Positions 1 through 64,000 of a stretch of 64,000 bases of DNA are shown here, piece by piece. Origin of the DNA: Thermococcus stetteri (GTDB lineage Archaea > Methanobacteriota_B > Thermococci > Thermococcales > Thermococcaceae); contig NZ_JAGGKB010000001.1 in NCBI RefSeq assembly GCF_017873335.1, positions 620,001-684,000 on the forward strand. The letters are read 5' to 3'. The notes beneath the pieces are model-generated. The model was not told the DNA's origin and searched no databases. It saw only the letters and a list, made by a program, of their open reading frames with translations. The translations under genes and the position numbers were made by a program. Each line of letters opens with the position of its first letter. Position 1 is the first letter of the stretch.

Positions 1-2
1 GG

Positions 3-350
3 AAGTACAAACTGAACGAAAGAACGCCGGAAGTTGTTGAAACTGTCGTTGAATCTCTCTACGAACTAAGGGTTTCTGAGGCAGTTTTCTTCTACGGAAA
101 AAACGTTCCGAGGAGCGGTATCGTTGGAAAAATGACCGAGGAAGCCATGAAGGAATACGGCCTGAGCGGAGAAGTTAGGCTCGTGAAGAGTCCAGACTTC
201 GAGCTTAAGGCCTTCAGCAATGTGGCAACGGCAGATGTGGGGATAATCTCCAAGGTGGAGCACGTTTTTGACCTCCAACTTCACCTCTCCAAGACCCTCG
301 GCATAAAAGTCAATAGTGTCCTTGATGTACTCCAAATTAAAATGCATTAA
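3..350 (+). CDS. C-terminal part of a DUF434/DUF5616-like protein (5' truncated)
   Basis: An open frame enters from the left edge (first full codon at 3) and stops at 348-350, giving about 115 residues. It begins KYKLNERTPEVVETVV and ends with an ADVGIISKVEHVFDL segment. That late Asp/Ile-Ile-x-x-Val/Phe-Asp-Leu pattern resembles the C-terminal domain of archaeal DUF434-family proteins, which are of unknown function. The frame has no stop in its visible part, so it is a real gene cut by the window, not a short gene starting at the internal ATG at 132. The family name rests on remembered pattern only. No role can be assigned. Confidence 0.6.
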   Translation, partial: KYKLNERTPEVVETVVESLYELRVSEAVFFYGKNVPRSGIVGKMTEEAMKEYGLSGEVRLVKSPDFELKAFSNVATADVGIISKVEHVFDLQLHLSKTLGIKVNSVLDVLQIKMH

Positions 351-501
351 ATTAAATCTTATCCCTCAGATCATACTCGAATAACTACAAACTAGATTGA
401 AGTTTTGAAAAACCTTTAAATAGAATGAGCGACAAAATTAACTCAAGGTGTCATGTGTACTGCCCGCTTTCCTTTTTCTGCGGGTCTTGGAGGGAAAGGA
501 T

Positions 502-1698
502 ATGAAGCTTGCAACCGCATCCTTGCTGGTATTATTGATGATCGGGATATTGGTGGTTAGTGGCTGTACTGGAGGTGGTTCCTCTTCTACGACCACAACA
601 GCCCCTTCTTCCACATCCCAGCCTGAAACTTCAACCCCACACTCATCCACGATGAGTGAGACGTATACCTCCACGACTTCCCAGACTCAGACTTCAAGCA
701 CTCCTTCACAAACTACCACAACTTCCTCGACCACTACATCATCCCCCGAAACTTCTTCAACAACGACAACTACCACCACCCAGACCACCACAACCACCAC
801 GACGGCCCCCACAGAAGAGGCCTACTGGGAGCACCCCTGGCAGTACGCGCCCGTGAAGCTCAACGGGGAAACCTACTGGATAACCTACTACAAGTACTAC
901 TACAAAGTCCAGCCCAACCAGAGCGCACCCGTTTACGAGTACATCGTCGAAAAGAGCGTGGGAAAAGAAACCGTAGACGTCTGTGGAATGGACATGATGG
1001 GCAATACAGTTGATCTCGGGGAGCATGAAGCCTACGCCTACAAAACTATCGTAACACCCGTCAAAGCAGAGAAGCTCCAGGGCAAGTTGACGGTAACTGT
1101 GTGGTACCTATCAAACGTTAGCGAGGCCTTCATCTACCCCTGGGACGTTACGTGGATGGGCTACATGTCCCCGACCGGGAGTCCCAGCGGAGACTTCGTG
1201 GGCATTCAGTTCGACTACATAGGGCAGACTTTCAGGATAATGAACCCAAACCCGTTCCAGAGCGGCCTATTCCCCTGCGCCAAAGGGGAGAGCGACGCCT
1301 TTAGCAACATCGGGCAGGACCTTACCAACCTCTACATCGGTTGGGTGGCGACGCTTCACCTTGGGCTCTGGTACAGCTGGGAAGAAACCAACGTCCTCGT
1401 GCCGCAGAGCGGAGTTTGGACGGATGGAGATGGCCACAGCTGGAGCTGGAGCACCACACCCGACGGAAGCGCCACCTACGACGGAAAGTCCTTTAAGCTC
1501 GTTGACTTCCAGTGGAATTATCAGGGAACCGTTGAGGGAGTGAAGCTCCAGGGAAGCGGTAAGTTCTCACCCCACCTGCCGCTCCTCGTCGAGGGGGATG
1601 GGTACTACTCCTACAAAGACGAGGAAAGCGGAAAAACAACGGTGATATACGCCTACGTAAATATTGAGGACCTAAAGCTGGAGAAGGTGAGTGGATGA
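502..1698 (+). CDS. Thr/Ser-rich lipoprotein with conserved extracellular domain
   Basis: A predicted lipoprotein of 398 aa. The ATG at 502 is preceded by GGAGGG and opens a signal peptide (MKLATASLLVLLMIGILVVSGC) whose lipobox ends at Cys22. A longer start at 448 has no ribosome binding site and would bury the signal. Residues ~25-105 are an almost pure Thr/Ser/Pro linker, the usual place for O-glycosylation in surface proteins of this group. The rest (from YWEHPWQYAPVKLNGETY) is a globular domain with many Trp and Tyr, and it recurs twice in the lipoprotein starting at 2871. The stop overlaps the next start (ATGA), so the genes are cotranscribed. Function unknown; location outside the membrane is inferred from the lipobox. 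Confidence 0.85.
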   Translation: MKLATASLLVLLMIGILVVSGCTGGGSSSTTTTAPSSTSQPETSTPHSSTMSETYTSTTSQTQTSSTPSQTTTTSSTTTSSPETSSTTTTTTTQTTTTTTTAPTEEAYWEHPWQYAPVKLNGETYWITYYKYYYKVQPNQSAPVYEYIVEKSVGKETVDVCGMDMMGNTVDLGEHEAYAYKTIVTPVKAEKLQGKLTVTVWYLSNVSEAFIYPWDVTWMGYMSPTGSPSGDFVGIQFDYIGQTFRIMNPNPFQSGLFPCAKGESDAFSNIGQDLTNLYIGWVATLHLGLWYSWEETNVLVPQSGVWTDGDGHSWSWSTTPDGSATYDGKSFKLVDFQWNYQGTVEGVKLQGSGKFSPHLPLLVEGDGYYSYKDEESGKTTVIYAYVNIEDLKLEKVSG

Positions 1699-2828
1699 GG
1701 CGCTTTCTCCCATTCCTTTTGCTTTCTCTCGTCGTGGTGTCCGCTGCCTGCATAGGTTCTGGAGGGCAGGGAAGCACGACGCACGTGGAAAGTCCTACCG
1801 GTAGCCATTCATCACAGGTTTCAAGCTCCACGGCAACCCCCGAAACGTGGAACATGGCGCTTGTCTGGAACCTCTCATCAGGTACCCTTCCCTTCATGGA
1901 CCTTAGTCCGGACGGAAGCCTTGCGGCGGTTATAGACTGGAACAACGGCATCCTCTACCTCGTTAAACCAAGCGGAGAGAGCGTTTCATTCAGGGTCTGG
2001 GAGGGTGAGGATGTGAAGCCGACCCTCTCGGGCGTGGCCATCAGGGACGGCGTTGCTTACGTCCTCGCTTCCTATGAGGGGTTTGCGGGTGTGAGGAAGT
2101 ACTCCTGGAACGGTTCCGCCGGGGAAGAAAGGCACGGCTGGGCCGGGAGCGTCGCGGATGACATTGCCCGCTCCCCGAGTGGAAACCACCTGTGCTACCT
2201 CGTGACAACCGGGGCAACCACCCAGGAACTGTACTGTGATGGGGTAAAGACCATCCTTGAGAACGCAGGGAGCTACAACATGTTGGACGTTTCGGACACA
2301 GGTCTCGTGGCTGTAGGGAGCGGCGGAGAAGCGGATAGTGTTCTGATATTCAAGAACGGAACCGAGGTGCTAACTCTACAGCCAGACACCCACATGGTAG
2401 TCGTTTATGGAGACAGGATAATCGGTCAGTTCGACGGAAAGCTGCGCGTTCTCAATGCCGCGGGAAAAGTCCTGGCGGAGAGTGAGGAGTACACTCTCAG
2501 ATGGGCACGGCTTCTGATACCGAGCGTGAGGGCGACGAAAGAGTACGTCCTTTGGACGGACGAATACGAGGGAACCCACGTCCTCACGTGGAACCTGACG
2601 GAGGTTAGATCCCTCCCGGGGTACATGCGCTTCGCCAACGAGAACTTCGTGGTGACCCTGAAGGACGGTACCCTGCACTGCTACTCCCTCAGGGACTTCC
2701 ACGAGGTCTTCAGCGTTAAAGCTCCCGGGGACGGACTTGTAAGGCTGAGCGACGACGGAAAGGTCATGCTCGTCTCGGATGAGTACGGGAGCTACTGGCT
2801 CTACAGGGCAACTTCTGAAGGTGGTTAA
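1695..2828 (+). CDS. Lipoprotein with beta-propeller-like repeats
   Basis: A predicted lipoprotein of 377 aa. The signal peptide MRRFLPFLLLSLVVVSAAC places the lipidated Cys at residue 19, followed by a short Ser/Thr-rich spacer. The body has repeated strand-turn patterns such as MDLSPDGSLAAVIDWNNGIL, IARSPSGNHLCYL and VRLSDDGKVMLVSDEYGSYW. These 'S-x-D/S-G-x' blades look like WD40- or PQQ-type beta-propellers. It starts inside the stop of the upstream lipoprotein and is followed by a third lipoprotein on the same strand. It probably binds a ligand or partner at the cell surface, but no catalytic motif is visible. Confidence 0.8.
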   Translation: MRRFLPFLLLSLVVVSAACIGSGGQGSTTHVESPTGSHSSQVSSSTATPETWNMALVWNLSSGTLPFMDLSPDGSLAAVIDWNNGILYLVKPSGESVSFRVWEGEDVKPTLSGVAIRDGVAYVLASYEGFAGVRKYSWNGSAGEERHGWAGSVADDIARSPSGNHLCYLVTTGATTQELYCDGVKTILENAGSYNMLDVSDTGLVAVGSGGEADSVLIFKNGTEVLTLQPDTHMVVVYGDRIIGQFDGKLRVLNAAGKVLAESEEYTLRWARLLIPSVRATKEYVLWTDEYEGTHVLTWNLTEVRSLPGYMRFANENFVVTLKDGTLHCYSLRDFHEVFSVKAPGDGLVRLSDDGKVMLVSDEYGSYWLYRATSEGG

Positions 2829-2870
2829 ATAAGATGGAGCCCAATAATGAGTGATCTAAGTGGTGGTATC

Positions 2871-4721
2871 ATGAGGAAGTCCTCTATGGTTCTGGCTCTG
2901 GTTTTGATTCTCGTCCTAGGGGTAATCTCAAGCGGCTGCCTTGGGGGCAACAACATCAAGGAAAAGGCCAGCAGTGCCATGGAGAGCTACACGGAGGGAG
3001 AAAGTAGCTCCCAGAGTGAAGGCTCTTCCGGAGAAGCGGGAGGCAATGGTGGTGGGGAGGAAGCAACTGCCACCACGTGGGGGATTCCGTGGGACGCTTA
3101 CAACCCGGTGAAAATAGGGGGAGTTCCATATTACATAACCGGGATCGAGTACACCTTTACCATCAAAACGCCCGACGGGGAGAGGTCATTCAGCATCATC
3201 AAGAAGCGCGGCTATGTTAAGGCCCACGTCTACGCGGATGAAAACGGGGAGAAGAAGGACCTCGGAGAGTTCAACCTCTTCGCGTATTACGGCAGGATAA
3301 CACAGCTCAACAACGAGAGCGCGGAGCCCTTCGAATACGTAGTCATGGTCAAGGAGAGGAGCAAGGACACCGACGAGTACTTCCTTGAACCGATGCCGAA
3401 CTTTGGGGCGCTCGGCACCGGAAACACCGTGGTGGCTGAGGCAAAGTCCGGTGGGGCATACTTCTACTGGAGCAACCCTGCGGCGGTGGGCCAGTACTCG
3501 GAACTGCCCTACACGGAGGGAGATGTCAACGAGGTTTTCGGGGAGATTGGAGGCTACCTCTTCCAGGGATGGGTGGCTATGATGGGCTCGGGTGCATGGA
3601 GCGGGCTTGAAGGGCACGACCTTACGAAGGCCGACGAGTACAGCTTCATCTTCATGGGTATCGGCTACCACTACAAGATAGACCCCGACGGAACGGTTAC
3701 GTTTGACGGCAAGAGCTTCAGGGTGAGCAACATTGAGTGGAGCTACTCCCTCGGCGGCGTGAGCGGTCAGGGGAGGGCAACGATAGCCCCTGAACTCCCC
3801 GTTCCCGTTGAGACGGAGGGAACCTTCGTCAGCATGGCCAGTGGGGTCAAGACGTACTCAAAGCTAAAGGTCGAGGACGTGAAGTTCTCAAGGGAGTTAA
3901 GTGGAATGAGCGTTAGCATCGGGAAGCCCACCTCGGAAGGAACGAGTACGGAAACAGAAAGTTGGACTGAGACTGAGACCCAAACTCAGCAGGAAAGCTC
4001 CCAGAACTGGAAGAGGGCCTGGGACGCCTCCGAGCCGATAAAGATAGGTGGCGAGGAGTACACCGTGAGGGAAGTGACCTACGACATCACCTACAGAACT
4101 CCCGGCGGAGAAGTCCACTACATGATGGAGCGCGGCTACAACGAGACCGATAACGGGTACGTTGCCTATGCAGTCGTGAGGATGGACGACGGTTCCACCT
4201 ACACGTTTGAGGTCCACACTGAGAACATAGAGGAGTACACGGGCTGGGCCCTCTGGATGCCATCAGTCTTCCAGCTCATCGAGAGCGGCTCCAGCGGTGA
4301 AAGCTACACTGTTCAGGGGCCTTCCTGCAGCTACACATTCGGTGAGAGTGGAATATCAGGAGACATGTACTGCGGCAACGAGATAACCCAGAGCCCCTTC
4401 GATCTGATATGGGACGCATACAACGGGTTCTCCGGCGGAATCTACGGGGATGTTGTTGACGTCGCCGATCTGTCCTCCAACGGGAACGGCTACACCGTTC
4501 GGAGGGACGGAACGGTGAACCTCGGCGGGATGGAGTTTGACCTCTACAACGTCACGTGGAGCGGGAGCCTTATGGGTGCCTCTCCGGCAAACGGCTACAC
4601 CCTCCTCGCCGCGGAGCTCCCCTTCCCCGTGGAGATAGTCGCCTCAATAAGTGGCATGGAAGGGGGCGCGATGTACCTCAAAGTGAAGATCACGGACATC
4701 AAAATCGCCACCTCCGGCTGA
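2871..4721 (+). CDS. Lipoprotein with tandem duplicated domain
   Basis: 616 aa. The ATG at 2871 follows a GGTGGT site, while the longer start at 2847 would add eight residues before the signal. The signal peptide ends in a VISSGC lipobox. Two copies of one domain follow, starting near WGIPWDAYNPVKIGG and, after a Thr/Glu-rich linker around residue ~370, near WKRAWDASEPIKIGGEEYTV. Both share features with the lipoprotein at 502-1698 (P-V-K-I/L-x-G near the start, D-G-T/S-x-T/N-x-x-G-K/M-x-F near the end, a closing 'ELP-PVE' strand). This points to duplication and fusion of the smaller paralog. Probably one surface complex with its two upstream neighbours; function unknown. Confidence 0.85.
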   Translation: MRKSSMVLALVLILVLGVISSGCLGGNNIKEKASSAMESYTEGESSSQSEGSSGEAGGNGGGEEATATTWGIPWDAYNPVKIGGVPYYITGIEYTFTIKTPDGERSFSIIKKRGYVKAHVYADENGEKKDLGEFNLFAYYGRITQLNNESAEPFEYVVMVKERSKDTDEYFLEPMPNFGALGTGNTVVAEAKSGGAYFYWSNPAAVGQYSELPYTEGDVNEVFGEIGGYLFQGWVAMMGSGAWSGLEGHDLTKADEYSFIFMGIGYHYKIDPDGTVTFDGKSFRVSNIEWSYSLGGVSGQGRATIAPELPVPVETEGTFVSMASGVKTYSKLKVEDVKFSRELSGMSVSIGKPTSEGTSTETESWTETETQTQQESSQNWKRAWDASEPIKIGGEEYTVREVTYDITYRTPGGEVHYMMERGYNETDNGYVAYAVVRMDDGSTYTFEVHTENIEEYTGWALWMPSVFQLIESGSSGESYTVQGPSCSYTFGESGISGDMYCGNEITQSPFDLIWDAYNGFSGGIYGDVVDVADLSSNGNGYTVRRDGTVNLGGMEFDLYNVTWSGSLMGASPANGYTLLAAELPFPVEIVASISGMEGGAMYLKVKITDIKIATSG

Positions 4722-4756
4722 GCAAAGCTTATATCTCTTTTCCTCTATTTTTTCCC

Positions 4757-5398
4757 ATGTTTGGAGAGCACGAACTCAAGACTCACTTCATCAAGATAGG
4801 GGACAAAAAAATACACCTGCTGGAAGAGAAGAATGATATGGTGAGATACAGAAGGGATGACCGTGAGGTTCTGATCAAAAATAAGGGCGAGAAGCTTAAA
4901 ATCCTTCCAGCCCCACCCATCGGCTACGGTGTGAGGCTTCTAATGATAAAGTTCAGAGAGCCGGTGGTCGTACCGCCCAGGGATGCCATCGGCGGCTTTG
5001 TTGAGGCTCCTGTTGAAATAGACGTCAAAGTTGGAGAGCTCAGCATAGACCACTTCATCGTCGGGAGGGAAAAGTACGCCCTCTACGGCACGCTTGAGGC
5101 CGGAGTAATCTGCCGCTATCACGTCAGTCCATTCCACACGGAAGAGCCCGGCTCAATCGGCGTGGCAAAGCTCGTGGTTTCCAACCCATCTCCCGAGTGG
5201 AAGTCCCTTGAGAGGGTCGTGATCCCGATAAGGGGGACGTCCATGTACTATGAGGGCACAAAGGCCTACTACCCCCTTCTGGTCGTTACGATCAAGGACC
5301 ACGCACCCGAGGTCAACAACACGGGAAGGGCACTAAAGGAAGGCCTTGAAGCGGTTGGAGAGGGGTTGTCGCTTCCAAACTTCCTGATGAGGTGGTGA
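4757..5398 (+). CDS. DUF432-family protein
   Basis: 213 aa, starting at MFGEHELKTHFIKIGDKKIH. The ATG at 4757 follows a TATA-like stretch (TTATATCTCTTTTC) with little leader. An in-frame upstream ATG at 4556 lies inside the preceding lipoprotein and is not credible. The sequence is all-beta in character, with a conserved central part (PPIGYGVRLLMIKFREPVVV) as in archaeal DUF432 proteins. These commonly lie next to mechanosensitive channel genes, and here the stop overlaps the region of the MscS start. Cytoplasmic; a role linked to the MscS channel is inferred from the neighbour only. Confidence 0.75.
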   Translation: MFGEHELKTHFIKIGDKKIHLLEEKNDMVRYRRDDREVLIKNKGEKLKILPAPPIGYGVRLLMIKFREPVVVPPRDAIGGFVEAPVEIDVKVGELSIDHFIVGREKYALYGTLEAGVICRYHVSPFHTEEPGSIGVAKLVVSNPSPEWKSLERVVIPIRGTSMYYEGTKAYYPLLVVTIKDHAPEVNNTGRALKEGLEAVGEGLSLPNFLMRW

Positions 5399-5400
5399 GG

Positions 5401-6495
5401 ATGAACGTTACCTCAAATTCCACTTCATTCTGGGAGCAGGGGGCCCTCGGCCAGAACTTCTTCCTCGGCCTGACCCTGGGCGCGGTTTTGAAGGCAGTTC
5501 TGATCATCGTGGTTGGTTTTCTAATAGCAAAGGCCCTCAAGCGGTACCTCCTCAACCTCTCAAGGAGCACCAAGTACGTCTGGATAATCAACGAGGACAC
5601 GGCATCAACGCTTTACAACCTTATACTCCTCGTCTCGCTCATATACTCTGTTAGGGCACTGGGCCTCTTGTTCTCCATCGGGGGAGTGGAGGTAAGCAAC
5701 GTTCTAACAGCACTTCTCGTCTTCTACTTCTCCTACCTCTTCGCCAAGAAGTCAAAGGACTACATGATAATGAGTTCTTCAAAGCAGAAGCTCCCCGAAG
5801 TCCAGATTAAGGCAAAGCTCTTCTACTACACGGTGGTTACACTGGCCTTCTTCATAGCCCTCAACATAGCGGGCTTCACCGGAAAGCTCACGACGCTTCT
5901 CGCGGCGGCTGGAATAACGGGTATAGTCCTGGGTTTTTCGGCCCAGACCGTTGTTGCCAACTTCATCTCGGGCATATTCATGTACTTTGACAAGCCACTT
6001 AAGATAGGCGACCCTGTGGAAGTTGCGGGCTATTCCGGGATAGTCCACGACATAAGGATTCTCTCAACCAGGATAAGAACGTGGGACGGTCTCCTCGTAA
6101 GGATTCCAAATGAAAAGCTCTTCAACAGCGAGATAAAGAACCTCCAGAAGTACCCCGCAAGGAGGGTGGATATAGTCGTCGGCATAGCCTACAAGGAGGA
6201 CGCCCAGAGGGCAATCGACGTTATAAAGAAGACCCTCTATGAGATGCCCTATGTTTTAGCGGAGCCAGAACCGATGGTATTCGTGGACAACCTCGGTAAC
6301 AGCAGCGTCAATATAGCGGTAAGGGCATGGGCACCGAGCGAGAAGTGGTTCGACGTGAGGTGGCAGATAGTACAGAGGATAAAGGAGGCCCTCGATAAGG
6401 AGGGAATAGAGATACCCTTCCCGCAGAGGGTCAACTGGTTCGCGGAGGAGCTGAGGGTAAGGATAGAGGGGCATTCAAAGGGAGAAAGCCCCTAA
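5401..6495 (+). CDS. mscS: MscS-family mechanosensitive ion channel
   Basis: 364 aa membrane channel that would release solutes on hypo-osmotic shock. Three to four membrane spans lie in residues ~20-160, followed by the signature pore/beta domain GFSAQTVVANFISGIFMYFD and KIGDPVEVAGYSGIVHDI. After that comes the cytoplasmic vestibule with an R-V-D-I-V-V-G-I-A-Y strand. The ATG at 5401 has a GAGGTG site six bases upstream. A GTG at 5392 in the same frame is possible but would overlap the DUF432 stop and lose that site. It forms an operon with DUF432. No odd residues seen. Confidence 0.92.
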   Translation: MNVTSNSTSFWEQGALGQNFFLGLTLGAVLKAVLIIVVGFLIAKALKRYLLNLSRSTKYVWIINEDTASTLYNLILLVSLIYSVRALGLLFSIGGVEVSNVLTALLVFYFSYLFAKKSKDYMIMSSSKQKLPEVQIKAKLFYYTVVTLAFFIALNIAGFTGKLTTLLAAAGITGIVLGFSAQTVVANFISGIFMYFDKPLKIGDPVEVAGYSGIVHDIRILSTRIRTWDGLLVRIPNEKLFNSEIKNLQKYPARRVDIVVGIAYKEDAQRAIDVIKKTLYEMPYVLAEPEPMVFVDNLGNSSVNIAVRAWAPSEKWFDVRWQIVQRIKEALDKEGIEIPFPQRVNWFAEELRVRIEGHSKGESP

Positions 6496-7817
6496 TCCCC
6501 TTTTTCCATCAGCGCGTAGAAGAAGCCTATCGTCTTGTGCCTGTGGGGCCAGGCCCTCATGGTTCCCTCCAAAAGGTCCGGGTCGTAGGGGCCTTCAAGG
6601 GGGATTAGTTTCGCATTTTCATGTCTTTCAAGGAACCACTTCACCACTTCCTCGTTCTCCTCCGGGAGCATCGAGCAGGTGGAGTAGAGCAACCTACCTC
6701 CGGGCTTTAAGAGCTTCCAGGCGCTCTCTATAAGCTCCTTCTGAAGGGCTACTACCTTGGGGATGTTCTTCTCCCGGAGCCTCCAGCGGAGTTCGGGGTT
6801 CTTCGCTATCGTGCCATCACTCGTGCAGGGGGCATCGAGGAGAACCCTGTCGGCAATTCTCTCGCCGAGTATCTCGGGGGCCTTCCTCCCGTCGGCTTTA
6901 ACGACTTCCGCTATTTCAACGCCAGTTCTCTTTAGAACCTCGTTCATTCGCTTTATCCTCGCATTATCAACGTCGAAGGCATAGATTTTGCCTTGGTTCT
7001 TCATAAGCTCAGCCATGTGGGCGGTTTTACCTCCCGGAGCTGCCGCGAGGTCGACAACGGTCTCTCCAGGCTTAGGGTCGAGAACGAGGGAAGCGACGGC
7101 AGAAGCTTCCTCCTGTGCTATTGCCCAGCCCTTGTTGAATAGCCATTCAGGATTGAAAGGGTCGAGGATTCTGATTACACTATCAACCCTCTCGCTCCTC
7201 TCGAAGCGGACGCCCTTCTTCCTCAGGTAGTTTTCCACCTCTTCAACGCTCGCCTTGAGGCGGTTCACCCTTATGCTCGTTGGGAGCCTCTCGTTGAGGG
7301 CCTTGAGGAGCTCCTCCGCTTCGTCTCCGAGGAGAGCGCGCATCCTCGCTATGAACCACTCCGGGAAGAAGTACTCCCACTTGAGCAGCTTCTCCTCAGT
7401 GTCGAGCTTCGGCACGTAGTTGACGACCCTCGGGAGGAGGTCGTAGTAGTAATAGCCGACGTAGGGGTGGGTTCTCTTCGAGAGAAACTGGGCCAGACCT
7501 CTGAGGTGCTGGAGGGTCTTCTCGTTCAGCTCGCGGAAGACTGCCACCTCTATTGCCACTCTCAAGGTAGCCCTCAGCCAGGGGTCGAGGATGAGGGGAG
7601 AAACTCCGACGAGCTCCTCGATGATTTCATCTATCAGGCCGAGTCGCCTCTGGATTGAATAGAATATGCCCGTCAGCTTGGAGTTCTCCCAGCCTTCTAC
7701 CCTGTACTTTGCAAAGGCCTTCCTCTTAGCCTGCTGGCTGGGTTTAACCTCTTCTCCAAGCTTGAGGGCCTCTATGAGGGCGTAGAGCTGTCGGTCGGTG
7801 AGCTTGAGCTTTGGCAC
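6492..7817 (-). CDS. RNA (cytosine-C5) methyltransferase, NOL1/NOP2/Sun (RsmB-like) family
   Basis: 441 aa SAM-dependent enzyme that methylates C5 of cytosine in rRNA or tRNA. The N-terminal ~150 residues are helical like the NusB domain of RsmB. The catalytic domain shows motif I (VVDLAAAPGGKTAHMA), motif IV (LLDAPCTSDGTIAKNPE, catalytic Pro-Cys) and motif VI (YSTCSMLPEENEEV, the resolving Cys). Both cysteines are present, so it should be active. The gene converges on mscS with the two stop regions overlapping at 6492-6495. Target RNA cannot be told from sequence. Confidence 0.92.
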   Translation of the reverse strand: MPKLKLTDRQLYALIEALKLGEEVKPSQQAKRKAFAKYRVEGWENSKLTGIFYSIQRRLGLIDEIIEELVGVSPLILDPWLRATLRVAIEVAVFRELNEKTLQHLRGLAQFLSKRTHPYVGYYYYDLLPRVVNYVPKLDTEEKLLKWEYFFPEWFIARMRALLGDEAEELLKALNERLPTSIRVNRLKASVEEVENYLRKKGVRFERSERVDSVIRILDPFNPEWLFNKGWAIAQEEASAVASLVLDPKPGETVVDLAAAPGGKTAHMAELMKNQGKIYAFDVDNARIKRMNEVLKRTGVEIAEVVKADGRKAPEILGERIADRVLLDAPCTSDGTIAKNPELRWRLREKNIPKVVALQKELIESAWKLLKPGGRLLYSTCSMLPEENEEVVKWFLERHENAKLIPLEGPYDPDLLEGTMRAWPHRHKTIGFFYALMEKGD

Positions 7818-7855
7818 GGAATCACCGGTAAGAGTTCAGGGTTCGGTTTAAAAGC

Positions 7856-8785
7856 TCAACCCTTCAAAAAGTCAGGAAGGTCAGAGGTGTCCTCGGCCAG
7901 CATTTTGAGAGTCTCTTTTCCGTACGGCACCGGCGTATGGGGCTGTCCGACTAGCTCCTCGATGAATATTGCCTCATATTCAAGGCCTTCCTTTCTCAGC
8001 CGCCTTGCTGACTCCCTAGCCTCAGTTGGCCTGAGGGAGTAGTACCTTTGGGCGCTCTTTACAAGCGCGCTGAAGACTTTCCTAGCCTTTGATGTCATTA
8101 TGGCGTCTGGGGCAGACTCCGTAAGGGCCTTTAGGAGGGAGTACAGGTACCTCACGATGTCCTCCATTCGGAGGGGGATGGGGGAGGTGAGGATCTCGAG
8201 CACGAAGTCAAGGGCCCTATCAACTATGAGTGGATTCTCAGAAGTCATGAGGTAAGACAGCTCTTTTATGATGTCCTCGGCACGAATTCCAGACATTGAT
8301 TTTGCGAATTTAAGCCCAACTAGCTTTAGGCTGGGGTTATCGCTTTCCATAAGTGCCAGCACAACGTTTTCAACGTCCCTGTAATCCATGAGGGGCAACT
8401 TGTCTGCTACGTCAGCCAGCTCCAGCCAGCGGGGGTCGTTTTGCCCTACCGGAGTATCGAGCATGATCTTCAGAAGGGTACGAAGGTCTCCCTTTGTGGG
8501 CGGCTCTTGAGTGAGGAGCACTTTCATGACCCTAGCGGCCTTTACTGCAGTTTTCCTGTCTTTCGTGAGCAGGAGAAGAAGACGGGGGAATAGCTTCTTG
8601 TATATCTCCCTGTTCGTTCGCGAAGGCAGAAGTTCCTCCAACAGGGCTAAAACCCTGAGCTGGAAGCGATCCTCATCGAGCAGGTGGATTAAAGTTGCCA
8701 AAATACTCTCGTCTTCTTGGGCCATGGCCACCAGGCTTTTAGCGTCCCATGATTCAAGGGTCTTAATAATATCATCAGGTGGCAT
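7856..8785 (-). CDS. HEAT-repeat-like helical protein
   Basis: 309 aa, entirely alpha-helical with repeated Leu-rich helix pairs (for example DRFQLRVLALLEELLPS and NPSLKLVGLKFAKSM). That is the pattern of HEAT/ARM scaffolds that bind protein partners. The ATG at 8785 is preceded by GGAGG about ten bases upstream. It is a clear paralog of the first half of the broken gene at 11369-13189: both share a segment of the form S/D-KAR-x-V ... R-P-x-x-A ... Y-E-A-I. The two paralogs flank a double-KaiC ATPase and its small partners, suggesting one signalling module. Cytoplasmic; function inferred only as scaffold. Confidence 0.75.
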   Translation of the reverse strand: MPPDDIIKTLESWDAKSLVAMAQEDESILATLIHLLDEDRFQLRVLALLEELLPSRTNREIYKKLFPRLLLLLTKDRKTAVKAARVMKVLLTQEPPTKGDLRTLLKIMLDTPVGQNDPRWLELADVADKLPLMDYRDVENVVLALMESDNPSLKLVGLKFAKSMSGIRAEDIIKELSYLMTSENPLIVDRALDFVLEILTSPIPLRMEDIVRYLYSLLKALTESAPDAIMTSKARKVFSALVKSAQRYYSLRPTEARESARRLRKEGLEYEAIFIEELVGQPHTPVPYGKETLKMLAEDTSDLPDFLKG

Positions 8786-8828
8786 ATATCAGCTTCCTCC
8801 GTTTTACACTACACTAAGTTGTGGAGGA

Positions 8829-9458
8829 TTACAATATAGCTTTTTCGATTTTCCTCTCGAACCGGTAGATGTCAACTGTTATTCTCTCAAGCCTCTTCCT
8901 GTGGAAGTGGAACTGAGCCGGGATCTCAAAGGGCAGGGTCAGACGGTAGGTTACAACGAACCCGTGATCCCTAGTGAAGGCCTCTATAAACGACCTCACC
9001 TCGGGCTTCGCCAGGTGGATGGAGTAGATGACGTCACTCACCTCAAAGGCCTTAAGGAGGAAGGGCCTGTCGGCGTGCTTTACCTGACTCCCGAAGGGAG
9101 GGTTCATTATTACTGTATCAACCCTCTCGGAGAACTCAGAAACGTCGGCGTTTATGAACTCGATTCTGTCCTCAACACCAAGCGAGCGCGCATTTCTTCG
9201 GGCAATTTCAAGGGCATTTTCGTCCTTTTCGACGGCGTAAACTTTCTCAGCACCCATCAGAACCGCACCGATGCTCAAAACTCCGGTTCCAGCTCCGAGG
9301 TCAGCGATGACCTTTCCATCGACCTCACCGAGGGAGTAGGCTAACCACAGAAGCTCCGCGGCCACGTCTCCGGGAGTCCTGTACTGCTCCAGTTCCGGTT
9401 TTGGACTCTCAAAGCTCTCAAGCCTCGAAAGGAGCATTGAAAGGTGCTTTTTCATCAT
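8829..9458 (-). CDS. METTL5-like rRNA N6-adenine methyltransferase
   Basis: 209 aa Rossmann-fold methyltransferase. Motif I is VIADLGAGTGVLSIGAVLMG, the acidic ribose-binding loop is YAVEKDEN, and the catalytic NPPF motif is MNPPFGSQVKHADRPFL. The NPPFG-x-x-x-K-x-x-D-R-x-F-L pattern is typical of the METTL5 family, which in eukaryotes makes m6A in small-subunit rRNA; archaeal members are thought to do likewise. The start is one of two adjacent Met codons. It is divergent from the KaiC gene at 9521 with about 60 bases between them. Confidence 0.88.
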   Translation of the reverse strand: MMKKHLSMLLSRLESFESPKPELEQYRTPGDVAAELLWLAYSLGEVDGKVIADLGAGTGVLSIGAVLMGAEKVYAVEKDENALEIARRNARSLGVEDRIEFINADVSEFSERVDTVIMNPPFGSQVKHADRPFLLKAFEVSDVIYSIHLAKPEVRSFIEAFTRDHGFVVTYRLTLPFEIPAQFHFHRKRLERITVDIYRFERKIEKAIL

Positions 9459-9480
9459 CTTCCCATTTTCGGCGAAAGCT

Positions 9481-9490
9481 ATTTATACTT
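9481..9490 (+). promoter_or_regulatory. TATA-like promoter element of the double-KaiC operon
   Basis: ATTTATACTT lies 31-40 bases before the ATG at 9521, a spacing that fits an archaeal TATA box with a short leader carrying the AAGGGGAG ribosome binding site. It also overlaps the 5' side of the divergent METTL5-like gene. Confidence 0.5.
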
Positions 9491-9520
9491 TTTGGCCTAA
9501 TATCCTCAAGGGGAGAACAT

Positions 9521-10867
9521 ATGGAGCTTATACCCACGGGGATATCAAGCCTTGATAAGGCTTTAAGCGGGGGTTTCTCACGGGGATCAACGATTCTCCT
9601 CTCTGGAAATCCTGGGAGCGGAAAGACCCATCTGGCGATACACGTTCTATACAACAACATGAAGAAGGGCTTAAAGGGAGTTTACGTCTCCTTCGCGGAG
9701 ACAAAGAAGCAGTTCTATAGAAACGCACTCCAGAGCGGGATTGATCTTCATAAGATGGAGGAAGCCGGCCTGTTCAAGTTCTACGACATGCTGACGGTTC
9801 CAAAGGAGGAGCTTGAGGGTATGATAGCTTTTCTGATCAGCGATATAGTTGAGTTCAGGCCGGATATAATAGTTTTTGACTCCATTACGGTTTTTGGCCA
9901 GATGTTCGGGGAGGCACACCTCCGCGCTTTTCTGCACTCGATAATCGGCCGCCTGGTAAATGCCTTGGACGCGCTGGCCATCCTCATAGATGAGATTCCC
10001 TACGGTGAGAAAAGAGTGGGCTTTGGGCTTGAGGAGTTCGTGGTGGATGGCGTGATAATATTGGAAATTGAAAGAACCGGTGAGGTCATCAGGAGGTATC
10101 TAACCGTACCCAAGATGCGCGGCAGGCCGCTCAAGCGCTCGGCCTACGAGTACGTCATAACTGAGAAGGGACTTGAGGTCCTCGCCATTCCCGAGCTTGA
10201 GTTCACAGAGCGGGAGGCCCTAAAGTCCAGGTTTGAGACGGGAATTCCCGGCCTGGACGGACTCCTTGGAGGAGGCATCTACGAGGGGAGCATAACTCTC
10301 ATAGCCGGCCCAACCGGATCCGGAAAGACGATACTGGCACTCAACCTCGCATCAAACCTCTCGGAATCCGGCAAAAAGGTTCTTTACATAGCCTACGAGG
10401 AGAGTGAAGCGGCGCTTAAGGGTACGCTGTCCAAGCTCGGCCTGAAAGATAACTTCAGGATAATCTCGATGGTTCCCGAGGGGCGGACTCCAGTCGAGTA
10501 CTACTCTCTTATAAGGGAACTAGTTGAAAGGGATGGCTTTGATGTCCTCGTGATAGATTCACTCTCAGCGATGGAGAGCCACATGGAAGAGAAGGAATTC
10601 TTAAAGGCCGTTCGTTACCTCCAGCTACTCACCAAGGAGAGAGGGGTGACCTTCATCCTCACATACATCACGGGGAGCACTTACAGGCTCGCTACAACGG
10701 GCTTCAGCACCCTCGTGGACAACCTGGTATTCCTGAGCTACAACGTCCCCGAGAAGGTCGGGGAATCCCTTGAGAGGTACATCCTTGTTCTCAAGGCCAG
10801 ACGCTCAAAGAACGACCCGACCCTTAGGAAGTTCTTGATAGGGGAAGGGGGGATAAGGATTGAGTGA
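9521..10867 (+). CDS. Tandem KaiC-domain (RecA-fold) ATPase
   Basis: 448 aa with two RecA/KaiC domains. The first runs from MELIPTGISSLDKALSGGF with Walker A GNPGSGKT and Walker B IVFDSIT. The second starts near TGIPGLDGLLGGGIYEGS with Walker A GPTGSGKT and Walker B VLVIDSLS. The ATG at 9521 has AGGGGAG just upstream; a longer in-frame start at 9401 sits inside the divergent methyltransferase gene. Archaeal KaiC-like proteins are ATPases/autokinases used in signalling or regulation rather than a cyanobacterial clock. Two small genes follow with overlaps, so this is an operon. Partner and output are unknown. Confidence 0.88.
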   Translation: MELIPTGISSLDKALSGGFSRGSTILLSGNPGSGKTHLAIHVLYNNMKKGLKGVYVSFAETKKQFYRNALQSGIDLHKMEEAGLFKFYDMLTVPKEELEGMIAFLISDIVEFRPDIIVFDSITVFGQMFGEAHLRAFLHSIIGRLVNALDALAILIDEIPYGEKRVGFGLEEFVVDGVIILEIERTGEVIRRYLTVPKMRGRPLKRSAYEYVITEKGLEVLAIPELEFTEREALKSRFETGIPGLDGLLGGGIYEGSITLIAGPTGSGKTILALNLASNLSESGKKVLYIAYEESEAALKGTLSKLGLKDNFRIISMVPEGRTPVEYYSLIRELVERDGFDVLVIDSLSAMESHMEEKEFLKAVRYLQLLTKERGVTFILTYITGSTYRLATTGFSTLVDNLVFLSYNVPEKVGESLERYILVLKARRSKNDPTLRKFLIGEGGIRIE

Positions 10868-11174
10868 GCTGAAGGCTGAGCTGAACAGGGCCCTGGTGGT
10901 TGCCACCGTTAAGGAGCTCCTCACCCAGCTTGGCCCCCACTTCCTGCCAACCGTCGAGGCTTACCTCAGGGCAAAATACAACTCCACGATTGACATAGCA
11001 GGTGAAGATCCCGCTTTGTTCTACCGAGCCATTGAAGAGCTCTTCGGTGAGTTCGGCGCGGCGATGTTCTTCTACAACCTCCTGATGGAACTGCACCTCA
11101 AGCCGGATAGGAGGAACAAGGAAACTGTCATAGCCCTCCTGAAAAAGTTCGCGGGTATGGGGGATGGCGAGTGA
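10860..11174 (+). CDS. Small KaiC-associated protein (NitrOD5-like?)
   Basis: 104 aa, helical. The TTG start at 10860 overlaps the end of the KaiC gene and is preceded by a strong GGGGAAGGGGGA site; no ATG or GTG fits better. The central segment LGPHFLPTVEAYLRAKYN ... LFYRAIEELFGEFGA looks like the small output domains (NitrOD5-type) found with archaeal signalling proteins, but this is from memory and weak. Overlap with both neighbours indicates translational coupling with the double KaiC. Likely a partner or output subunit; no catalytic residues seen. Confidence 0.7.
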   Translation: MSELKAELNRALVVATVKELLTQLGPHFLPTVEAYLRAKYNSTIDIAGEDPALFYRAIEELFGEFGAAMFFYNLLMELHLKPDRRNKETVIALLKKFAGMGDGE

Positions 11175-11418
11175 GCTCATTAGGGTCCTTAAGGAGAAGT
11201 ACTCATTCCTCTCCGTGGTGCTGGAGACCATAGAGCGCGCCATTGGTGCCATAGAAGAGGGCAAAGACCCCGAGGAAGTTTACTACACCCTCATCACCTT
11301 TCTCGGCGAGTTCCCGACGAAGGCAATGCTCCAGAAGCTGGCGGACGAGAAGGGCCTCGGAATAAAAGTCAAAGACAAGGAGAGCGCCGTTGAAGTGATA
11401 AAGCGTCTCGGCGGCTGA
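11164..11418 (+). CDS. Small helical protein, third gene of KaiC operon
   Basis: 84 aa. The ATG at 11164 lies within the end of the preceding gene (11-bp overlap). The protein is helical and charged (EKYSFLSVVLETIERAIGAI, PTKAMLQKLADEKGLGIKV). No family recognised. Its 3' end overlaps about 50 bases of the convergent broken HEAT gene. Coupled translation suggests it works with the KaiC ATPase and the 104-aa protein. Confidence 0.65.
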   Translation: MASELIRVLKEKYSFLSVVLETIERAIGAIEEGKDPEEVYYTLITFLGEFPTKAMLQKLADEKGLGIKVKDKESAVEVIKRLGG

Positions 11419-13189
11419 AGAGGGCCTTTAACTTCAGCGCCATTTCGTCGAGGATCCTGATTGTCAGCTTCTGAACTTCGGGTGGGGCGGTCTCCTTGAG
11501 CCTTTCGAGCAGGGGCACGTAGTTCCTGAGGATTTCCGCTTTTTCGGGCGGGATGGATGTTATAACCGCTTCCAGGGTCATCAAGGCGTCAAAGCTTGTC
11601 TCTTCCTCCTGGATGAACTCGTCCAGTCTGGAGAGGACGATTTCAGCCGTTTTCTCATCCCAAGTTTTGAGAAAGTAGTAGCTGAAGAACTCGAGTGAAG
11701 GAACCGCCTTATCCTCACCATCCGAGAGATACCACTCGAGGAATCTTCCAACAATCTCATCGCCGTAAGGTGCCTTTGATGCCAGGGTGGCGAGGGTTTT
11801 GGCGGCCCTGCGGCGCATCCACCTGTTTTTGGAGGAGGATATTTTCATGAGGGGTTCCACCGCCGGCTCCAGAATTAAAGCTTTGGTTGAGTCGAGTCTC
11901 TCAGCCAACTTTGAGAGCGCCCAGAGGGCGTCCATCTTATCGAACTTGTCTCCCTCTTCAAGCTTTCTCTCCAGCTCGAAGATAACCTCAGGTTTTTTCA
12001 GCGCCAGCTCCGTAAGTTCGGAAGTTTTTCCAGAGGCAATAACCTTTTCAAGCTCACGCCTTGTCTCTTCATTGGACAGTTTGGGATACGATTCCAGATT
12101 CCTCACACTTTCGGCCAGCTTTTCCCGGTCAACCTTCCCTCCCCTAAACCGGGATATGTGGGGGATGTCCAGGGCCTTCTGGGCTTTGGCCTCAGGGGGC
12201 GGGACTGGATACTTCGGTCAGGGGAGGATCCTTTCGTTTATCTTCAGCCTCTCCTTCTCCATTCGTTCCAGTTCCTGCACCAGCCAGTTGAGGACGTAGG
12301 TGTCTCCCACCGCTAGAGCAAGGTCAATTGCCTCATAAAAGCTCTCGTTTATTAGGAGCTCATGAATTTTCTGTTTTGCATCTTCCGGCCGGTTTTTGTA
12401 GAACCTGTATATGGCATCCTCAAGCTTCTCAACCACAAGCCGTGCTTTGTCGCTCAGCCCAAGTTTTTCGTTTAATGCGAGGTTCTTCACAAGGGTCAGG
12501 ACGCGGGCAACGTCGTCAATGAGTTCCTCTTGAAGGGGATATTGCGCTATTTCGAGAAGCAGATCCAGTGCAAAGTCCGTTAGAATTACATCCTCTCCGG
12601 TCAGCATGTCAGCGACCTCAGAAAAGATAGTCTTCAAAAGCGAGGGGTCTCCAGTATACGCTCTGGTGTTAAGAAGAAGCCTTAGGCCCATGGCCCTAAG
12701 CCGAAGATTACCAGAATGGAGGAGACGGGATATAATATCGTAGATCCTCGGATCCGACAGGGTAATCCTGACGTTTTCCAGGATTGACATGACTTCAAGG
12801 AGGACGACTTCATTCTTCGATGCCGCCATGATGTTCTTGAGGGCGTAGCCGAGCTTTACGAACGTCCAAGAATCCAGGGGATGTCCCTGAGCAGAGTTTT
12901 CAGGGTTCTCACGGCATAGATCAGAATCTCATCGTCTCCTTCCTCAATAATATCCAGAAGGTCATCGAGCAGGGTTTTAAGGCAGGGTTTTAAGGAGCTT
13001 AAGTCGCTTTATGTCAGGCATTGCCTTCAAGGCTTCCTCCAGAGCCACAAGGGCAGCCTTTTTCAGTTCTTTATCCCTACCTCGGAGAATGTTCAAAAGG
13101 GCTCCCAATGCATCATCCCTACTTTGGACTAACTCCGCAGCCTTTTTGACCCTCCAGGATGCCAGGTACTCCTTAAGAAGTTCTGACAC
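11369..13189 (-). pseudogene. Broken HEAT-repeat gene (three fragments)
   Basis: Reads as one ~600-residue helical-repeat gene with three lesions. The N-terminal piece (GTG 13189, MSELLKEYLASWRVKK) matches the start of the intact paralog at 7856-8785. A perfect 13-bp tandem duplication (12969-12994) ends it at a TAA. Removing one copy restores LLKTLLDDLLDIIEEGDDEI. A second frame change follows at the G4 run 12877-12880 (C4 on the coding strand; a fifth C gives RDIPLDSWTFVKLGYALKN). The middle piece (to 12218) matches the paralog's C-terminal half. An in-frame TGA at 12218-12220 then separates a final, well-coding piece with no credible start before the GTG at 12106. +13 and -1 nearly restore the frame overall. 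Confidence 0.75.
12969..12994. repeat. Perfect 13-bp tandem duplication
   Basis: GCAGGGTTTTAAG occurs twice with no gap (12969-12981 and 12982-12994). It lies inside the HEAT-repeat gene and creates a premature TAA on the minus strand. Removing one unit gives an uninterrupted frame across the junction. Confidence 0.95.
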
Positions 13190-13303
13190 TCCCCCATATC
13201 CATACTAATTCGAAGTTAAACCTTATATGCTTTTCGTCGTTCCAACATGTTATAAAATAGCAGAAAAGATGGAGACAGATTTAACATGAGCCGACCCAAT
13301 AAC

Positions 13304-14329
13304 TCACACCCGGAGGCTTATGCCGATGGGCTCGTCTCCCTTCCTCTCAGCACCGAGTATCTCGTCGAACTCGTAGTCTTCCCTCAGCCCGAGGAGGATC
13401 TCAACTTCCCTTGGAGTCAGCACGGGCTTTCTCCAGTTCTCGTAGTCGTCTATCGGAACTCTCGGACAGGCAACGACGACGTAAGCGTCGAAGTCAAAGC
13501 CTTCTAAGGCTTGGTAGCTTATGTAGTTCATGGCCAACAGCTTTGCGTACTTCCCGCGTTCTCGGAGGAGTTTAACTATCCTCCTCGCCTCCGCAAGCCT
13601 CAGCTGGCCCTTCTTCGTGCTCGTTATCACTCCAAACCTCTGGGCATCCATCGCCTTAGCTATCTGGGCCCACCTCCTCCTCACCAGCCTCTCAGCTTCC
13701 CTATCCATCCAGATGGCGTCTCCTGAGTAAGGATTGACAGCAAGGGTGGGCTTCTTGACCGCCACGGCGACGCCAATCGGGTGGAAGTAGCCCGCACCGA
13801 TGAAGAGCACCCCATCCGCGTCCACCTTTGCCGCGCTGAAGTTGCACCCGAGAACCTGCCCCGGCCAGCTCACTCTCGAGTCGCCCTTCCCGATCACGAC
13901 CTCAAAGCCCTCCCTCTCCAAAAACTCTCTGGCCCGTTCAAGCTGGTGGATGTGCTGGGCCGTCGTGACGAGTGCTATCCTCTTCCCAAGCTTTCTGATT
14001 TCTCCGAGGGTTTTCTCCAGGGCAGGAAGGACGTCCACCCTGGCAAAGGCAGGCACGAAAATCGTCGGAACCTCGAGGTGGAGCTGCATGTAAGAGTGTC
14101 CGAGATGAATGAGGGCGTCGCAGCCAAGCCTCTTTGCCTCGCTGTCGGCGGGATCGCAGGCGCCGTAGTTGATGTCACCGCTTATTATCGCCTCAATCCC
14201 GTTCTCCTCAAGGAAGTCCGCAAGCTCTTGGGCCTCCCTCTTGAGGCCCTCGGGGGTCTGGATGAGAACCCTGTGAGCGTTAAGCCCGCGGAGCTTTTCG
14301 AGTATCTCACCGAAAGGAATCTCGTGCAT
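13304..14329 (-). CDS. dph2: Diphthamide biosynthesis enzyme Dph2
   Basis: 341 aa homodimeric [4Fe-4S] enzyme that cleaves SAM to transfer a 3-amino-3-carboxypropyl group to the His of elongation factor 2, the first step of diphthamide synthesis. The three cluster cysteines are visible in GDINYGACDPAD, QVLGCNFSAAKVD and VVACPRVPIDDY. Three Rossmann-like domains, as in P. horikoshii Dph2. The ATG at 14329 sits five bases after GGTGAG; the GTG nine bases earlier (14338) overlaps that site. Monocistronic. Downstream is the broken HEAT gene. Confidence 0.93.
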   Translation of the reverse strand: MHEIPFGEILEKLRGLNAHRVLIQTPEGLKREAQELADFLEENGIEAIISGDINYGACDPADSEAKRLGCDALIHLGHSYMQLHLEVPTIFVPAFARVDVLPALEKTLGEIRKLGKRIALVTTAQHIHQLERAREFLEREGFEVVIGKGDSRVSWPGQVLGCNFSAAKVDADGVLFIGAGYFHPIGVAVAVKKPTLAVNPYSGDAIWMDREAERLVRRRWAQIAKAMDAQRFGVITSTKKGQLRLAEARRIVKLLRERGKYAKLLAMNYISYQALEGFDFDAYVVVACPRVPIDDYENWRKPVLTPREVEILLGLREDYEFDEILGAERKGDEPIGISLRV

Positions 14330-14538
14330 TGGACTCACCGGTTAAAGTTCGATGGAGCATTTAAATTTCCACCGCCCTTTTGGCTTGAGGACTTCTTTTA
14401 GGACACTCATCCCACTGGTTGAACTTTGCCACAGGATAAGCAAAACTCAGGATACGGCCTCCAAAAACTACCATTAGGAGAGAAACCTTATTAACCCATC
14501 ACAACCTTTCTTATTCTGCCCAACCAGGAGGTGATAAA

Positions 14539-15153
14539 ATGAGAAAGCTTGGAATAATAGCCATGGTGCTCCTCCTTCTGGGGGCAACCATTCCAAGCGC
14601 CAGCGCCGGGAACCTTATGAACTACATCTGGGACACCAGAACCTACCAGCACCCGTACCCGACCGACATCAGACCGGGCGACCTCGTTTACGGCCACAGT
14701 CCGGATCTCTTCAACGCCATAATCCCAGGCTACTGGATACACGTTGCCATAGTCGCCTGGTACAACGACACCATTGACGACTGGATGGTTATAGAGGCCA
14801 AAATAGGAAAGGGCATCATCATCAGCCCGCTCAGGGAGTTCCTCAGCAGGTACGATGTCGTCGCCCTCCAGCGCGTTAAGACGACCGACGAGGTCAGACA
14901 GAAGGCAGTTGAGTTCGCCTACCAGCAGCTCGGCAAGCCCTACAACTACGACTACTTCAGCAAACCCAAGGTCTACTCCGACAAGTACTACTGCTCCCAG
15001 CTCGTTTGGGCCGCTTACATGGTCGCCAGCAACTACCAGATAAACCTCGACGAGAACGACGGCGGATGGAGCTGGAAGTACTTCTACGCTGTTGCTCCCC
15101 AGGAAGTCTACGACGACCCGATGACCTACACCATCTACTACGACAAGGCCTGA
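14539..15153 (+). CDS. Secreted YiiX-like (NlpC/P60-superfamily) cysteine hydrolase
   Basis: 204 aa. The signal peptide MRKLGIIAMVLLLLGATIPS ends at SASA before residue ~24. The body has the permuted papain-like amidase pattern: IRPGDLVYGH, a catalytic-type His in GYWIHVAIVAW, and the Cys in DKYYCSQLVWAAY. A strong GGAGGTGATAA site precedes the ATG. Family members hydrolyse amide or ester bonds; the substrate outside an archaeal cell is unknown (possibly S-layer glycopeptide or environmental lipopeptide). Monocistronic. Confidence 0.82.
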   Translation: MRKLGIIAMVLLLLGATIPSASAGNLMNYIWDTRTYQHPYPTDIRPGDLVYGHSPDLFNAIIPGYWIHVAIVAWYNDTIDDWMVIEAKIGKGIIISPLREFLSRYDVVALQRVKTTDEVRQKAVEFAYQQLGKPYNYDYFSKPKVYSDKYYCSQLVWAAYMVASNYQINLDENDGGWSWKYFYAVAPQEVYDDPMTYTIYYDKA

Positions 15154-15245
15154 TCCCTTCTTTTCTTCTTCCATCCGACTGCATAAAGCTTTTATATTTC
15201 CGCGTCCAACAATACCTCGAAGTCCGATGCATCGAGGTGGTAGGT

Positions 15246-15584
15246 ATGGAAACCGTTGAGGGTGTTATGGTTGTAACGACTGAAACGATTCCCGGCTACC
15301 GCATCGTCGAGGTCAAGGGCATAGCGAGGGGCGGCATAGTCAAGGCCACCCACCTCGGGAGGGACATAATGGCCCTTCTCAGAAACATCAAGGGCGGTGA
15401 GGTGAAGGAGTACACCCAGATGATGGCGGAGGCGAGGGAAGAGGCCCTAAGAAGGATGGCTCTCCATGCCAAAGAGCTCGGCGCCAATGCTGTCGTTAAC
15501 GTCCGCTTCGCCACTGCAAACGTTGGTTCGAGCGTGGCCGAGGTCTACGCCTACGGAACCGCGGTGGTAGTTGAGGAGGAGTGA
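15246..15584 (+). CDS. UPF0145/YbjQ-family protein (DUF74)
   Basis: 112 aa. The ATG at 15246 follows GAGGTGGTAGGT. The family signature is clear: MVVTTETIPGYRIVEVKG near the start, GGEVKEYTQMMAEAREEALR in the middle, LGANAVVNVRFAT and a final YGTAVVVE strand. Members form small homopentameric rings of unknown biochemical function. The stop is two bases from the next ATG, so it is cotranscribed with the YhfC-like membrane protein and the PadR/SdpI-like genes. Confidence 0.88.
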   Translation: METVEGVMVVTTETIPGYRIVEVKGIARGGIVKATHLGRDIMALLRNIKGGEVKEYTQMMAEAREEALRRMALHAKELGANAVVNVRFATANVGSSVAEVYAYGTAVVVEEE

Positions 15585-15586
15585 AC

Positions 15587-16309
15587 ATGTACCTACCGCC
15601 GTTCCCTCTCTTCGGCGGGCTTCTGGCGTGGGCAACTGTCTACTTCCTCGGCTTCAAAAAGCAGAAGTGGGCCGAGCTGATACTCGGTGCGGTAGCGTTC
15701 ATACTGGCGATGGTCGTCCAGAACCCGATTCAGCAGCTCCCTCTCCTCGGAATCGGCATAAGGAGCAACGCAGACGTTATTGCCAGAGGAACGGCCTTCA
15801 CTCTCGGAGTTGCCCTCTGGGTTGGCTTTGTAGCGGGCTTCGTTCAGGAGGGTGTTAAGTACTTCCTCGTCAAGGACAAGAGCACCAAGGCGGCTCTATT
15901 CATCGGCCTCGGCTTCGGCCTAACGGAGGTTCTCTTTATAGTGATCGTACCAATCATTACGGTCGTGGCCACGGGAGGAAAGCTCGACGTCCCGGTTCTT
16001 CAGGCGCTTCTCTCGATGATAGAGCGCTACTTCGCGGTCCTCTTCCACGTCGGAACTGCCGTTTACCTCGCCTACGCCTCTAGAAACGGCTTTGGCGGGA
16101 AGGGGCTTCTCTCGATGGCAGTCCTGCACGGCTTCGTTGACACGCTCGCGGCCTATGGTCAGCTCCTCTTCATAGAGAACAAGATATTAGCAATGAAGTT
16201 CACCCTCGGCCTGGAGGTCCTCTTTGCAATCATCACGATAGCTCTGCTCGTCTACACACTGCCACTCGCCAGGGTTGAGGAACCTGAGGAAGAGAAGGTA
16301 ATGTGGTGA
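15587..16309 (+). CDS. YhfC-family intramembrane metalloprotease-like protein
   Basis: 240 aa with about seven membrane spans. Conserved charged/His motifs in the membrane (FVQEGVKYF, SMIERYFAVLFHVGTAVYLAY, AVLHGFVDTLAAYGQ) match the YhfC family, which belongs to the CPBP/CAAX-type intramembrane protease clan. The ATG at 15587 has GGAGGAG upstream; a GTG two codons earlier is possible. It may process membrane peptides. Its position before a PadR regulator and SdpI-like genes recalls peptide-immunity operons, but that is inference. Confidence 0.78.
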   Translation: MYLPPFPLFGGLLAWATVYFLGFKKQKWAELILGAVAFILAMVVQNPIQQLPLLGIGIRSNADVIARGTAFTLGVALWVGFVAGFVQEGVKYFLVKDKSTKAALFIGLGFGLTEVLFIVIVPIITVVATGGKLDVPVLQALLSMIERYFAVLFHVGTAVYLAYASRNGFGGKGLLSMAVLHGFVDTLAAYGQLLFIENKILAMKFTLGLEVLFAIITIALLVYTLPLARVEEPEEEKVMW

Positions 16310-16315
16310 AGTGCG

Positions 16316-16669
16316 TTGCTAGGAAAGAGCGAGGAAAAGGCCCTCAAGAAGCTCAGAAAGGAGCTACGCTCCGGTCTCTACTCCTTTTTAGTTCTCTCCA
16401 TCTTAGATAGGGAGGGTGAGCTCCACGGCTACGCGATAAGGAAGAGGCTTGAGGAGCTGAGCGGCGGAAAGTTAGTACCAAGTGAGGGGGCTCTGTACGA
16501 CATCCTCAAGAGCCTCAAGAAGCTCGGCCTTCTCGAGGATTCATGGGCAGAAGCGGGCGGAAGGCCGAGGAAGTACTACTCGATCACAGAGATTGGGAGA
16601 AGAGTCCTCGAAAGGCTCAGAGAAGAGGTTAGGGTTATCGAATCAGTCCTTGAAAAGCTGGAGGTGTGA
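16316..16669 (+). CDS. PadR-family transcriptional regulator
   Basis: 117 aa winged-helix repressor. The PadR pattern is plain: LRKELRSGLYSFLVLSILDR, HGYAIRKRLEELSGG, VPSEGALYDILKSLKKLGLL, GGRPRKYYSITEIGRRVL. Start is a TTG at 16316, five bases after GGTGAA; the GTG at 16311 is out of frame. Sits in an operon just upstream of the membrane proteins it probably controls. Confidence 0.88.
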   Translation: MLGKSEEKALKKLRKELRSGLYSFLVLSILDREGELHGYAIRKRLEELSGGKLVPSEGALYDILKSLKKLGLLEDSWAEAGGRPRKYYSITEIGRRVLERLREEVRVIESVLEKLEV

Positions 16670-16671
16670 GA

Positions 16672-17466
16672 ATGGGAGAACTGGTCTTTGAAATCCTGAT
16701 ATCCGTCGTTCTGTTCCTCTCGGGCCTGCTGACTTTCGCCTTCAGGAACAAGAGGAACTACTTCATCGGCTTCAGGATCGGCTACACCTACATGTCGGAC
16801 AGGGCCTGGAGAGAGACCAACACCTTCGCCGGGCTCTTCATAATGGTCTTCTCAGTTCTACTGCTCGGGCTTGCGCTTGCAGGCATTGGGATTCTCGCCT
16901 TCATACTAATAATGCTCGCTGGGGTCGTCTTCCTCGCGGTGGCAGGCTTCAGAATAGCCAAGAGGGCCTACGAAGAGGAGGAGCTCTCAACGGAAGCTCC
17001 TGAAAAACCTGTCGAGAAGATAGAAATCAAGGTCAAGCCCTACCTCATTGCTCAGATACTCGGGCTGGCCGCTTACCTCGTCCTCGCGGCCCTTCTCTGG
17101 AATAAACTCCCTGAGAGGGTTGCGATCCATTTCAGCGCTTCCGGAGAGCCGGACAGCTTCGCCACAAAGACCATAGGTGTCATCATGTTCCCGCTGGTGG
17201 CCTACCCGCTTTTCCCTGTGATGACTTACTTCCTCAAAGAGCCTGCCTTCGCACCGCTCCTCAGGTTCAGCGAAAAGGGGTGGAAGGCCTTCGCGGAACT
17301 CACGACGGTCATGGCCCTCTGGCTGGTGCTCATTGATTCCATAGTGCTACTCTACAACGTCAGCTACATCCCATCGAGCTGGATAGGCTACTCGGTCTGG
17401 GCGTTCCTGGCGGTTATATTCGGGATGATTTTCAGGCTTCTGTGGGTGAGGGGGGAGGGGACTTGA
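16672..17466 (+). CDS. SdpI/DUF1648-like membrane protein
   Basis: 264 aa with six or seven spans. The N-terminal third is SdpI-like (RNKRNYFIGFRIGYTYMSDRAWRETN). The DUF1648 signature follows (WNKLPERVAIHFSASGEPDSF). In Bacillus SdpI is an immunity protein and signal transducer. Here a PadR regulator precedes it, which is the usual archaeal arrangement. The ATG at 16672 lies behind GGAGGTG; a GTG two codons earlier is less likely. Stop overlaps the TTG of the next gene. Confidence 0.8.
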   Translation: MGELVFEILISVVLFLSGLLTFAFRNKRNYFIGFRIGYTYMSDRAWRETNTFAGLFIMVFSVLLLGLALAGIGILAFILIMLAGVVFLAVAGFRIAKRAYEEEELSTEAPEKPVEKIEIKVKPYLIAQILGLAAYLVLAALLWNKLPERVAIHFSASGEPDSFATKTIGVIMFPLVAYPLFPVMTYFLKEPAFAPLLRFSEKGWKAFAELTTVMALWLVLIDSIVLLYNVSYIPSSWIGYSVWAFLAVIFGMIFRLLWVRGEGT

Positions 17467-18050
17467 ACCCGTATTTCATTCTCAGGGTCCTCTATGGCGT
17501 TTTCCTTGGAGTGCTTTTTATGGTATCCGCGTTGTTCCTGCCGCTTTACAGCATGTTCGTTCTCCTCATAGGGGGAGTCGGTGTTTTGCTGGTCATTGGC
17601 TACGTCGTGGCCAGGCGCGAGTACGAGCTGGAGGACATCAGTGATGAAGCACCAGAGAAGCCGGGGAAAAGCATAGAGCCGCCCAGGCTGGGAAAATACT
17701 TAGCTACACAGCTGGTCTTCGCTTTTCTCCTCTTGCTCATGTCCCCAGAGCTCCCAAGGGACGTGACCGTCGTCCTCGGGTCAGTGATGGCCCTCTTCAT
17801 CGCCCTAACGCTCCTCGCATCCCGGCCGCTCGTCTTCCAGCTCGCCCCCAAGTTTTCAGGGATAATGGCGCGGGGCCTTGCAAAAGCCCTCACGCTGGTC
17901 TCTGCGTTCATCACCTTCGAAGCCTTTCTGGTGTGGAGGGGATTTGAGGGCGACCTACTCGGGATACTGCTGATCCCCATTGCTCTGCTGGTGATTTTCT
18001 ACGCGGCCTACGTCATGCTGACCTCTGCCTACGGGGAGGGCTACTACTAG
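17463..18050 (+). CDS. Hypothetical membrane protein, last gene of PadR/SdpI-like operon
   Basis: 195 aa with about six membrane spans in two groups. They are separated by a short charged segment (REYELEDISDEAPEKPGK) that is very like REYELxxISxEAPEKP-type linkers in its upstream neighbour (YEEEELSTEAPEKPVEK). The two are probably diverged relatives. TTG start at 17463 overlapping the upstream TGA, with GGGGGAGGGG just before. No function recognised. Confidence 0.75.
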   Translation: MNPYFILRVLYGVFLGVLFMVSALFLPLYSMFVLLIGGVGVLLVIGYVVARREYELEDISDEAPEKPGKSIEPPRLGKYLATQLVFAFLLLLMSPELPRDVTVVLGSVMALFIALTLLASRPLVFQLAPKFSGIMARGLAKALTLVSAFITFEAFLVWRGFEGDLLGILLIPIALLVIFYAAYVMLTSAYGEGYY

Positions 18051-18439
18051 CTCTCAATCGACCTTATCAGCCTCTCCTTTTCTGGCTTTTTGATTATCCC
18101 AACCTCCACGGCGTGCTGGAGGATGTAGTCGGGAACGTCGTCACCAAAGAAAGCTCTAATCCCCTTTCCCGACAGGTAGAAAGCATAAACCCTCACCCGC
18201 TTTCCGAGGACCTCTCCGGAGAAGACGGCGAAGCCCTTCTCGGCGTTGACCCTCACGACCTCCCACGAGAAGGTCTCGGCTATTGAGAAGAAGGCCTCGA
18301 AGAGCTTTACCCTGGCGTCTTTCAAGGCCTTATTTACAGCCTGCCTTGAGATTCCGAGGGCCTCAGCTATCTCAACTTCTCGCATGCCCCTAGCTCTCAA
18401 GAGCCAGATCCTCTCCATTCCTTCAGGGAGCTTGAGCAT
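18047..18439 (-). CDS. Tfx-like HTH DNA-binding protein
   Basis: 130 aa. The N-terminal HTH (IWLLRARGMREVEIAEALGISRQAVNKAL) is of the sigma-70 region 4/LuxR type found in Tfx proteins. The C-terminal half (FSGEVLGKRVRVYAFYLSGK) is a small sensor-like domain. I place the start at ATG 18439: it follows GGTGTCTGAG and lies one base after the corrected stop of the upstream membrane gene. Longer starts at 18454 and 18499 fall inside that gene. Probable regulator of, and cotranscribed with, the upstream gene. Confidence 0.72.
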   Translation of the reverse strand: MLKLPEGMERIWLLRARGMREVEIAEALGISRQAVNKALKDARVKLFEAFFSIAETFSWEVVRVNAEKGFAVFSGEVLGKRVRVYAFYLSGKGIRAFFGDDVPDYILQHAVEVGIIKKPEKERLIRSIES

Positions 18440-18440
18440 C

Positions 18441-19152
18441 TCAGACACCGGCATACTCCCTTTTAAGGGTCTCAAGGAACCTCTCAACATCAGTTTCAAA
18501 GTTTCCGCCGATAAAGTACGTCCCCCTGTCTGTTACGAGGATTACATACCGGGTTTTGAAGGGTTCCACATTCACCAGGGTCCCCCATTAAGATACCAAC
18601 TGCTAAGTAGTACCAGGGGTTTTCCATTCCGATACTAACGACATACAGCGAGACCAGCAGGCCAACTAGGAAAGAGGAAACAGTAATGAGGATTCTTCGT
18701 TCGGGGAAGACAAACGACAGCAGGGGGAGAATACCCCAGTATATCCAGCCGAGCCACGTAAAGGCCCAATCCGGCTTCTTTTTCAAACCCAGTATTCCAA
18801 CGGAGACCAACAGAACGGTAAATAATACTGCCCTCTTCTTGTAGTACCGTATGGGTGGGAGCCTATCGGCCGATTCGAGATCAACGATCTCCCGCACTTC
18901 ACCCAACTCCACATTTTCTCGGATTAGCCTAAGGGGCCACCCCCATTCAATTTCCAGCCTTCCATCTTCAAGTTTTATTTTCCTCCCAAAAAGTGATGTT
19001 GGTAGGAAAATCCAGAACAGGAGACCCGAAGCAATGCTGAGGGTCTCGTTGTTGAGAAGTAGGGACAGCAGGGTACTTCCCCCGATTGCCAATATAAGCA
19101 GATCGTCAACCCAAAGGCCAAAGACGTACATACTCCTCACCCAGGACATCAT
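18441..19152 (-). pseudogene. Frameshifted PH-like membrane protein gene
   Basis: The first 570 bases encode two or three spans, a soluble strand-rich part (GRKIKLEDGRLEIEWGWPLR) and more spans, ending at ...YLAVGILMG. There the frame breaks in a five-base homopolymer (C5 on the plus strand, 18582-18586). The uninterrupted frame instead stops at 18496 after an uncharacteristic tail (NPRNRQGDVLYRRKL). Dropping one G restores TLVNVEPFKTRYVILVTDRG and GGNFETDVERFLETLKREYAGV, a typical PH-domain ending, with the stop at 18441 one base from the Tfx-like ATG. Intact length would be 236 aa. Either a real pseudogene or a base-call error. Confidence 0.75.
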
Positions 19153-19206
19153 CTGAACATGCTATTTTTGTCAACCTTAGTAAGTTGACTTTTTCTTTTT
19201 AACAAG

Positions 19207-19234
19207 CCCCGCCCTTCAGGGCGGGGAGGAGGTC
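19207..19234 (+). mobile_element. Orphan IS200/IS605-type right-end palindrome
   Basis: CCCCGCCCTTCAGGGCGGGG forms a near-perfect hairpin (19207-19226) followed by AGGAGGTC. The same CGCCCT-CAGGGCGGGGAGGAGGTCAGA sequence occurs inverted at 55701-55727, where it borders a larger element. Such GC palindromes end thermococcal IS200/IS605 elements (established knowledge, recalled). No transposase gene is adjacent, so this is a solo end or excision scar. Confidence 0.6.
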
Positions 19235-19298
19235 AGAAGGTATTTGAGCTTTTCGACAGGCTTAAATTATCCCGCTCACTTCCCTATGTGGTGATGTT

Positions 19299-20088
19299 AT
19301 GTCCCTTGAGGAGCTCTACCAATACCTAAACTGGCGGATGAACCCAGCGGACGAGAGGGCGCGGGAGAGGTTCGAGAGGATAAGGAGTTTTTTGAGTCAA
19401 TTTCGGATAGGCTCCCACAGGAAGGCAGGGTACTCGACATCTGCGCCGGTACTGGGGGGCAGGCGTTGCCCTTGCAAAAGCAACAGGTGCAAAGCTCCTA
19501 ACGGTCCTCGACGCCAGGAAAGACGACCTTGAGCTCGCCAGTGAGTGGCTCAAAATCGCTGATATAAACCCCAAACTCAATCTCGTCCAGGGTGATGCGA
19601 GAGAGGTAGCGAAGCTCGTGGGCGAGCACGACGTTGCAGTCCTCTGGGGCTACACGATGCCGCACTTCGATCCCTTTGATGCCGTGAGGCTCTTCGCGAA
19701 CGTTGCGTCCATCCTGAGCGATGACGGCGTTTTCATCATAGAGGATATGGACAGGGTCTACTGGATTCTCTACCGCGCCGGATACAAAAAGTTCCTCATC
19801 GAGGGGCGGAGGGAGAACTACACCATAGCCTCGATGCACGAGGGCTACGACTTCGTGAGGGGAACTTTTAAGAGGGGCTACTACATCCGTCCCGGATTCA
19901 AAAAGATAAGCGACGTTGATGTTCACTACTGGGATTTGGCCACTCAGCTCGCCATTGGTAGCGTTTTCTTCAAGAAAGCTGAATTGATAACTCAGGAGGA
20001 ACACGAGAAAAAAGTTGGGGACATCCTGCTCTTCAGAAAGCCGAGAAAGGAAATAGCGGGGAAAATTCTTGAGGATTACAGTGTGTAG
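19299..20088 (+). pseudogene. Frameshifted SAM-dependent methyltransferase gene
   Basis: N-terminus MSLEELYQYLNWRMNPADER is in frame one. After ...RFERI the sense moves to another frame at AA 19382-19383 (one more A gives KEFFESISDRLPQEGRVLDI). It moves again at the G6 run 19454-19459 (a seventh G gives CAGTGGAGVALAKATGAKLL). The last part reads on to 20088 (LNLVQGDAREVAKLVG ... VLWGYTMPHFDPFDAV). Corrected length is 263 aa with intact motif I (LDICAGTGGAG) and the acidic loop (VLDARKDD). Two single-base deletions in homopolymers. Converges on the nitrilase gene with a 13-bp overlap. Confidence 0.8.
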
Positions 20089-20870
20089 TACTGTGGCCTC
20101 CTGTCCTTGAAGATGTCGTTCATCTCGTTTATCCTCTTGTCCCTCGCCAGCGAGAGGTCTATCTCCACTACTCCGACTTCCTCCTTATCCTCGCTTCCCA
20201 TAGCTAAAACTTCAGCCTTCGGCGAGGCTATCGTGCTCTTCCCTATGAACCTCAGCCCGAACTCCTCCCCGATCCTGTTGGCGGTTATCGTGTAAACGCG
20301 ATTCTCAAGGGCCCTTATCGGCATGGCCCTCGGGGCGTAGGGCATGACGAGGTTGCTCGGGTGGGCTATGATGTCAGCGCCCTTGAGGGCGAGCGTCCTC
20401 GCGCTCTCGGGGAAGAACCAGTCGAAGCATATCATGACGCCGACCTTCGCTATGCCGATGTTGAAGACGTGGAATCCGAGGTTTCCGGGCTTGAAGAAGA
20501 GCTTCTCCCTGTTGAAGAGGTGCACCTTCCGGTACTTCCCAATGTAGCCCCAGCCGACCGGGCCGACTACAACCGCGGAGTTGTAGAGGTTGCCCTTCTC
20601 GTCCTTCTCGGCCGTTCCCGCCACTATGAAGACCTCAAGCTCTTTCGCGAGCTCGACCAAGAACTCCGTCGTCGGGCCGTCTGGGATTTGGCCCGCGACC
20701 TCCTCCACCTCCTCCCGGCTCCTGAAGTTGTAGCCGGTGTCGAACAGCTCTGGCAGGACTATGAGCTTGGCCTCCTTATCAGCGGCCTCCCTTATCAGCT
20801 CCTCAGCCTTGGAGTAGTTGAGCTCCGGCTCGAGAAAGACTGGCTTCATCTGGACGTAGGCGACTTTCAT
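20076..20870 (-). CDS. Nitrilase/carbon-nitrogen hydrolase
   Basis: 264 aa, the size of the characterised Pyrococcus nitrilases (~262 aa). Catalytic triad visible: Glu in LIVLPELFDTGYNF, Lys in GKYRKVHLFNRE, Cys in VGVMICFDWFFPESAR. The ATG at 20870 is preceded by AGGTGATACG; an upstream in-frame ATG at 20912 lacks a site. Hydrolyses nitriles or amides to acids and ammonia in the cytoplasm. Monocistronic. Confidence 0.92.
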   Translation of the reverse strand: MKVAYVQMKPVFLEPELNYSKAEELIREAADKEAKLIVLPELFDTGYNFRSREEVEEVAGQIPDGPTTEFLVELAKELEVFIVAGTAEKDEKGNLYNSAVVVGPVGWGYIGKYRKVHLFNREKLFFKPGNLGFHVFNIGIAKVGVMICFDWFFPESARTLALKGADIIAHPSNLVMPYAPRAMPIRALENRVYTITANRIGEEFGLRFIGKSTIASPKAEVLAMGSEDKEEVGVVEIDLSLARDKRINEMNDIFKDRRPQYYTL

Positions 20871-20920
20871 CGTATCACCTAATAGAAATACCGCCCCGAA
20901 GTTGATAAACATGATGGGTT

Positions 20921-21180
20921 CGTACCTTCAGAACATTCCAGATTTATCAGGAGTCAATGCCATTCATTCCAAGTTTTTAGGTGTTTTTAACAATAATGCG
21001 TTAGTTTCCACAACGCATTAGACCTTTTAACGAATTTAAATTCCTTAAACATCAAGAAACCCAACGAAAACATCGGTGATATACCCAACGAAAACGGCCA
21101 TTAAAACACATCTATGCCCTAAAAGAGACCATCTAACAGCCCTTCCGGATACGAAAACTCCCGCAGGCCAAAAGGAAAAA
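20921..21180. other. Intergenic region without a gene
   Basis: About 300 AT-rich bases between the nitrilase start and the eL41 promoter region, with stops in all frames. Contains the inverted repeat at 20994-21020 and a 13-base direct repeat ACCCAACGAAAAC at 21059-21071 and 21083-21095 (24-base period). Confidence 0.7.
20994..21020. repeat. Perfect 9-bp inverted repeat
   Basis: TAATGCGTT and AACGCATTA (20994-21002, 21012-21020) flank a 9-base loop. No T-run follows, so it is not an ordinary terminator. Possible regulator site between the divergent nitrilase and eL41 genes. Confidence 0.6.
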
Positions 21181-21230
21181 CCTTAAAAACTCTCCTCCAG
21201 AGGTCGGCTCAGGAAAAGGAGGTGACGATC

Positions 21231-21344
21231 ATGAAGCGCAGACCGAGGAAGTGGAAGAAGAAGGGAAGGATGAGGTGGAAGTGGATCAAGAAGAGGATTA
21301 GGAGGCTCAAGAGGCAGCGCAGGAAGGAGCGCGGACTTATCTGA
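21231..21344 (+). CDS. rpl41e: Ribosomal protein eL41
   Basis: 37 codons starting [18 protein letters not shown] and ending RRKERGLI. It is a single very basic helix (Arg/Lys and Trp rich) of the size and composition of eL41, the smallest ribosomal protein, which bridges the two subunits. An ideal GGAGGTGACGATC site precedes the ATG. Too short for most gene finders. Just upstream of the phosphoesterase gene and likely cotranscribed. Confidence 0.9.
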
Positions 21345-21359
21345 CGCTCCGGTGGTTCT

Positions 21360-22010
21360 ATGCATCTTTTTTCTGGACTCCAACTTCTTTCCCTTGAGCT
21401 TAAGACTTCCCGCGGAAAAGTCCTCGTTTTCGCCGACCCCCACATAGGCTTCGAGCTTTCAAGGGGGCTTCGAGTACGGACGGGTTTCGAAGAGGCTCTG
21501 GCTCAGTTCGTCCTGGAGGGGAATCCGGACGTTCTCATAATTCTCGGAGACCTCAAAGAGCCCCTGGGCCTAAGCTTTAGGCTCAGAGAGATGCTCCTCC
21601 GGTTCTTCTCAGCTGTTAAGGACATCGAGGTGGTGATCACGAAGGGCAACCACGACGGCAGGATAGAGGAGGTCGCCGGCAGGTTTCAAAACGTGAGCGT
21701 TGTCGATCATTATCTCCTCGACGAGAAACTCTTCCTCCACGGGCACACCAGACTGCCCGAGAGGGAGTTCAAAGAGGTCTTCCTCGGCCACGCCCACCCG
21801 GCTTACACATTCAAGAGCGGGGGAATGGCAAAGAAGGTCAAGGTCTTTGCCAGAGTCGGGAAGTTCCTCGTTCTGCCGACGATCAACCCGTACATAGAGG
21901 GCTTCGACGTAAGAGAGGGCTTGAGGCTCGTCCCGTTCCTCAGGGGCTCTTCGGAGGCAGAGTTATTTTTGCCCGAAGGAGTTTATGTTGGTAGGGTAAA
22001 GGTTTATTAA
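21360..22010 (+). CDS. SbcD/Mre11-related metallophosphoesterase
   Basis: 216 aa calcineurin-like phosphoesterase. Metal ligands appear in order: FADPHIGFE (D-x-H), IILGDLKEP (G-D), TKGNHDGRIEE (G-N-H-D), LHGHTRLP and FLGHAHPAY (G-H-x-H). This is the short archaeal SbcD-related family of unknown substrate. Starts 15 bases after the eL41 stop, ATG at 21360 directly after GGTGGTTCT. Confidence 0.85.
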   Translation: MHLFSGLQLLSLELKTSRGKVLVFADPHIGFELSRGLRVRTGFEEALAQFVLEGNPDVLIILGDLKEPLGLSFRLREMLLRFFSAVKDIEVVITKGNHDGRIEEVAGRFQNVSVVDHYLLDEKLFLHGHTRLPEREFKEVFLGHAHPAYTFKSGGMAKKVKVFARVGKFLVLPTINPYIEGFDVREGLRLVPFLRGSSEAELFLPEGVYVGRVKVY

Positions 22011-22064
22011 GGGACATGAAGATACCTCTTCATAGGTGTGAGAAACGGTTGTCAGGTGAGCCGG

Positions 22065-22397
22065 ATGAGAGATGCTTATGAAAAGCTCGAAGCACTCCTC
22101 AGGTCTTTGGGAGTTAAGAAGACTGAACTCAAGATTTACAAGCTCCTCCTTGAGAAGAAGCGCCCGATGAGGGTAACCGAGATAGTTGATGAACTCGGAA
22201 TAAGCGAGCGCTCTGTCAGAGAGCACGTTCTGAACCTCTACAGGAAAGGAATGCTGAAGAGAGAGCTTATCCAGCAGGGCTGGCTCGGGTACACCTACAC
22301 AGCGGTCTCCCCCTCAGAGCTTCTCTCCAGAATAAAGCAGAACATCCTAGAAAAAATAAACGAGCTGGAAATGGAGCTCAGAGAGGCTAAGAACTGA
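22065..22397 (+). CDS. TrmB-like winged-helix regulator
   Basis: 110 aa. ATG at 22065 follows CAGGTGAGCCGG; a GTG nine codons earlier has no site. Winged helix: KKTELKIYKLLLEKKRPMRV, TEIVDELGISERSVREHVLN, LYRKGMLKRELIQ. A C-terminal coiled coil (KQNILEKINELEMELREAK) would mediate dimerisation. Resembles the DNA-binding part of TrmB-family sugar regulators without a sugar domain. Target unknown. The 3' end overlaps the convergent peptidase gene by 11 bases. Confidence 0.8.
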   Translation: MRDAYEKLEALLRSLGVKKTELKIYKLLLEKKRPMRVTEIVDELGISERSVREHVLNLYRKGMLKRELIQQGWLGYTYTAVSPSELLSRIKQNILEKINELEMELREAKN

Positions 22398-24072
22398 GGG
22401 CTACAACGCCCGCCTTTTCAAGGATCCCGATAAGTTTCTCCAGCTTTTTCCTCTTGATGCTCCTGTATTCCTCCCCAAGCGTCCGATACACCTTTTCCTC
22501 GGAAAGAAGCTCCCCGAGCATTACGAGCTCGTGGAGGTGCGTCGTAATTGCCCTCTCCTCCGTCAGCTTCTTGAATTCTTCAACACTATTGGGCACTTTG
22601 GTCCTGATTAAGCGTTCGGATATCAATCCCCTCTCCTTCCACTCGAGCCACGGGTTTAACCTCTCATTCGCCTCTACATCAAGTTCTAGCCCCAAAAACT
22701 CCGCATCCCTCGCAAAGCCTCTCCTTACAAGCTCTTCACTTTCCTCAGGTTCGATGCGCATTCCGATTTCCCCGAGGACTTTTCTGGAGTAACCCTTCGC
22801 AAGCCCCTTAAGGCGGCCCTTTTCTCCCTCAGAAAGGAACAAGACCGCCGAGAGAACTGCCCTCCCTATTATGCCCACAGTTTCTCTGCTTATCTTGTCT
22901 ATTGTGTCGCCGCTCGAGTGGTAGAACCTGTCAGGCCACGTTATCAGCATGACCGAGGGTACGCCGAAGAAGTTGAAGATGTCGTGGTCGCTTCCCATCT
23001 CGTACGGGTATGCCCTGAAGGGCATCGCCGGAAGAGCGCTTCCCGAGAAGCTCTTTCCCTTCGAATTGCTCATCTCAAGGGCGACCTCCAGCGCTCCGGA
23101 AATCACAGAGAACCTGGAGAGCGGTGTCCTCACGAGCATTAGGGTGGATCCAGAGCGGTCGATACTTCCAGCAACCATATCAAGGTTTATACCGGTGTAA
23201 TACTCCCCAACGCCCCTCTTTTCAATGAACGCCTGGCTCCCGTGGTACTCAGGAATCCAAAGGAAAGCGTAGCCGAGCCTTCCATCTTCCCGATTTGAGA
23301 GAACCCTAGCCAGCTCAAGGAGCATCGCACTCCCGCTGGCGTTGTCGTTCGCCCCCGGTGTTGGATGGCATATGTGGGCAGTGAAGAGAATGTACGGGGG
23401 TTCGCCAACTTCAGCGTAGACCATCGGGAGGGTTTCAGAGGTTTTTATCTCAGTCTGGACCGCACCCTTAACTCTCACGCCTCCAGAAAGCGCCTTCCCA
23501 ACTAGATCCTTGGCAACAACTTCCGGGACGGCAAAAGCTGGGATGTGCGCCCATTCAAGATCCTCTTTGGTCAGGAACAGGCCTATGTACGGGTAAAACT
23601 CTCCAGTGCCCTCCCTGTAGGCTATGAAAGCAGTCGCTCCGGCTTCATTGGCCTTCCTGTAAGCGTCCCTCCAGTCCTTCCCAACGAGGACAACCTTCCC
23701 CTCTGCCCTCTCCCAGTCCTCTTCCCGGAGAATCGGGAGTATCTCCCCCTCGACCTCTCCAGGTGGGGAGTGGGCCATCACAAGGAGCGGGCTTTCCGCC
23801 GTTGTGAGTGTCCTCCCAGGGATCTCGAGACGGCCCTCAATGAGCTCCCATGCTATCGGTGAGGGGAGCGTTAGGTGCCAGCGTTTGCCATCGTACTCGT
23901 CCTTGAGTAGTTCTGCATCCAGTCCCATATGGGACAGTTCTTCAAGGACGTATTCGGCGGCTTCTACAAGGCCTCTCGATCCCTGTATCCTGTGGAAGCG
24001 GGAGATGCTGGCTATCCAGTTTAAGACATTATCGGGACTAAACCCGGCACTTTCACTTAAGAAGCGCTCCAT
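22387..24072 (-). CDS. M28-family zinc aminopeptidase with PA-like insert
   Basis: 561 aa. Zinc-site motifs: TAHICHPTPGANDNASGSAM (His, Asp), PEYHGSQAF (Glu), INLDMVAG (Asp) and MGSDHDIFN (His). Before the catalytic core, residues ~100-200 look like a protease-associated domain (GKVVLVGKDWRDAYRKANEA). The C-terminal ~130 residues include a winged-helix-like tail. No signal peptide, so cytoplasmic. The ATG at 24072 has GGTGA five bases upstream, better than the GTGs at 24084/24081. Releases amino-terminal residues from peptides. Confidence 0.85.
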   Translation of the reverse strand: MERFLSESAGFSPDNVLNWIASISRFHRIQGSRGLVEAAEYVLEELSHMGLDAELLKDEYDGKRWHLTLPSPIAWELIEGRLEIPGRTLTTAESPLLVMAHSPPGEVEGEILPILREEDWERAEGKVVLVGKDWRDAYRKANEAGATAFIAYREGTGEFYPYIGLFLTKEDLEWAHIPAFAVPEVVAKDLVGKALSGGVRVKGAVQTEIKTSETLPMVYAEVGEPPYILFTAHICHPTPGANDNASGSAMLLELARVLSNREDGRLGYAFLWIPEYHGSQAFIEKRGVGEYYTGINLDMVAGSIDRSGSTLMLVRTPLSRFSVISGALEVALEMSNSKGKSFSGSALPAMPFRAYPYEMGSDHDIFNFFGVPSVMLITWPDRFYHSSGDTIDKISRETVGIIGRAVLSAVLFLSEGEKGRLKGLAKGYSRKVLGEIGMRIEPEESEELVRRGFARDAEFLGLELDVEANERLNPWLEWKERGLISERLIRTKVPNSVEEFKKLTEERAITTHLHELVMLGELLSEEKVYRTLGEEYRSIKRKKLEKLIGILEKAGVVALSS

Positions 24073-24118
24073 ACTGTTCACCACAAAAAGTTGGCCGAAA
24101 CGTGTAAAAACTTATCTC

Positions 24119-24556
24119 TCACTGATCCTTGAGCTTGAGCATCTTTGGCGGCTCAAGAGCTTTTAGAGAATTAAGGAGCTCGGGGGGAAGCATTAGTTTG
24201 GTCGTCTGGAGGAATTCGAGGTACTCCCTTTCGAAAGATGCCTCCGCTTCCCGAGCCTCTTCTTCGCTTTCCCCAGCAGGAGGTGCAACCTCGGCCTTTT
24301 TAGAGGCCTCTTCGGGCTCAAGCTTTTCCGCCACTATGAGGCTCTTGGCTATCATTTCACTCCTGTCCCGGAGTCCCTGCTCCCTGCCCTTCCTATAGGC
24401 CTCCTTCACAAGGTCGTAGATTCCAAGCTCTTCCGCCTGCTTGTACAGCTCTTCCCTCCGTTTTCTCACCCACTCTGCCCACTCACTGTGTCCCTTCAGC
24501 CCAATGAAATAGCCGAAGCTGTAGGCCTCTTTAACAAGCTGCTTCCTGTCGGTCAT
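24119..24556 (-). CDS. KaiC-associated helical protein
   Basis: 145 aa, no family recognised. Helical N-terminal half with aromatic/charged pattern (VKEAYSFGYFIGLKGHSEWA), a Glu/Ala-rich linker (residues ~90-112) and a C-terminal helix ending EPPKMLKLKDQ. The ATG overlaps the KaiC stop (ATGA), so it is translationally coupled and probably binds that ATPase. A distant functional analogue of the small partners at 10860-11418. Confidence 0.7.
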   Translation of the reverse strand: MTDRKQLVKEAYSFGYFIGLKGHSEWAEWVRKRREELYKQAEELGIYDLVKEAYRKGREQGLRDRSEMIAKSLIVAEKLEPEEASKKAEVAPPAGESEEEAREAEASFEREYLEFLQTTKLMLPPELLNSLKALEPPKMLKLKDQ

Positions 24557-25266
24557 AACGGGGCCTCCTTGTAAACGGTGATCCCCTCGTTTGTAAAGCG
24601 CATCCTCTTGAGGTTGCTGTCGTGGGGCACTCCCCTCATCTTGAGTATCTGGATCGCCCTGACCATCTGGTAGTTGCGCATGAAGTGGTGGAGAACAATG
24701 ACGCCGTCCGCAAGGTAGTACTCGTCCGTGTACTGATCAGAACTCAGCATCTCTGAGAGGAGGAGCGTCGTTATATCCATAGTACGGAGCTTTCTAACGA
24801 AGCGCCCCAGCTCCCTCTTCTTCCCTTCTGGGTTTGTGACAAAGGACTCAAAAAGACTAAAGGAATCTATGACAACCCTTTGGGCCCCTTCTCTCTTTAT
24901 TATCTCAAGAAGAAGTTTGAAGAGTTCGTCCCAACTAAGCTCCCTATTGGCACCAAGAAGGATCTCACCGAGGTCGTAAAAGATTATCTTCTTTGAATTC
25001 ACGTATTCAAGAATCCCAAGGTTGTATCGAAGCATATCCCTCACAATGATGTCGGGTGTCTCAAAAAGTGCTATGAAGAGGCCCTGTTCATCGTTTTTAG
25101 CACCCTCGGCAAGGAACTGCATTCCCAGTGTGGTCTTTCCGCTTCCAGGGGGTCCGCTCACGAGGTAGACCCTGCCAGGAAGGAGTCCACCACCAATTAA
25201 GTCATCGAGACCTGGAACTCCGCTGGGTATCCTGTCCAAGTTCTTTAAAAGTTCTCCAACGTACAT
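24553..25266 (-). CDS. Single-domain KaiC-like ATPase
   Basis: 237 aa from the ATG at 25266. Walker A is VSGPPGSGKTTLGMQ, Walker B is RVVIDSFSLF, and the ring-forming start is IPSGVPGLDDLIGGGLLPG. A TATA-like TTTAAATA lies 32-39 bases upstream of this ATG, inside the longer frame that begins at 25317, so the short start is preferred. GGGGAA provides a binding site. Signalling ATPase; partner is the overlapping downstream gene. Confidence 0.85.
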   Translation of the reverse strand: MYVGELLKNLDRIPSGVPGLDDLIGGGLLPGRVYLVSGPPGSGKTTLGMQFLAEGAKNDEQGLFIALFETPDIIVRDMLRYNLGILEYVNSKKIIFYDLGEILLGANRELSWDELFKLLLEIIKREGAQRVVIDSFSLFESFVTNPEGKKRELGRFVRKLRTMDITTLLLSEMLSSDQYTDEYYLADGVIVLHHFMRNYQMVRAIQILKMRGVPHDSNLKRMRFTNEGITVYKEAPL

Positions 25267-25297
25267 CGTCTTCCCCTGAATATCATCCACCAGTTTT

Positions 25298-25305
25298 CTA
25301 TTTAA
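25298..25305 (-). promoter_or_regulatory. TATA-like element of KaiC operon
   Basis: On the minus strand this reads TTTAAATA, 32 bases before ATG 25266. It argues for the shorter KaiC start. Confidence 0.45.
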
Positions 25306-25317
25306 ACCCACCGCCAC

Positions 25318-26376
25318 TCAACCCCAGGTCACGTGTCTGTTCACAGCAAAGCGCACAATGAACGAAATTGCTATCCCAACTAGGTTTGCGAGAAGGTAGT
25401 GCACCCCGACTGCCAGGAGGGCAACGTACACCGCCCACTGGACGATGGCACCACTCAGAGCTGCAAGGTGGAAGCTCGCCAGCCTCTGAAGGATAGGTTT
25501 CCTTTTCAAATCCCTGAACGTCCATAGATCGTTCCAGGTGAAGTTGTTGAGGATTGCAAGCTCAGTTGCCAAGATGTTAGAGAGAACCTTGTCCCATCCC
25601 AAGAACCTCACAAACGCCCACAGAAAACCTTCGTTCACGATTATACCGGAGAGACCAACTAGGGAGAACTTCAAGAGCCTGTCTATCTCCCCCTCCCATT
25701 TCATAAGCCTGTAGAGGTGCCTTAGGTAGTTTATTATAGTCCTGCTCCCGAGCTTGCTCTCACCGGCCTTTCTCAGCCCAAAGGTGAAGGGAACTTCCTG
25801 GACTTTATTATAGCGCCCTTTGACCAGTATCTCCATGAGAATCTTAAACCCCACGGGATTAAGCTCAACTCCTTCAACGACCTCTCTTCTGAGGGCAAAA
25901 AAACCACTTACGGGGTCTCTCACGTTCCTGATCTTGGGAAGAGCAACACGCCCGATCATGATTGCTCCCTTGGATATAAGCCTTCTGTACCAGTACCAGT
26001 TTTTAACCGCGCCCCCTGGAACGTACCTGCTGGCTATCGCGATGTCTGCACCATTTTTTATTGCCTCGATAAGCTCAGGAACTTTCTCGGGTGGATGCTG
26101 TAAGTCGGCGTCCATTACTACGAAGATGTCTCCAGAGGCCTCCTGAAACCCTCTGATCACAGCGGAGGATAGCCCCCTCTCCTTGGTTCTTCTGATTACT
26201 TTGATCGGGTACTTCTCCCCAAGTTTCTGGGCAAGCTCCCATGTCCTGTCAGGTGAATCGTCGTCCACTACTACAATCTCATACTCATAACCCTGAAGCG
26301 CTCGCGAGAGCCGTTCAACGATTTCAGGGAGATTCTCCCTTTCGTTGTACGTAGGGATTATAACGCTGATTTTCAC
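25318..26376 (-). CDS. Dolichyl-phosphate mannose synthase with GtrA-type membrane domain
   Basis: 352 aa, the same length as the structurally known P. furiosus enzyme as I recall it. The N-terminal GT2 domain has MKISVIIPTYNERENLPEIV, VVDDDSPDRT and the metal-binding DADLQHPPEKVPE. A loop VRDPVSGFFALRREVVEG follows. Four membrane spans from ~230 form the GtrA-like domain. Transfers mannose from GDP-mannose to dolichyl phosphate at the membrane for glycan assembly. Ends next to the KaiC operon; the region 26377-26449 holds the divergent tRNA promoter. Confidence 0.93.
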   Translation of the reverse strand: MKISVIIPTYNERENLPEIVERLSRALQGYEYEIVVVDDDSPDRTWELAQKLGEKYPIKVIRRTKERGLSSAVIRGFQEASGDIFVVMDADLQHPPEKVPELIEAIKNGADIAIASRYVPGGAVKNWYWYRRLISKGAIMIGRVALPKIRNVRDPVSGFFALRREVVEGVELNPVGFKILMEILVKGRYNKVQEVPFTFGLRKAGESKLGSRTIINYLRHLYRLMKWEGEIDRLLKFSLVGLSGIIVNEGFLWAFVRFLGWDKVLSNILATELAILNNFTWNDLWTFRDLKRKPILQRLASFHLAALSGAIVQWAVYVALLAVGVHYLLANLVGIAISFIVRFAVNRHVTWG

Positions 26377-26410
26377 TTTCCAGCACCCCGCTTTATTTAG
26401 ATAGTCCGTA

Positions 26411-26419
26411 AACTTTATA
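26411..26419 (+). promoter_or_regulatory. TATA box of tRNA-Pro
   Basis: AACTTTATAAG lies about 35 bases before the mature 5' end, a normal spacing for a short tRNA leader. Confidence 0.55.
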
Positions 26420-26449
26420 AGTCCTTTTGGTGCCCTATTATCGGGCAGT

Positions 26450-26527
<78 letters not shown>

Positions 26528-26846
26528 CAGAAACTTTGCTGGGCAAAAGTTTCATCAAAGGATGTAGCTCCTTTTCTAAGAGGTGGATTCAGCTTAGCAT
26601 GATTTTCTCTTTGAAGGGCTGTTTCGAATGTGGAGTGGTTTAACTCTAGAAAATCGGCACCTAAAGGGCGTCAAAGAAAGCATAAATCCTTGACGGATGG
26701 CGGAAGAGTAGTATGCGCTTTTAATGGGTTCATTCTCACAGGGGTTTGACTAACTCAAAGGATTTTTCCAGTACAGTCTCCTAGGCTGGGAAAGAATATC
26801 ATCAATTTAAGCAGTTTTTGAGAGGAGATAACAAAAAAGCCGCTCA
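26528..26846. other. Intergenic region without a gene, with one hairpin
   Basis: About 320 bases with no coding frame. Just after the tRNA, GAAACTTTGC-TGG-GCAAAAGTTTC (26530-26553) forms an inverted repeat with one bulged A. It may be a 3' hairpin or a dispersed repeat. Nothing else recognised. Confidence 0.6.
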
Positions 26847-26939
26847 GTGGTGACCGCTTTCATCACCCATCAGGAGGGCTTGGGCGTCATCATCGCTGGA
26901 CTTAAAAGCCCCTCGGAGTTTTTAACGGTGGTGGTTCAA

Positions 26940-27695
26940 ATGATGATGCGCTTCATCCCGCTCATAGTTGCCAGGCCCGAAGTCCAGATGGCCATAGACG
27001 AGGCCATAATGCGGGCCAGAATCGGAGGAAAAGTTCCGGACACTGTAAGGCTTTATGCATTCTCCCCCAGTTCGGTAACAATCGGCAGGTTCCAGAGCGT
27101 AGTTCACGATGTTAATCTCGAAGAGGCAAAAAAGCTTGGAATTCCGATTGTCAGGAGGATAACCGGCGGCGGAAGCGTCTTCCATGATGAATACGGTGAA
27201 ATAACCTACTCAGTTGTCATTGGGGAGAACTACCATCCAGCCCTTAAGAACGTCGAGGAGAGCTACCGCTATCTGGCAGGCCCGCTCGTGGATGCACTGA
27301 AAGAACTCGGGCTCGATGCAGGCTTTTCCGGGCTGAACGACATAGTTGCCAATGGGAAGAAGATAAGCGGCTCGGCCCAGACGAGGAGGAGGGGAGTGAT
27401 ACTCCAGCACGGAACGTTCATGTACGCAACGAGGGTTGAAATACTTGGAAGAGTTCTCCGAGTCTCAAAGGAGAAGCTGAAGGACAAGGGGGTTTCGAGT
27501 ATCTGGGAACGGGTTACAACCCTTGAACGCGAGGGAATAAAGCTGAGCCGCTGGGAAGCCTACGAACTCTTGAAAGAGAGCTTCTCCAACGCCTTCGATC
27601 TGGAAGAAGGCGAGCTGACCGACTACGAGCTTGAGCTGGCGGAAAAGCTAGTGGAAGAGAAGTATGGAAACCCAAAGTGGAACGAGATGCGTTAG
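26940..27695 (+). CDS. lplA: Lipoate-protein ligase A, catalytic (N-terminal) subunit
   Basis: 251 aa. Signature motifs: VTIGRFQSVVHDVNLEEAKK, the glycine loop VRRITGGGSVFHDEYGEI, and ANGKKISGSAQTRRRGVILQ with the substrate Lys. Starts at the first of three ATGs (26940) after GGTGGTT; a longer GTG start at 26847 would add 31 unlikely residues. It activates lipoate or octanoate with ATP and transfers it to Lys of acceptor proteins. As in other archaea the C-terminal subunit would be a separate gene; none is adjacent. Confidence 0.88.
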   Translation: MMMRFIPLIVARPEVQMAIDEAIMRARIGGKVPDTVRLYAFSPSSVTIGRFQSVVHDVNLEEAKKLGIPIVRRITGGGSVFHDEYGEITYSVVIGENYHPALKNVEESYRYLAGPLVDALKELGLDAGFSGLNDIVANGKKISGSAQTRRRGVILQHGTFMYATRVEILGRVLRVSKEKLKDKGVSSIWERVTTLEREGIKLSRWEAYELLKESFSNAFDLEEGELTDYELELAEKLVEEKYGNPKWNEMR

Positions 27696-28330
27696 GGGAG
27701 CTTCCAGTTTTCCTCGATTTTATATTCACTAGCAAGCTCGTAGAACAGCTCGTCCTGGCTGAGATCCTGTCTGAGCTTCTTGAAGTTTTTCTCCAGTCTC
27801 GGAAGCCTGCCCTTTGAGCGCTTCAGCATGTCGTTGCCAATCTCAACCGCAAAGCGGAGGTATTCCTCATCGACGAGGACTTTACCGTCCCTGCCGAGCG
27901 GTGCCGTCAGGTACTCCGTGGCGTTTATCTCGACGAGGTGGCGGGTGGAGATTACTTTGAAGGTCGTGTACTTGAAGCCGGAAGCCAGCCCGAGCTCGTG
28001 GAGCTTCTTGGCCCTCTCGAGGTCTTCAGCAACAACGTGGAATATCGGCGGCTGGCTCTTGAGGAATATCATGCCCTCCTTTGCATTCTTTAGAGCTTCC
28101 CTGGCCTCTTCGAACTCAATCGGCCTGTGAACCTTTATCAGCCATCGGGAGAGCGGCTTAGCTCCCAAAGCCGGCTCCTCGATGATACCTATCCTTCCCG
28201 AGCAGGAGGAGGTCGTGTAGATGCCCCTGATGGAGTTGATGAGCAGGAGGAGGTCTATTATGTCCTCGTCGACCTTTCCCTCTCTCATAGCCGTGAAGAG
28301 GCTTTGAAGGGCTTCTCGCTTGGCTTTCAT
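27692..28330 (-). CDS. taw3: Taw3: tRNA(Phe) wyosine-pathway N4-methyltransferase
   Basis: 212 aa. TYW3-family motifs: YTTSSCSGRIGIIEE, FLKSQPPIFHVVAEDLERAK and GFKYTTFKVISTRHLVEINA. Methylates N4 of the tricyclic base at position 37 of tRNA-Phe in wyosine synthesis. The ATG at 28330 has GGGGTGG upstream. Convergent with lplA, stops overlapping by four bases. Confidence 0.92.
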   Translation of the reverse strand: MKAKREALQSLFTAMREGKVDEDIIDLLLLINSIRGIYTTSSCSGRIGIIEEPALGAKPLSRWLIKVHRPIEFEEAREALKNAKEGMIFLKSQPPIFHVVAEDLERAKKLHELGLASGFKYTTFKVISTRHLVEINATEYLTAPLGRDGKVLVDEEYLRFAVEIGNDMLKRSKGRLPRLEKNFKKLRQDLSQDELFYELASEYKIEENWKLP

Positions 28331-28434
28331 CTTTAATCCACCCCTCACCTTTTAATTTTCAGTAATACCAGCTCACATTAGAGTTATCCACTTAAAAGGA
28401 CACCAGACACCTTCTTCCGCCAATTCTGACGAAA

Positions 28435-28444
28435 ACTTTATAAA
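28435..28444 (+). promoter_or_regulatory. TATA box of tRNA-His
   Basis: AACTTTATAAAG about 30-40 bases before the tRNA, same form as the tRNA-Pro promoter at 26411. Confidence 0.55.
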
Positions 28445-28471
28445 GCTAACCCAAAAGCTTAAGCTGGAGAT

Positions 28472-28549
28472 GGCCGGGGTGGTGTAGCCTGGTTAGCACA
28501 GGGGACTGTGGATCCCCTAGCCCGGGTTCAAATCCCGGCCCCGGCCCCA
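28472..28549 (+). tRNA. tRNA-His (anticodon GTG)
   Basis: Acceptor GCCGGGG/CCCCGGC with the encoded extra G at -1 (28472) opposite discriminator C (28546), diagnostic of tRNA-His. Anticodon loop CTGTGGA on stem GGGGA/TCCCC. T arm CCGGG-TTCAAAT-CCCGG. CCA is encoded (28547-28549). Confidence 0.95.
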
Positions 28550-28770
28550 GAATCACCCTTCTCCCAGAATAAAACGCCCCAATACAGGTTTTTCCAAACC
28601 GGTTCTAAAGCTGTAACCATGATTCAGTATTTTAATCCACAAGACCCCCCATAAGAACGCTTCCACCCAAATGAACAACAATTTATAGTTCTCCTTTTTA
28701 ACTTTGCTAAATAGGAATTCCCCATAACTTTTTAAAGTCTCGACCCAAATAACCGGAGAGGTGAAAAGGA

Positions 28771-31392
28771 ATGGGAGATTCAAAACCTGTCCCACACAGT
28801 TCAGAGGCAAAGTTTTTTTCGGCGCTGAAAGACGTTTTCATTGGGGCGGAAGTTGAGGGAAACTCGGGGTACGTTAACCTAATGAGAATAAAATCAAGGT
28901 ACTTCGAAAGAATTTTCAAGCTGCTCATGAAGGAGATAGACGAGAAGGCTGCAGAATTCCCGGAGTTCCGCGAGGAGCTGTTTGACAAGCTCTACGGTTT
29001 TTTCAAGAGATACTTCAGCGAGAGCGGTTCCATCTACTTCAGGTACACCCCCTTCAGCGAGAAGGTCTACGAGAGGGTCTACACGGACAGTAAGGACGTT
29101 GTAATGTTCTGGAAAACACACATGCTCTATTACGTTAAAACGGACATCCTCCCGAAAAGCATGGAGGTCACCGTCGAAGGTGTGAGGTTCTTCTTCGACG
29201 CATCCAAGCTTGAGCATAAGAAGGCCAACGAAAAAAGAGAGCTGATATACAGCCTTAAGGGGATCAGGGAAAACGGAACGATAGTCTTCTCAGTTTCATA
29301 CTCCGAGAGGGGCAGGAAGACAAAGGTAAAAGAGATCTTGAAGGAGCTTAAGAAGAGCGGCGTGTCCCTAAACCAGGAAGTCCTAGAAAAGGCGTTCCGA
29401 GTCTTTGAGAAGCAGAACGAAGTTGATTACTTCATAAACAAGAACGCGGGACAGTTCTTGAAGGAGCAGTTCGAGGTCTGGCTTTATCAGTATATCTACT
29501 CCGACGAAACACAGTTCACGGAAAAGAGGATCAAACAGATGAAAGTCCTAAAGGAGATAGCGTATAAGATCATTGATTTTATCGCCCAGTTCGAAGACGA
29601 GCTGGTCAGGATATGGCAGAAACCGAAGTTCGTCCTCAACAGCAACTACGTCATTACCCTTGACAGGATCGCCAAGAGAAAAAACGGCATAAAAGTCATT
29701 GAAAGAATAGTAGACGAGCTGGAAAAGCAGAGAGGAGAGTTCGAAAGAGAGCTGGACAAGTGGAAAAGGATCAAATCGAGCGGAAAGACCTACAGGGAAA
29801 GGTTCGAAGAGGCAGGGGAAATAACCAACCAGATTGCTGAGTGGTACCTGCTTGACCTAATTGATGAGGACTTTGACCCCTCCGCAATACTCGTGCCGAC
29901 TGTCCTCGGAAGGGGTCTAAACCTCGACTACCAGTTCCTCCCGATTGACACTAGGTACTTCAAGGAGCTGGAGCCGGAAATACTGGGACTGTTCGACAAC
30001 CTAGATGAAGAGCTGGACGGCCGTCTCATCAAGAGTGAGAACTGGCAGGCACTGAACACCATCCTGCCGAAGTTCAAGGAAAGGGTCCAGACGATCTACA
30101 TTGATCCGCCCTTCAACACAGGGAGCAACGAGTTCACGATGTACATAAACAGGTTTCTGGACTCCGCGTGGGTCACTATGATGGAAAACCGGCTGAGGCT
30201 TGCCAGAGATTTCCTAAAGGACGACGGAAGCATCTTCGTAAGGATTGACTACCACGGCGACCACTACCTCAGGTTCCTCCTGGATGACATCTTCGGAAAA
30301 GAGAACTTCAGAAACGAGTTCGGTGTGAGACGGTTCAAGAAAAACGTAATGGAAAAGGAAATAAAGAAGCTCCCGGAGGCACTGGACACGATATACTGCT
30401 ACTCAAAGAGCGAGGCTTTTTCATACGTAAACCCGTTCAAAAAACGCAAGGGGAAGAGGGAGGGCTTCTGGAGGCACATGGGAGATTCATCCGGTCAGGG
30501 GAAGCCCAAGGTGTTCTTTGGAAAGGTTCTTGAGCCGCCAAAGGGGAAGCACTGGAAGTTCTCCCAGGAGACCATCGACAGGCTGATAGAGGAGGGCAAG
30601 CTGGTTCTCGTTTGCAAACACTGCGGCTACGTCCACGACAAGACGAAAGGCGAGTGGAAGGGATGCCCCGTATGTGGAAAAGACGACCCAGAACCGCGTT
30701 ACTGGGTCGAGGCGAAGGAAGAGGAAGTCCTGGACTCAAACTGGACAGATATCTACGGGTACTCAACGGGGTGGGGCTTTCCAACGGAGAACTCCGAGAA
30801 ACTCCTCAAGCGCGTCATTCAGGTGTCATCAAAGCCCGGCGATACCGTTATGGACTTCTTCCTTGGGTCGGGCACGACGGTGGCGGTCGCCCACAAGCTC
30901 GGAAGGAAATGGATAGGAATAGAGATGGGGGAGCACTTCTACACGGTGATCCTGCCGAGGATGAAAAAAGTCCTGGCCTACGACAAATCCGGGATTTCAA
31001 AGGACGAAGATGTCAAGAAGCACTACAACGAGAAGAGAGCCGGAGGGTTCTTCAAGTACTATGAGCTGGAGCAGTACGAGGACACACTGAGAAGGGTCAG
31101 GTACGCGGATGCCGAGCCGCTCTTCGATCCGGCCAAAGACCCCTACAGCCAGTACGTCTTCATGAGGGATCCAAAGCTCCTCGAGGCCCTGGAAGTGGAC
31201 TATGAAAACAATAGAGTCCAAGTGAACCTCGAAAAGCTCTACAGGAACATAGACTTGGCGGAGACCCTCTCAAACCTTCTCGGAAAGTGGATAAAAAGGA
31301 TCACGGAGGAGTACGTTGAGTTCTATGACGGAGAGAGCGTGAGCATAAAGGAACCCGACTACAGGCTCATCAAGCCCCTAATATGGTGGTGA
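28771..31392 (+). CDS. mod: Type III-like DNA adenine methyltransferase (Mod)
   Basis: 873 aa. Beta-class amino-methyltransferase: catalytic motif YIDPPFNTGSNEFT near residue ~445 precedes the SAM motif MDFFLGSGTTVAVAH near ~695, with IGIEMGEHF after. Between them lies the target-recognition region, containing a zinc ribbon (CKHCGYVHDKTKGEWKGCPVC). The first ~400 residues are a helical extension not normally seen in compact Mod proteins. Start ATG follows GAGAGGTGAAAAGGA; TATA-like ACTTTTTAAAG lies at 28726-28736. Modifies adenines for self-protection and specifies the Res partner. Inserted 220 bases after tRNA-His, suggesting acquired DNA. Confidence 0.88.
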   Translation: MGDSKPVPHSSEAKFFSALKDVFIGAEVEGNSGYVNLMRIKSRYFERIFKLLMKEIDEKAAEFPEFREELFDKLYGFFKRYFSESGSIYFRYTPFSEKVYERVYTDSKDVVMFWKTHMLYYVKTDILPKSMEVTVEGVRFFFDASKLEHKKANEKRELIYSLKGIRENGTIVFSVSYSERGRKTKVKEILKELKKSGVSLNQEVLEKAFRVFEKQNEVDYFINKNAGQFLKEQFEVWLYQYIYSDETQFTEKRIKQMKVLKEIAYKIIDFIAQFEDELVRIWQKPKFVLNSNYVITLDRIAKRKNGIKVIERIVDELEKQRGEFERELDKWKRIKSSGKTYRERFEEAGEITNQIAEWYLLDLIDEDFDPSAILVPTVLGRGLNLDYQFLPIDTRYFKELEPEILGLFDNLDEELDGRLIKSENWQALNTILPKFKERVQTIYIDPPFNTGSNEFTMYINRFLDSAWVTMMENRLRLARDFLKDDGSIFVRIDYHGDHYLRFLLDDIFGKENFRNEFGVRRFKKNVMEKEIKKLPEALDTIYCYSKSEAFSYVNPFKKRKGKREGFWRHMGDSSGQGKPKVFFGKVLEPPKGKHWKFSQETIDRLIEEGKLVLVCKHCGYVHDKTKGEWKGCPVCGKDDPEPRYWVEAKEEEVLDSNWTDIYGYSTGWGFPTENSEKLLKRVIQVSSKPGDTVMDFFLGSGTTVAVAHKLGRKWIGIEMGEHFYTVILPRMKKVLAYDKSGISKDEDVKKHYNEKRAGGFFKYYELEQYEDTLRRVRYADAEPLFDPAKDPYSQYVFMRDPKLLEALEVDYENNRVQVNLEKLYRNIDLAETLSNLLGKWIKRITEEYVEFYDGESVSIKEPDYRLIKPLIWW

Positions 31393-31396
31393 TTGT

Positions 31397-31843
31397 ATGG
31401 TACTCAGGGACGGCCTCACCAGGGACGCGACCGGCAAGAGAACTGATAAAACCAACAAGAGGGATCTAACTTTCAGCAAGTGGCACAGAAAGTTTCTCTC
31501 CAGAAAATGCTACGCCACGGATATAGACTTCCTTGAATACAGGATAGAAAACGGAGAGATTATTCCAAAAGCGCTCATAGAGGCTAAACAGTCCCACGTC
31601 AGACAGAAGAAATACCTGTGTTCTGCCAACACCAAGGCAGTGTTCAACATCGCCAAAAAACTCGGTGTCAGGTTCTTCATAATTCTATATGATATACCCG
31701 ATGAAGAGTCACTAGAGGGAACCTTCTGGGTTTGGGAGGTAAAGGATGAAGGGGAATTCGAGGAGTACTCACAAAGACGGTTCAACGAGTTCTTCATGGA
31801 GTATATAAACGATGAACTCATAGAACTTCTGGAGGGGTTGTGA
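31397..31843 (+). CDS. Small PD-(D/E)XK-like nuclease candidate in R-M operon
   Basis: 148 aa. KCYATDIDFLEYRIENG...IIPKALIEAKQSH gives an Asp then Glu-x-Lys arrangement (D-x-D ... E-A-K) on flanking strands, the look of a minimal restriction-endonuclease fold. Starts five bases after the mod stop and ends one base before res ATG, so the three genes form one operon. Not part of the standard two-gene type III system. Nuclease activity is inferred from the motif only. Confidence 0.65.
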   Translation: MVLRDGLTRDATGKRTDKTNKRDLTFSKWHRKFLSRKCYATDIDFLEYRIENGEIIPKALIEAKQSHVRQKKYLCSANTKAVFNIAKKLGVRFFIILYDIPDEESLEGTFWVWEVKDEGEFEEYSQRRFNEFFMEYINDELIELLEGL

Positions 31844-31844
31844 A

Positions 31845-34706
31845 ATGTCCCAGATCCCGCTCATCCTTCAGTCAATTGTTGAGGACATTGAGCTCGAGGA
31901 ACTGCCGGGAGTATGGAGCAATCTGGACACCGTGAGCTTTTCGAGGGGTAAAAAGCTGTGGGAGTTCCAGCAGGAGGCCCTCAAGAACGCCATCAAGGCG
32001 ATGTACCTGTACTTTAAAGCCTATGGGGCGGACAAGGAGAAGTTCTACGAAAGATACCAGCTCAACGGGTTAGACGCAGATCTAGAAAGAGAGCTGGAAC
32101 TCAGGAGATCAAAGATTAAGGGGGAGGCATGGAACCTTCTGAGGGAATACTACACCCCAGATGGGGACAGAATAAGGTTTCATAACTTCATAAACAGGGC
32201 GGCATTCTGGATGGCCACGGGGAGCGGTAAGACCCTGCTGATAGTCAAACTCGTCGAAGCCCTGAAAACGCTGATGGACTTTGGGGAGATACCTAAAAAG
32301 GACATTCTAGTACTCACGCACAGAGACGACCTCATAAAACAGATAAAAAGGCACGTGGAGGAGTTCAACGAACTGGCGGCGGTGAGGGGGTTCAGGATTG
32401 ACCTCGTGGAGCTCACCGAGTACGAGAGAATAAAAAGGGAGAACCAAATAGGAAACGGGGTAAGGGTCTTCTACTACAGATCAGATTTGATAAGCGACGA
32501 TAAAAAGGAGAAGCTGGTGGACTTTAGGGACTACGAAAACGGTGGCAATTGGTATATCATCTTAGATGAAGCACACAAAGGGGACAAAGAGGAGTCAAAA
32601 AGGCAGATGTACTACTCTATAATGTCGCGGAAAGGGTTCCTCTTCAACTTCTCGGCAACTTTCACAGACCCAAGGGACATCGTGACCACCACCTACAACT
32701 TCAACCTGGCAAAGTTCATATCGGGAGGCTACGGCAAGCACATCTACGTGTTAAAGCACGAGGTGAGGGCCTTCAAAGAGAAGGAAGATTATAGCCAAGA
32801 AGAGAAGCAGAAAATTGTCCTGAAGTCCCTAATCCTACTCACATACCTCAAAAAGATCAGAAAGGAGATAAAAAAGATCAGAGAGGATGTCTATCACGAA
32901 CCCCTCCTGCTGACCCTGGTCAACACAGTAAACCTCACGGACGTCAAGAAGGAGAAGCCGGACTTAACCCTTTTCTTTGAGGAGATAGCGCGGATAGGAA
33001 GGGGAGACGTGGAGAAGGAGACCTTTGAGAGGGCCAAAGAGGAACTTCTTGGGGAGTTTTCCGAGAACCCCAAGCTGGAGTACGAAGACATGGAGATAGA
33101 GATTGAAAGAAGCATTATAGAGAACCTAACTCTCGAGGACATTCTGAAGCACGTGTACAACGCAGAGAGCTTCGGAAGTGTGGAAGCAATTATAATCCCA
33201 GGAACTAAAAGGGAGGCTGTTTTCAAGCTGAAAACAAGCGACAAGCCATTTGCACTGGTTAGAATCGGCGACGCAGCAAAATGGATAGGGGAGAACCTCA
33301 CCGGCTACGAGGTCATGGAGAGCTACGAGGACAGGAGCATATTCGAAGACTTAAACAACAGAGAAGAGATAAGCATTCTGATGGGCTCCAGAGCCTTCTA
33401 CGAGGGTTGGGACTCGAACAGGCCAAACATCATCCTCTTCATAAACATCGGCGTTAGGACCGATGCGAGGAAGTTCGTACTCCAAGCCATCGGCAGAGGT
33501 GTAAGGATAGAGCCAATAAAGGGGAAGAGGAAAAGACTCCAGGCCCTCTACAAAGAGGGAAAAGACGAGGGGTTGTTCAAGAGGATAGGGAAGAGAATCC
33601 AGCCGCTTGAAACGCTGTTCGTTGTGGGGACAAACCGGAACGCACTCTCAGAGGTGATGGCCACACTTAAGACGGAGAGAGAAGCCCAAGAGACCCTTGA
33701 GCTTGTTGTGAACACAAATGCTAGAGAAAAACCCCTCCTCATCCCAGTATTCAGAACCTCCGAGAAAAAGCTGTACCAGGATAGAAACCCCCAGAAGTTT
33801 TATGTCCCTGAACATCTCTTCAACCTGCTCAGGGAGTACTTCACATCAACTGATGACAGAGTCCTCGTTGTCCAGAACAACCTGTCTCCCACCCTTCTGG
33901 CCAAGATACGGATGAGCTTCAATGAAAAAGACCGGTACTACCACATTGTCAGGGAAAGCGCAAAGATTCCGCTGGAAGTGACCGTACAGAGGCTCATATC
34001 CCATTTCTCATTGAACGCCGAAGAGTTGAACGGGTTCAAAGACCTTGAGGGCGAGATAGTACACTTTAAGAGGATCAAAGTGTCCCTCGGCAGAAAAGAT
34101 GAGCTAAAAGAACTGAAGGAAAAGATAGAGAAAGTATCATCACTGAGAAGTGCGGAGGAAAGGTTCAAAGACCTTAGGATAAAGCACGTAGCAAACCACT
34201 ACTACCTCCCCCTAATCCTCTCCGAAGACAGAAAGGCAGACTACATAAAGCACGTGATAAAAACGGAGAGCGAAGTAAGGTTCATAGAGGACCTGGAGAG
34301 ATACCTAGAGAAGAAGGGGAACAACAGCGACGTTGACTGGTGGATGTTCAGCAAAATAGACGAACACCTGGATAGCATTTACATCCCGTATTACGACCCA
34401 GAGGCCAACAGAGTAAGGAAGTTCAAGCCGGACTTCGTATTCTGGTTCAAGAGGGGAAGGGACTACTTCATAGTCTTCGTAGACCCAAAGGGCACAGCAC
34501 ACACGGGGTTCGAGCATAAAGTGGACTGGTTTAGGAGGTTCTTTGGGGAAGCAGACTCACCGAGGATCTTCGAGCACAAGGGCTTCAGAATTCGGGTTCT
34601 CCTGTACTTCTACACGGTGGACAGAAACAGGCCCTCCGACGCGTACAGAGAATACTGGCTCGACAGCGTTGAAAGTTTGTTTAACAGGCTAAAGGAGCTT
34701 GCGTGA
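31845..34706 (+). CDS. res: Type III-like restriction helicase-nuclease (Res)
   Basis: 953 aa SF2 translocase. Walker A AAFWMATGSGKTLLIVK, DEAH box YIILDEAHKGD, motif III FNFSATFTDP, motif V/VI region MGSRAFYEGWDSNRPN and LQAIGRGVRIEP. The C-terminal ~130 residues carry a nuclease-like motif (KPDFVFWFKRGRDYF ... FVDPKGTAHTG), matching PD...D-x-K. Works with Mod to cut DNA lacking methylation. The two 5' kilobases of the operon and this gene are intact with no frameshift. Confidence 0.88.
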   Translation: MSQIPLILQSIVEDIELEELPGVWSNLDTVSFSRGKKLWEFQQEALKNAIKAMYLYFKAYGADKEKFYERYQLNGLDADLERELELRRSKIKGEAWNLLREYYTPDGDRIRFHNFINRAAFWMATGSGKTLLIVKLVEALKTLMDFGEIPKKDILVLTHRDDLIKQIKRHVEEFNELAAVRGFRIDLVELTEYERIKRENQIGNGVRVFYYRSDLISDDKKEKLVDFRDYENGGNWYIILDEAHKGDKEESKRQMYYSIMSRKGFLFNFSATFTDPRDIVTTTYNFNLAKFISGGYGKHIYVLKHEVRAFKEKEDYSQEEKQKIVLKSLILLTYLKKIRKEIKKIREDVYHEPLLLTLVNTVNLTDVKKEKPDLTLFFEEIARIGRGDVEKETFERAKEELLGEFSENPKLEYEDMEIEIERSIIENLTLEDILKHVYNAESFGSVEAIIIPGTKREAVFKLKTSDKPFALVRIGDAAKWIGENLTGYEVMESYEDRSIFEDLNNREEISILMGSRAFYEGWDSNRPNIILFINIGVRTDARKFVLQAIGRGVRIEPIKGKRKRLQALYKEGKDEGLFKRIGKRIQPLETLFVVGTNRNALSEVMATLKTEREAQETLELVVNTNAREKPLLIPVFRTSEKKLYQDRNPQKFYVPEHLFNLLREYFTSTDDRVLVVQNNLSPTLLAKIRMSFNEKDRYYHIVRESAKIPLEVTVQRLISHFSLNAEELNGFKDLEGEIVHFKRIKVSLGRKDELKELKEKIEKVSSLRSAEERFKDLRIKHVANHYYLPLILSEDRKADYIKHVIKTESEVRFIEDLERYLEKKGNNSDVDWWMFSKIDEHLDSIYIPYYDPEANRVRKFKPDFVFWFKRGRDYFIVFVDPKGTAHTGFEHKVDWFRRFFGEADSPRIFEHKGFRIRVLLYFYTVDRNRPSDAYREYWLDSVESLFNRLKELA

Positions 34707-34720
34707 TTTACTGTTAAGGC

Positions 34721-34739
34721 CGGGTTTTCCCGCTTTTTT
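34721..34739 (+). terminator. Hairpin and T-run after res
   Basis: CGGG-TTTT-CCCG followed by C and six T, 15 bases after the res stop. Plausible intrinsic terminator of the R-M operon, which faces the convergent zinc-ribbon gene. Confidence 0.55.
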
Positions 34740-34805
34740 ACTTTGAAGCTCGGTAGAGAGAACGAAATTCACCAAAATATCACAGTCAAGGTAACTTAAA
34801 AGGAC

Positions 34806-35492
34806 TCAAAAAGCAAACTCCTCCACCGAGAACTCTTCCATGACCCTCTCGAAGTCGTTCTCAGGAGCGTAGGTGAAGCCGCACTTGGGGCACTTCAAGA
34901 TGCCCTTTTCCTCGTGGAGCGGCGAGAAGCAGATCGGACAGCGGTACTCCTCGCGGTGGAGCTTATCGTAAACCTCATCGCGCATTACGACCAGATTGAG
35001 CTCGCTCTCCCAGTCCTCGTGGAGCATGCCCCAGTATGGAGTCTCCACAGGGTAGAAATCCTCAAGGATGAGGGCGTTTATGCCTATCCCCTTCACTCCG
35101 GGTGGGAGCTTCCCGGTCGGTTCAATCGAGACGACATACTGGTCGTAGAACTCGATGTGCTCAGCCCTGACGGTCAGCCCCCTTGAGAGCTTCGAACGGA
35201 GAGGGATGAGCTGGAGGAACAGGCTCTCCCTATCCATGTCCCAGCTGGCGCTTATTGAAACGCCGTCCTTGATGAAGAACTGGGTGATGAAGCGGTCGTC
35301 CTTCTCCTCACCAGCCAAGTGAAACCCCAGCTTGCCCATGGCCCGGAAGAGGAAGTGGGGCCTCGGGAGCTTCTGATAGTTTATCAAATACTCCCCTATC
35401 CATCCCGCCAGGGGCATGGAGTAGCCTATGAAAGCCTGCCTCTGAACGCGCAGGTAGGCGACGCTGGGAAGGAGCTTGAACTGGTCTGGCAT
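34806..35492 (-). CDS. Hypothetical protein with C-terminal zinc ribbon
   Basis: 228 aa from MPDQFKLLPSVAYLRVQRQA. Residues ~185-210 carry two CxxC pairs (YRCPICFSPLHEEKGILKCPKCGFTY), a zinc ribbon. The rest is mixed alpha/beta without a known motif. A TATA-like ATATATGATA ends about 20 bases upstream of ATG 35492 and there is no binding site, so the mRNA is probably nearly leaderless; the longer frame from 35570 is unlikely. Function unknown. Confidence 0.7.
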   Translation of the reverse strand: MPDQFKLLPSVAYLRVQRQAFIGYSMPLAGWIGEYLINYQKLPRPHFLFRAMGKLGFHLAGEEKDDRFITQFFIKDGVSISASWDMDRESLFLQLIPLRSKLSRGLTVRAEHIEFYDQYVVSIEPTGKLPPGVKGIGINALILEDFYPVETPYWGMLHEDWESELNLVVMRDEVYDKLHREEYRCPICFSPLHEEKGILKCPKCGFTYAPENDFERVMEEFSVEEFAF

Positions 35493-35566
35493 CAAAGGAT
35501 AGACGGCTTTATCATATATATGCTTAACGGAATCAAACCTAAGAAAAGGAAGTACTGAAACGGATA

Positions 35567-38500
35567 TCAAGAGCCAAAGAACTCGTCCAGGCTTATGCCC
35601 TTCCTTTTCTTCTTTTTGGGTTTTTTCTCACTGGTATTATCCATCTTTCCGGCTGTTTTGTCCTGTACATGGCTCTTCTTAGCAGCCGCTTCAATGCTGG
35701 CGATAAGCTTTGTCGTAGTGGAACGCCTTGACTTTGTCTCTTCTTTCTTTTTCGCGGGTTCTCTGCTTCCTCCCAAGGATTTCGAGGTTGAACTTCCAGA
35801 CTTTTTGCCGGCCTTTCCGTTCTTTCCATTGAACTCGTCGAGGTAGCCGTTCCTCCCATTGGAGTGACCCGTCCGTTCCTTGACCATCTTCTCGCAGATG
35901 TCCGCTGAGAAGCCCATGAGGGTCCTCTGCCTCTCCGGAAAGACGTTCTCGAAGAGCGTCTTTATGTCCTTCTCGGTTATGCATATCCTCTGCCTCGTGT
36001 AGTCCTTGACGTTGTACTTCGTAACGAGCATCTTCGCGGTTGGCAGGTACTTCTCTATGGCCCCTTTGCTGACGGTGAGGACTATCTTTCCGCCGCACTT
36101 CGGGCACCTACCGGTTAAGGGCGGCCGCCTGTACTTCGTATTGCACTTTACACATCTGAACTCCTGCCTCGTGAAGCTCCTAAGGTTGCCCCTTAAGTCC
36201 GGAACGAGGTGGGAGTTGATTATCGTCTCGGCCACGTGGTGCTCATCCACGGCCCTTATCCTCTCTGCCAAGGCGAGCTGTCTGGCGACCTTCTCTTCCA
36301 TGTCGCCGAGCTGTTTGTACAGGCTCATCTTCGGGCCAAGACCGATGTCGTCCGTATCGTGGGTGAACTTTATCCCCTCGTACATCTCGGGCTTGTTCAA
36401 GCGGTCCTCAACGCGCTCGATGACCTTCACTTCCTTTGGAGACTTCAGCTCGTAAGTTGCCCTGTAAAACTCGAGCGGATAGTACCTGACCACGTCCATG
36501 TTGTGAACCTCACTGTCAACCTCCCTCGGATCGAGCCTAGTGGTAACAACGAGCGGGGCGTCCATCTTACCGCCGCGCTTTTCTGGGAGGTAATACTTGC
36601 TGAAGTTGAGGAGGGCATCGAGGAGGAGCATTACAGCGTCTTCGTCGCCGTCACAATTGGCTGTAGTAATATTATTACTAATTACTATAGTATGATACTT
36701 AGCTGCACTAAGCGAGTAGACCCACTGGTCGGGAGGTCCAACATACTCAACTCTGCGTACTTTCAACAACACCCCCATTTCTGTGGCCTTGGAGTGTGTT
36801 CTGAAACCATGCGAAGCCCAAGTAGCTAAGACAGAATTCTTGCGCTTGGAGACGAATCCAATAAACTCTATGAACCTCTTCGCTTGAATGCCATATAGAT
36901 TCAATCTATACACAGTCGAGACCGGTACATCGCCACCTTTTCTAGAATGATACTTCTCAACGATATTTCCTCTGCGTGAGTTGGCATTTCTGTCAACCCC
37001 CCAACTGGAGTAGAGACCAAACTTCGATATGAGGAGGGTATCAATGTCCTCAAGCAGTGCGCGATTGACACTGTAAACGGCTATCATGGGCTTTGAAGGA
37101 ACAACGCTTCCATCTCCCTCGAAGTACGCCTTGAGCATCTCTGCAACGGCTTCACGTGGCAGTGTGAAAACAAGAGACGGAACGCGTTTGCTGTACGCGT
37201 TCTTTCCAGTCTTCAGAACTTCCATGAACAGCAGGTAGAGAATGCGTGAGCCAACTGTAACCTTCCCGTCTCCCTCATAGATACCAAAACCGTCTCCGAA
37301 AGCTTCTCTGAGTGCTCTCTTAAGGTCCTCCCTAACCTCTTCATCTGCTATCGAGAAGCTCAGCTGGTAGACGCTTTCGCTCTCCCGTGCATAGCCCTCC
37401 GCAAGATAGTATCCAACGATGCGGAGGAGAGGCTTGAGAGGCACGAACCGCTTGATTCTTACTTTATCGCGCTTAAATCCAAGCCAGCAGGAAGGTACTT
37501 CCTCAATGGATATCCCTTTCTCCGTGAGAACCCTTAGAAGGATGCTCAAAGGTATGGAGTCTCTGCGCAGGTAGTCTTCTTTTACATCAGCCTCAACTGA
37601 GCGGAGCCACTCTGCTATTCCACGAACCATTATCCTATCGTGAAGATGAGCAAACTCCTCTCTGGAGAACTCCTTCAGCAGATCAATGTACTCTGTGTTC
37701 TTTTCTGGAAGCTCCAAATTAGGCACGAGAATCCTATCTCCTTCCCTAACCTCAAAAGCTCTCTTCTCAACGAATTTGCCGTTTTCGTAGACAAGCACTG
37801 GATGATCAACCGTCGTCTCAAAGCTCCTGCCGAGCTCAAGCTCGAACCTTATCATGTGGTCCGTCGATGGAGCCTTTATGACGTCCTCTATATCGGTGAG
37901 AACAACCTTTCCGCTCTCAGGGTCAAATGAATAGACCTTAACGTCCGCCTTCGGCTTCTTCCTCACGTAGACCATGTTTTCGTACCGCTCGTCTTCAAAG
38001 AGGTCGTAGAGTTCCTTAAGGGTTATCCTCTGAGGAACACCGTTAATCTGGACGAGTATCCTTGTATCACCTGGGAAGCAGTTCCTCCTCTTTGCGGCGT
38101 GGTAATACGGATGGGCATAACCAACGAGGACATCGGAGAAGCCGATTATCCTCCCGATGATTCCGGCTGAAGTGTGTGGGGCGAGGCCTATCACGAGGTG
38201 GCCTATGAGATCCTCCATCTTCTCGGCGTTGTAGAAGCGCGGAAGGCCGTAAAACTTCTCGAGGAGATCATCGATGAAGCGCGCCACCTTGAGGAGGTAT
38301 CTCCCAGCCTCGTAGGGCAGAATAACGTCCTGAACCTTCAGCTCGAGTATCTGGTCGTCCCTCTCGAGAGGCCTGCCCTCGAAGTCGTGGGTGTAACCGA
38401 GCTCCCTCAGCTTCTCGACGCTCGTCCCTATCTCCTTAGGCTTGAAGTGAGTTATTGGAGCGTCGGTCGCGTCGAAACGGATCGTGCCATCCTTAAAGAC

Positions 38501-40969
38501 GTAGACGTCGTTTTTCACCCTGAGGAGACCCTTTTCCAGCGGCTCGGCCATCTTGTAGCCGGACGTCATGCCCTTAACGCCCTTGAGCCTGTCTATGCCA
38601 TAAACTTTGACGTTGTCCATGGCCTGCCTTAACAGATCGGCCGGCTTTATTTCCCTCTCCGCGTAGGGCTTGAGCTCAACGTCGCACTTCGGACAGCGGT
38701 AGCCGAAGTCCTTCGCATCGCTCTCCGGATAATCGGCCCCACACTTCGAGCAGTGCCAGAGAAGCTCCTTCCTCGTACCGCAGACGGGACAGAGGTGCTC
38801 CGGGCCAACGTGACCACACTTAGGACACTTGAAGAAGGCTATCTCAACCCTGGCCGTTTTTCCTTCCTCGGCGGCTTTCTTGATGTCCCTGCTCTGGCCG
38901 CCTGCGAGGCCTATCGGGAAGAGAACCTGAACCGGCGGCTTCATCTTTCTCTCCTTGGCCTTCTCGGGCCTTCCCATCCTCGCCCCGATCCAGCTTATCC
39001 CCCTATCCCTGAGCTTTATCCTGTTGTTCTCGTTGATGATGTCGATGACGGTGTGGAACGGCTTCGCCTTGAACTCCCACTCGAGGTTGCCTAGAGGTGT
39101 CAGAAGGGCCGCGCTCCATGGGTACTCAACGACGATGACCTTCCTCTTCTTCTCGATCCTCTCAAGCCTGTGGGGCAGGCCGAGGAGCTCAAGGTAGCGT
39201 TTGATAGTTTTATCGTTCTCGAGGACGACCTTCTTCGCGAAGCGGTTCTTTCTGAACTCACCCCACTCGATTTGGGCATTGAGCAGGGCCTTCTGGAGTT
39301 CTTCGACTTCCTCCGGCTTGAGGGTGTTCCAGTAGAGGGTGTAGTAGGGGTGAAACGGTATGTCGAGAACAGTTGAAAGGTGAATGGCAGTCTCAACATC
39401 TGGCCTAACCCTGAGCGGATCCCTAAGAAGGTTCCACAGGAAATCGGGGTCAACCTCAAGGTATTCAGCCGCTTCCTCAACGGCTTCCCTGTCGTTCTCC
39501 GCGAAGGGTTGAAGTTCGACCTCGTAGAGGTCTTTGACGGCCTGGACTAGCTCTTGAACCCACCACTCTTCTACGTAGTTCGCCGGAAGGAGCGTCTGGT
39601 TGTTCTCGACGAAGTCGCCGAAGTTTACGAGGGCATCGCCAACGTAGAGGATCTCGTCAACCTCGTTCCTGACCTTTAGAGCCGTTTCATAGTCATCTAC
39701 CCTTACCACGCTCCCGTTCTTGAGCCTAACGATCGGACCCTCCACCGTAGTCGCTGGAGTCACGATACAGCCCTTACCAGGCCTTTCCGTCTTCATCTGG
39801 GTACCAATCGCTATGAACTCGTCCAGAATGAGCATCGTTGCAGGATTGACGCTCCAGGTCGCAAAGCCAGAAACCCTTGAGCGGCCGTACCTGAGCCGGA
39901 AGCCGCCGTTAGTCGAAGGCTCGGCGAAGAGAGGCCTTCCCCCGATTATCTCCTTGGTGTACTTTTTGTTGGGAGCGATGTTGGTCCTGAACTTCTCGTA
40001 GAGCTCGTAGTAGAAGCCCTTCTCAACTTTCTCCATCTTTTCCGCAACGCTTTCACTCCCAGAATCTTCGGCCTTTGTCTCTTCTTTCTTTTCCTCTCCA
40101 CCCTTGCCCTTCTCCTTGGCTTCCACGAACTCCTTTATCCAGTCCCAGCCCTCGATTCCCATCTTGTCTATGTACTTCACGAGCTTCTTCGCCTTCTGGA
40201 GGACACCTTCAGCGAGAACTAGTATAGCACCGCCACGGAGATGGTTCGTCTCGACACCAGGGACGTTTCTGTGGGAGACCTCTACCTTATCCGTCTCTTC
40301 ACCGGTTATCTCGATCGGGATGTTCCTCATGGCCAGTCTTACTTCATCTGCTTCAGGGTGGTACTGTAGCCTCGTAACAGCCCTGTGGTAAAGGTCAACC
40401 TCCTCCACCATCCTCTCTATGTGCTTATCACTCGGCTTGAAGCGGTCGAGACCGAGCTTCTTCCTCACGTAGTCACCAACGAGGACGCTCAGGGCCTGAG
40501 CCGTTCCACCGGAACTCCTGATCGGGCCAGCGTAGTAGAGAGCCAAATATTCGCTCCCGTCGGTCCACTCGTTGCGCTTAATTTTAACGTCAGCAATGCC
40601 CTCAAGGGGAGCAGAGACTATGCCCTCCGTCAGGATGGCAAGGGCCGTTCTAACGGCCTGCTCCGCGTACTTCTCCTTGCTCCCGAGATCGCCGAACCTG
40701 CCCTCGATTATCTCATCAACAACCTTCAGGGCCGCTATTTCCTTCCCGTATTCCTTCACGAGCTCCCTTATCCTCTCTGCCACCCCGGGAGGTCCAACGA
40801 GGCTCTCAACACGGCCGGCCATGTCGGTTGCCTGGGGCACCTCAACGTCCAGGCTCGGGTCCTTCCCCTGGGCGCGGGCCTTCCTCGCTATTTCATAGGC
40901 CCGGTCTATCTCGCGCTGGAGTGACTCGAAGTAGGCCTTCATTTCAGGTGAGTACAACTCCTCGCTCAT
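35567..40969 (-). CDS. polC: DNA polymerase D large subunit DP2 with intein
   Basis: 1800 codons; excising the intein leaves ~1325 aa, normal for DP2. It is the catalytic subunit of replicative polymerase PolD, with a double-psi-barrel active site. Two zinc clusters are visible: CPKCGHVGPEHLCPVCG with CSKCGADYP/RCPKC, and VKCNTKYRRPPLTGRCPKC near the C-terminus. The active-site segment CDGDEDAVMLLLDALLNF immediately follows the intein. A long Lys/Ser-rich tail precedes the C-terminal EFFGS region. Start ATG directly follows the DP1 stop, so DP1-DP2 form an operon with orc1. Confidence 0.97.
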   Translation of the reverse strand: MSEELYSPEMKAYFESLQREIDRAYEIARKARAQGKDPSLDVEVPQATDMAGRVESLVGPPGVAERIRELVKEYGKEIAALKVVDEIIEGRFGDLGSKEKYAEQAVRTALAILTEGIVSAPLEGIADVKIKRNEWTDGSEYLALYYAGPIRSSGGTAQALSVLVGDYVRKKLGLDRFKPSDKHIERMVEEVDLYHRAVTRLQYHPEADEVRLAMRNIPIEITGEETDKVEVSHRNVPGVETNHLRGGAILVLAEGVLQKAKKLVKYIDKMGIEGWDWIKEFVEAKEKGKGGEEKKEETKAEDSGSESVAEKMEKVEKGFYYELYEKFRTNIAPNKKYTKEIIGGRPLFAEPSTNGGFRLRYGRSRVSGFATWSVNPATMLILDEFIAIGTQMKTERPGKGCIVTPATTVEGPIVRLKNGSVVRVDDYETALKVRNEVDEILYVGDALVNFGDFVENNQTLLPANYVEEWWVQELVQAVKDLYEVELQPFAENDREAVEEAAEYLEVDPDFLWNLLRDPLRVRPDVETAIHLSTVLDIPFHPYYTLYWNTLKPEEVEELQKALLNAQIEWGEFRKNRFAKKVVLENDKTIKRYLELLGLPHRLERIEKKRKVIVVEYPWSAALLTPLGNLEWEFKAKPFHTVIDIINENNRIKLRDRGISWIGARMGRPEKAKERKMKPPVQVLFPIGLAGGQSRDIKKAAEEGKTARVEIAFFKCPKCGHVGPEHLCPVCGTRKELLWHCSKCGADYPESDAKDFGYRCPKCDVELKPYAEREIKPADLLRQAMDNVKVYGIDRLKGVKGMTSGYKMAEPLEKGLLRVKNDVYVFKDGTIRFDATDAPITHFKPKEIGTSVEKLRELGYTHDFEGRPLERDDQILELKVQDVILPYEAGRYLLKVARFIDDLLEKFYGLPRFYNAEKMEDLIGHLVIGLAPHTSAGIIGRIIGFSDVLVGYAHPYYHAAKRRNCFPGDTRILVQINGVPQRITLKELYDLFEDERYENMVYVRKKPKADVKVYSFDPESGKVVLTDIEDVIKAPSTDHMIRFELELGRSFETTVDHPVLVYENGKFVEKRAFEVREGDRILVPNLELPEKNTEYIDLLKEFSREEFAHLHDRIMVRGIAEWLRSVEADVKEDYLRRDSIPLSILLRVLTEKGISIEEVPSCWLGFKRDKVRIKRFVPLKPLLRIVGYYLAEGYARESESVYQLSFSIADEEVREDLKRALREAFGDGFGIYEGDGKVTVGSRILYLLFMEVLKTGKNAYSKRVPSLVFTLPREAVAEMLKAYFEGDGSVVPSKPMIAVYSVNRALLEDIDTLLISKFGLYSSWGVDRNANSRRGNIVEKYHSRKGGDVPVSTVYRLNLYGIQAKRFIEFIGFVSKRKNSVLATWASHGFRTHSKATEMGVLLKVRRVEYVGPPDQWVYSLSAAKYHTIVISNNITTANCDGDEDAVMLLLDALLNFSKYYLPEKRGGKMDAPLVVTTRLDPREVDSEVHNMDVVRYYPLEFYRATYELKSPKEVKVIERVEDRLNKPEMYEGIKFTHDTDDIGLGPKMSLYKQLGDMEEKVARQLALAERIRAVDEHHVAETIINSHLVPDLRGNLRSFTRQEFRCVKCNTKYRRPPLTGRCPKCGGKIVLTVSKGAIEKYLPTAKMLVTKYNVKDYTRQRICITEKDIKTLFENVFPERQRTLMGFSADICEKMVKERTGHSNGRNGYLDEFNGKNGKAGKKSGSSTSKSLGGSREPAKKKEETKSRRSTTTKLIASIEAAAKKSHVQDKTAGKMDNTSEKKPKKKKRKGISLDEFFGS
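36656..38080 (-). other. Intein in DP2 (475 aa, LAGLIDADG homing endonuclease)
   Basis: Begins with Cys in AKRRN|CFPGDTRILVQING and ends ISNNITTAN before |CDGDEDA, the known intein site of archaeal DP2. Block A (CFPGDTRI), block B (RSFETTVDHPVLVY) and LAGLIDADG motifs (LRIVGYYLAEGY and MLKAYFEGDGSV) are present, so it looks full-sized and mobile-capable. The penultimate residue is Ala instead of the usual His, with final Asn. The last ~20 codons are strongly A/T-ending, unlike the host gene. Confidence 0.93.
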
Positions 40970-43162
40970 TCAAACCCCCTCGCAGAACTGGTCAAACCTA
41001 ACTACGGCCCTCAGACGGGCAGTTTCAACATCTATTATTGGAACCCTAGCGGGAGTCGGGATTATGTTCACCATCTTCTGGAACTCAGTCTGGGCCTGCC
41101 ACGTACCGGTGTTTATGACGAAGACGCCGTTGTATGTCTTATATTCCATAACGTGGACGTGGCCAGCCTGGAAAAGGTCGGGAACGCTCTCGATGACGAG
41201 CGTATCTTCTGGATCGGGCGCTATCGGAACCTTGTTTCCGAAGGTTGGAGCTATGTGCCTGAGCTTCAGAAGCTCCACCATTGCCTCGGCAGGACTGTGG
41301 TGGCTCCTGTTAGGGACGAAATCAACGACGTCCTCGATTCCCCTCCCATGGGCTATGAGGAAGTCTCTGCCGTGGAGCCTTATCACAGCAGGGTTGCTGA
41401 TTATCACCGCGTTCTTGAGCTTGTAGAGCGGCTTCGCATACTCTTCGTAGAAGCCAGGCTGTGGAAGGGCCGTTCTGGCCGCGTCGTGGTTTCCAGGGCC
41501 GATGAACATCGTTATGTGATCCGGAACCTGCTTCAGCAGGTTTGCCAGAGCCTCATACTGGTCGAAGATGTCCGGGATAGCCAGCTCGTTGTACTGGCCG
41601 GGGTAGATGCCGACGCCGTCAACGACATCGCCGCCGAGGATGAGGTACTTAACCCTGCTCACCAGCTCCTCCTCGGTTCTGCTGTTCACTTCGCCGTTGA
41701 GCCACTCGAGGAACTTGATAAAAGCTTCCTCGCAGAACTTGTTGCTGCCAACGTGGATGTCGCTGAGAAGGATGGCGTAGACCTTCTCATCGAGCGGTGG
41801 TTTGGGCCTCTTGAACTTCGGAACGTCCGGCAGGAACACCCTGTTGGCGAAGAATATTCCCTTTCCTGGAGTACCTCTGAAGGCAACAACCGAATCGGGC
41901 ATTATCGTATTGTAGGCTTCCTTTGCACCCTCCTTGTCTGAGCCTATGAAGACCTTGATCCTCCCGGTGGCATCCTCGATCTCAAAGAGATAGCCTTTTC
42001 TCGTCTCGCGCTTCTCGTTGACGAGCCCGATTATCGTGACATCATCTTCGCGGACGTAGCTCAGCTTGGCGATGTCCACTATCGTGCCGATTTCAGGGTT
42101 TTCGCGGAAGATCCTCCGCATCTTCTTAAGCCTGGACTTGAAGTAGCTGGAATAGGCCTGGATTATGACCTCGCCCTCCTTGCTCTGGGCGTTCTTGACC
42201 TTTGGAACCTCGAACTTCACGTTCTTAACGTCAAAGGCAAGCTTCCACTCGTCGGGAATCTCCTTTGCCCTGTAATGGAAGCCCTCCTTTGGGGTTATCA
42301 CGAGGTCGGAATAGGTCGAATAGGCCTTCTCTTCCTCTGGAGTTTCCTCCTCCACGTAGGCTATTGGAACACCGTAGTCACCGTAGACTATCTTCGGCTT
42401 GACGCCGTTGTCGCCGTTCTCGTAGTACTCCTCGGAGTCTTCGTACCCATTCCCACTCCCGTTTTCCACTAGAAGGGACTCATCAGAGAAGCCAGTTTCA
42501 TCGGGAAATTCTCCTTCAGAGGACTCTTCTAGGAGGGTCTCACCTTCAGGAGTTCCAGTGGAAATAAAACTCTCCCCCCCAGAGAAGGCTTCTTCTAAAG
42601 CCTCTGATTCATAATTAGAGCCAAGAAAATCCTCAGATCCTAAGGCATTTCCAGTAGAAATAAAGGCCTCCTCCCCCTCGGAAGGCTGAACAACTTCAGC
42701 ATTATCTTCCACAGAAGACAATAGCTCTGGTTCAGTGTTGATTTCATCCTCCAGTGAAGAGCCTTCAGATGCTAGAGAACTTTCCTCAGCGGCGACAACA
42801 TCTCCAACAGGCGCTGCACTTGGCTCAGCTATAGATTCGGCCCCATCGAGAGAAGCTTCAATGGCCTCAGACCCATCAGATTCAGACTCCAGAGCTGTCT
42901 CCTCGTTAAGTTCTACAGGAGGTTCAGAAGCACCCCTCCCTTGGAATACCGAACTTTCGAGGGCAGCGTTTCCACTGGAAATAATGCCCTTCTCCGCCAG
43001 GAACTCTCTGGCAAGGTTGGAGTCTACAACGAACGTCCCACGGTTTTTGGCGAACTTTATCAGCTCGGCCAGGGTGAATGCCTTCTTGTAGTGGTCTGCG
43101 AGCAGATAATACGCGGACGGCGTGATAAGGTAGTTGTTCTTAAGGAGGTCCTCCACCAGCAT
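40970..43162 (-). CDS. polB: DNA polymerase D small subunit DP1
   Basis: 730 aa. The C-terminal half has an OB fold (IGTIVDIAKLSYVREDDVTI) and a calcineurin-like phosphoesterase with all metal motifs: LLSDIHVGSN, LGGDVVDGVG, IGPGNHDAART, IAHGRGIEDV, QAGHVHVME. This is the 3'-5' proofreading exonuclease. The N-terminal helical domain is followed by ~200 residues of acidic Ser/Glu-rich disorder with repeats such as EAFISTGNALGSED and ESFISTGTPEGE. Those repeats are encoded by origin-box-like DNA (42552-42580, 42648-42679, 42968-42982). ATG overlaps the orc1 stop. Confidence 0.96.
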   Translation of the reverse strand: MLVEDLLKNNYLITPSAYYLLADHYKKAFTLAELIKFAKNRGTFVVDSNLAREFLAEKGIISSGNAALESSVFQGRGASEPPVELNEETALESESDGSEAIEASLDGAESIAEPSAAPVGDVVAAEESSLASEGSSLEDEINTEPELLSSVEDNAEVVQPSEGEEAFISTGNALGSEDFLGSNYESEALEEAFSGGESFISTGTPEGETLLEESSEGEFPDETGFSDESLLVENGSGNGYEDSEEYYENGDNGVKPKIVYGDYGVPIAYVEEETPEEEKAYSTYSDLVITPKEGFHYRAKEIPDEWKLAFDVKNVKFEVPKVKNAQSKEGEVIIQAYSSYFKSRLKKMRRIFRENPEIGTIVDIAKLSYVREDDVTIIGLVNEKRETRKGYLFEIEDATGRIKVFIGSDKEGAKEAYNTIMPDSVVAFRGTPGKGIFFANRVFLPDVPKFKRPKPPLDEKVYAILLSDIHVGSNKFCEEAFIKFLEWLNGEVNSRTEEELVSRVKYLILGGDVVDGVGIYPGQYNELAIPDIFDQYEALANLLKQVPDHITMFIGPGNHDAARTALPQPGFYEEYAKPLYKLKNAVIISNPAVIRLHGRDFLIAHGRGIEDVVDFVPNRSHHSPAEAMVELLKLRHIAPTFGNKVPIAPDPEDTLVIESVPDLFQAGHVHVMEYKTYNGVFVINTGTWQAQTEFQKMVNIIPTPARVPIIDVETARLRAVVRFDQFCEGV
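42552..42580 (+). repeat. ORB-like box inside the DP1 coding sequence
   Basis: GTTCCAGTGGAAAT followed by AAAACTCT matches 21 of the first 22 bases of the oriC ORB at 45174, but the following G6 is C7 here. On the coding strand it encodes SFISTGTP in the disordered part of DP1. Two weaker copies lie at 42648-42679 (TTTCCAGTAGAAAT) and 42968-42982 (GTTTCCACTGGAAAT). Confidence 0.75.
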
Positions 43163-44409
43163 CAGAACAACCTCCTCTGGCGGGAGAGGCTCAGGGTGAG
43201 CAGCGGGCGAACCTGCTCGTCGTGGCGGTAGATGTTCTTCACCATATACGGAGTCACGTTGAGCCTTATCTCCTTTGTCCTCCCGTAGCGGCCCTTGCTG
43301 ACGACCTTGGCGTTGATTATGCCGAGCATGTCGAGTTCGTTGATCAGATCGCTCACGCGCCTCTGGGTTAGAGGTTCAACGTCAAGGCTGTCGCAGAGCA
43401 TCTTGTAAATTGAGTAGACCTCACCGGTGTTAGCGGGAAGCTCGCCGTTTTCGTCGAGCATGACTATCGCATAGAGGAGGACCTTCGAGTGGAGAGGAAG
43501 GGTTTTTATGACCTCCTCCATGGTGTCCTGCTCAATCTTTTCCTGGGCCTTCCAGACGTGCCTTTCGGTTACCTTGCTGGCCCCCTCGCGCTCCGCTATC
43601 TCACCGGCAACCCTCAGAAGATCGAGGGCCCTCCTCGCGTCTCCGTGCTCTCTGGCGGCGAGGGCTGCACAGAGGGGAACAACGGCATCGTCCAGCACAC
43701 CTTCATAAAACGCCTCCCTGGCACGCTGCATGAGGATGTCCCTGAGCTGGTTCGCGTCGTATGGGGGAAAGACTACCTCCTCTTCGCTCAGGCTGGAGAG
43801 GACGCGTGCATCCAGGTACTCCTTGAACTTGAGGTCGTTGGAAATCCCAATGATGCTCACCTTCGCTTTGCTAAGTTCGCTGTTGATCCTCGTCAGAGAA
43901 TACAGGATGTCATCACCGCTCTTCTTGATGAGCTTGTCGATCTCGTCGAGGACTATTATAACGAAGCGCTCTTTGGCATCTATAACATCCTTGAGCTTCG
44001 CGTAGACCTCATCGGTGGGCCAGCCGACGAGGGGAACCTCGATACCGCTCTCTTCCTTGAAGTGGTTTACAATCCTTGCGAGAACGCGGTAGTGGGTGTC
44101 AATTATTTCACAGTTGATGTATATGACCTCAACGGGTATGTTGTACTTCTGGGATATCTTCTTCAGCTCTTCGGTGACAAACTTGACAGTTACGGTTTTA
44201 CCGGTTCCAGTTTTACCGTACACAAAAACATTAGAAGGCGTCTCACCGCGGAGAACAGGGACGAGAATGTGGGCTAGATCGTCTATCTGCTTGTGCCTGT
44301 GTGGAAGCTCCTTTGGAGTATAGCTGTGCCTAAGCACTTCCTTGTTCTTGAATATCTTCCTGGCATGGAGGTACTTCTCGAATATTGAGCTCAGGTAGTC
44401 GTCGTCCAT
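43162..44409 (-). CDS. cdc6: Origin recognition protein Orc1/Cdc6
   Basis: 415 aa AAA+ ATPase that binds ORB boxes and loads MCM. Walker A FVYGKTGTGKTVTVKF, Walker B VIIVLDEIDKLIK, sensor-1 VSIIGISNDLKF, sensor-2 HGDARRALDLLR, then a winged-helix domain (PLTQRRVSDLINELDMLGII). I choose ATG 44409; the GTG at 44424 would add five residues. Transcribed away from oriC, with DP1 and DP2 downstream. Confidence 0.96.
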   Translation of the reverse strand: MDDDYLSSIFEKYLHARKIFKNKEVLRHSYTPKELPHRHKQIDDLAHILVPVLRGETPSNVFVYGKTGTGKTVTVKFVTEELKKISQKYNIPVEVIYINCEIIDTHYRVLARIVNHFKEESGIEVPLVGWPTDEVYAKLKDVIDAKERFVIIVLDEIDKLIKKSGDDILYSLTRINSELSKAKVSIIGISNDLKFKEYLDARVLSSLSEEEVVFPPYDANQLRDILMQRAREAFYEGVLDDAVVPLCAALAAREHGDARRALDLLRVAGEIAEREGASKVTERHVWKAQEKIEQDTMEEVIKTLPLHSKVLLYAIVMLDENGELPANTGEVYSIYKMLCDSLDVEPLTQRRVSDLINELDMLGIINAKVVSKGRYGRTKEIRLNVTPYMVKNIYRHDEQVRPLLTLSLSRQRRLF

Positions 44410-44893
44410 CGTCCCACTCTCCACTTGAAATCATACTCATAGCGCCCCATTGTGACAATATGAAAAACTATCTATCGGCGAATCACCAATATCTTTCCAG
44501 TTATTTTAACTTTATGGCACCAGCTAGTGACAAATATTGAATATTCGGGGGATATTCCACCGGAACCAGCGGATACACAGGAAGGCATACCTATGTGTAG
44601 GTCTTAGGTTTATATGGGTTGTTGAACATGGAGCTGTTAAAGGTCTCCACGTGAAGTTCCATTTCTAACTTGGGCAAAAGAACATCTCCAGAGGAAGCGA
44701 GGAACAAGTAATGATCAAACATGTACACACAGATTTACATTAGGAAAACAAAACATCGTTAGGGCATATTATTTCCACTGAAAGGTAAATGGACAAAAAT
44801 AGACATGAAAATGAGAACAATAATGGACAGGAAAGAACATTTTGAGAAAACAGTTATGTTTTCAGAATGACAAAAAGTAAACAGTTTTGTAGT

Positions 44894-44920
44894 CCCCCAG
44901 AGTTCTGTTTCCAGTGGAGG
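44894..44920 (-). promoter_or_regulatory. Origin recognition box (ORB), minus orientation
   Basis: On the minus strand: core TCCACTGGAAACAGAACTCT followed by a G5 string. Matches the pyrococcal ORB layout (dyad, linker, G-string). Left flank of the AT-rich unwinding region. Confidence 0.88.
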
Positions 44921-45173
44921 CGGCTTTTGCAGCTACACCCACTCAAAATATCGTGAGTTAGTGTAAACACTCCCATTTCTTAATCATTTGTGGCTATTTA
45001 TAGTTTTTCATAAACAATGTTCAATATTAATGGATTAATGTACACAAACATTGAAAATATTTTCAGAAGCATAAATTCATAATGAACGAAATAGTATTTA
45101 CATTGGGATATCTTCCTTAAAAATCCCTTTCTGTAATTCAACGTCATGAGATCCGTCCATTCTCCGAAAGTTG

Positions 45174-45201
45174 GTTCCAGTGGAAATGAAACTCTGGGGG
45201 G
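45174..45201 (+). promoter_or_regulatory. Origin recognition box (ORB), plus orientation
   Basis: GTTCCAGTGGAAAT GAAACTCT then GGGGGG; full ORB with G-string. Inverted relative to 44894-44920. Confidence 0.9.
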
Positions 45202-45224
45202 TCTTTTCGATAACCATCGAAAAA

Positions 45225-45247
45225 GAGCTCTGTTTCCACTGGAAAAC
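45225..45247 (-). promoter_or_regulatory. ORB without G-string
   Basis: Minus strand reads GTTTTCCAGTGGAAACAGAG then CTC: the dyad and linker of an ORB, with no G-string after it. A further half-site CCCAGTGG lies at 45253-45260. Confidence 0.75.
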
Positions 45248-45330
45248 TAGCTCCCAGTGGTATTGTTATGTTCATTAAGGTTCACTTACCCACATCCCAA
45301 GGTTTTTAACTTCTTTCTGTTCTACTCCCG

Positions 45331-46350
45331 ATGATGATACCAATAACTGTCATCCGCAGGCTCGTCAAAATTAGGTACAAAGCCAAGAGGAGCAAGCTGC
45401 TTCAGATTGGTGTTGCAGTGGTAATTCTCTCGGTAGTCTTCGCCGGGCTGTTTGCATACTTTGAGGGTTTGGACTTCTTCACAGCGCTGTACTGGGCGGT
45501 TATAACCATGGCGACAATAGGCTACGGTGACATCACGCCCAAGACAGAAGCAGGCAGGGTAGTTGCCATGGTCGCTGCGGTCGCTGGTATCTCCACCTTT
45601 ACGGCCCTCGTTTCCCTTCTGGCGGAATTCCTTATTTCCTCATCGCTTAGGAGGATGATGGGCATGCACCGTGTTGGATATTCAGGACACTACGTTGTGA
45701 TCGGACAGGGGAGCAGTGTGGTCAGCTTTGTGAACGAGATACTCTCCGCGATGGATCGGGGTGAACTCCCGCGTCGGCCAGTTGTCGTTGTGTTTCCAAA
45801 CGAAGAAGAGAGGAGGAAGGTTGAGCTTCCAGAGGAAGTTGAGGTTCTTATTGGCGACCCTATCAACAGGGAGACCCTCGAGAGGGCCCGGGTTGAAAGC
45901 GCTTCCCATGTTGTTCTAGCGCTCGACGACGACTCAAAGTCGGTCTTTGTAACCCTCCGCGTCAAGAGCATTTCTAGTGCAAAGGTTCTTGTGGAGGCTC
46001 TGAGCGGGGACAGCATAGACCTCCTGAAGCAAGCCGGGGCCGACAGGGTCGTCCTCAGCAGGGGCATGGCGGGTAGGCTGCTCGCAAGTGCCGTCATCGA
46101 GCCAGAAGTCGTGGATGTAATTGACGACATAACGAGCTCCCTTGGCGGCTACGACATCACGGTGGTCGAGCTTCGGGAAGTCTGGGGCATGAAGTACTCG
46201 GAAGCGCTTGAGCTGGTTCAGAAGAAGTACGGGCTGTACCTGATGGGCTACTACACCGACCGCCCAGTACTCGTTCCACGGCTTGACTCTCCAGTTCCCG
46301 AGGGTTCGAAGCTCATAGTCATCAGGGGGGTTGGGACTAACAACAGTTAG
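45331..46350 (+). CDS. Potassium channel with RCK/TrkA-N domain (MthK-like)
   Basis: 339 aa. Two spans flank a pore with selectivity filter ITMATIGYGDITP. Then a cytoplasmic TrkA-N Rossmann domain (YVVIGQGSSVVSFVNEIL, VEVLIGDPINRETLERARVE) and a TrkA-C domain (VVELREVWGMKYSEALELVQ). Ligand-gated K+ channel, likely Ca2+ or nucleotide controlled. ATG at 45331 (or the next codon). TATA-like TTTTTAAC at 45303-45310. Right-hand neighbour of oriC. Confidence 0.92.
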   Translation: MMIPITVIRRLVKIRYKAKRSKLLQIGVAVVILSVVFAGLFAYFEGLDFFTALYWAVITMATIGYGDITPKTEAGRVVAMVAAVAGISTFTALVSLLAEFLISSSLRRMMGMHRVGYSGHYVVIGQGSSVVSFVNEILSAMDRGELPRRPVVVVFPNEEERRKVELPEEVEVLIGDPINRETLERARVESASHVVLALDDDSKSVFVTLRVKSISSAKVLVEALSGDSIDLLKQAGADRVVLSRGMAGRLLASAVIEPEVVDVIDDITSSLGGYDITVVELREVWGMKYSEALELVQKKYGLYLMGYYTDRPVLVPRLDSPVPEGSKLIVIRGVGTNNS

Positions 46351-46528
46351 TGCCTTCTATTTCCTGTTTAAGGGATTTTTCTGACTTCTATTGTAAAATC
46401 TGGGCTTTTTATATCCTGTTTTTCGAATCGGGCGAAACTCTTAAAAGTTTCATTGTCCAGTGGCTCGGGGACATAAAGTATATAACCTCTTCAGGTTTTA
46501 CCCACATCAAAGGTATTGGGTGATGGTA

Positions 46529-47590
46529 ATGGCCCGCAAGAAGAAGGTTGAGGATGAGGTCAAAGAGCTTGATGAGTTTGAAGAGCTTGATGTTGAAGAG
46601 TCACTTTCATCAGCTAAACAGGAAAAGCCGGAGAGAAAGATCGCTACCCTCGAGGATCTTCCCGGAGTCGGTCCAGCCACCGCTGAAAAGCTCCGCGAGG
46701 CCGGTTACGACACGATAGAGGCAATAGCGGTTGCTTCGCCGCTGGAGCTTAAGGAAATAGCGGGGATAAGCGAAGGGGCCGCTCTCAAGATAATCCAGGC
46801 CGCGAGGGAGGCAGCCAACATTGGAACCTTCATGCGCGCCGACGAGTACATGAAGAAGAGGACGACAATAGGGAAGATTTCCACTGGAAGCAAAGCCCTC
46901 GACAAGCTCCTGGGTGGTGGTATTGAAACCCAGGCCATCACAGAGGTATTCGGCGAATTCGGCAGTGGAAAGACCCAGCTCGCCCACACACTCGCGGTTA
47001 TGGTTCAGAAGCCGCCCGAAGAGGGTGGCCTCGGCGGTTCAGTGATCTGGATAGACACTGAGAACACCTTCAGGCCGGAGAGAATAAGGCAGATAGCTGA
47101 AAACCGCGGCCTTGATCCGGAGGAAACGCTGAAGAACATATACGTCGCGAGGGCGTTCAACAGCAACCACCAGATGCTCCTCGTTGAGAAGGCCGAGGAG
47201 ATAATCAAGGAGAAGGCCGAGAGTGACAGGCCAGTAAAGCTCCTCGTCGTTGACTCCCTCATGGCCCACTTCAGGAGTGAGTACGTCGGCAGGGGGACCC
47301 TCGCTGAGAGGCAGCAGAAGCTGGCCAAGCACCTTGCCGATCTCCACAGGCTCGCTGACCTCTACGACATAGCGGTCTTCGTCACCAACCAGGTTCAGGC
47401 CAAGCCCGATGCCTTCTTCGGCGACCCAACGAGGCCCGTCGGTGGACACATACTCGCTCACAGCGCCACGCTGAGGGTCTACCTCAGGAAGGGCAAGGCC
47501 GGAAAGAGGGTCGCCAGGCTTATAGACAGCCCGCACCTGCCTGAGGGAGAGGCCGTCTTCAGGATAACCGAGAAGGGCGTTGAGGATTAA
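46529..47590 (+). CDS. radA: DNA recombinase RadA
   Basis: 353 aa archaeal Rad51/RecA homolog for strand exchange. N-terminal helix-hairpin-helix ([20 protein letters not shown]), linker [20 protein letters not shown], Walker [17 protein letters not shown], Walker [17 protein letters not shown]2 region [23 protein letters not shown] 46529 lies four bases after GGTGAT; the ATG two codons earlier overlaps that site. No intein, unlike some Pyrococcus RadA. A mini-ORB-like TTTCCACTGGAA occurs inside (46878-46889). Confidence 0.97.
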
Positions 47591-47796
47591 TTTGTTCCTT
47601 ATTGTTTTTAATGTTGGCGTTTATAGGCTGGGTAGTTCTAATCATAGTAGGATTGAGCTGATATGCTTTGGGTTATGTGGGGGTAGATGGACATCTGTCT
47701 CCATTTGTTCTTTCTTTTACTTTGGCTTCTTTTGTCTTGTTCTCCTCTTGATACAATGGTTGAAAATTGGAAATTCTACGAAAAAAAAAACAGAAT

Positions 47797-47815
47797 AGTT
47801 TAAAATTTATAATTA
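47797..47815 (+). promoter_or_regulatory. AT-rich promoter of the cysteine-rich precursor gene
   Basis: AGTTTAAAATTTATAATTAG, an exceptionally AT-rich TATA region about 50 bases before the GTG at 47865, preceded by a run of ten A (47780s). No gene lies in 47591-47864; the rest of that stretch is T-rich after radA and may end its transcript. Confidence 0.5.
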
Positions 47816-47864
47816 GAAAAACTTTTGAGGGGTTTTGCATTAGTTTTGATGACGACCTCTGGGG

Positions 47865-48849
47865 GTGTCCTCTGTGGAAGGTTTGGTTAAGAAGGCGGGT
47901 GCCATACTCTTGCTTGCCATGCTTTTGAGCCTTCAGCTTGTAGCCACTCCTCAAGCAGTAGCAATGACTACCAGCAACTCTACCATTACCTTCCGCAGGG
48001 CAGTCGTTGCTTGGTACGATGAGAAGGACAAGCTTCAGCTCAATGTCACTTGGGTGAACAAGACCATAGACTTCGCGAACTTAACCAACGTCTCATGCTC
48101 TTGTCATAACTCAAGCTCTTGCAGTGGCACTAATCTCAATGTTTCTGTTGTCACTCTTTACAACCTCACTACGAAGCACGAGCAGTTATTGTTCTTGGGC
48201 ATAAGCCTCTACAACAGTACATTCAATTACACGATATACTCTCTGGTTTATAGAGCTGAGAAGAGTCAGTACAACTTCACATTAATTACAAGGATTTTTA
48301 CTGATCCAGAGACTGGTAAGTACCGAGTTTTCGTTACTGGAATGAACATTGCTCCGAAGGACGAGGATAAGGTCGTTCCGGTTGGTGACAATATCATTAC
48401 TGCCAACAACTTGACTCTCTCGGAGTACTACTGGACTCTGAACAAAGTTCTCATGAAGCTCAGGCGTGGAGATGAGACGAACTGGATTTGGGGCAGGAGC
48501 GCTTACGAGTTGAGGCACTTATCACACTTGGTAAGGCTAAAGTTGCCAGAATACACAGGAAAAAGCAGTAGGGGTAACCATAGCAATTGATGTAATTGGG
48601 ATAACATTAACATGCATAACATATCCTAAGCACATAAGTTGGTGGTGTGCAATTACATCATGTGCAACCTCGATAATATTGGGGATAATTGAATGTGGTG
48701 AATGTGCCGCAAGTCTTTTAGCTAGAAAACCAAACACTAAAGCATGTACGGCATGTGTAGCCGCAATTGGCAGTATCAGTGGAGACTGTGGTAAATGTTT
48801 TAGTGACTGGACAACAGTCTGTATGCCTGGATATGGGACACCGTCATAG
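47865..48849 (+). pseudogene. Frameshifted halocin-C8-like bacteriocin precursor
   Basis: Signal peptide AGAILLLAMLLSLQLVATPQ ends near AVA. A ~200-aa Asn/Thr-rich extracellular domain follows, read in frame one to ...WGRSAYE. One missing T (TT at 48511-48512) moves the sense to ALITLGKAKVARIHRKK. One missing A (A5 at 48561-48565) moves it to AVGVTIAIDVIGITLTC. The last ~75 residues contain ten Cys (ITLTC, ISWWCAITSC, IIECGEC, TKACTAC, SGDCGKC, TTVC) and end GYGTPS at 48849. Signal + large domain + C-terminal ten-Cys peptide is the halocin C8 precursor layout. The Cys-rich part has no start codon of its own. Corrected length 328 aa. Start (GTG 47865 or 47874) uncertain. Confidence 0.7.
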
Positions 48850-48860
48850 GTGATGATACC

Positions 48861-49208
48861 ATGAATCTCACGTTGACTGGAAATGTAATCTCGGCTCTGA
48901 TGTTTCCTTTGCTTTTATATTATGCAATCTCGGCCGTAAAATCCCGGGAATTCGAGAAGCCTCAAACCTGGGCAGTACTTGCGGCTCTTTTTATGTCGGT
49001 TCGGGGAATATACAGCACTGCAGTTTATTTTAATATCATTCAGTTTTATCTGTTTGTCGATGAATTGCTTAATACATTGGCTGTGGTATCTGTGATTCCA
49101 ATGTTGCTTACAGTAAGAAGAAAGGGAATGACTAACAAATCAGAGGGAGAAACTTTCCGGGACTATAATCAGTCAGACCACGAAAATAAACGGAAGCTGA
49201 TTTTTTGA
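48861..49208 (+). CDS. Small membrane protein downstream of bacteriocin-like gene
   Basis: 115 aa with three predicted spans (ALMFPLLLYYAISAV, WAVLAALFMSVRGIYSTAVY, LLNTLAVVSVIPMLL) and a charged C-terminal tail. GGTGAT precedes ATG 48861, and the gene starts 12 bases after the precursor's stop, so they are an operon. No family recognised. Candidate export or immunity factor by position only. Confidence 0.65.
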   Translation: MNLTLTGNVISALMFPLLLYYAISAVKSREFEKPQTWAVLAALFMSVRGIYSTAVYFNIIQFYLFVDELLNTLAVVSVIPMLLTVRRKGMTNKSEGETFRDYNQSDHENKRKLIF

Positions 49209-49470
49209 GTTTAAAATGGTTCAGCTTTAAAAATTCTGGTTCGTTCCGTGAGTATTACTTGGTGTCATTGGTAGTGCACTGGGTTTATTTGTTAGTGTCA
49301 AAGGTAATCAACTCAGGATTACCCTTAATAGTGTATCTTTGGCTTTTTAGTCGGATGGACTGTTGTGAGTTTTGGATTATCCAAAGGTGGTAGGTAACTA
49401 TATGCGTTCACTGTTTAAAGTTCCTTTTTAAGACTTCACTTTTATAAACCCCTCTTCTTTACCTCTTCCC
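49209..49470. other. Region without a clear intact gene (possible membrane gene remnant)
   Basis: A 62-codon frame from a TTG at 49205 has hydrophobic stretches but no binding site. A neighbouring frame reads GVIGSALGLFVSVKGNQLR then stops, and continues as LVGWTVVSFGLSKGGR after one base. This suggests a decayed small membrane protein. TATA-like CTTTTATAAA of nucS lies at 49438-49447. Confidence 0.4.
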
Positions 49471-50223
49471 ATGTCAAAAGTTGAGGCAGTGACGAACCCC
49501 TCCCGCGAGGAGCTTCTAGGGATAATCGATTCCGCGCTATCAAAGGAGGCCATGCTGACGATTTTTGCCCGGTGTAAGGTTCACTACGACGGCAGGGCTA
49601 AGAGCGAGCTCGGTTCTGGCGACAGGGTTATACTTGTCAAGCCCGACGGTGCTTTTCTCATTCACCAGAGCAAGAAGCGTGAGCCTGTCAACTGGCAGCC
49701 TCCTGGAAGCTTCGTAACCGTCGAGGAGCGCGATGGGATTATCGTCCTCCGATCCGTAAGAAGGAAGCCCAAAGAAATCCTTGAAGTCGAGCTGGAGGAG
49801 GTTTACCTCGCCTCCCTCTTTAAGGCCGAGGACTACGAGGAGCTGGCCTTGACTGGAAGCGAGGCAGAGATGGCCGAGTTAATCTTCGAGAACCCCGAGT
49901 TAATCGAACCTGGCTTCAAGCCCCTCTTCCGCGAGAAGTCCATTGGCCACGGCATAGTGGACATCCTCGGACGCGATAAGAACGGAAACCTCGTCGTCCT
50001 TGAGCTGAAGCGCAGGAAGGCGGATCTGCATGCGGTCAGCCAGCTTAAGCGCTACGTTGAAGGCCTGAGCAAGGAGCATGAGGGTGTTAGGGGAATACTG
50101 GTCGCACCGTCCCTGACATCCGGCGCGAAGAGACTCCTCGAAAAGGAAGGCCTTGAGTTCAGAAAGGTTCAGCCGCCGAAGAGGGAAAAGCTCGGAAAGG
50201 GCAGGCAGAAAACCCTGTTTTAA
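49471..50223 (+). CDS. nucS: Mismatch endonuclease NucS/EndoMS
   Basis: 250 aa. N-terminal DNA-binding barrel, C-terminal PD-(D/E)XK nuclease with GHGIVDILGRDKNGNLVVLE and LKRRKAD (Asp, Glu, Lys). Ends in the PCNA-binding tail GRQKTLF. Makes double-strand cuts at mismatched bases, feeding recombination repair. In T. kodakarensis it neighbours radA; here they are parted by the bacteriocin-like island. Confidence 0.96.
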   Translation: MSKVEAVTNPSREELLGIIDSALSKEAMLTIFARCKVHYDGRAKSELGSGDRVILVKPDGAFLIHQSKKREPVNWQPPGSFVTVEERDGIIVLRSVRRKPKEILEVELEEVYLASLFKAEDYEELALTGSEAEMAELIFENPELIEPGFKPLFREKSIGHGIVDILGRDKNGNLVVLELKRRKADLHAVSQLKRYVEGLSKEHEGVRGILVAPSLTSGAKRLLEKEGLEFRKVQPPKREKLGKGRQKTLF

Positions 50224-50600
50224 CCTATGTCCATCTCCTGCGGCAGCATCTCCCTGACCCTGACCACAAGCACAGTGTTCCTCTTCCTCACTTCGACTAT
50301 TCTGCCGAGGCCGAGGAGCCTCACCTGCGCCCGGCACACGGTCACTTCCCTCTCGTCGCTCTCCTCCCAGGGGATCCGCTGCTCCATGCTCTCCAGGCGG
50401 AGTATCTCCGCGAGGAGCCCCTCGGTGCCTACAGTGACATCCTGGAAAGTCTCGTAGGTGATGAAGACCCTCCCGAGCTCGCGGGCCCTTTCGAGCGCGA
50501 TAACATTCCTCGCGCCCCTTATCTCAAGGGTTTTGTACGGGCTCCTCAAAAGCTCATCGAGAACCCGTCTCGCGATTCCAGCGAGAGTTATCGCCTCCAT
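50220..50600 (-). CDS. DUF473-family protein
   Basis: 126 aa. TLAGIARRVLDELLRSPYKT and LEIRGARNVIALERARELGR match the pattern of archaeal DUF473 proteins, small beta-rich and of unknown function. Starts nine bases after the PAC2 gene's stop, so cotranscribed. Stop overlaps the nucS stop convergently. Confidence 0.8.
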   Translation of the reverse strand: MEAITLAGIARRVLDELLRSPYKTLEIRGARNVIALERARELGRVFITYETFQDVTVGTEGLLAEILRLESMEQRIPWEESDEREVTVCRAQVRLLGLGRIVEVRKRNTVLVVRVREMLPQEMDIG

Positions 50601-50609
50601 GCTCTCACC

Positions 50610-51338
50610 TCACAGGTAGATGCTCTCGTACTGCTTCTCGGCCTTTCTCCTGGCCTGCTCCATCTGCTCGTGCATTTTCCTCAGCTGGGTCTCTATCATC
50701 TCCGCCTCCTTGAGCAGGGGCTCCGTTGAGACCTCTATCGGCGTCAGCTTCTTCAGAACCTCTATGACGTTTGCAGCGGCCCTCGGGTCGGGTCTGTCCC
50801 CGAAGGTCTCCCCCAGGAGGACGTAGGCGTCGAGTTTTTCCTTGCTTGCCTCCCAGAGGAGCTTTCCGCTCATCCCCATTATCGAACCGTACTGGAGGAT
50901 TTTCACCCCCAGGTTCTCAAGCTCCCTGTTCAGCTCTTCCCGTGCGCTGACCCCCCAGACGTCCATCTTCTCCTTGAAGAGGCCTATACCTATGCCGCCG
51001 AGGGATACGATCTTGTCGGCCCTCATGTCCTTGAGGTACCTCACGAGCTCCCGGGCTATCTCGCTCACTAAGGTGGGTGGGACGTAGATGTCCGCCACGG
51101 CAAGTATTATGTTGTCCTTTCCATAGAACCTGAGAGGGGGGTTTGGCTTTCCATCGAGGATCAGCGCCATGGGTGGGATGAACGGGCTCTCCACGTAGCC
51201 TATCATGTCCATGTTCAGCTCCTTCGCCAGAAAGTTCGCCGCTATATGCCCCACGAGCCCTATTCCCGGGTAGCCTTCGATGAGAATCGGGTTCTTTATC
51301 TCGGGCAGGACGAGCTTGCCCGGCTTCCCGTTCTCCAT
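50610..51338 (-). CDS. PAC2-family (proteasome assembly chaperone-like) protein
   Basis: 242 aa. N-terminal PAC2 motif [20 protein letters not shown] and [16 protein letters not shown]-terminal helix [20 protein letters not shown] could form a coiled coil. Archaeal members resemble eukaryotic proteasome assembly chaperones. First gene of an operon with DUF473; divergent from MTAP. Confidence 0.88.
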
Positions 51339-51392
51339 GCTCTCACCCCGAAGAGATTTAGTTTCAAAAGGTTATTAAACTTTCGGAGTTTG

Positions 51393-51408
51393 GTTTCCAC
51401 TGGAAAGG
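51393..51408. promoter_or_regulatory. Mini-ORB-like palindrome at the MTAP promoter
   Basis: GTTTCCACTGGAAAGG lies just before the TATA-like CTTATATTAT (51413-51422) of the MTAP gene. Same dyad as the oriC boxes but no G-string. A second copy CTCCAGTGGAAAT is in the MTAP coding sequence at 51550-51562. Confidence 0.5.
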
Positions 51409-51452
51409 CAACCCTTATATTATCCGGGCGCCCAATCAACATGGTGATGACC

Positions 51453-52226
51453 ATGCCGAAGATAGGTATCATCGGCGGTTCTGGAGTTTACGGCGTCTTC
51501 GAGCCGAAGGAGACGGTGAAGGTCCACACACCCTACGGAAGGCCTTCAGCTCCAGTGGAAATAGGAGAGATAGAGGGCGTCGAGGTCGCCTTCATCCCGC
51601 GCCACGGAAAGCATCACGAGTTCCCGCCGCACGAAGTCCCGTACAGGGCCAACATCTGGGCCCTCAAGGAGCTTGGTGTCGAGAGGGTTATTGGGATTAC
51701 GGCCGTCGGCTCGCTCCGCGAGGAGTACAGGCCAGGTGACATCGTCATAACCGACCAGTTCATCGACTTCACCAAGAAGAGGGACTACACCTTCTACAAC
51801 GGGCCGCGCGTCGCCCACGTTTCCATGGCCGACCCCTTCTGCCCTGAGATGAGGAAGATATTCTACGAGACCGCCAAGGAGCTCGGCTTCCCGGTGCACG
51901 AGAAGGGTACCTACGTCTGCATCGAGGGACCGAGGTTCTCAACGCGCGCTGAGAGCTTCATGTTCAGGCAGTTCGCTCACATTATCGGAATGACCCTCGT
52001 TCCCGAGGTTAACCTCGCGAGGGAGCTTGGAATGTGCTATGTCAACATAGCAACCGTCACCGACTACGACGTCTGGGCCGAGAAACCAGTCGATGCCCAG
52101 GAGGTTCTCAAGGTCATGGCCGAGAACAACTACAAGGTTCAGGAGCTCCTCAAGAAGGGCATCCCGAGGATTCCAGAGGAGAGGCACTGCGGCTGTGCCG
52201 ATGTTCTGAAGACGATGTTTGTGTGA
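51453..52226 (+). CDS. mtnP: 5'-methylthioadenosine phosphorylase
   Basis: 257 aa, the length of P. furiosus MTAP. Motifs [70 protein letters not shown] and [13 protein letters not shown]. The C-terminal RHCGCAD provides the CxC disulfide that stabilises archaeal MTAPs. Cleaves methylthioadenosine with phosphate to adenine and methylthioribose-1-phosphate. ATG 51453 is preceded by GGTGATGACC; the earlier in-frame ATG at 51441 overlaps that site. MTA/SAH deaminase lies just downstream. Confidence 0.95.
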
Positions 52227-52291
52227 TTTTTGTAGTTTGAATTTTCATTTTTAACACTCTGACAAATATACGAGTTAAACGAGTTACATGT
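52227..52291. other. AT-rich leader-like sequence before the CRISPR relic
   Basis: Follows the MTAP stop: TTTTTGTAGTTTGAATTTTC then ATTTTTAAC, T-rich and without a frame. It could serve both as the MTAP terminator and as a remnant leader. 52401-52500 likewise holds no gene. Confidence 0.35.
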
Positions 52292-52400
52292 GTTGCAATA
52301 AGACTCTAGGAGAATTGAAACTGGGTTCGTGGGTATAATTGGGATGCGTGGAGGACAAGTTGCAATAAGACTCTAAGAGAACTCTAAGAGAATTGAAAAG
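52292..52400 (+). CRISPR. Relic CRISPR: two repeats, one spacer
   Basis: Repeat one (52292-52320) is GTTGCAATAAGACTCTAGGA plus GAATTGAAA, the thermococcal repeat type. The spacer of 38 bases is 52321-52358. Repeat two starts GTTGCAATAAG and carries an 11-base duplication (ACTCTAAGAGA at 52370-52380 and 52381-52391) before ATTGAAAAG; without it, it matches repeat one with one change. No cas genes in the window. Confidence 0.8.
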
Positions 52401-52537
52401 TTAGAAGATCAAAGTAGACTTCCTCGACCCTTATTGTGTTGCTTTTCTCTAGGTGGTGAATTTTTGGGTGTTGCATCTTTCCAGCAAACCTTTTAACTTC
52501 CACAGGAAACAAAGCTTTTCAAAGGTAGGTGATGGCC

Positions 52538-53812
52538 ATGAGCATTCTCATCAAAAACGGCCACGTTATCTACGGCGAGAACCTTAAAGTCGTCAGGGCG
52601 GACGTCCTCATTGAGGGGAACAGAATTGTAAGTGTCGAGAAGGGCATTAACGAGGCCGCAGACACAGTTATAGACGCCACAGGGAGAGTTGTTTCCCCGG
52701 GCTTCATAAACCTCCACACTCACTCTCCAATGGGCCTCCTCAGAGGCTTAGCTGACGATCTTCCACTAATGGACTGGCTCCAGAACCACATCTGGCCGAG
52801 GGAGGCGAAGCTTACTCCTGAATACGTCAAAGTCGGTGCTTACCTAGGCGCCCTCGAGATGATAAGGAGCGGAACCGCAACTTTCCTTGATATGTACTTC
52901 CACATGGACAAGGTTGCTGAGGCAGTTCTCGAAGCTGGCTTGAGGGGATATCTCTCCTACGGCATGATAGACCTCGGCGACCCGGACAGGACTGAGAAGG
53001 AGCTGAAGGAGGCCCTCCGCGAGATGGAGGAGATAGAGAAGCTGAACTCCGACAGGGTTCACTTCGTCTTCGGGCCTCATGCTCCGTACACCTGTTCAAT
53101 AGCCCTCTTAAAGGAGGTCAGAAGGCTCGCAACCGAGAACAGGAAGCTGATAACGATCCATGTAAGCGAGACGATGGCGGAAATAGGCCAGATAACCGAG
53201 CGCTACGGGAAGAGCCCGGTAGTTCTCCTTGATGACATAGGCTTTCTCGGAAACGACGTAATAATAGCCCACGGCGTCTGGCTGGACAGCAGGGACATTC
53301 AGATTCTGGCCAGGCACGGCGTTACCGTTGCCCACAACCCGGGAAGCAACATGAAGCTCGCGAGCGGTGTTATGCCCCTCGAAAAGCTCCTCAACGCTGG
53401 AGTTAACGTGGGCCTTGGCACAGACGGGAGCGCTAGCAACAACAACCTCGACATGCTTGAGGAGATGAAGTTAGCTGCTTTGCTTCACAAGGTTCACAAC
53501 CTCGATCCGACGGTCGCTGACGCCAGGACGGTCTTCAAGATGGCCACGCAGAACGGAGCAAAAGCCCTCAGGCTCAACGCGGGCGTCATTAAGGAGGGTT
53601 ATCTGGCCGATATAGCGATAATCAACTTCAACAGACCTCACCTCAGGCCCATCAACGATGTGATAAGCCATCTTGTATATTCGGCCAATGGAAACGACGT
53701 TGAGACGACCATAGTGGACGGCAAAATCCTTATGCTCGACGGGGAAGTTCTGACCCTCAACGAGGAGAAGGTTATCAGCGAGGCCGAGAAAGTCTCAGAA
53801 AAGCTGGCATGA
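52538..53812 (+). CDS. mtaD: 5-methylthioadenosine/S-adenosylhomocysteine deaminase
   Basis: 424 aa amidohydrolase. Metal and catalytic motifs: GFINLHTHSPMGLLRGLADD, FGPHAPYTCS, TIHVSETMAEIGQI, IIAHGVWLDSRDI, GLGTDGSASNNNLDMLEEMK. Deaminates MTA or SAH to the inosine form. With MTAP next door it forms a methylthio-purine salvage pair. ATG 52538 lies four bases after GGTGAT; the GTG/ATG at 52529-52534 overlap that site. Confidence 0.94.
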   Translation: MSILIKNGHVIYGENLKVVRADVLIEGNRIVSVEKGINEAADTVIDATGRVVSPGFINLHTHSPMGLLRGLADDLPLMDWLQNHIWPREAKLTPEYVKVGAYLGALEMIRSGTATFLDMYFHMDKVAEAVLEAGLRGYLSYGMIDLGDPDRTEKELKEALREMEEIEKLNSDRVHFVFGPHAPYTCSIALLKEVRRLATENRKLITIHVSETMAEIGQITERYGKSPVVLLDDIGFLGNDVIIAHGVWLDSRDIQILARHGVTVAHNPGSNMKLASGVMPLEKLLNAGVNVGLGTDGSASNNNLDMLEEMKLAALLHKVHNLDPTVADARTVFKMATQNGAKALRLNAGVIKEGYLADIAIINFNRPHLRPINDVISHLVYSANGNDVETTIVDGKILMLDGEVLTLNEEKVISEAEKVSEKLA

Positions 53813-53857
53813 GTTAGCGTTAAATCCTCTTCTTCTCTATTTCCTGCGGTGATGATT

Positions 53858-54400
53858 ATGGTTGAGTTTGAGATTGTCAGGGGAGACATAACACGCTTTC
53901 CTGCTGAGGCGATAGTAAACGCCGCCAACAAGTACCTCGAGCACGGTGGGGGAGTTGCCTACGCCATAGCAAAGGCCACCGCAGGCGACCCGAGGGAGTA
54001 CATCCGGATAAGCAAGGAAGCCATGCGCGAACAGCTTGGAAAGGATCACATCGAACACGGGGAAGTCGTTGTAACGCCGGCGATGAGGCTGGAGGAACAC
54101 GGCATCCGCTACGTCATCCACACGGTTGGACCTTACTGTGGTGGCAGATGGGACGAGGATAAGAGGGAAAAGCTGAAGAGGGCAATCCTAGGGGCGCTGA
54201 AGAAAGCGGAGGAGCTTGGGGTAAAAACAATCGCCTTTCCGGCCATAAGCGCAGGAATCTACGGCTGTCCGCTTGAGAAGGTTGTGGGGACCTTTAAGGA
54301 AGTCGTGGAAGAGTTTGGAAAGGATGCGAGGAGCGTCAAGAGGGTCTACTTGGTGCTGTACTCTGAGAATGATTACGAGAGGGCTTTGAGAGTCTTCTAA
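53858..54400 (+). CDS. Macrodomain protein (ADP-ribose binding)
   Basis: 180 aa. FEIVRGDITRFPAEAIVNAA, NKYLEHGGGVAYAIAKA, AMRLEEHGIRYVIHTVGPYC, TIAFPAISAGIYGCPLEKVV are the four classic macrodomain blocks. Removes or binds ADP-ribose or O-acetyl-ADP-ribose. ATG 53858 follows GGTGATGATT, 45 bases after mtaD; possibly cotranscribed. Confidence 0.93.
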   Translation: MVEFEIVRGDITRFPAEAIVNAANKYLEHGGGVAYAIAKATAGDPREYIRISKEAMREQLGKDHIEHGEVVVTPAMRLEEHGIRYVIHTVGPYCGGRWDEDKREKLKRAILGALKKAEELGVKTIAFPAISAGIYGCPLEKVVGTFKEVVEEFGKDARSVKRVYLVLYSENDYERALRVF

Positions 54401-54426
54401 TTGCTTGGAGTTCGTTACTTTTTAAG

Positions 54427-54801
54427 ATGACGGGGATGTGGAGTTCATGGGACTGGGGGGATCACATTGGGGTGCTTGTGAAGTTCATAATATCCTTTCT
54501 ACTTCTCTATCACATAGTAACTTCGTTCATCTTGCTTTCCCTCTACGTTGACCTCAGCCCCTGGCTTGGTGTTCTTTATGTTCTATCAATCGGGTTTGCT
54601 TTCTACAGTCTCTTCGTTCTCTTTATGAATGAACGTCGCGGAATCTGGTGTTCCTTTCTGTGTTTTGGCCTGTTTGCTCTTTTGAACTTGAAACTAGGCT
54701 TCAGTGTCTCCTATTCGGCTTCTTATTCGGGACTGGGTGTAGCTTTGGTGCTGATTCTGCTGTTATTCAGAATGCTGGAGAAAGAGAGTAATGGAGAGTG
54801 A
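54427..54801 (+). CDS. Small membrane protein
   Basis: 124 aa with four spans. First ATG at 54427 (or 54436, after GACGGGG). Sequence features: IGVLVKFIISFLLLYHIVTS, SPWLGVLYVLSIGFAFYSLF, GLGVALVLILLLFRML. No family recognised. Richer in T than the flanking housekeeping genes. Start of an island of small membrane genes. Confidence 0.55.
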   Translation: MTGMWSSWDWGDHIGVLVKFIISFLLLYHIVTSFILLSLYVDLSPWLGVLYVLSIGFAFYSLFVLFMNERRGIWCSFLCFGLFALLNLKLGFSVSYSASYSGLGVALVLILLLFRMLEKESNGE

Positions 54802-54807
54802 AGTGCC

Positions 54808-55236
54808 ATGAGATTGATACCTTCAATGCATTCGTTTTGTGGGAATGGACAACAAAACCTTGAAGTTTGGCTTCCTCTCATAGTAGCCTTGAGAGTTGTC
54901 TTTCGTTTTTTGATTTTTCTAGATTTAGAGTTATTTCCCGTTTTCTTTTTAAATATCCCTTTGTTGTCAAAAATGCCGCGTGGTTTTCTGCTTCCGTACC
55001 TTCTCGGAATGTTCTTCATTGAAGTTGATCTACTTTGGACATTAAGAAAGGAGATTTTACCGTTAAAACCCCTCCTGGTATATTTTGGTACAGCTACAGT
55101 GCTTGAATTTCCGTATGCCCTGTTTAAAGGGCTATTAACCGGGTATTTTGACGGCATATTTCTCTTTGTTCTTCCATGGTATCTCAGCGCCCTTGCGGGT
55201 TTGGTGACTTCTCTAAAACTACTTTTGGGAGTGTGA
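54808..55236 (+). CDS. Small membrane protein (paralog A)
   Basis: 142 aa, about four spans. ATG 54808 has GGAGAGTGAAG upstream. Paralogous to the next gene: both share R-L/V-F-x-R-F/V near the start, a two-span middle, and the V-L/V-F-E-F-P segment followed by W-Y-L/F at the end. Likely lineage-specific tandem duplication. Function unknown. Confidence 0.6.
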   Translation: MRLIPSMHSFCGNGQQNLEVWLPLIVALRVVFRFLIFLDLELFPVFFLNIPLLSKMPRGFLLPYLLGMFFIEVDLLWTLRKEILPLKPLLVYFGTATVLEFPYALFKGLLTGYFDGIFLFVLPWYLSALAGLVTSLKLLLGV

Positions 55237-55267
55237 AGGTATTTAAGTAACACTATGGAACCATCCA

Positions 55268-55704
55268 ATGAACACACTGGACGCCAATCCTAATATGTTC
55301 ATTGGGGTGAACACTGTGAAAGAATACGTCAGGCTTCTTTTCCTTCTCAGGCTCTTTCTGAGAGTCTTTGCCTTCGGCTATCCCCTTTTTCTCACGGTGA
55401 TGTACAACTTTTGGGTTTTCCTAAGAATCCCTTCATGGGTGCTAGTGGTTTACATTGCCTTAATGGGTGTGATTGAGCTTACTGTCTTTATTTTCTCTAG
55501 GAAGCCATGGATAGGGGCTCTAACAAAGGTTTACGTGGTACTTGCGGTTGTCTTTGAGTTTCCTTCTTCGATCGTGGAGCTCCTGGTAAGTGGCCGGACT
55601 TATGGGTATGCATCATTTTTCGGATGGGCGCTCCTGTGGTATTTGCCCCCTTGATGATCCTCGCCCTGTTTTCCACTTCCAAAAGTTGTGGGTACGCTGT
55701 CTGA
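55268..55704 (+). pseudogene. Small membrane protein (paralog B), frameshifted at 3' end
   Basis: The open frame ends at 55654 after WALLWYLPP. Paralog A continues several residues past its WY. One more T in TTT at 55642-55644 gives WYFAPLMILALFSTSKSCGY and a stop at 55702-55704, the exact edge of the IS200/IS605-like relic. So the natural end is probably this frame, and either a 1-nt deletion or a short alternative ending exists here. Confidence 0.55.
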
Positions 55705-56100
55705 CCTCCTCCCCGCCCTGAAGGGCGAGGGTTCCAACGTTTTAACCCCTCGCCAGCGGGCGGTTCGGTTTACGAGCACTCATTCCCTACTCCCGTTGCC
55801 GGTTTCGGTTCGGCCCGAGGGCACGGTCTTGTGCCCGTTACCCTTACCGGCCAAAGCCGGATTGGGGTTATCGCCTTAAAGGCCGAACTCCAGTTCTTGA
55901 CTGCCCAAACGGGCAGTCCTTCAGGGACGCCTGCCGGCGTCTTCCTCCCAAAGCGGGAGGACATGATGAAACCCCTCATCTCATCGGGTTGTTTTGAGTG
56001 GTCTCTTCGAGACCCTACTACACTCCAAAGTTTAAAGGGGTTTTGACTGTTGAAAGGCTGTTGGGCGGTTTACTGCATCCCCGCCCTAAAGGGCAAGGCT
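55703..56100 (-). mobile_element. Internally deleted IS200/IS605-like element with hairpin-rich core
   Basis: GC palindromes bound ~400 bases: CGCCCT-GA-AGGGCG (55714-55727, preceded by ACCTCCTCC) and CCCCGCCCTAAAGGGCAAGG (56079-56098). The first is the same end as the orphan at 19207. No TnpA or TnpB frame survives. The inside holds at least six perfect hairpins: GGGCAC/GTGCCC (55819-55836), CCGGC/GCCGG (55847-55860), GACTGCCC/GGGCAGTC (55899-55918), GACGCC/GGCGTC (55926-55941), TCCTCCC/GGGAGGA (55943-55961), GGTCTC/GAGACC (56000-56014). Orientation is inferred from the 19207 end. The core may be an omega-RNA-like or other structured RNA. Confidence 0.6.
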
Positions 56101-56219
56101 TTCGGAAGAAAAAACGTAAGATTGAAGCTTGGTGATTTTAGCTGCGATGCTCTACTTTGAATTCACATCATAACCAACTTGCGATAGGTTTAATACGTCA
56201 AACGCTTTACTCTCATCTG
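56101..56219. other. Intergenic region without a gene
   Basis: Spacer between the relic and the next membrane gene. GGTTTAATAC (56187-56196) is a possible TATA element ~25-30 bases before the GTG at 56220. Confidence 0.45.
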
Positions 56220-56477
56220 GTGATAAAAACGTCCTGCGAGAAAGTTGAAGCTCTCGTTAAGAAACTTGCACTCGGCTTCGTGTTTCTCTTCCTTGCGGGT
56301 TTTCTCATACTCTACTACGAGGTTCGAGTGCTAGCGTGCGCGACAACCGAACTCTGCCCCACTCTGCTCTTTGAATACTCCCCGCTCAACCAGTTGGGCA
56401 TGATAGTTGCGGTCTTCGTGATCGGCACGTTGTTCTTCGGCTTCGCCTTGTACTACTCCTCAAACGGAGGTGAGTGA
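56220..56477 (+). CDS. Two-span membrane protein (tandem pair, first)
   Basis: 85 aa from GTG 56220 (leaderless given the nearby TATA). Starts VIKTSCEKVEALVKKLALGF and has two spans (FVFLFLAGFLILYYEV, MIVAVFVIGTLFFGFALYY). The frame continues upstream to 56157 but without a binding site. Homologous to the next gene (SC-x-x-V-x-x-x-[IV]-K). Overlaps it by the GTGA junction. Confidence 0.55.
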   Translation: MIKTSCEKVEALVKKLALGFVFLFLAGFLILYYEVRVLACATTELCPTLLFEYSPLNQLGMIVAVFVIGTLFFGFALYYSSNGGE

Positions 56478-56701
56478 ACTTGTCCTGTAAGGAGGTCAAA
56501 GAATTCATCAAGAGGGCACTATTTTTTGCAGTTCTTTTCATTGATGCGGGCTTTTTAGCTACCTACTATGCCCTTCGAAAGATTATTATAACACAAAGGC
56601 GACTCAATGGTCCCGACCTGTGGAGTTCGGATATGGTGGTTATCTTTTTCATCGTATCCACGGTTTTTCTGGCCCTTCTCGCATACACTTCCAGGGATTA
56701 G
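56474..56701 (+). CDS. Two-span membrane protein (tandem pair, second)
   Basis: 75 aa; GTG 56474 overlaps the previous stop, or TTG 56480 after GGAGGTGAGTG. NLSCKEVKEFIKRALFFAVL then LFIDAGFLATYYALRK and MVVIFFIVSTVFLALLAY. Clear paralog of the preceding gene. Translationally coupled pair, perhaps a heteromeric membrane unit. Function unknown. Confidence 0.6.
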   Translation: MNLSCKEVKEFIKRALFFAVLFIDAGFLATYYALRKIIITQRRLNGPDLWSSDMVVIFFIVSTVFLALLAYTSRD

Positions 56702-56740
56702 CTTTTTTACGTCTTTCCACAAACCTGTTTCGGTGGTGGT

Positions 56741-58183
56741 ATGAGAATCCAAGACGTCTACATCTGGGACATAAACGCTAAGTGGCTCGGGATTTCACCG
56801 GTTCAGCTTATGGAGAACGCAGGTGCTGGAGTCGCGAGAGTTATCGAGGAGCGCTTTGGAAAGGGGCTTAAAATAGCGGTCTTCTCCGGGACGGGAAACA
56901 ACGGCGGCGATGGATTCGTTGTAGCGAGACATCTCAGCTTCGAGAACGACGTTACTCTCTTCCTGGTTGGCGACGAGACGAAAATAAGGAGCGAGGAAGC
57001 TCGCCACAACTGGGAGATTCTGAAAAAGCTCGACTTCGTTAAGATAAGAACTCTAAAGGATTCGTCTTACATTAAGTCTCTCGATCTCTCTGAGTTCGAT
57101 GTCATAGTGGATGCTCTCCTTGGTGCAGGAACGAAAGGAGAACCAAGAGAGCCGATAAGGAGCGCCATTGAGAAAATAAACGAGTACGCCGGAAAAGCAA
57201 AAATAGTTAGCATTGACCTGCCAAGCGGCTATCCGAGCAACGTTAGAGTAAAGGCCGACTTTGCCGTCACTTTCCAGTGGGACAAGGAGGAATACGAGGG
57301 CTTTGAGAGGGTTGTGGCGAAGATAGGCTATCCAAGGGAGCTCTACCATCTTGTCGGGCCGGGCGATGCCAAGTTCGCACTCAGAAAGAAGGGCGAGCAC
57401 AAGGGACAGAACGGGAAGCTCCTCGTGATTGGCGGGAGTGAGGACTACTTCGGAGCACCTTATCTCGCGGCGAAAGCGGCCTCCTACCTCGTGGATCTCG
57501 TGTATCTGGTTATACCCGAGTATTCGGCGAGGAGGATAAACGACCCCAATCTAATCCTGCGCCCATTTGAAGGTAGGAACTTCACAAAGGAAGAGGTGGA
57601 GGACGTTCTAGCAATAGCAGACGGCGTTGATGCCGTCGTTATCGGGCCGGGGATTGGGTTGAGGGCCGAGACAAAGGACTTCGTCGTTGAGTTCCTCCGC
57701 TGGTGCGAGAAGCCCGTCGTTATAGACGCCGACGCCCTAAAGGCCGTCGCCGAGGATTTTGACGTTCTCAAGGGTAAGAACTTCGTTCTGACACCCCATG
57801 CTGGCGAGTTCAGGATACTGTTCGGAGAGAAGCCCGAAGGAAGCCTTGAAGAGAAAGCCAAGCTTGTCGTGGAGAAGGCAAAGGCAGTTGGAGGAACAAT
57901 CTTGCTCAAAGGAGCCTACGACATCATAAGCGACGGAGAGGTTTGGAAGTACAACAAGACTGGCAACAGGGGCATGACGACCGGCGGAACGGGAGACGTT
58001 CTGGCTGGTCTAGTAGGGGCACTCCTTGCGCTTGGAAACTCTCCGCTTAGAGCCGCTTCAGTGGGAGCCTTCCTCAATGGCCTCGCTGGCGATATGGTGA
58101 AAGAAGAGATGGGGGAGAACTTCACGGCTTTTGATGTTGCCAGAAAGGTCCCCTATGCCGTGAAGTGGGTGCTGGAGTTCTGA
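56741..58183 (+). CDS. nnrDE: Bifunctional NAD(P)HX epimerase/dehydratase
   Basis: 480 aa. N-terminal YjeF-type epimerase (LMENAGAGVARVIEERFG, FSGTGNNGGDGFVVARHL, VDALLGAGTKGEPREP, SIDLPSGYPS). C-terminal ribokinase-fold dehydratase (LLVIGGSEDYFGAPYLAAKA, VIGPGIGLRAETKDF, LTPHAGEFRILFG, TGNRGMTTGGTGDVLAGLVG). Repairs hydrated NADH/NADPH formed by heat damage. ATG preceded by GGTGGT. Monocistronic. Confidence 0.95.
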   Translation: MRIQDVYIWDINAKWLGISPVQLMENAGAGVARVIEERFGKGLKIAVFSGTGNNGGDGFVVARHLSFENDVTLFLVGDETKIRSEEARHNWEILKKLDFVKIRTLKDSSYIKSLDLSEFDVIVDALLGAGTKGEPREPIRSAIEKINEYAGKAKIVSIDLPSGYPSNVRVKADFAVTFQWDKEEYEGFERVVAKIGYPRELYHLVGPGDAKFALRKKGEHKGQNGKLLVIGGSEDYFGAPYLAAKAASYLVDLVYLVIPEYSARRINDPNLILRPFEGRNFTKEEVEDVLAIADGVDAVVIGPGIGLRAETKDFVVEFLRWCEKPVVIDADALKAVAEDFDVLKGKNFVLTPHAGEFRILFGEKPEGSLEEKAKLVVEKAKAVGGTILLKGAYDIISDGEVWKYNKTGNRGMTTGGTGDVLAGLVGALLALGNSPLRAASVGAFLNGLAGDMVKEEMGENFTAFDVARKVPYAVKWVLEF

Positions 58184-58214
58184 GGTTCTTTTTGATTTTT
58201 TCATCCCCTAACTC

Positions 58215-59441
58215 TTAGTTTTCGGATTCTGGGAAGAAATCCTTCCAGTTCTCAAGGAACATCTTCGAAATCTGGTGAGTCCTGAACGCTGGGAGCAGGT
58301 ACACTATGGAGCACGTAGATTGGGTGAATGCAAAAGCTATCAATAAAGATGGATAAACAACTGGGTATGGGTTTTTACTGGTAACTGAGAGATATCCACC
58401 CTTCATTAAAGCTCCAAAGGCAAAAAATGAGATTGCCAATGCCCAAAAAGCCCATCCTGGCAGTTCTCCCAGGCTCCAGTACATTAGAGGGACTGCATAC
58501 GGAAGCATGAGAATAACGTGCCCATTTCAAAAAGCGTTCCACGTGAAACCTCGTAAAAGCCGATTGAAAAAAGATGAGCCTCCACAAGCGTCCACAGGGT
58601 GATTGAAAATATAAAAGCCATGATACACCCGTTATCTAGGTTCTTAGATGCCATCAAGAAACCAAACCAAAGAAGAAGGCCAATTGTCCTACCAGATGGG
58701 TTTTTCACAATTAGAAACGCCGTTAGAACAACTAAAGGAAGGAGCAGTACAAAAAACACAAAATCAGGAGAGCCACCGTAGCGGAGAATCCACTGTAATT
58801 CTGAGGCCATTTTGGCGAGATACACAACCAGGCCAAAGGAGAATATCCCAGCTCCCAGGGGATGACCCCAAGTTGGGCCAAAGGCAAACACAACTCCTAT
58901 ACCAAGTATAAATAGGTATAGTAAGGTTTCCTTGAATAGGTTCCAGTAGCCCAGCTTCTTCACACTAAAAGTTCCAGTAACTGGTTCTCCCATGCCATCA
59001 ATTGTGGCGGTGATGGTAAATACTCTCCCTGCAAGTTTGTTCAGATATGAATCGAAGACTGGCTTTCCGAAGTAGGAATCGGCAAGTTCCTTGTCCAGAG
59101 CAATAACTATTGTAATGCTCCTCTCTACGTTGGTAGGCCCAAGAGATACCTGAGGATTTATAACTCGAACAGCTTCGGAGGAGATATTTTGACTCCACAC
59201 AAGTTTTCCATTGGGGTATACCCCTTCGAGCTTTAGGTTCACGCTTTCATTCTTTGTTAGGTGCAATCTGACGTCGCACATTACGACATTGAATATCAAC
59301 AGTTTGCGGGATGCAGTTCATCTCTCCGTCAACTACTGCTCCTCTTGTATCATCTAGATCACCACTGGAAGAAGCTGCAATTACAATGGGAACCCCTAGT
59401 AGGGTAAAGCTGAGCAGAGCGAAGACTAACGCCCTTTTCAT
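58215..59441 (-). pseudogene. Frameshifted signal-peptide membrane protein gene
   Basis: N-terminus MKRALVFALLSFTLLGVPIV is a signal peptide (ATG 59441). The frame breaks near 59303-59305 (an extra A on the coding strand; removing it gives IPQLLIFNVVMCDVRLHLTK). The long middle frame holds an extracellular strand-rich part and about six spans (LGYWNLFKETLLYLFILGIG). It breaks again at 58521-58523 (one more G gives EMGHVILMLPYAVPLMYWSL). The last piece encodes two to three spans to the stop at 58215. Corrected length ~408 aa. No family recognised. Confidence 0.65.
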
Positions 59442-59583
59442 GAAAATCACCTTGATGTATTTACAATGTACTACTTGGCAGAGAAATTCCGAGTTTTAAA
59501 AAGATTCTGGTTTCAGTTTTAATAACTGACAATAATGCCCAAATCAGATAATAGCAAAAAGATGTGGCATAAAACAGAGATGA

Positions 59584-60969
59584 TCACCCAACTCCGCAGT
59601 AGCTCCACACAGAATAGCCGTACTGCCCGTTTGCCGGGTCGTAGGCAGGAGCCTCGAGATAGACCCAGCCGCTCGAGTCGACGTACTTGTCGACCCAGCC
59701 GCCGAGGTTGCCCGTGTACTCGTGGATGCACGAGCCCGCGAACTTCGGCACGTACACCCACCTTCCGAGCCTGCTCGAGCCGAGGTTGATGTACGTTATC
59801 AGGCCTGGCCTCTTCGAGTCTCCGTTTCTAACGAAGATCAGCTCGTCGCTGTCGTAGTAGACTATGCTCGTGCTTCCTCCGGCGAGATGATCGTGTATCC
59901 AGATTAAGTTGTTTAGTTTGTCCTTGTTGAGCCACTCCTCGTAGTCGCGGTAGAATATCACCGGCTGGCCCTCGTAGGTGAGTATAAACGCGTAGGCCGG
60001 GTACTTGTTCCAGATTATGTCGGTGTCGTGGTTTGCTACAAATGTAACGGCCTTGAAGGGATCCCGAGAGACGACGGTTCCCCCGTTCTGGAGGGCATCA
60101 ACAAGGGCTGGGATGTTGGTGTTGTCAAAGGCCTCATCCATCTTGTAGTAGAGCGGGAAGTCGAAGACCTTGGCGCCGCTCGAGTAGGCCCAGTTGAGGA
60201 GGGCATCAACGTTCGTGTCCCAGTACTCTCCGACGGCCCAGCCACCCCACCAGTTAAGCCAGTCCTTGACGACCCAGGCACCGTAGCCCTTCACGTAGTC
60301 GAAGCGCCAGGCGTCAACGCCTATGCTCCTGAGGTAGGCCGCGTAGCTCTCGTCGCTCGCCCAGAGCCAGTGCTGGTCCCAGCTCTTCTCGTGGGCTATA
60401 TCCGGATAACCGCCGAAGGTTCCCTCGTCACAGCACTTGACCTCGTTGGGGTGGAAGTCGAGGTAGTTGGCCGTGTATTTCCCTGATGCGACCTTTGAGA
60501 AGTCCGTCCAGGTGTAGCTGTTTGTGAAGGGGTTCCACTCGAGGTCTCCGCCGGCGCGGTGGTTTATGACGATGTCGGCTATGACCTTTATGCCGTAGGC
60601 GTGGGCGGTGTTTATCATTCTTACAAGCTCGGCCTTTGAGCCGAAGCGGGTCTCTACCGTCCCCTTCTGGTAGTACTCGCCGAGGTCGAAGAAGTCATAT
60701 GGGTCGTAGCCCATCGAATAACCGCCGCTGGCTCCTTTACTCGCCGGCGGAATCCAGATGGCGGAGATTCCGGCCTGATACCACTCCGGTATCTTGCTCC
60801 TGATTGTATCCCACCAGATTCCACCGCCGGGAACGTCCCAGTAGAAGGCCTGCATTATAACGCCGCCCTCTTCGAGCTCTAGGTACTTTGTAGCGCTTGT
60901 CGGTTGTGAGACGGCCGCTGTACTAACGACGAACAGCAGGACTGTGAGCAGGGTGACAAACTTTTTCAT
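59584..60969 (-). CDS. amyA: Secreted alpha-amylase (GH13)
   Basis: 461 aa with signal peptide [20 protein letters not shown] ending before [12 protein letters not shown]13 regions: [22 protein letters not shown] (nucleophile Asp), [10 protein letters not shown] (acid/base Glu), FVANHDTDI (Asp). The KCCDEGTF cysteines are the metal-binding pair of thermococcal amylases. Very like extracellular enzymes of P. woesei and T. hydrothermalis. Ends in an aromatic C-terminal region. ATG 60969 with GGGGTGAT upstream; longer starts are inside the promoter. Degrades starch outside the cell. Confidence 0.96.
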
Positions 60970-61008
60970 TGAATTTGAATCACCCCTGTGTTCAGTGGTG
61001 TGTAGATA

Positions 61009-61025
61009 TATCACTGCTGGTGAAA
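61009..61025. promoter_or_regulatory. TGM-like operator (TrmBL1/Tgr site) at the amylase promoter
   Basis: TATCAC-TGCTG-GTGAAA, one mismatch from the Thermococcales glycolytic motif TATCAC-N5-GTGATA. It lies immediately downstream of the amylase TATA (minus strand TTAAATATT, about 61024-61032), the position at which TrmBL1 represses in the absence of sugar (established for other genes). Confidence 0.7.
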
Positions 61026-61148
61026 TATTTAAGTTTTGCCATTTGAGGACATCAAAGAACATTACGATACATGAAGCTCGGTATAGGGTTTGTACCTTAA
61101 TGTTATATCTAGGGCTTGGATGAAGCAGAGAAAAAGGCAGATGCATTC

Positions 61149-61709
61149 TCAGAAGAACGAGATAAGCTCCTTGACTTTCTTCGCGTGCTCGCAGAGCTCA
61201 CAGCTCTGGAGGAAGACAAGCATGTTGAGGAGATGGAACAGCTCTACCTCGCTCAGCTCGACGTCTGCTTCCGAGATGCGCTTTATTATCGGTTGGGAGC
61301 GAAGTTCAATAGTGTTCAGCACTTCTTTTGTGAGGGCCTTCAGGGCCTCTCTGTCTTTTATCTGAAAGCCGCTCTTTTCGAGTATCTGGACGAGCCTTTC
61401 AGCCTCGACCTGTAGGTAGGCCTGCCTGAACTCCTCAATGCTTTCGTCTGGTTCGGCCTTTATCAGGAACATCCTGGCCGTTCTTGCGTATATCTTTTCG
61501 TTTCCGTGGATGTCTATTTCCTCCACAAGCCCTTCGGACTCTAAGACTTTTATATGTCTGTAGACGGTGGTTCTGTCCTTTCCAAGGATGTCACTCAGCT
61601 CGTTGATGCTCATTGATCTTTCTCTTAGCAACTTGAGTATCCGAAATCTTGTTGGGTCCGAGAGCACCTTCACTGTTTTTGGGTTCGTGATTATCAGAAC
61701 TTCCCTCAT
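61149..61709 (-). CDS. ArsR-type winged-helix regulator
   Basis: 186 aa. [64 protein letters not shown]-terminal ~100 residues are helical. Paralog of the regulator at 62028-62609. Third gene of a three-gene operon, nine bases after DUF211. Its target is unknown. Confidence 0.88.
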
Positions 61710-61718
61710 AGCTGGCCC

Positions 61719-62024
61719 TCAGTACTCCTCCAGTTTGTCTTGAGGAGTCTCTTCTTCCTCGACTATCCTCTTTCCTGCTGCCACCATGTCTATGCTGTGG
61801 ACGACGCCGCCGAACTCCTCGATGGTTCTGACGATCTCCTCGTAGTCTAGGTTGTCGCCCATTATTGTTATCTTCACGTTCTCTGTCTCTTTGTCAATTT
61901 CGACCAGGGTTATGTTGACGCCATCAACTCCCTCAAGCTCGCTCAGACCGAGCGCGAGCTCGGTCACCATCGGCTGATGTGGCTTGAGCACGTCCAGCAC
62001 GAGAAGCCTTATCCCCCTCGCCAT
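61719..62024 (-). CDS. DUF211-family protein
   Basis: 101 aa. RLLVLDVLKPHQPMVTELAL, GVNITLVEIDKETENVKITI and GDNLDYEEIVRTIEEFGGVV are typical of DUF211 (ferredoxin-like, possibly regulatory). Sits between two HTH regulators in an operon, suggesting a sensor role; unproven. Confidence 0.88.
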   Translation of the reverse strand: MARGIRLLVLDVLKPHQPMVTELALGLSELEGVDGVNITLVEIDKETENVKITIMGDNLDYEEIVRTIEEFGGVVHSIDMVAAGKRIVEEEETPQDKLEEY

Positions 62025-62027
62025 TCA

Positions 62028-62609
62028 TTACTCCCCCTTTTTGAGAATTTCCCCAAGCTTCCTGAGCAGGTTGAGGACCTCCTCGTCCCGTCCCATTTTG
62101 GCCATCGCCAGCCATTCTATCGCATGGATTATATCTTCATCTGAGAAGTCCTTCAGCTTTTCCTCGTTGGCCTCTATCTCCTTTGAAATCTCCGTCTTGT
62201 ACTCGTGCTCCTTCTTGAGAAGCTCGTCCATGACGTTGAGGAGTTCCTCGTCGTTGAAATCATAACCGAGGGCCTTGAATATCTCGAGCTTCGTCTTGAG
62301 CCTTGAGCGTGCGAAGTAGCGGAGTTCCTCGTCGCCGAGGTAGAGGTTTATGTAGAAGGCATCGGCAGTCCTTCCGTAGTACTTCTCGACGAGGTTGCCC
62401 TTCATCTCAGTCCTCTTAACCTCAACAAGTCCAGCTTCCTTGAGCTTCTCGATGTGGTGGTAGATGGTCTGGGGAGTCTTTCCGAGGATTTCGCTCAGCT
62501 GGGAAATCGTCATCTCCCTGTTCCTTAGGAGCTGGAGTATCTTCCTCCTCGTGTCCTCAAGCATCAGCTTTATGACCTCGGGGTCAGTGATGACTTTCAC
62601 CTTTGCCAT
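62028..62609 (-). CDS. ArsR-type winged-helix regulator
   Basis: 193 aa. MLEDTRRKILQLLRNREMTI, SQLSEILGKTPQTIYHHIEK, LKEAGLVEVKRTEMKGNLVE. Helical C-terminal half. ATG 62609 has GGGTGATCGAA upstream; the GTG three codons earlier overlaps that site. Likely controls its own operon through the AACGTTC repeats at 62627-62653. Divergent from acyl-CoA synthetase. Confidence 0.88.
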   Translation of the reverse strand: MAKVKVITDPEVIKLMLEDTRRKILQLLRNREMTISQLSEILGKTPQTIYHHIEKLKEAGLVEVKRTEMKGNLVEKYYGRTADAFYINLYLGDEELRYFARSRLKTKLEIFKALGYDFNDEELLNVMDELLKKEHEYKTEISKEIEANEEKLKDFSDEDIIHAIEWLAMAKMGRDEEVLNLLRKLGEILKKGE

Positions 62610-62626
62610 TTCGATCACCCAATTTA

Positions 62627-62653
62627 AACGTTCTAACGTCTCTTTTAACGTTC
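62627..62653. promoter_or_regulatory. Putative operator, AACGTTC repeated
   Basis: AACGTTC at 62627-62633 and 62647-62653, two helical turns apart (20 bases), with a related TAACGTC at 62634-62640. Lies between the HTH gene start and its upstream promoter area; candidate autoregulatory site. Confidence 0.5.
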
Positions 62654-62699
62654 GAGCATTTAACTCTTTTGCTCGGCTCCCTAAGCCTTATTACCGGCA

Positions 62700-62709
62700 G
62701 GTTTATATA
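62700..62709 (+). promoter_or_regulatory. TATA box of acyl-CoA synthetase gene
   Basis: GTTTATATAT about 90 bases before GTG 62796; a second candidate GATATAAAAT lies at 62732-62741. Confidence 0.5.
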
Positions 62710-62795
62710 TGTAAAGCCAAACCACCGATGGATATAAAATCCATCTCAGGAACCCTTAAAAACTCATTCCCGAAAAAGCTTCGGAGGTGACTTCA

Positions 62796-64000
62796 GTGGA
62801 GGCCCCGAACCTTGACTTCCTGTTTTATCCCAAGAGCGTCGCAGTCATAGGTGCTTCAAACGTCCCAGGGAAGGTTGGAAACGCCATAATGCGCTCTATA
62901 ACGCTCCGCTTCAACGGAAAGGTTTATCCCGTCAACGTGAAGGGCGGGGAGATCGAGGTAAACGGCAGGAAATTTGAGGTCTACAGGAGCGTTAAGGAGA
63001 TTCCCGATGAGGTTGATGTAGCGGTCATAGCCGTTCCGGCTAAGTTCGTGCCAGATGTCATTGACGAGTGCGGCGAGAAGGGAGTTAAGGCCGCAGTTGT
63101 CATCTCCGCTGGCTTTAAGGAGGCTGGTAACGTCGAGCTCGAAGAGGAGCTCGTCAAGAGGGCCAAGAAGTGGGGGATAAGAGTCGTCGGCCCGAACTGT
63201 CTCGGCGTAACCAACCTTGAGAACGGCTTTGACTGCAACTTCAACCCGCCTGAGAGGCAGGCCAGGCCGCCCTTCGGGAAGGTCGCCTTCATGAGTCAGA
63301 GCGGTGCCTTCGGCGCGGCAATCCTCGACTGGGCCGAGAGCCACAGGATCGGAATGAGCAAGTTCATCAGCCTCGGCAACATGGCGGATCTTGACGAGAG
63401 CGACTTCATGGCGTACCTCGGCGATGATCCCAAGACCGGTGTCATTACCGCTTACATCGAGGGAGTGAAGGACGGAAGGAAGTTCTTCAACACGGCCAAG
63501 GAGGTAACCCTCAAGAAGCCCGTCGTTATCCTCAAGGCCGGAAGGACAGAGGCTGGAGCGAAGGCCGCTGCCTCCCACACCGGCTCCCTCGCCGGCTCTT
63601 ACAGGATATACCAGGCGGCCTTTGAGCAGACCGGCGTTTTAGAGGCTAAAAGCATGCGCCAGCTCTTCAACTACGCGAAGGCATTGGCCAGGCAGAGCCC
63701 AGCTAAAGGCAACCGTGTGGCCATAGTCACGAACGGCGGCGGCGCTGGAGTCATGATGAGCGACGGCCTTCTTGAGAGGGGCATGAAGCTCGCCGAGCTG
63801 AGCGAAGAAACCAACGAGAAGTTCAGGAGGGACATCGGGGAAGGGAAGCTTCCGGAGCACATGAGCTACAAGAACCCGATAGACGTCATAGGCGATGCAC
63901 CCTCCGGCAGGTACGAGATAGCCATGCGCTACGCGTTAGAGGATGAAAACGTCGACCTCCTCGTCGTTATAGCCCTCTTCCAGAGTCCCGCTTTGGACGA
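62796..64000 (+). CDS. acdA: Acetate-CoA ligase (ADP-forming) alpha subunit, 3' truncated
   Basis: GTG 62796 after GGAGGTGACT. The reading frame is open to the window end (401 codons visible, full length usually ~460). CoA-binding Rossmann domain FYPKSVAVIGASNVPGKVGN, then VVGPNCLGVTNLENGFDCNF and FMSQSGAFGAAILDW. The phosphorylated His is in KAAASHTGSLAGSYRI. Converts acyl-CoA plus ADP and phosphate to acid plus ATP, the main energy step of peptide and sugar fermentation in Thermococcales. Beta subunit and exact acyl preference not visible. Confidence 0.93.
   Translation, partial: MEAPNLDFLFYPKSVAVIGASNVPGKVGNAIMRSITLRFNGKVYPVNVKGGEIEVNGRKFEVYRSVKEIPDEVDVAVIAVPAKFVPDVIDECGEKGVKAAVVISAGFKEAGNVELEEELVKRAKKWGIRVVGPNCLGVTNLENGFDCNFNPPERQARPPFGKVAFMSQSGAFGAAILDWAESHRIGMSKFISLGNMADLDESDFMAYLGDDPKTGVITAYIEGVKDGRKFFNTAKEVTLKKPVVILKAGRTEAGAKAAASHTGSLAGSYRIYQAAFEQTGVLEAKSMRQLFNYAKALARQSPAKGNRVAIVTNGGGAGVMMSDGLLERGMKLAELSEETNEKFRRDIGEGKLPEHMSYKNPIDVIGDAPSGRYEIAMRYALEDENVDLLVVIALFQSPALD

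Follow-up and report, generated by a model that had tools for sequence, protein, structure and literature searches.

The window, a 64,000-nucleotide stretch of Thermococcus stetteri DNA, contains the genes for the two PolD subunits DP2 and DP1, followed by cdc6/orc1, the predicted initiator gene. Beyond cdc6, oriC occupies the intergenic stretch as far as 45330 and is followed by a K+ channel gene and then by radA. The features discussed here are collected in Table 1. The DP2 product is 1800 residues long and, as read by eye only, seems to bear an intein (CFPGDTRILVQINGVPQRI ... TIVISNNITTAN, then CDGDEDAVML).

Table 1. Genes and origin-recognition box (ORB) elements at the oriC-dp1 locus (window coordinates).
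Feature	Position	Strand	Remarks
DP2 gene	35567-40969	-	
DP1 gene (PolD small subunit), containing boxes A-D	40970-43162	-	Matches NCBIfam NF003117 (above cut-off) and Pfam PF22317
dp1 box D, decayed mini-ORB	42463-42474	-	TTCTAGTGGAAA on the minus strand; one mismatch; different frame
dp1 box A, ORB-like element with C-string	42552-42580	+	GTTCCAGTGGAAATAAAACTCT, then C-string; coding strand GGGGGGAGAGTTTTATTTCCACTGGAAC; peptide GESFISTGT; exact core
dp1 box B, mini-ORB	42648-42669	+	TTCCAGTAGAAA; one mismatch; encodes FISTGN; box A is 96 bp away
dp1 box C, exact mini-ORB	42969-42990	-	Start of linker; peptide IISSGN; limited to some clades
cdc6/orc1, predicted ORB-binding initiator	43162-44424	-	NCBIfam NF001625 above cut-off; Cdc6_C winged helix
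oriC mini-ORB	44772-44783	-	One mismatch
oriC ORB with G-string	44894-44919	-	Core with one mismatch
oriC main ORB	45174-45201	+	GTTCCAGTGGAAATGAAACTCTGGGGGG; aligned in 29 species
oriC inverted ORB partner	45224-45245	-	Without G-string; 58 bp from main ORB
radA exact mini-ORB core	46878-46889	-	KISTGS codons; repeat-family member 46878-46899

A search for repeats, made without prompting, grouped three segments of DP1 (42552-42573, 42648-42669 and 42969-42990) with one in oriC (45174-45195) and one in radA (46878-46899), confirming that the three ORB-like elements noticed in DP1 by an earlier sequence-only reading were real. As that reading had described, box A was identical to the oriC main ORB at 21 of 22 bases (95%) and then ran into a C-string (42574-42580) at the place of the G-string of the main ORB (45196-45201), CCCCCC in the one and GGGGGG in the other. 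The mini-ORB dyad core, TTCCASTGGAAA, was exact in boxes A and C and had one mismatch in box B and in box D, a fourth and weaker box that had been overlooked. The AAACTC extension found 3' of the core in full ORBs was present in box A (AAAACTCT). However, since a C-string replaces the G-string after this extension, in T. stetteri and likewise in most relatives, box A was classed from its sequence as a mini-ORB with an ORB-like extension and not as a full ORB. Among relatives, the boxes lying 5' of cdc6 can have C-strings too, and the string of the third oriC box can be mixed. The dp1 boxes share the core and, in box A, the AAACTC extension with the ORBs and mini-ORBs of archaeal origins, but differ from them in lying within coding sequence and in the inverted string of box A.

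Several details of the earlier description needed adjustment. The boxes had been placed 1.5-2.3 kb from oriC; they were found 1.5-2.0 kb from its edge and 2.2-2.7 kb from the main ORB (~45175). Two of the three encode the repeated ISTG motif ascribed to all of them, while the third (42969) encodes ISSG and is situated not in the disordered, acidic part of DP1 but where the linker begins, immediately beyond residues 3-56, which form the folded N-terminal domain (Pfam PolB_N). The peptide encoded at box D is LLVE in the window and LPVE in relatives, where the core is exact. In the solved T. kodakarensis PolD chains (6knb), IISSG leads directly to IVYGDYG, so that the deposited sequence lacks the linker, as would suit a flexible region.

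The dp1 cluster is not new. In 2007, Matsunaga and colleagues reportedly showed by ChIP-chip and gel retardation that Cdc6/Orc1 binds both the oriC and the dp1 clusters of P. abyssi, within about 5 kb. According to PMC2643942, ORB and mini-ORB repeats in dp1 of Pyrococcus and other Thermococcales were first reported in that study (Matsunaga et al. 2007, NAR 35:3214), and reviews describe Orc1 bound in vivo at the P. abyssi oriC and at additional regions. T. stetteri, with such repeats within its DP1 gene, has the same boxes and the same gene order, and adds another species. As far as could be found, the codon test, the 96-bp spacing, the frame test and the relocation case described below are additions to the 2007 report. 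We consider it highly probable from the sequence comparisons that the dp1 boxes are authentic Orc1/Cdc6 recognition elements that together make up an auxiliary cluster for binding the initiator in cis to oriC. The proposal that they are extra Orc1 sites extending the origin, made from the sequence of the window, agrees in this respect with the published interpretation for Thermococcales, the sites in T. stetteri being predicted ones.

The distribution of the boxes was examined across sampled genera of the family. They were present in all eight genomes of g12, which we take to be Pyrococcus (G068, presumably P. abyssi and carrying homologous dp1 boxes, G070, presumably P. horikoshii, and G076, presumably P. 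yayanosii), in three genomes of g14 (among its members G110, presumably T. barophilus) and in one of g15. The dp1 gene of G011 (L031), judged to be T. kodakarensis, had four exact cores. In g11, dp1 still adjoins oriC and the boxes all have one mismatch. The exception was g13, the genus to which we assign T. litoralis (G101) and T. sibiricus (G102). In 6/6 g13 species no box with up to one mismatch was found in dp1, the best matches in its 5' 850 nt having two to three mismatches, and DP1 had no [IV]STG motif, although its linker was still long and acidic.

In each of the five complete g13 genomes, 0.35-0.6 Mb separates cdc6-dp1 from radA, and at L150, L151 and L152 (G101, G097 and G104) a rearrangement was seen to separate oriC-radA from cdc6-dp1-dp2. 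The oriC-type ORB cluster of g13 adjoins radA, with G-string ORBs about 265 bp apart (G097, G101 and G104, at sequence level). Because g13 is nested among box-bearing genera on the midpoint-rooted Cdc6 tree, the pattern is most simply explained by loss of the dp1 boxes in g13. On the side away from radA, the g13 oriC is now flanked by a PIN-domain gene, whose coding sequence contained an extended ORB (GAGTTTNNTTTCCACTGGAA) in 5/5 species; three of them had another exact core at a distance of 709 bp. Orthologues of this gene in other genera, where it is located elsewhere, had no site with up to one mismatch in 9/9 cases (two of the nine were translated partly, with the codons of the extended box covered in both). 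The extended ORB entailed a change from leucine to tryptophan (FHL to FHW). The dp1 genes that adjoin oriC thus have boxes, those of the single lineage with a distant dp1 have none, and selection for the boxes apparently acts through nearness to oriC. The g13 split, with loss from dp1 and gain in the PIN-domain gene, is a natural experiment pointing to coding-embedded Orc1 boxes as a possible positional requirement of the Thermococcales origin, albeit a single event in one genus (n = 1 loss, n = 1 gain) and not a statistical sample. Whether any gene flanking oriC evolves coding ORBs, even at the cost of an amino acid, and loses them once moved away, we regard as an even bet.

The relocation also bears on how such a cluster would act. 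In bacteria, the DnaA-box clusters datA and DARS bind the initiator outside the oriC core and far from oriC. The dp1 cluster resembles them as an initiator-binding cluster outside the core origin, but the initiator is different and proximity to oriC seems to be required for the dp1 cluster. If it were a datA-like sink, it would limit free Orc1 instead of helping the origin. The number of dp1 boxes (two to five) rivals that of oriC, as a sink might require, and in Haloarcula hispanica an ORB-rich region, likewise an initiator-box cluster beside the core origin, is described as inhibiting oriC2 (PMC5333045); that species belongs to a different archaeal class. A sink, however, need not adjoin oriC, and the boxes have gone from the distant dp1 and are present in the new oriC neighbor, which argues for a role in cis. 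We therefore consider titration unlikely, and the cis dependence favors a flanking cluster that helps initiation, through loading or looping, over one that restrains it.

A role in transcription was also considered, in which Orc1 bound to dp1 would be a roadblock or attenuator coupling PolD expression to the level of the initiator. The cdc6-dp1-dp2 operon is real in T. kodakarensis (PMC5663688), and Orc1 autoregulation is plausible, given that 19 of 36 species have an ORB core immediately 5' of the start of cdc6 and that in g13 one lies next to the TATA-like element of this gene. On the other hand, cdc6 is still directly before dp1 in g13, where the dp1 boxes have disappeared even though the box at the cdc6 promoter survives in most of these species, and the ORB that was gained lies in the unrelated PIN-domain gene. 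We therefore judge control of PolD expression through the dp1 boxes to be quite improbable. Since the g13 promoter box persists without the dp1 cluster, autoregulation from the cdc6 5' end is a separate matter from the dp1 boxes, and itself possible on sequence grounds. The cdc6-start cores, some with a C-string, were located at +1258 to +1266 from the DP1 start (L037-L065); the copy in the window, at about 44418, is decayed.

In many Thermococcus genomes, extended ORB-like elements were also observed at the promoter or leader of three particular genes. One was located at the promoter of the MTA phosphorylase gene, beside its TATA-like element, and another at the promoter or leader of a malic-enzyme-like gene (named by eye). 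The third lay about 27 bp before the ATG of the tryptophanyl-tRNA synthetase gene and was kept even where trpS is 77-133 kb from oriC. Extended ORB-like elements (GAGTTNNNTTTCCASTGGAA) were found in the window at 51386-51406 and at G000:C1:685975-685994 and G000:C1:606481-606500. These promoter elements may represent a small Orc1 regulon.

The sequence-only reading had named synonymous variation of the boxes in relatives as the finding that would count against them. We compared DP1 in 36 Thermococcus species (the window and L031-L065) and found the boxes to be nearly invariant at synonymous sites, in a linker that has diverged both in sequence and in length (151-259 residues). The [IV]STG motifs of the 36 genes were encoded by TCC ACT GGA in 77 of 80 instances, the exceptions being three TCT, against an expected share of 1.2% from linker codon use. 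The preceding codon always ended in TT (ATT or GTT), unlike linker Ile and Val codons generally. The core of box A was kept in 36/36 species, its AGAGTT extension was strongly conserved in relatives, and the box B homologue had TCC ACT GGA in 34/36. On a tree of the catalytic part of DP1, no changes were needed in the codons for Thr and Gly in either main box, compared with means of 11.5 and 11.3 changes (minimum, 7 and 8) in 29 invariant Thr/Gly columns elsewhere in DP1. The Ser codons had undergone one or two changes, but the Ser controls comprised just five columns, two of them hardly changing either, so the codon argument rests on Thr and Gly. Conservation in the dp1 cluster was accordingly found at the DNA rather than the peptide level.

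The boxes had further been proposed to be DNA-level insertions tolerated by a flexible linker. The two main boxes were exactly 32 codons (96 bp) apart in 35/36 species, and the fixed position and vertical inheritance of these old elements argue against a mobile or duplicated insertion; only the outer boxes (C, D and, in one clade, an additional box located 31 codons upstream) have been gained or lost individually. Rigid helical phasing was rejected as a general rule, because spacings of about 78, 87, 90, 93, 96 and 99 bp all occur, though 96 bp dominates.

The frozen codons, a linker box in a second frame and a contrast with radA together show that selection in dp1 acts on the DNA itself. The second-frame box reads CTT CCA GTG GAA, is translated as LPVE and is separated by about 77-99 bp from the last ISTG box. 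The last ISTG box itself keeps the AGAGTT extension of the oriC ORB (TTCCAGTGGAAATGAAACTCTGGGGGG) whether the peptide there is GES, GKS, GGS or GQS, and is accompanied by a G-run on the coding strand, which is the C-string in ORB orientation. In radA, which encodes the same ISTG peptide, 7 of 23 ISTG/VSTG copies differ synonymously. The radA KISTGS motif is coded as an exact mini-ORB, with NTT TCC ACT GGA kept in 16 of the 25 species in which it was detected.

These results leave very little likelihood that ISTG is a peptide motif of the PolD linker binding a partner, with an incidental resemblance to ORBs in the DNA. Such a motif would account for the recurrence of [IV]STG at 32-residue spacing in most Thermococcales. 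It would not account for the frozen synonymous codons, the translation of another linker box as LPVE or the synonymous variability in radA, nor for a g13 DP1 that lacks ISTG and is otherwise a normal PolD subunit; as a main explanation it is refuted by the codon test. The ISTG peptide is instead a by-product of selection on the DNA, because one box is read in the other frame and both boxes and ISTG are lacking in g13, whose dp1 is distant from oriC.

Matches to the core were far more frequent at the locus than expected. With up to two mismatches, the window contained 57 matches compared with 12.9 expected, a number reached in 0/100 shuffles. The whole genome (2.03 Mb) contained only nine distinct exact cores, all at C1:545781 to 685995, that is, in 140 kb around oriC (665 kb), and a reversed control pattern gave two matches genome-wide. 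Across 18 genomes of the genus, all complete or nearly so, the density of exact cores was highest within oriC, at 1222 per Mb. It was 694 per Mb between -5 and -1.8 kb (largely dp1) and, towards radA, 516 per Mb between +0.2 and +3 kb, 178 at +3 to +8 kb and about 50 at +8 to +30 kb, compared with a background of 0.32 per Mb beyond 200 kb from oriC; P values for these bins are not independent, since related species share sites by descent. The cores are thus clustered around the oriC-cdc6 locus, hundreds to thousands of times denser than elsewhere, where they are rare. That the boxes are chance matches or a passively inherited, functionless repeat is next to impossible, having only their shared descent in its favor, with chance ruled out by the genome-wide counts and passive inheritance contradicted by Thr/Gly codons with zero synonymous drift in a highly diverged linker.

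The field of exact cores on the radA side was one-sided in the 18 genomes, reaching ~30 kb, well past the 5-kb region. It was partly accounted for by the MTAP and trpS sites and by coding coincidences. The latter apparently include distal cores that lie in the genes for two proteins, a long one with VSTG and another with LPVER.

Returning to the auxiliary cluster, we propose that its boxes, mini-ORBs and one ORB-like element with an inverted string, would have been placed where the DP1 protein tolerates them. In T. stetteri they would most likely be bound by Orc1/Cdc6 from the neighboring gene of the same operon. Bound oriC and flanking genes could then form one nucleoprotein region of roughly 5 kb that would concentrate or position the initiator at the origin, and the cluster may aid initiation through higher local Orc1 occupancy or looping to oriC. 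Counting against this model are the C-string of box A where the oriC ORB has a G-string, the g11 dp1, which adjoins oriC yet has only one-mismatch boxes, and the single occurrence of the relocation. The benefit of the cluster would also be conditional, because cdc6 and 640 bp of oriC were deleted from T. kodakarensis with no growth defect (PMC5663688). The ORB and mini-ORBs of oriC were lost in the published deletion, whereas TK1902 (dp1), and with it the dp1 cluster, was retained.

The predicted Orc1 boxes are nearly letter-perfect in an essential polymerase gene across dozens of related species, despite the dispensability of cdc6 and oriC in the laboratory (PMC5663688). This implies that initiation from the origin is important under natural conditions and that the origin extends beyond the intergenic oriC targeted in deletion work. 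The relocation in the T. litoralis-like lineage suggests a testable cis rule for initiator boxes flanking an origin.
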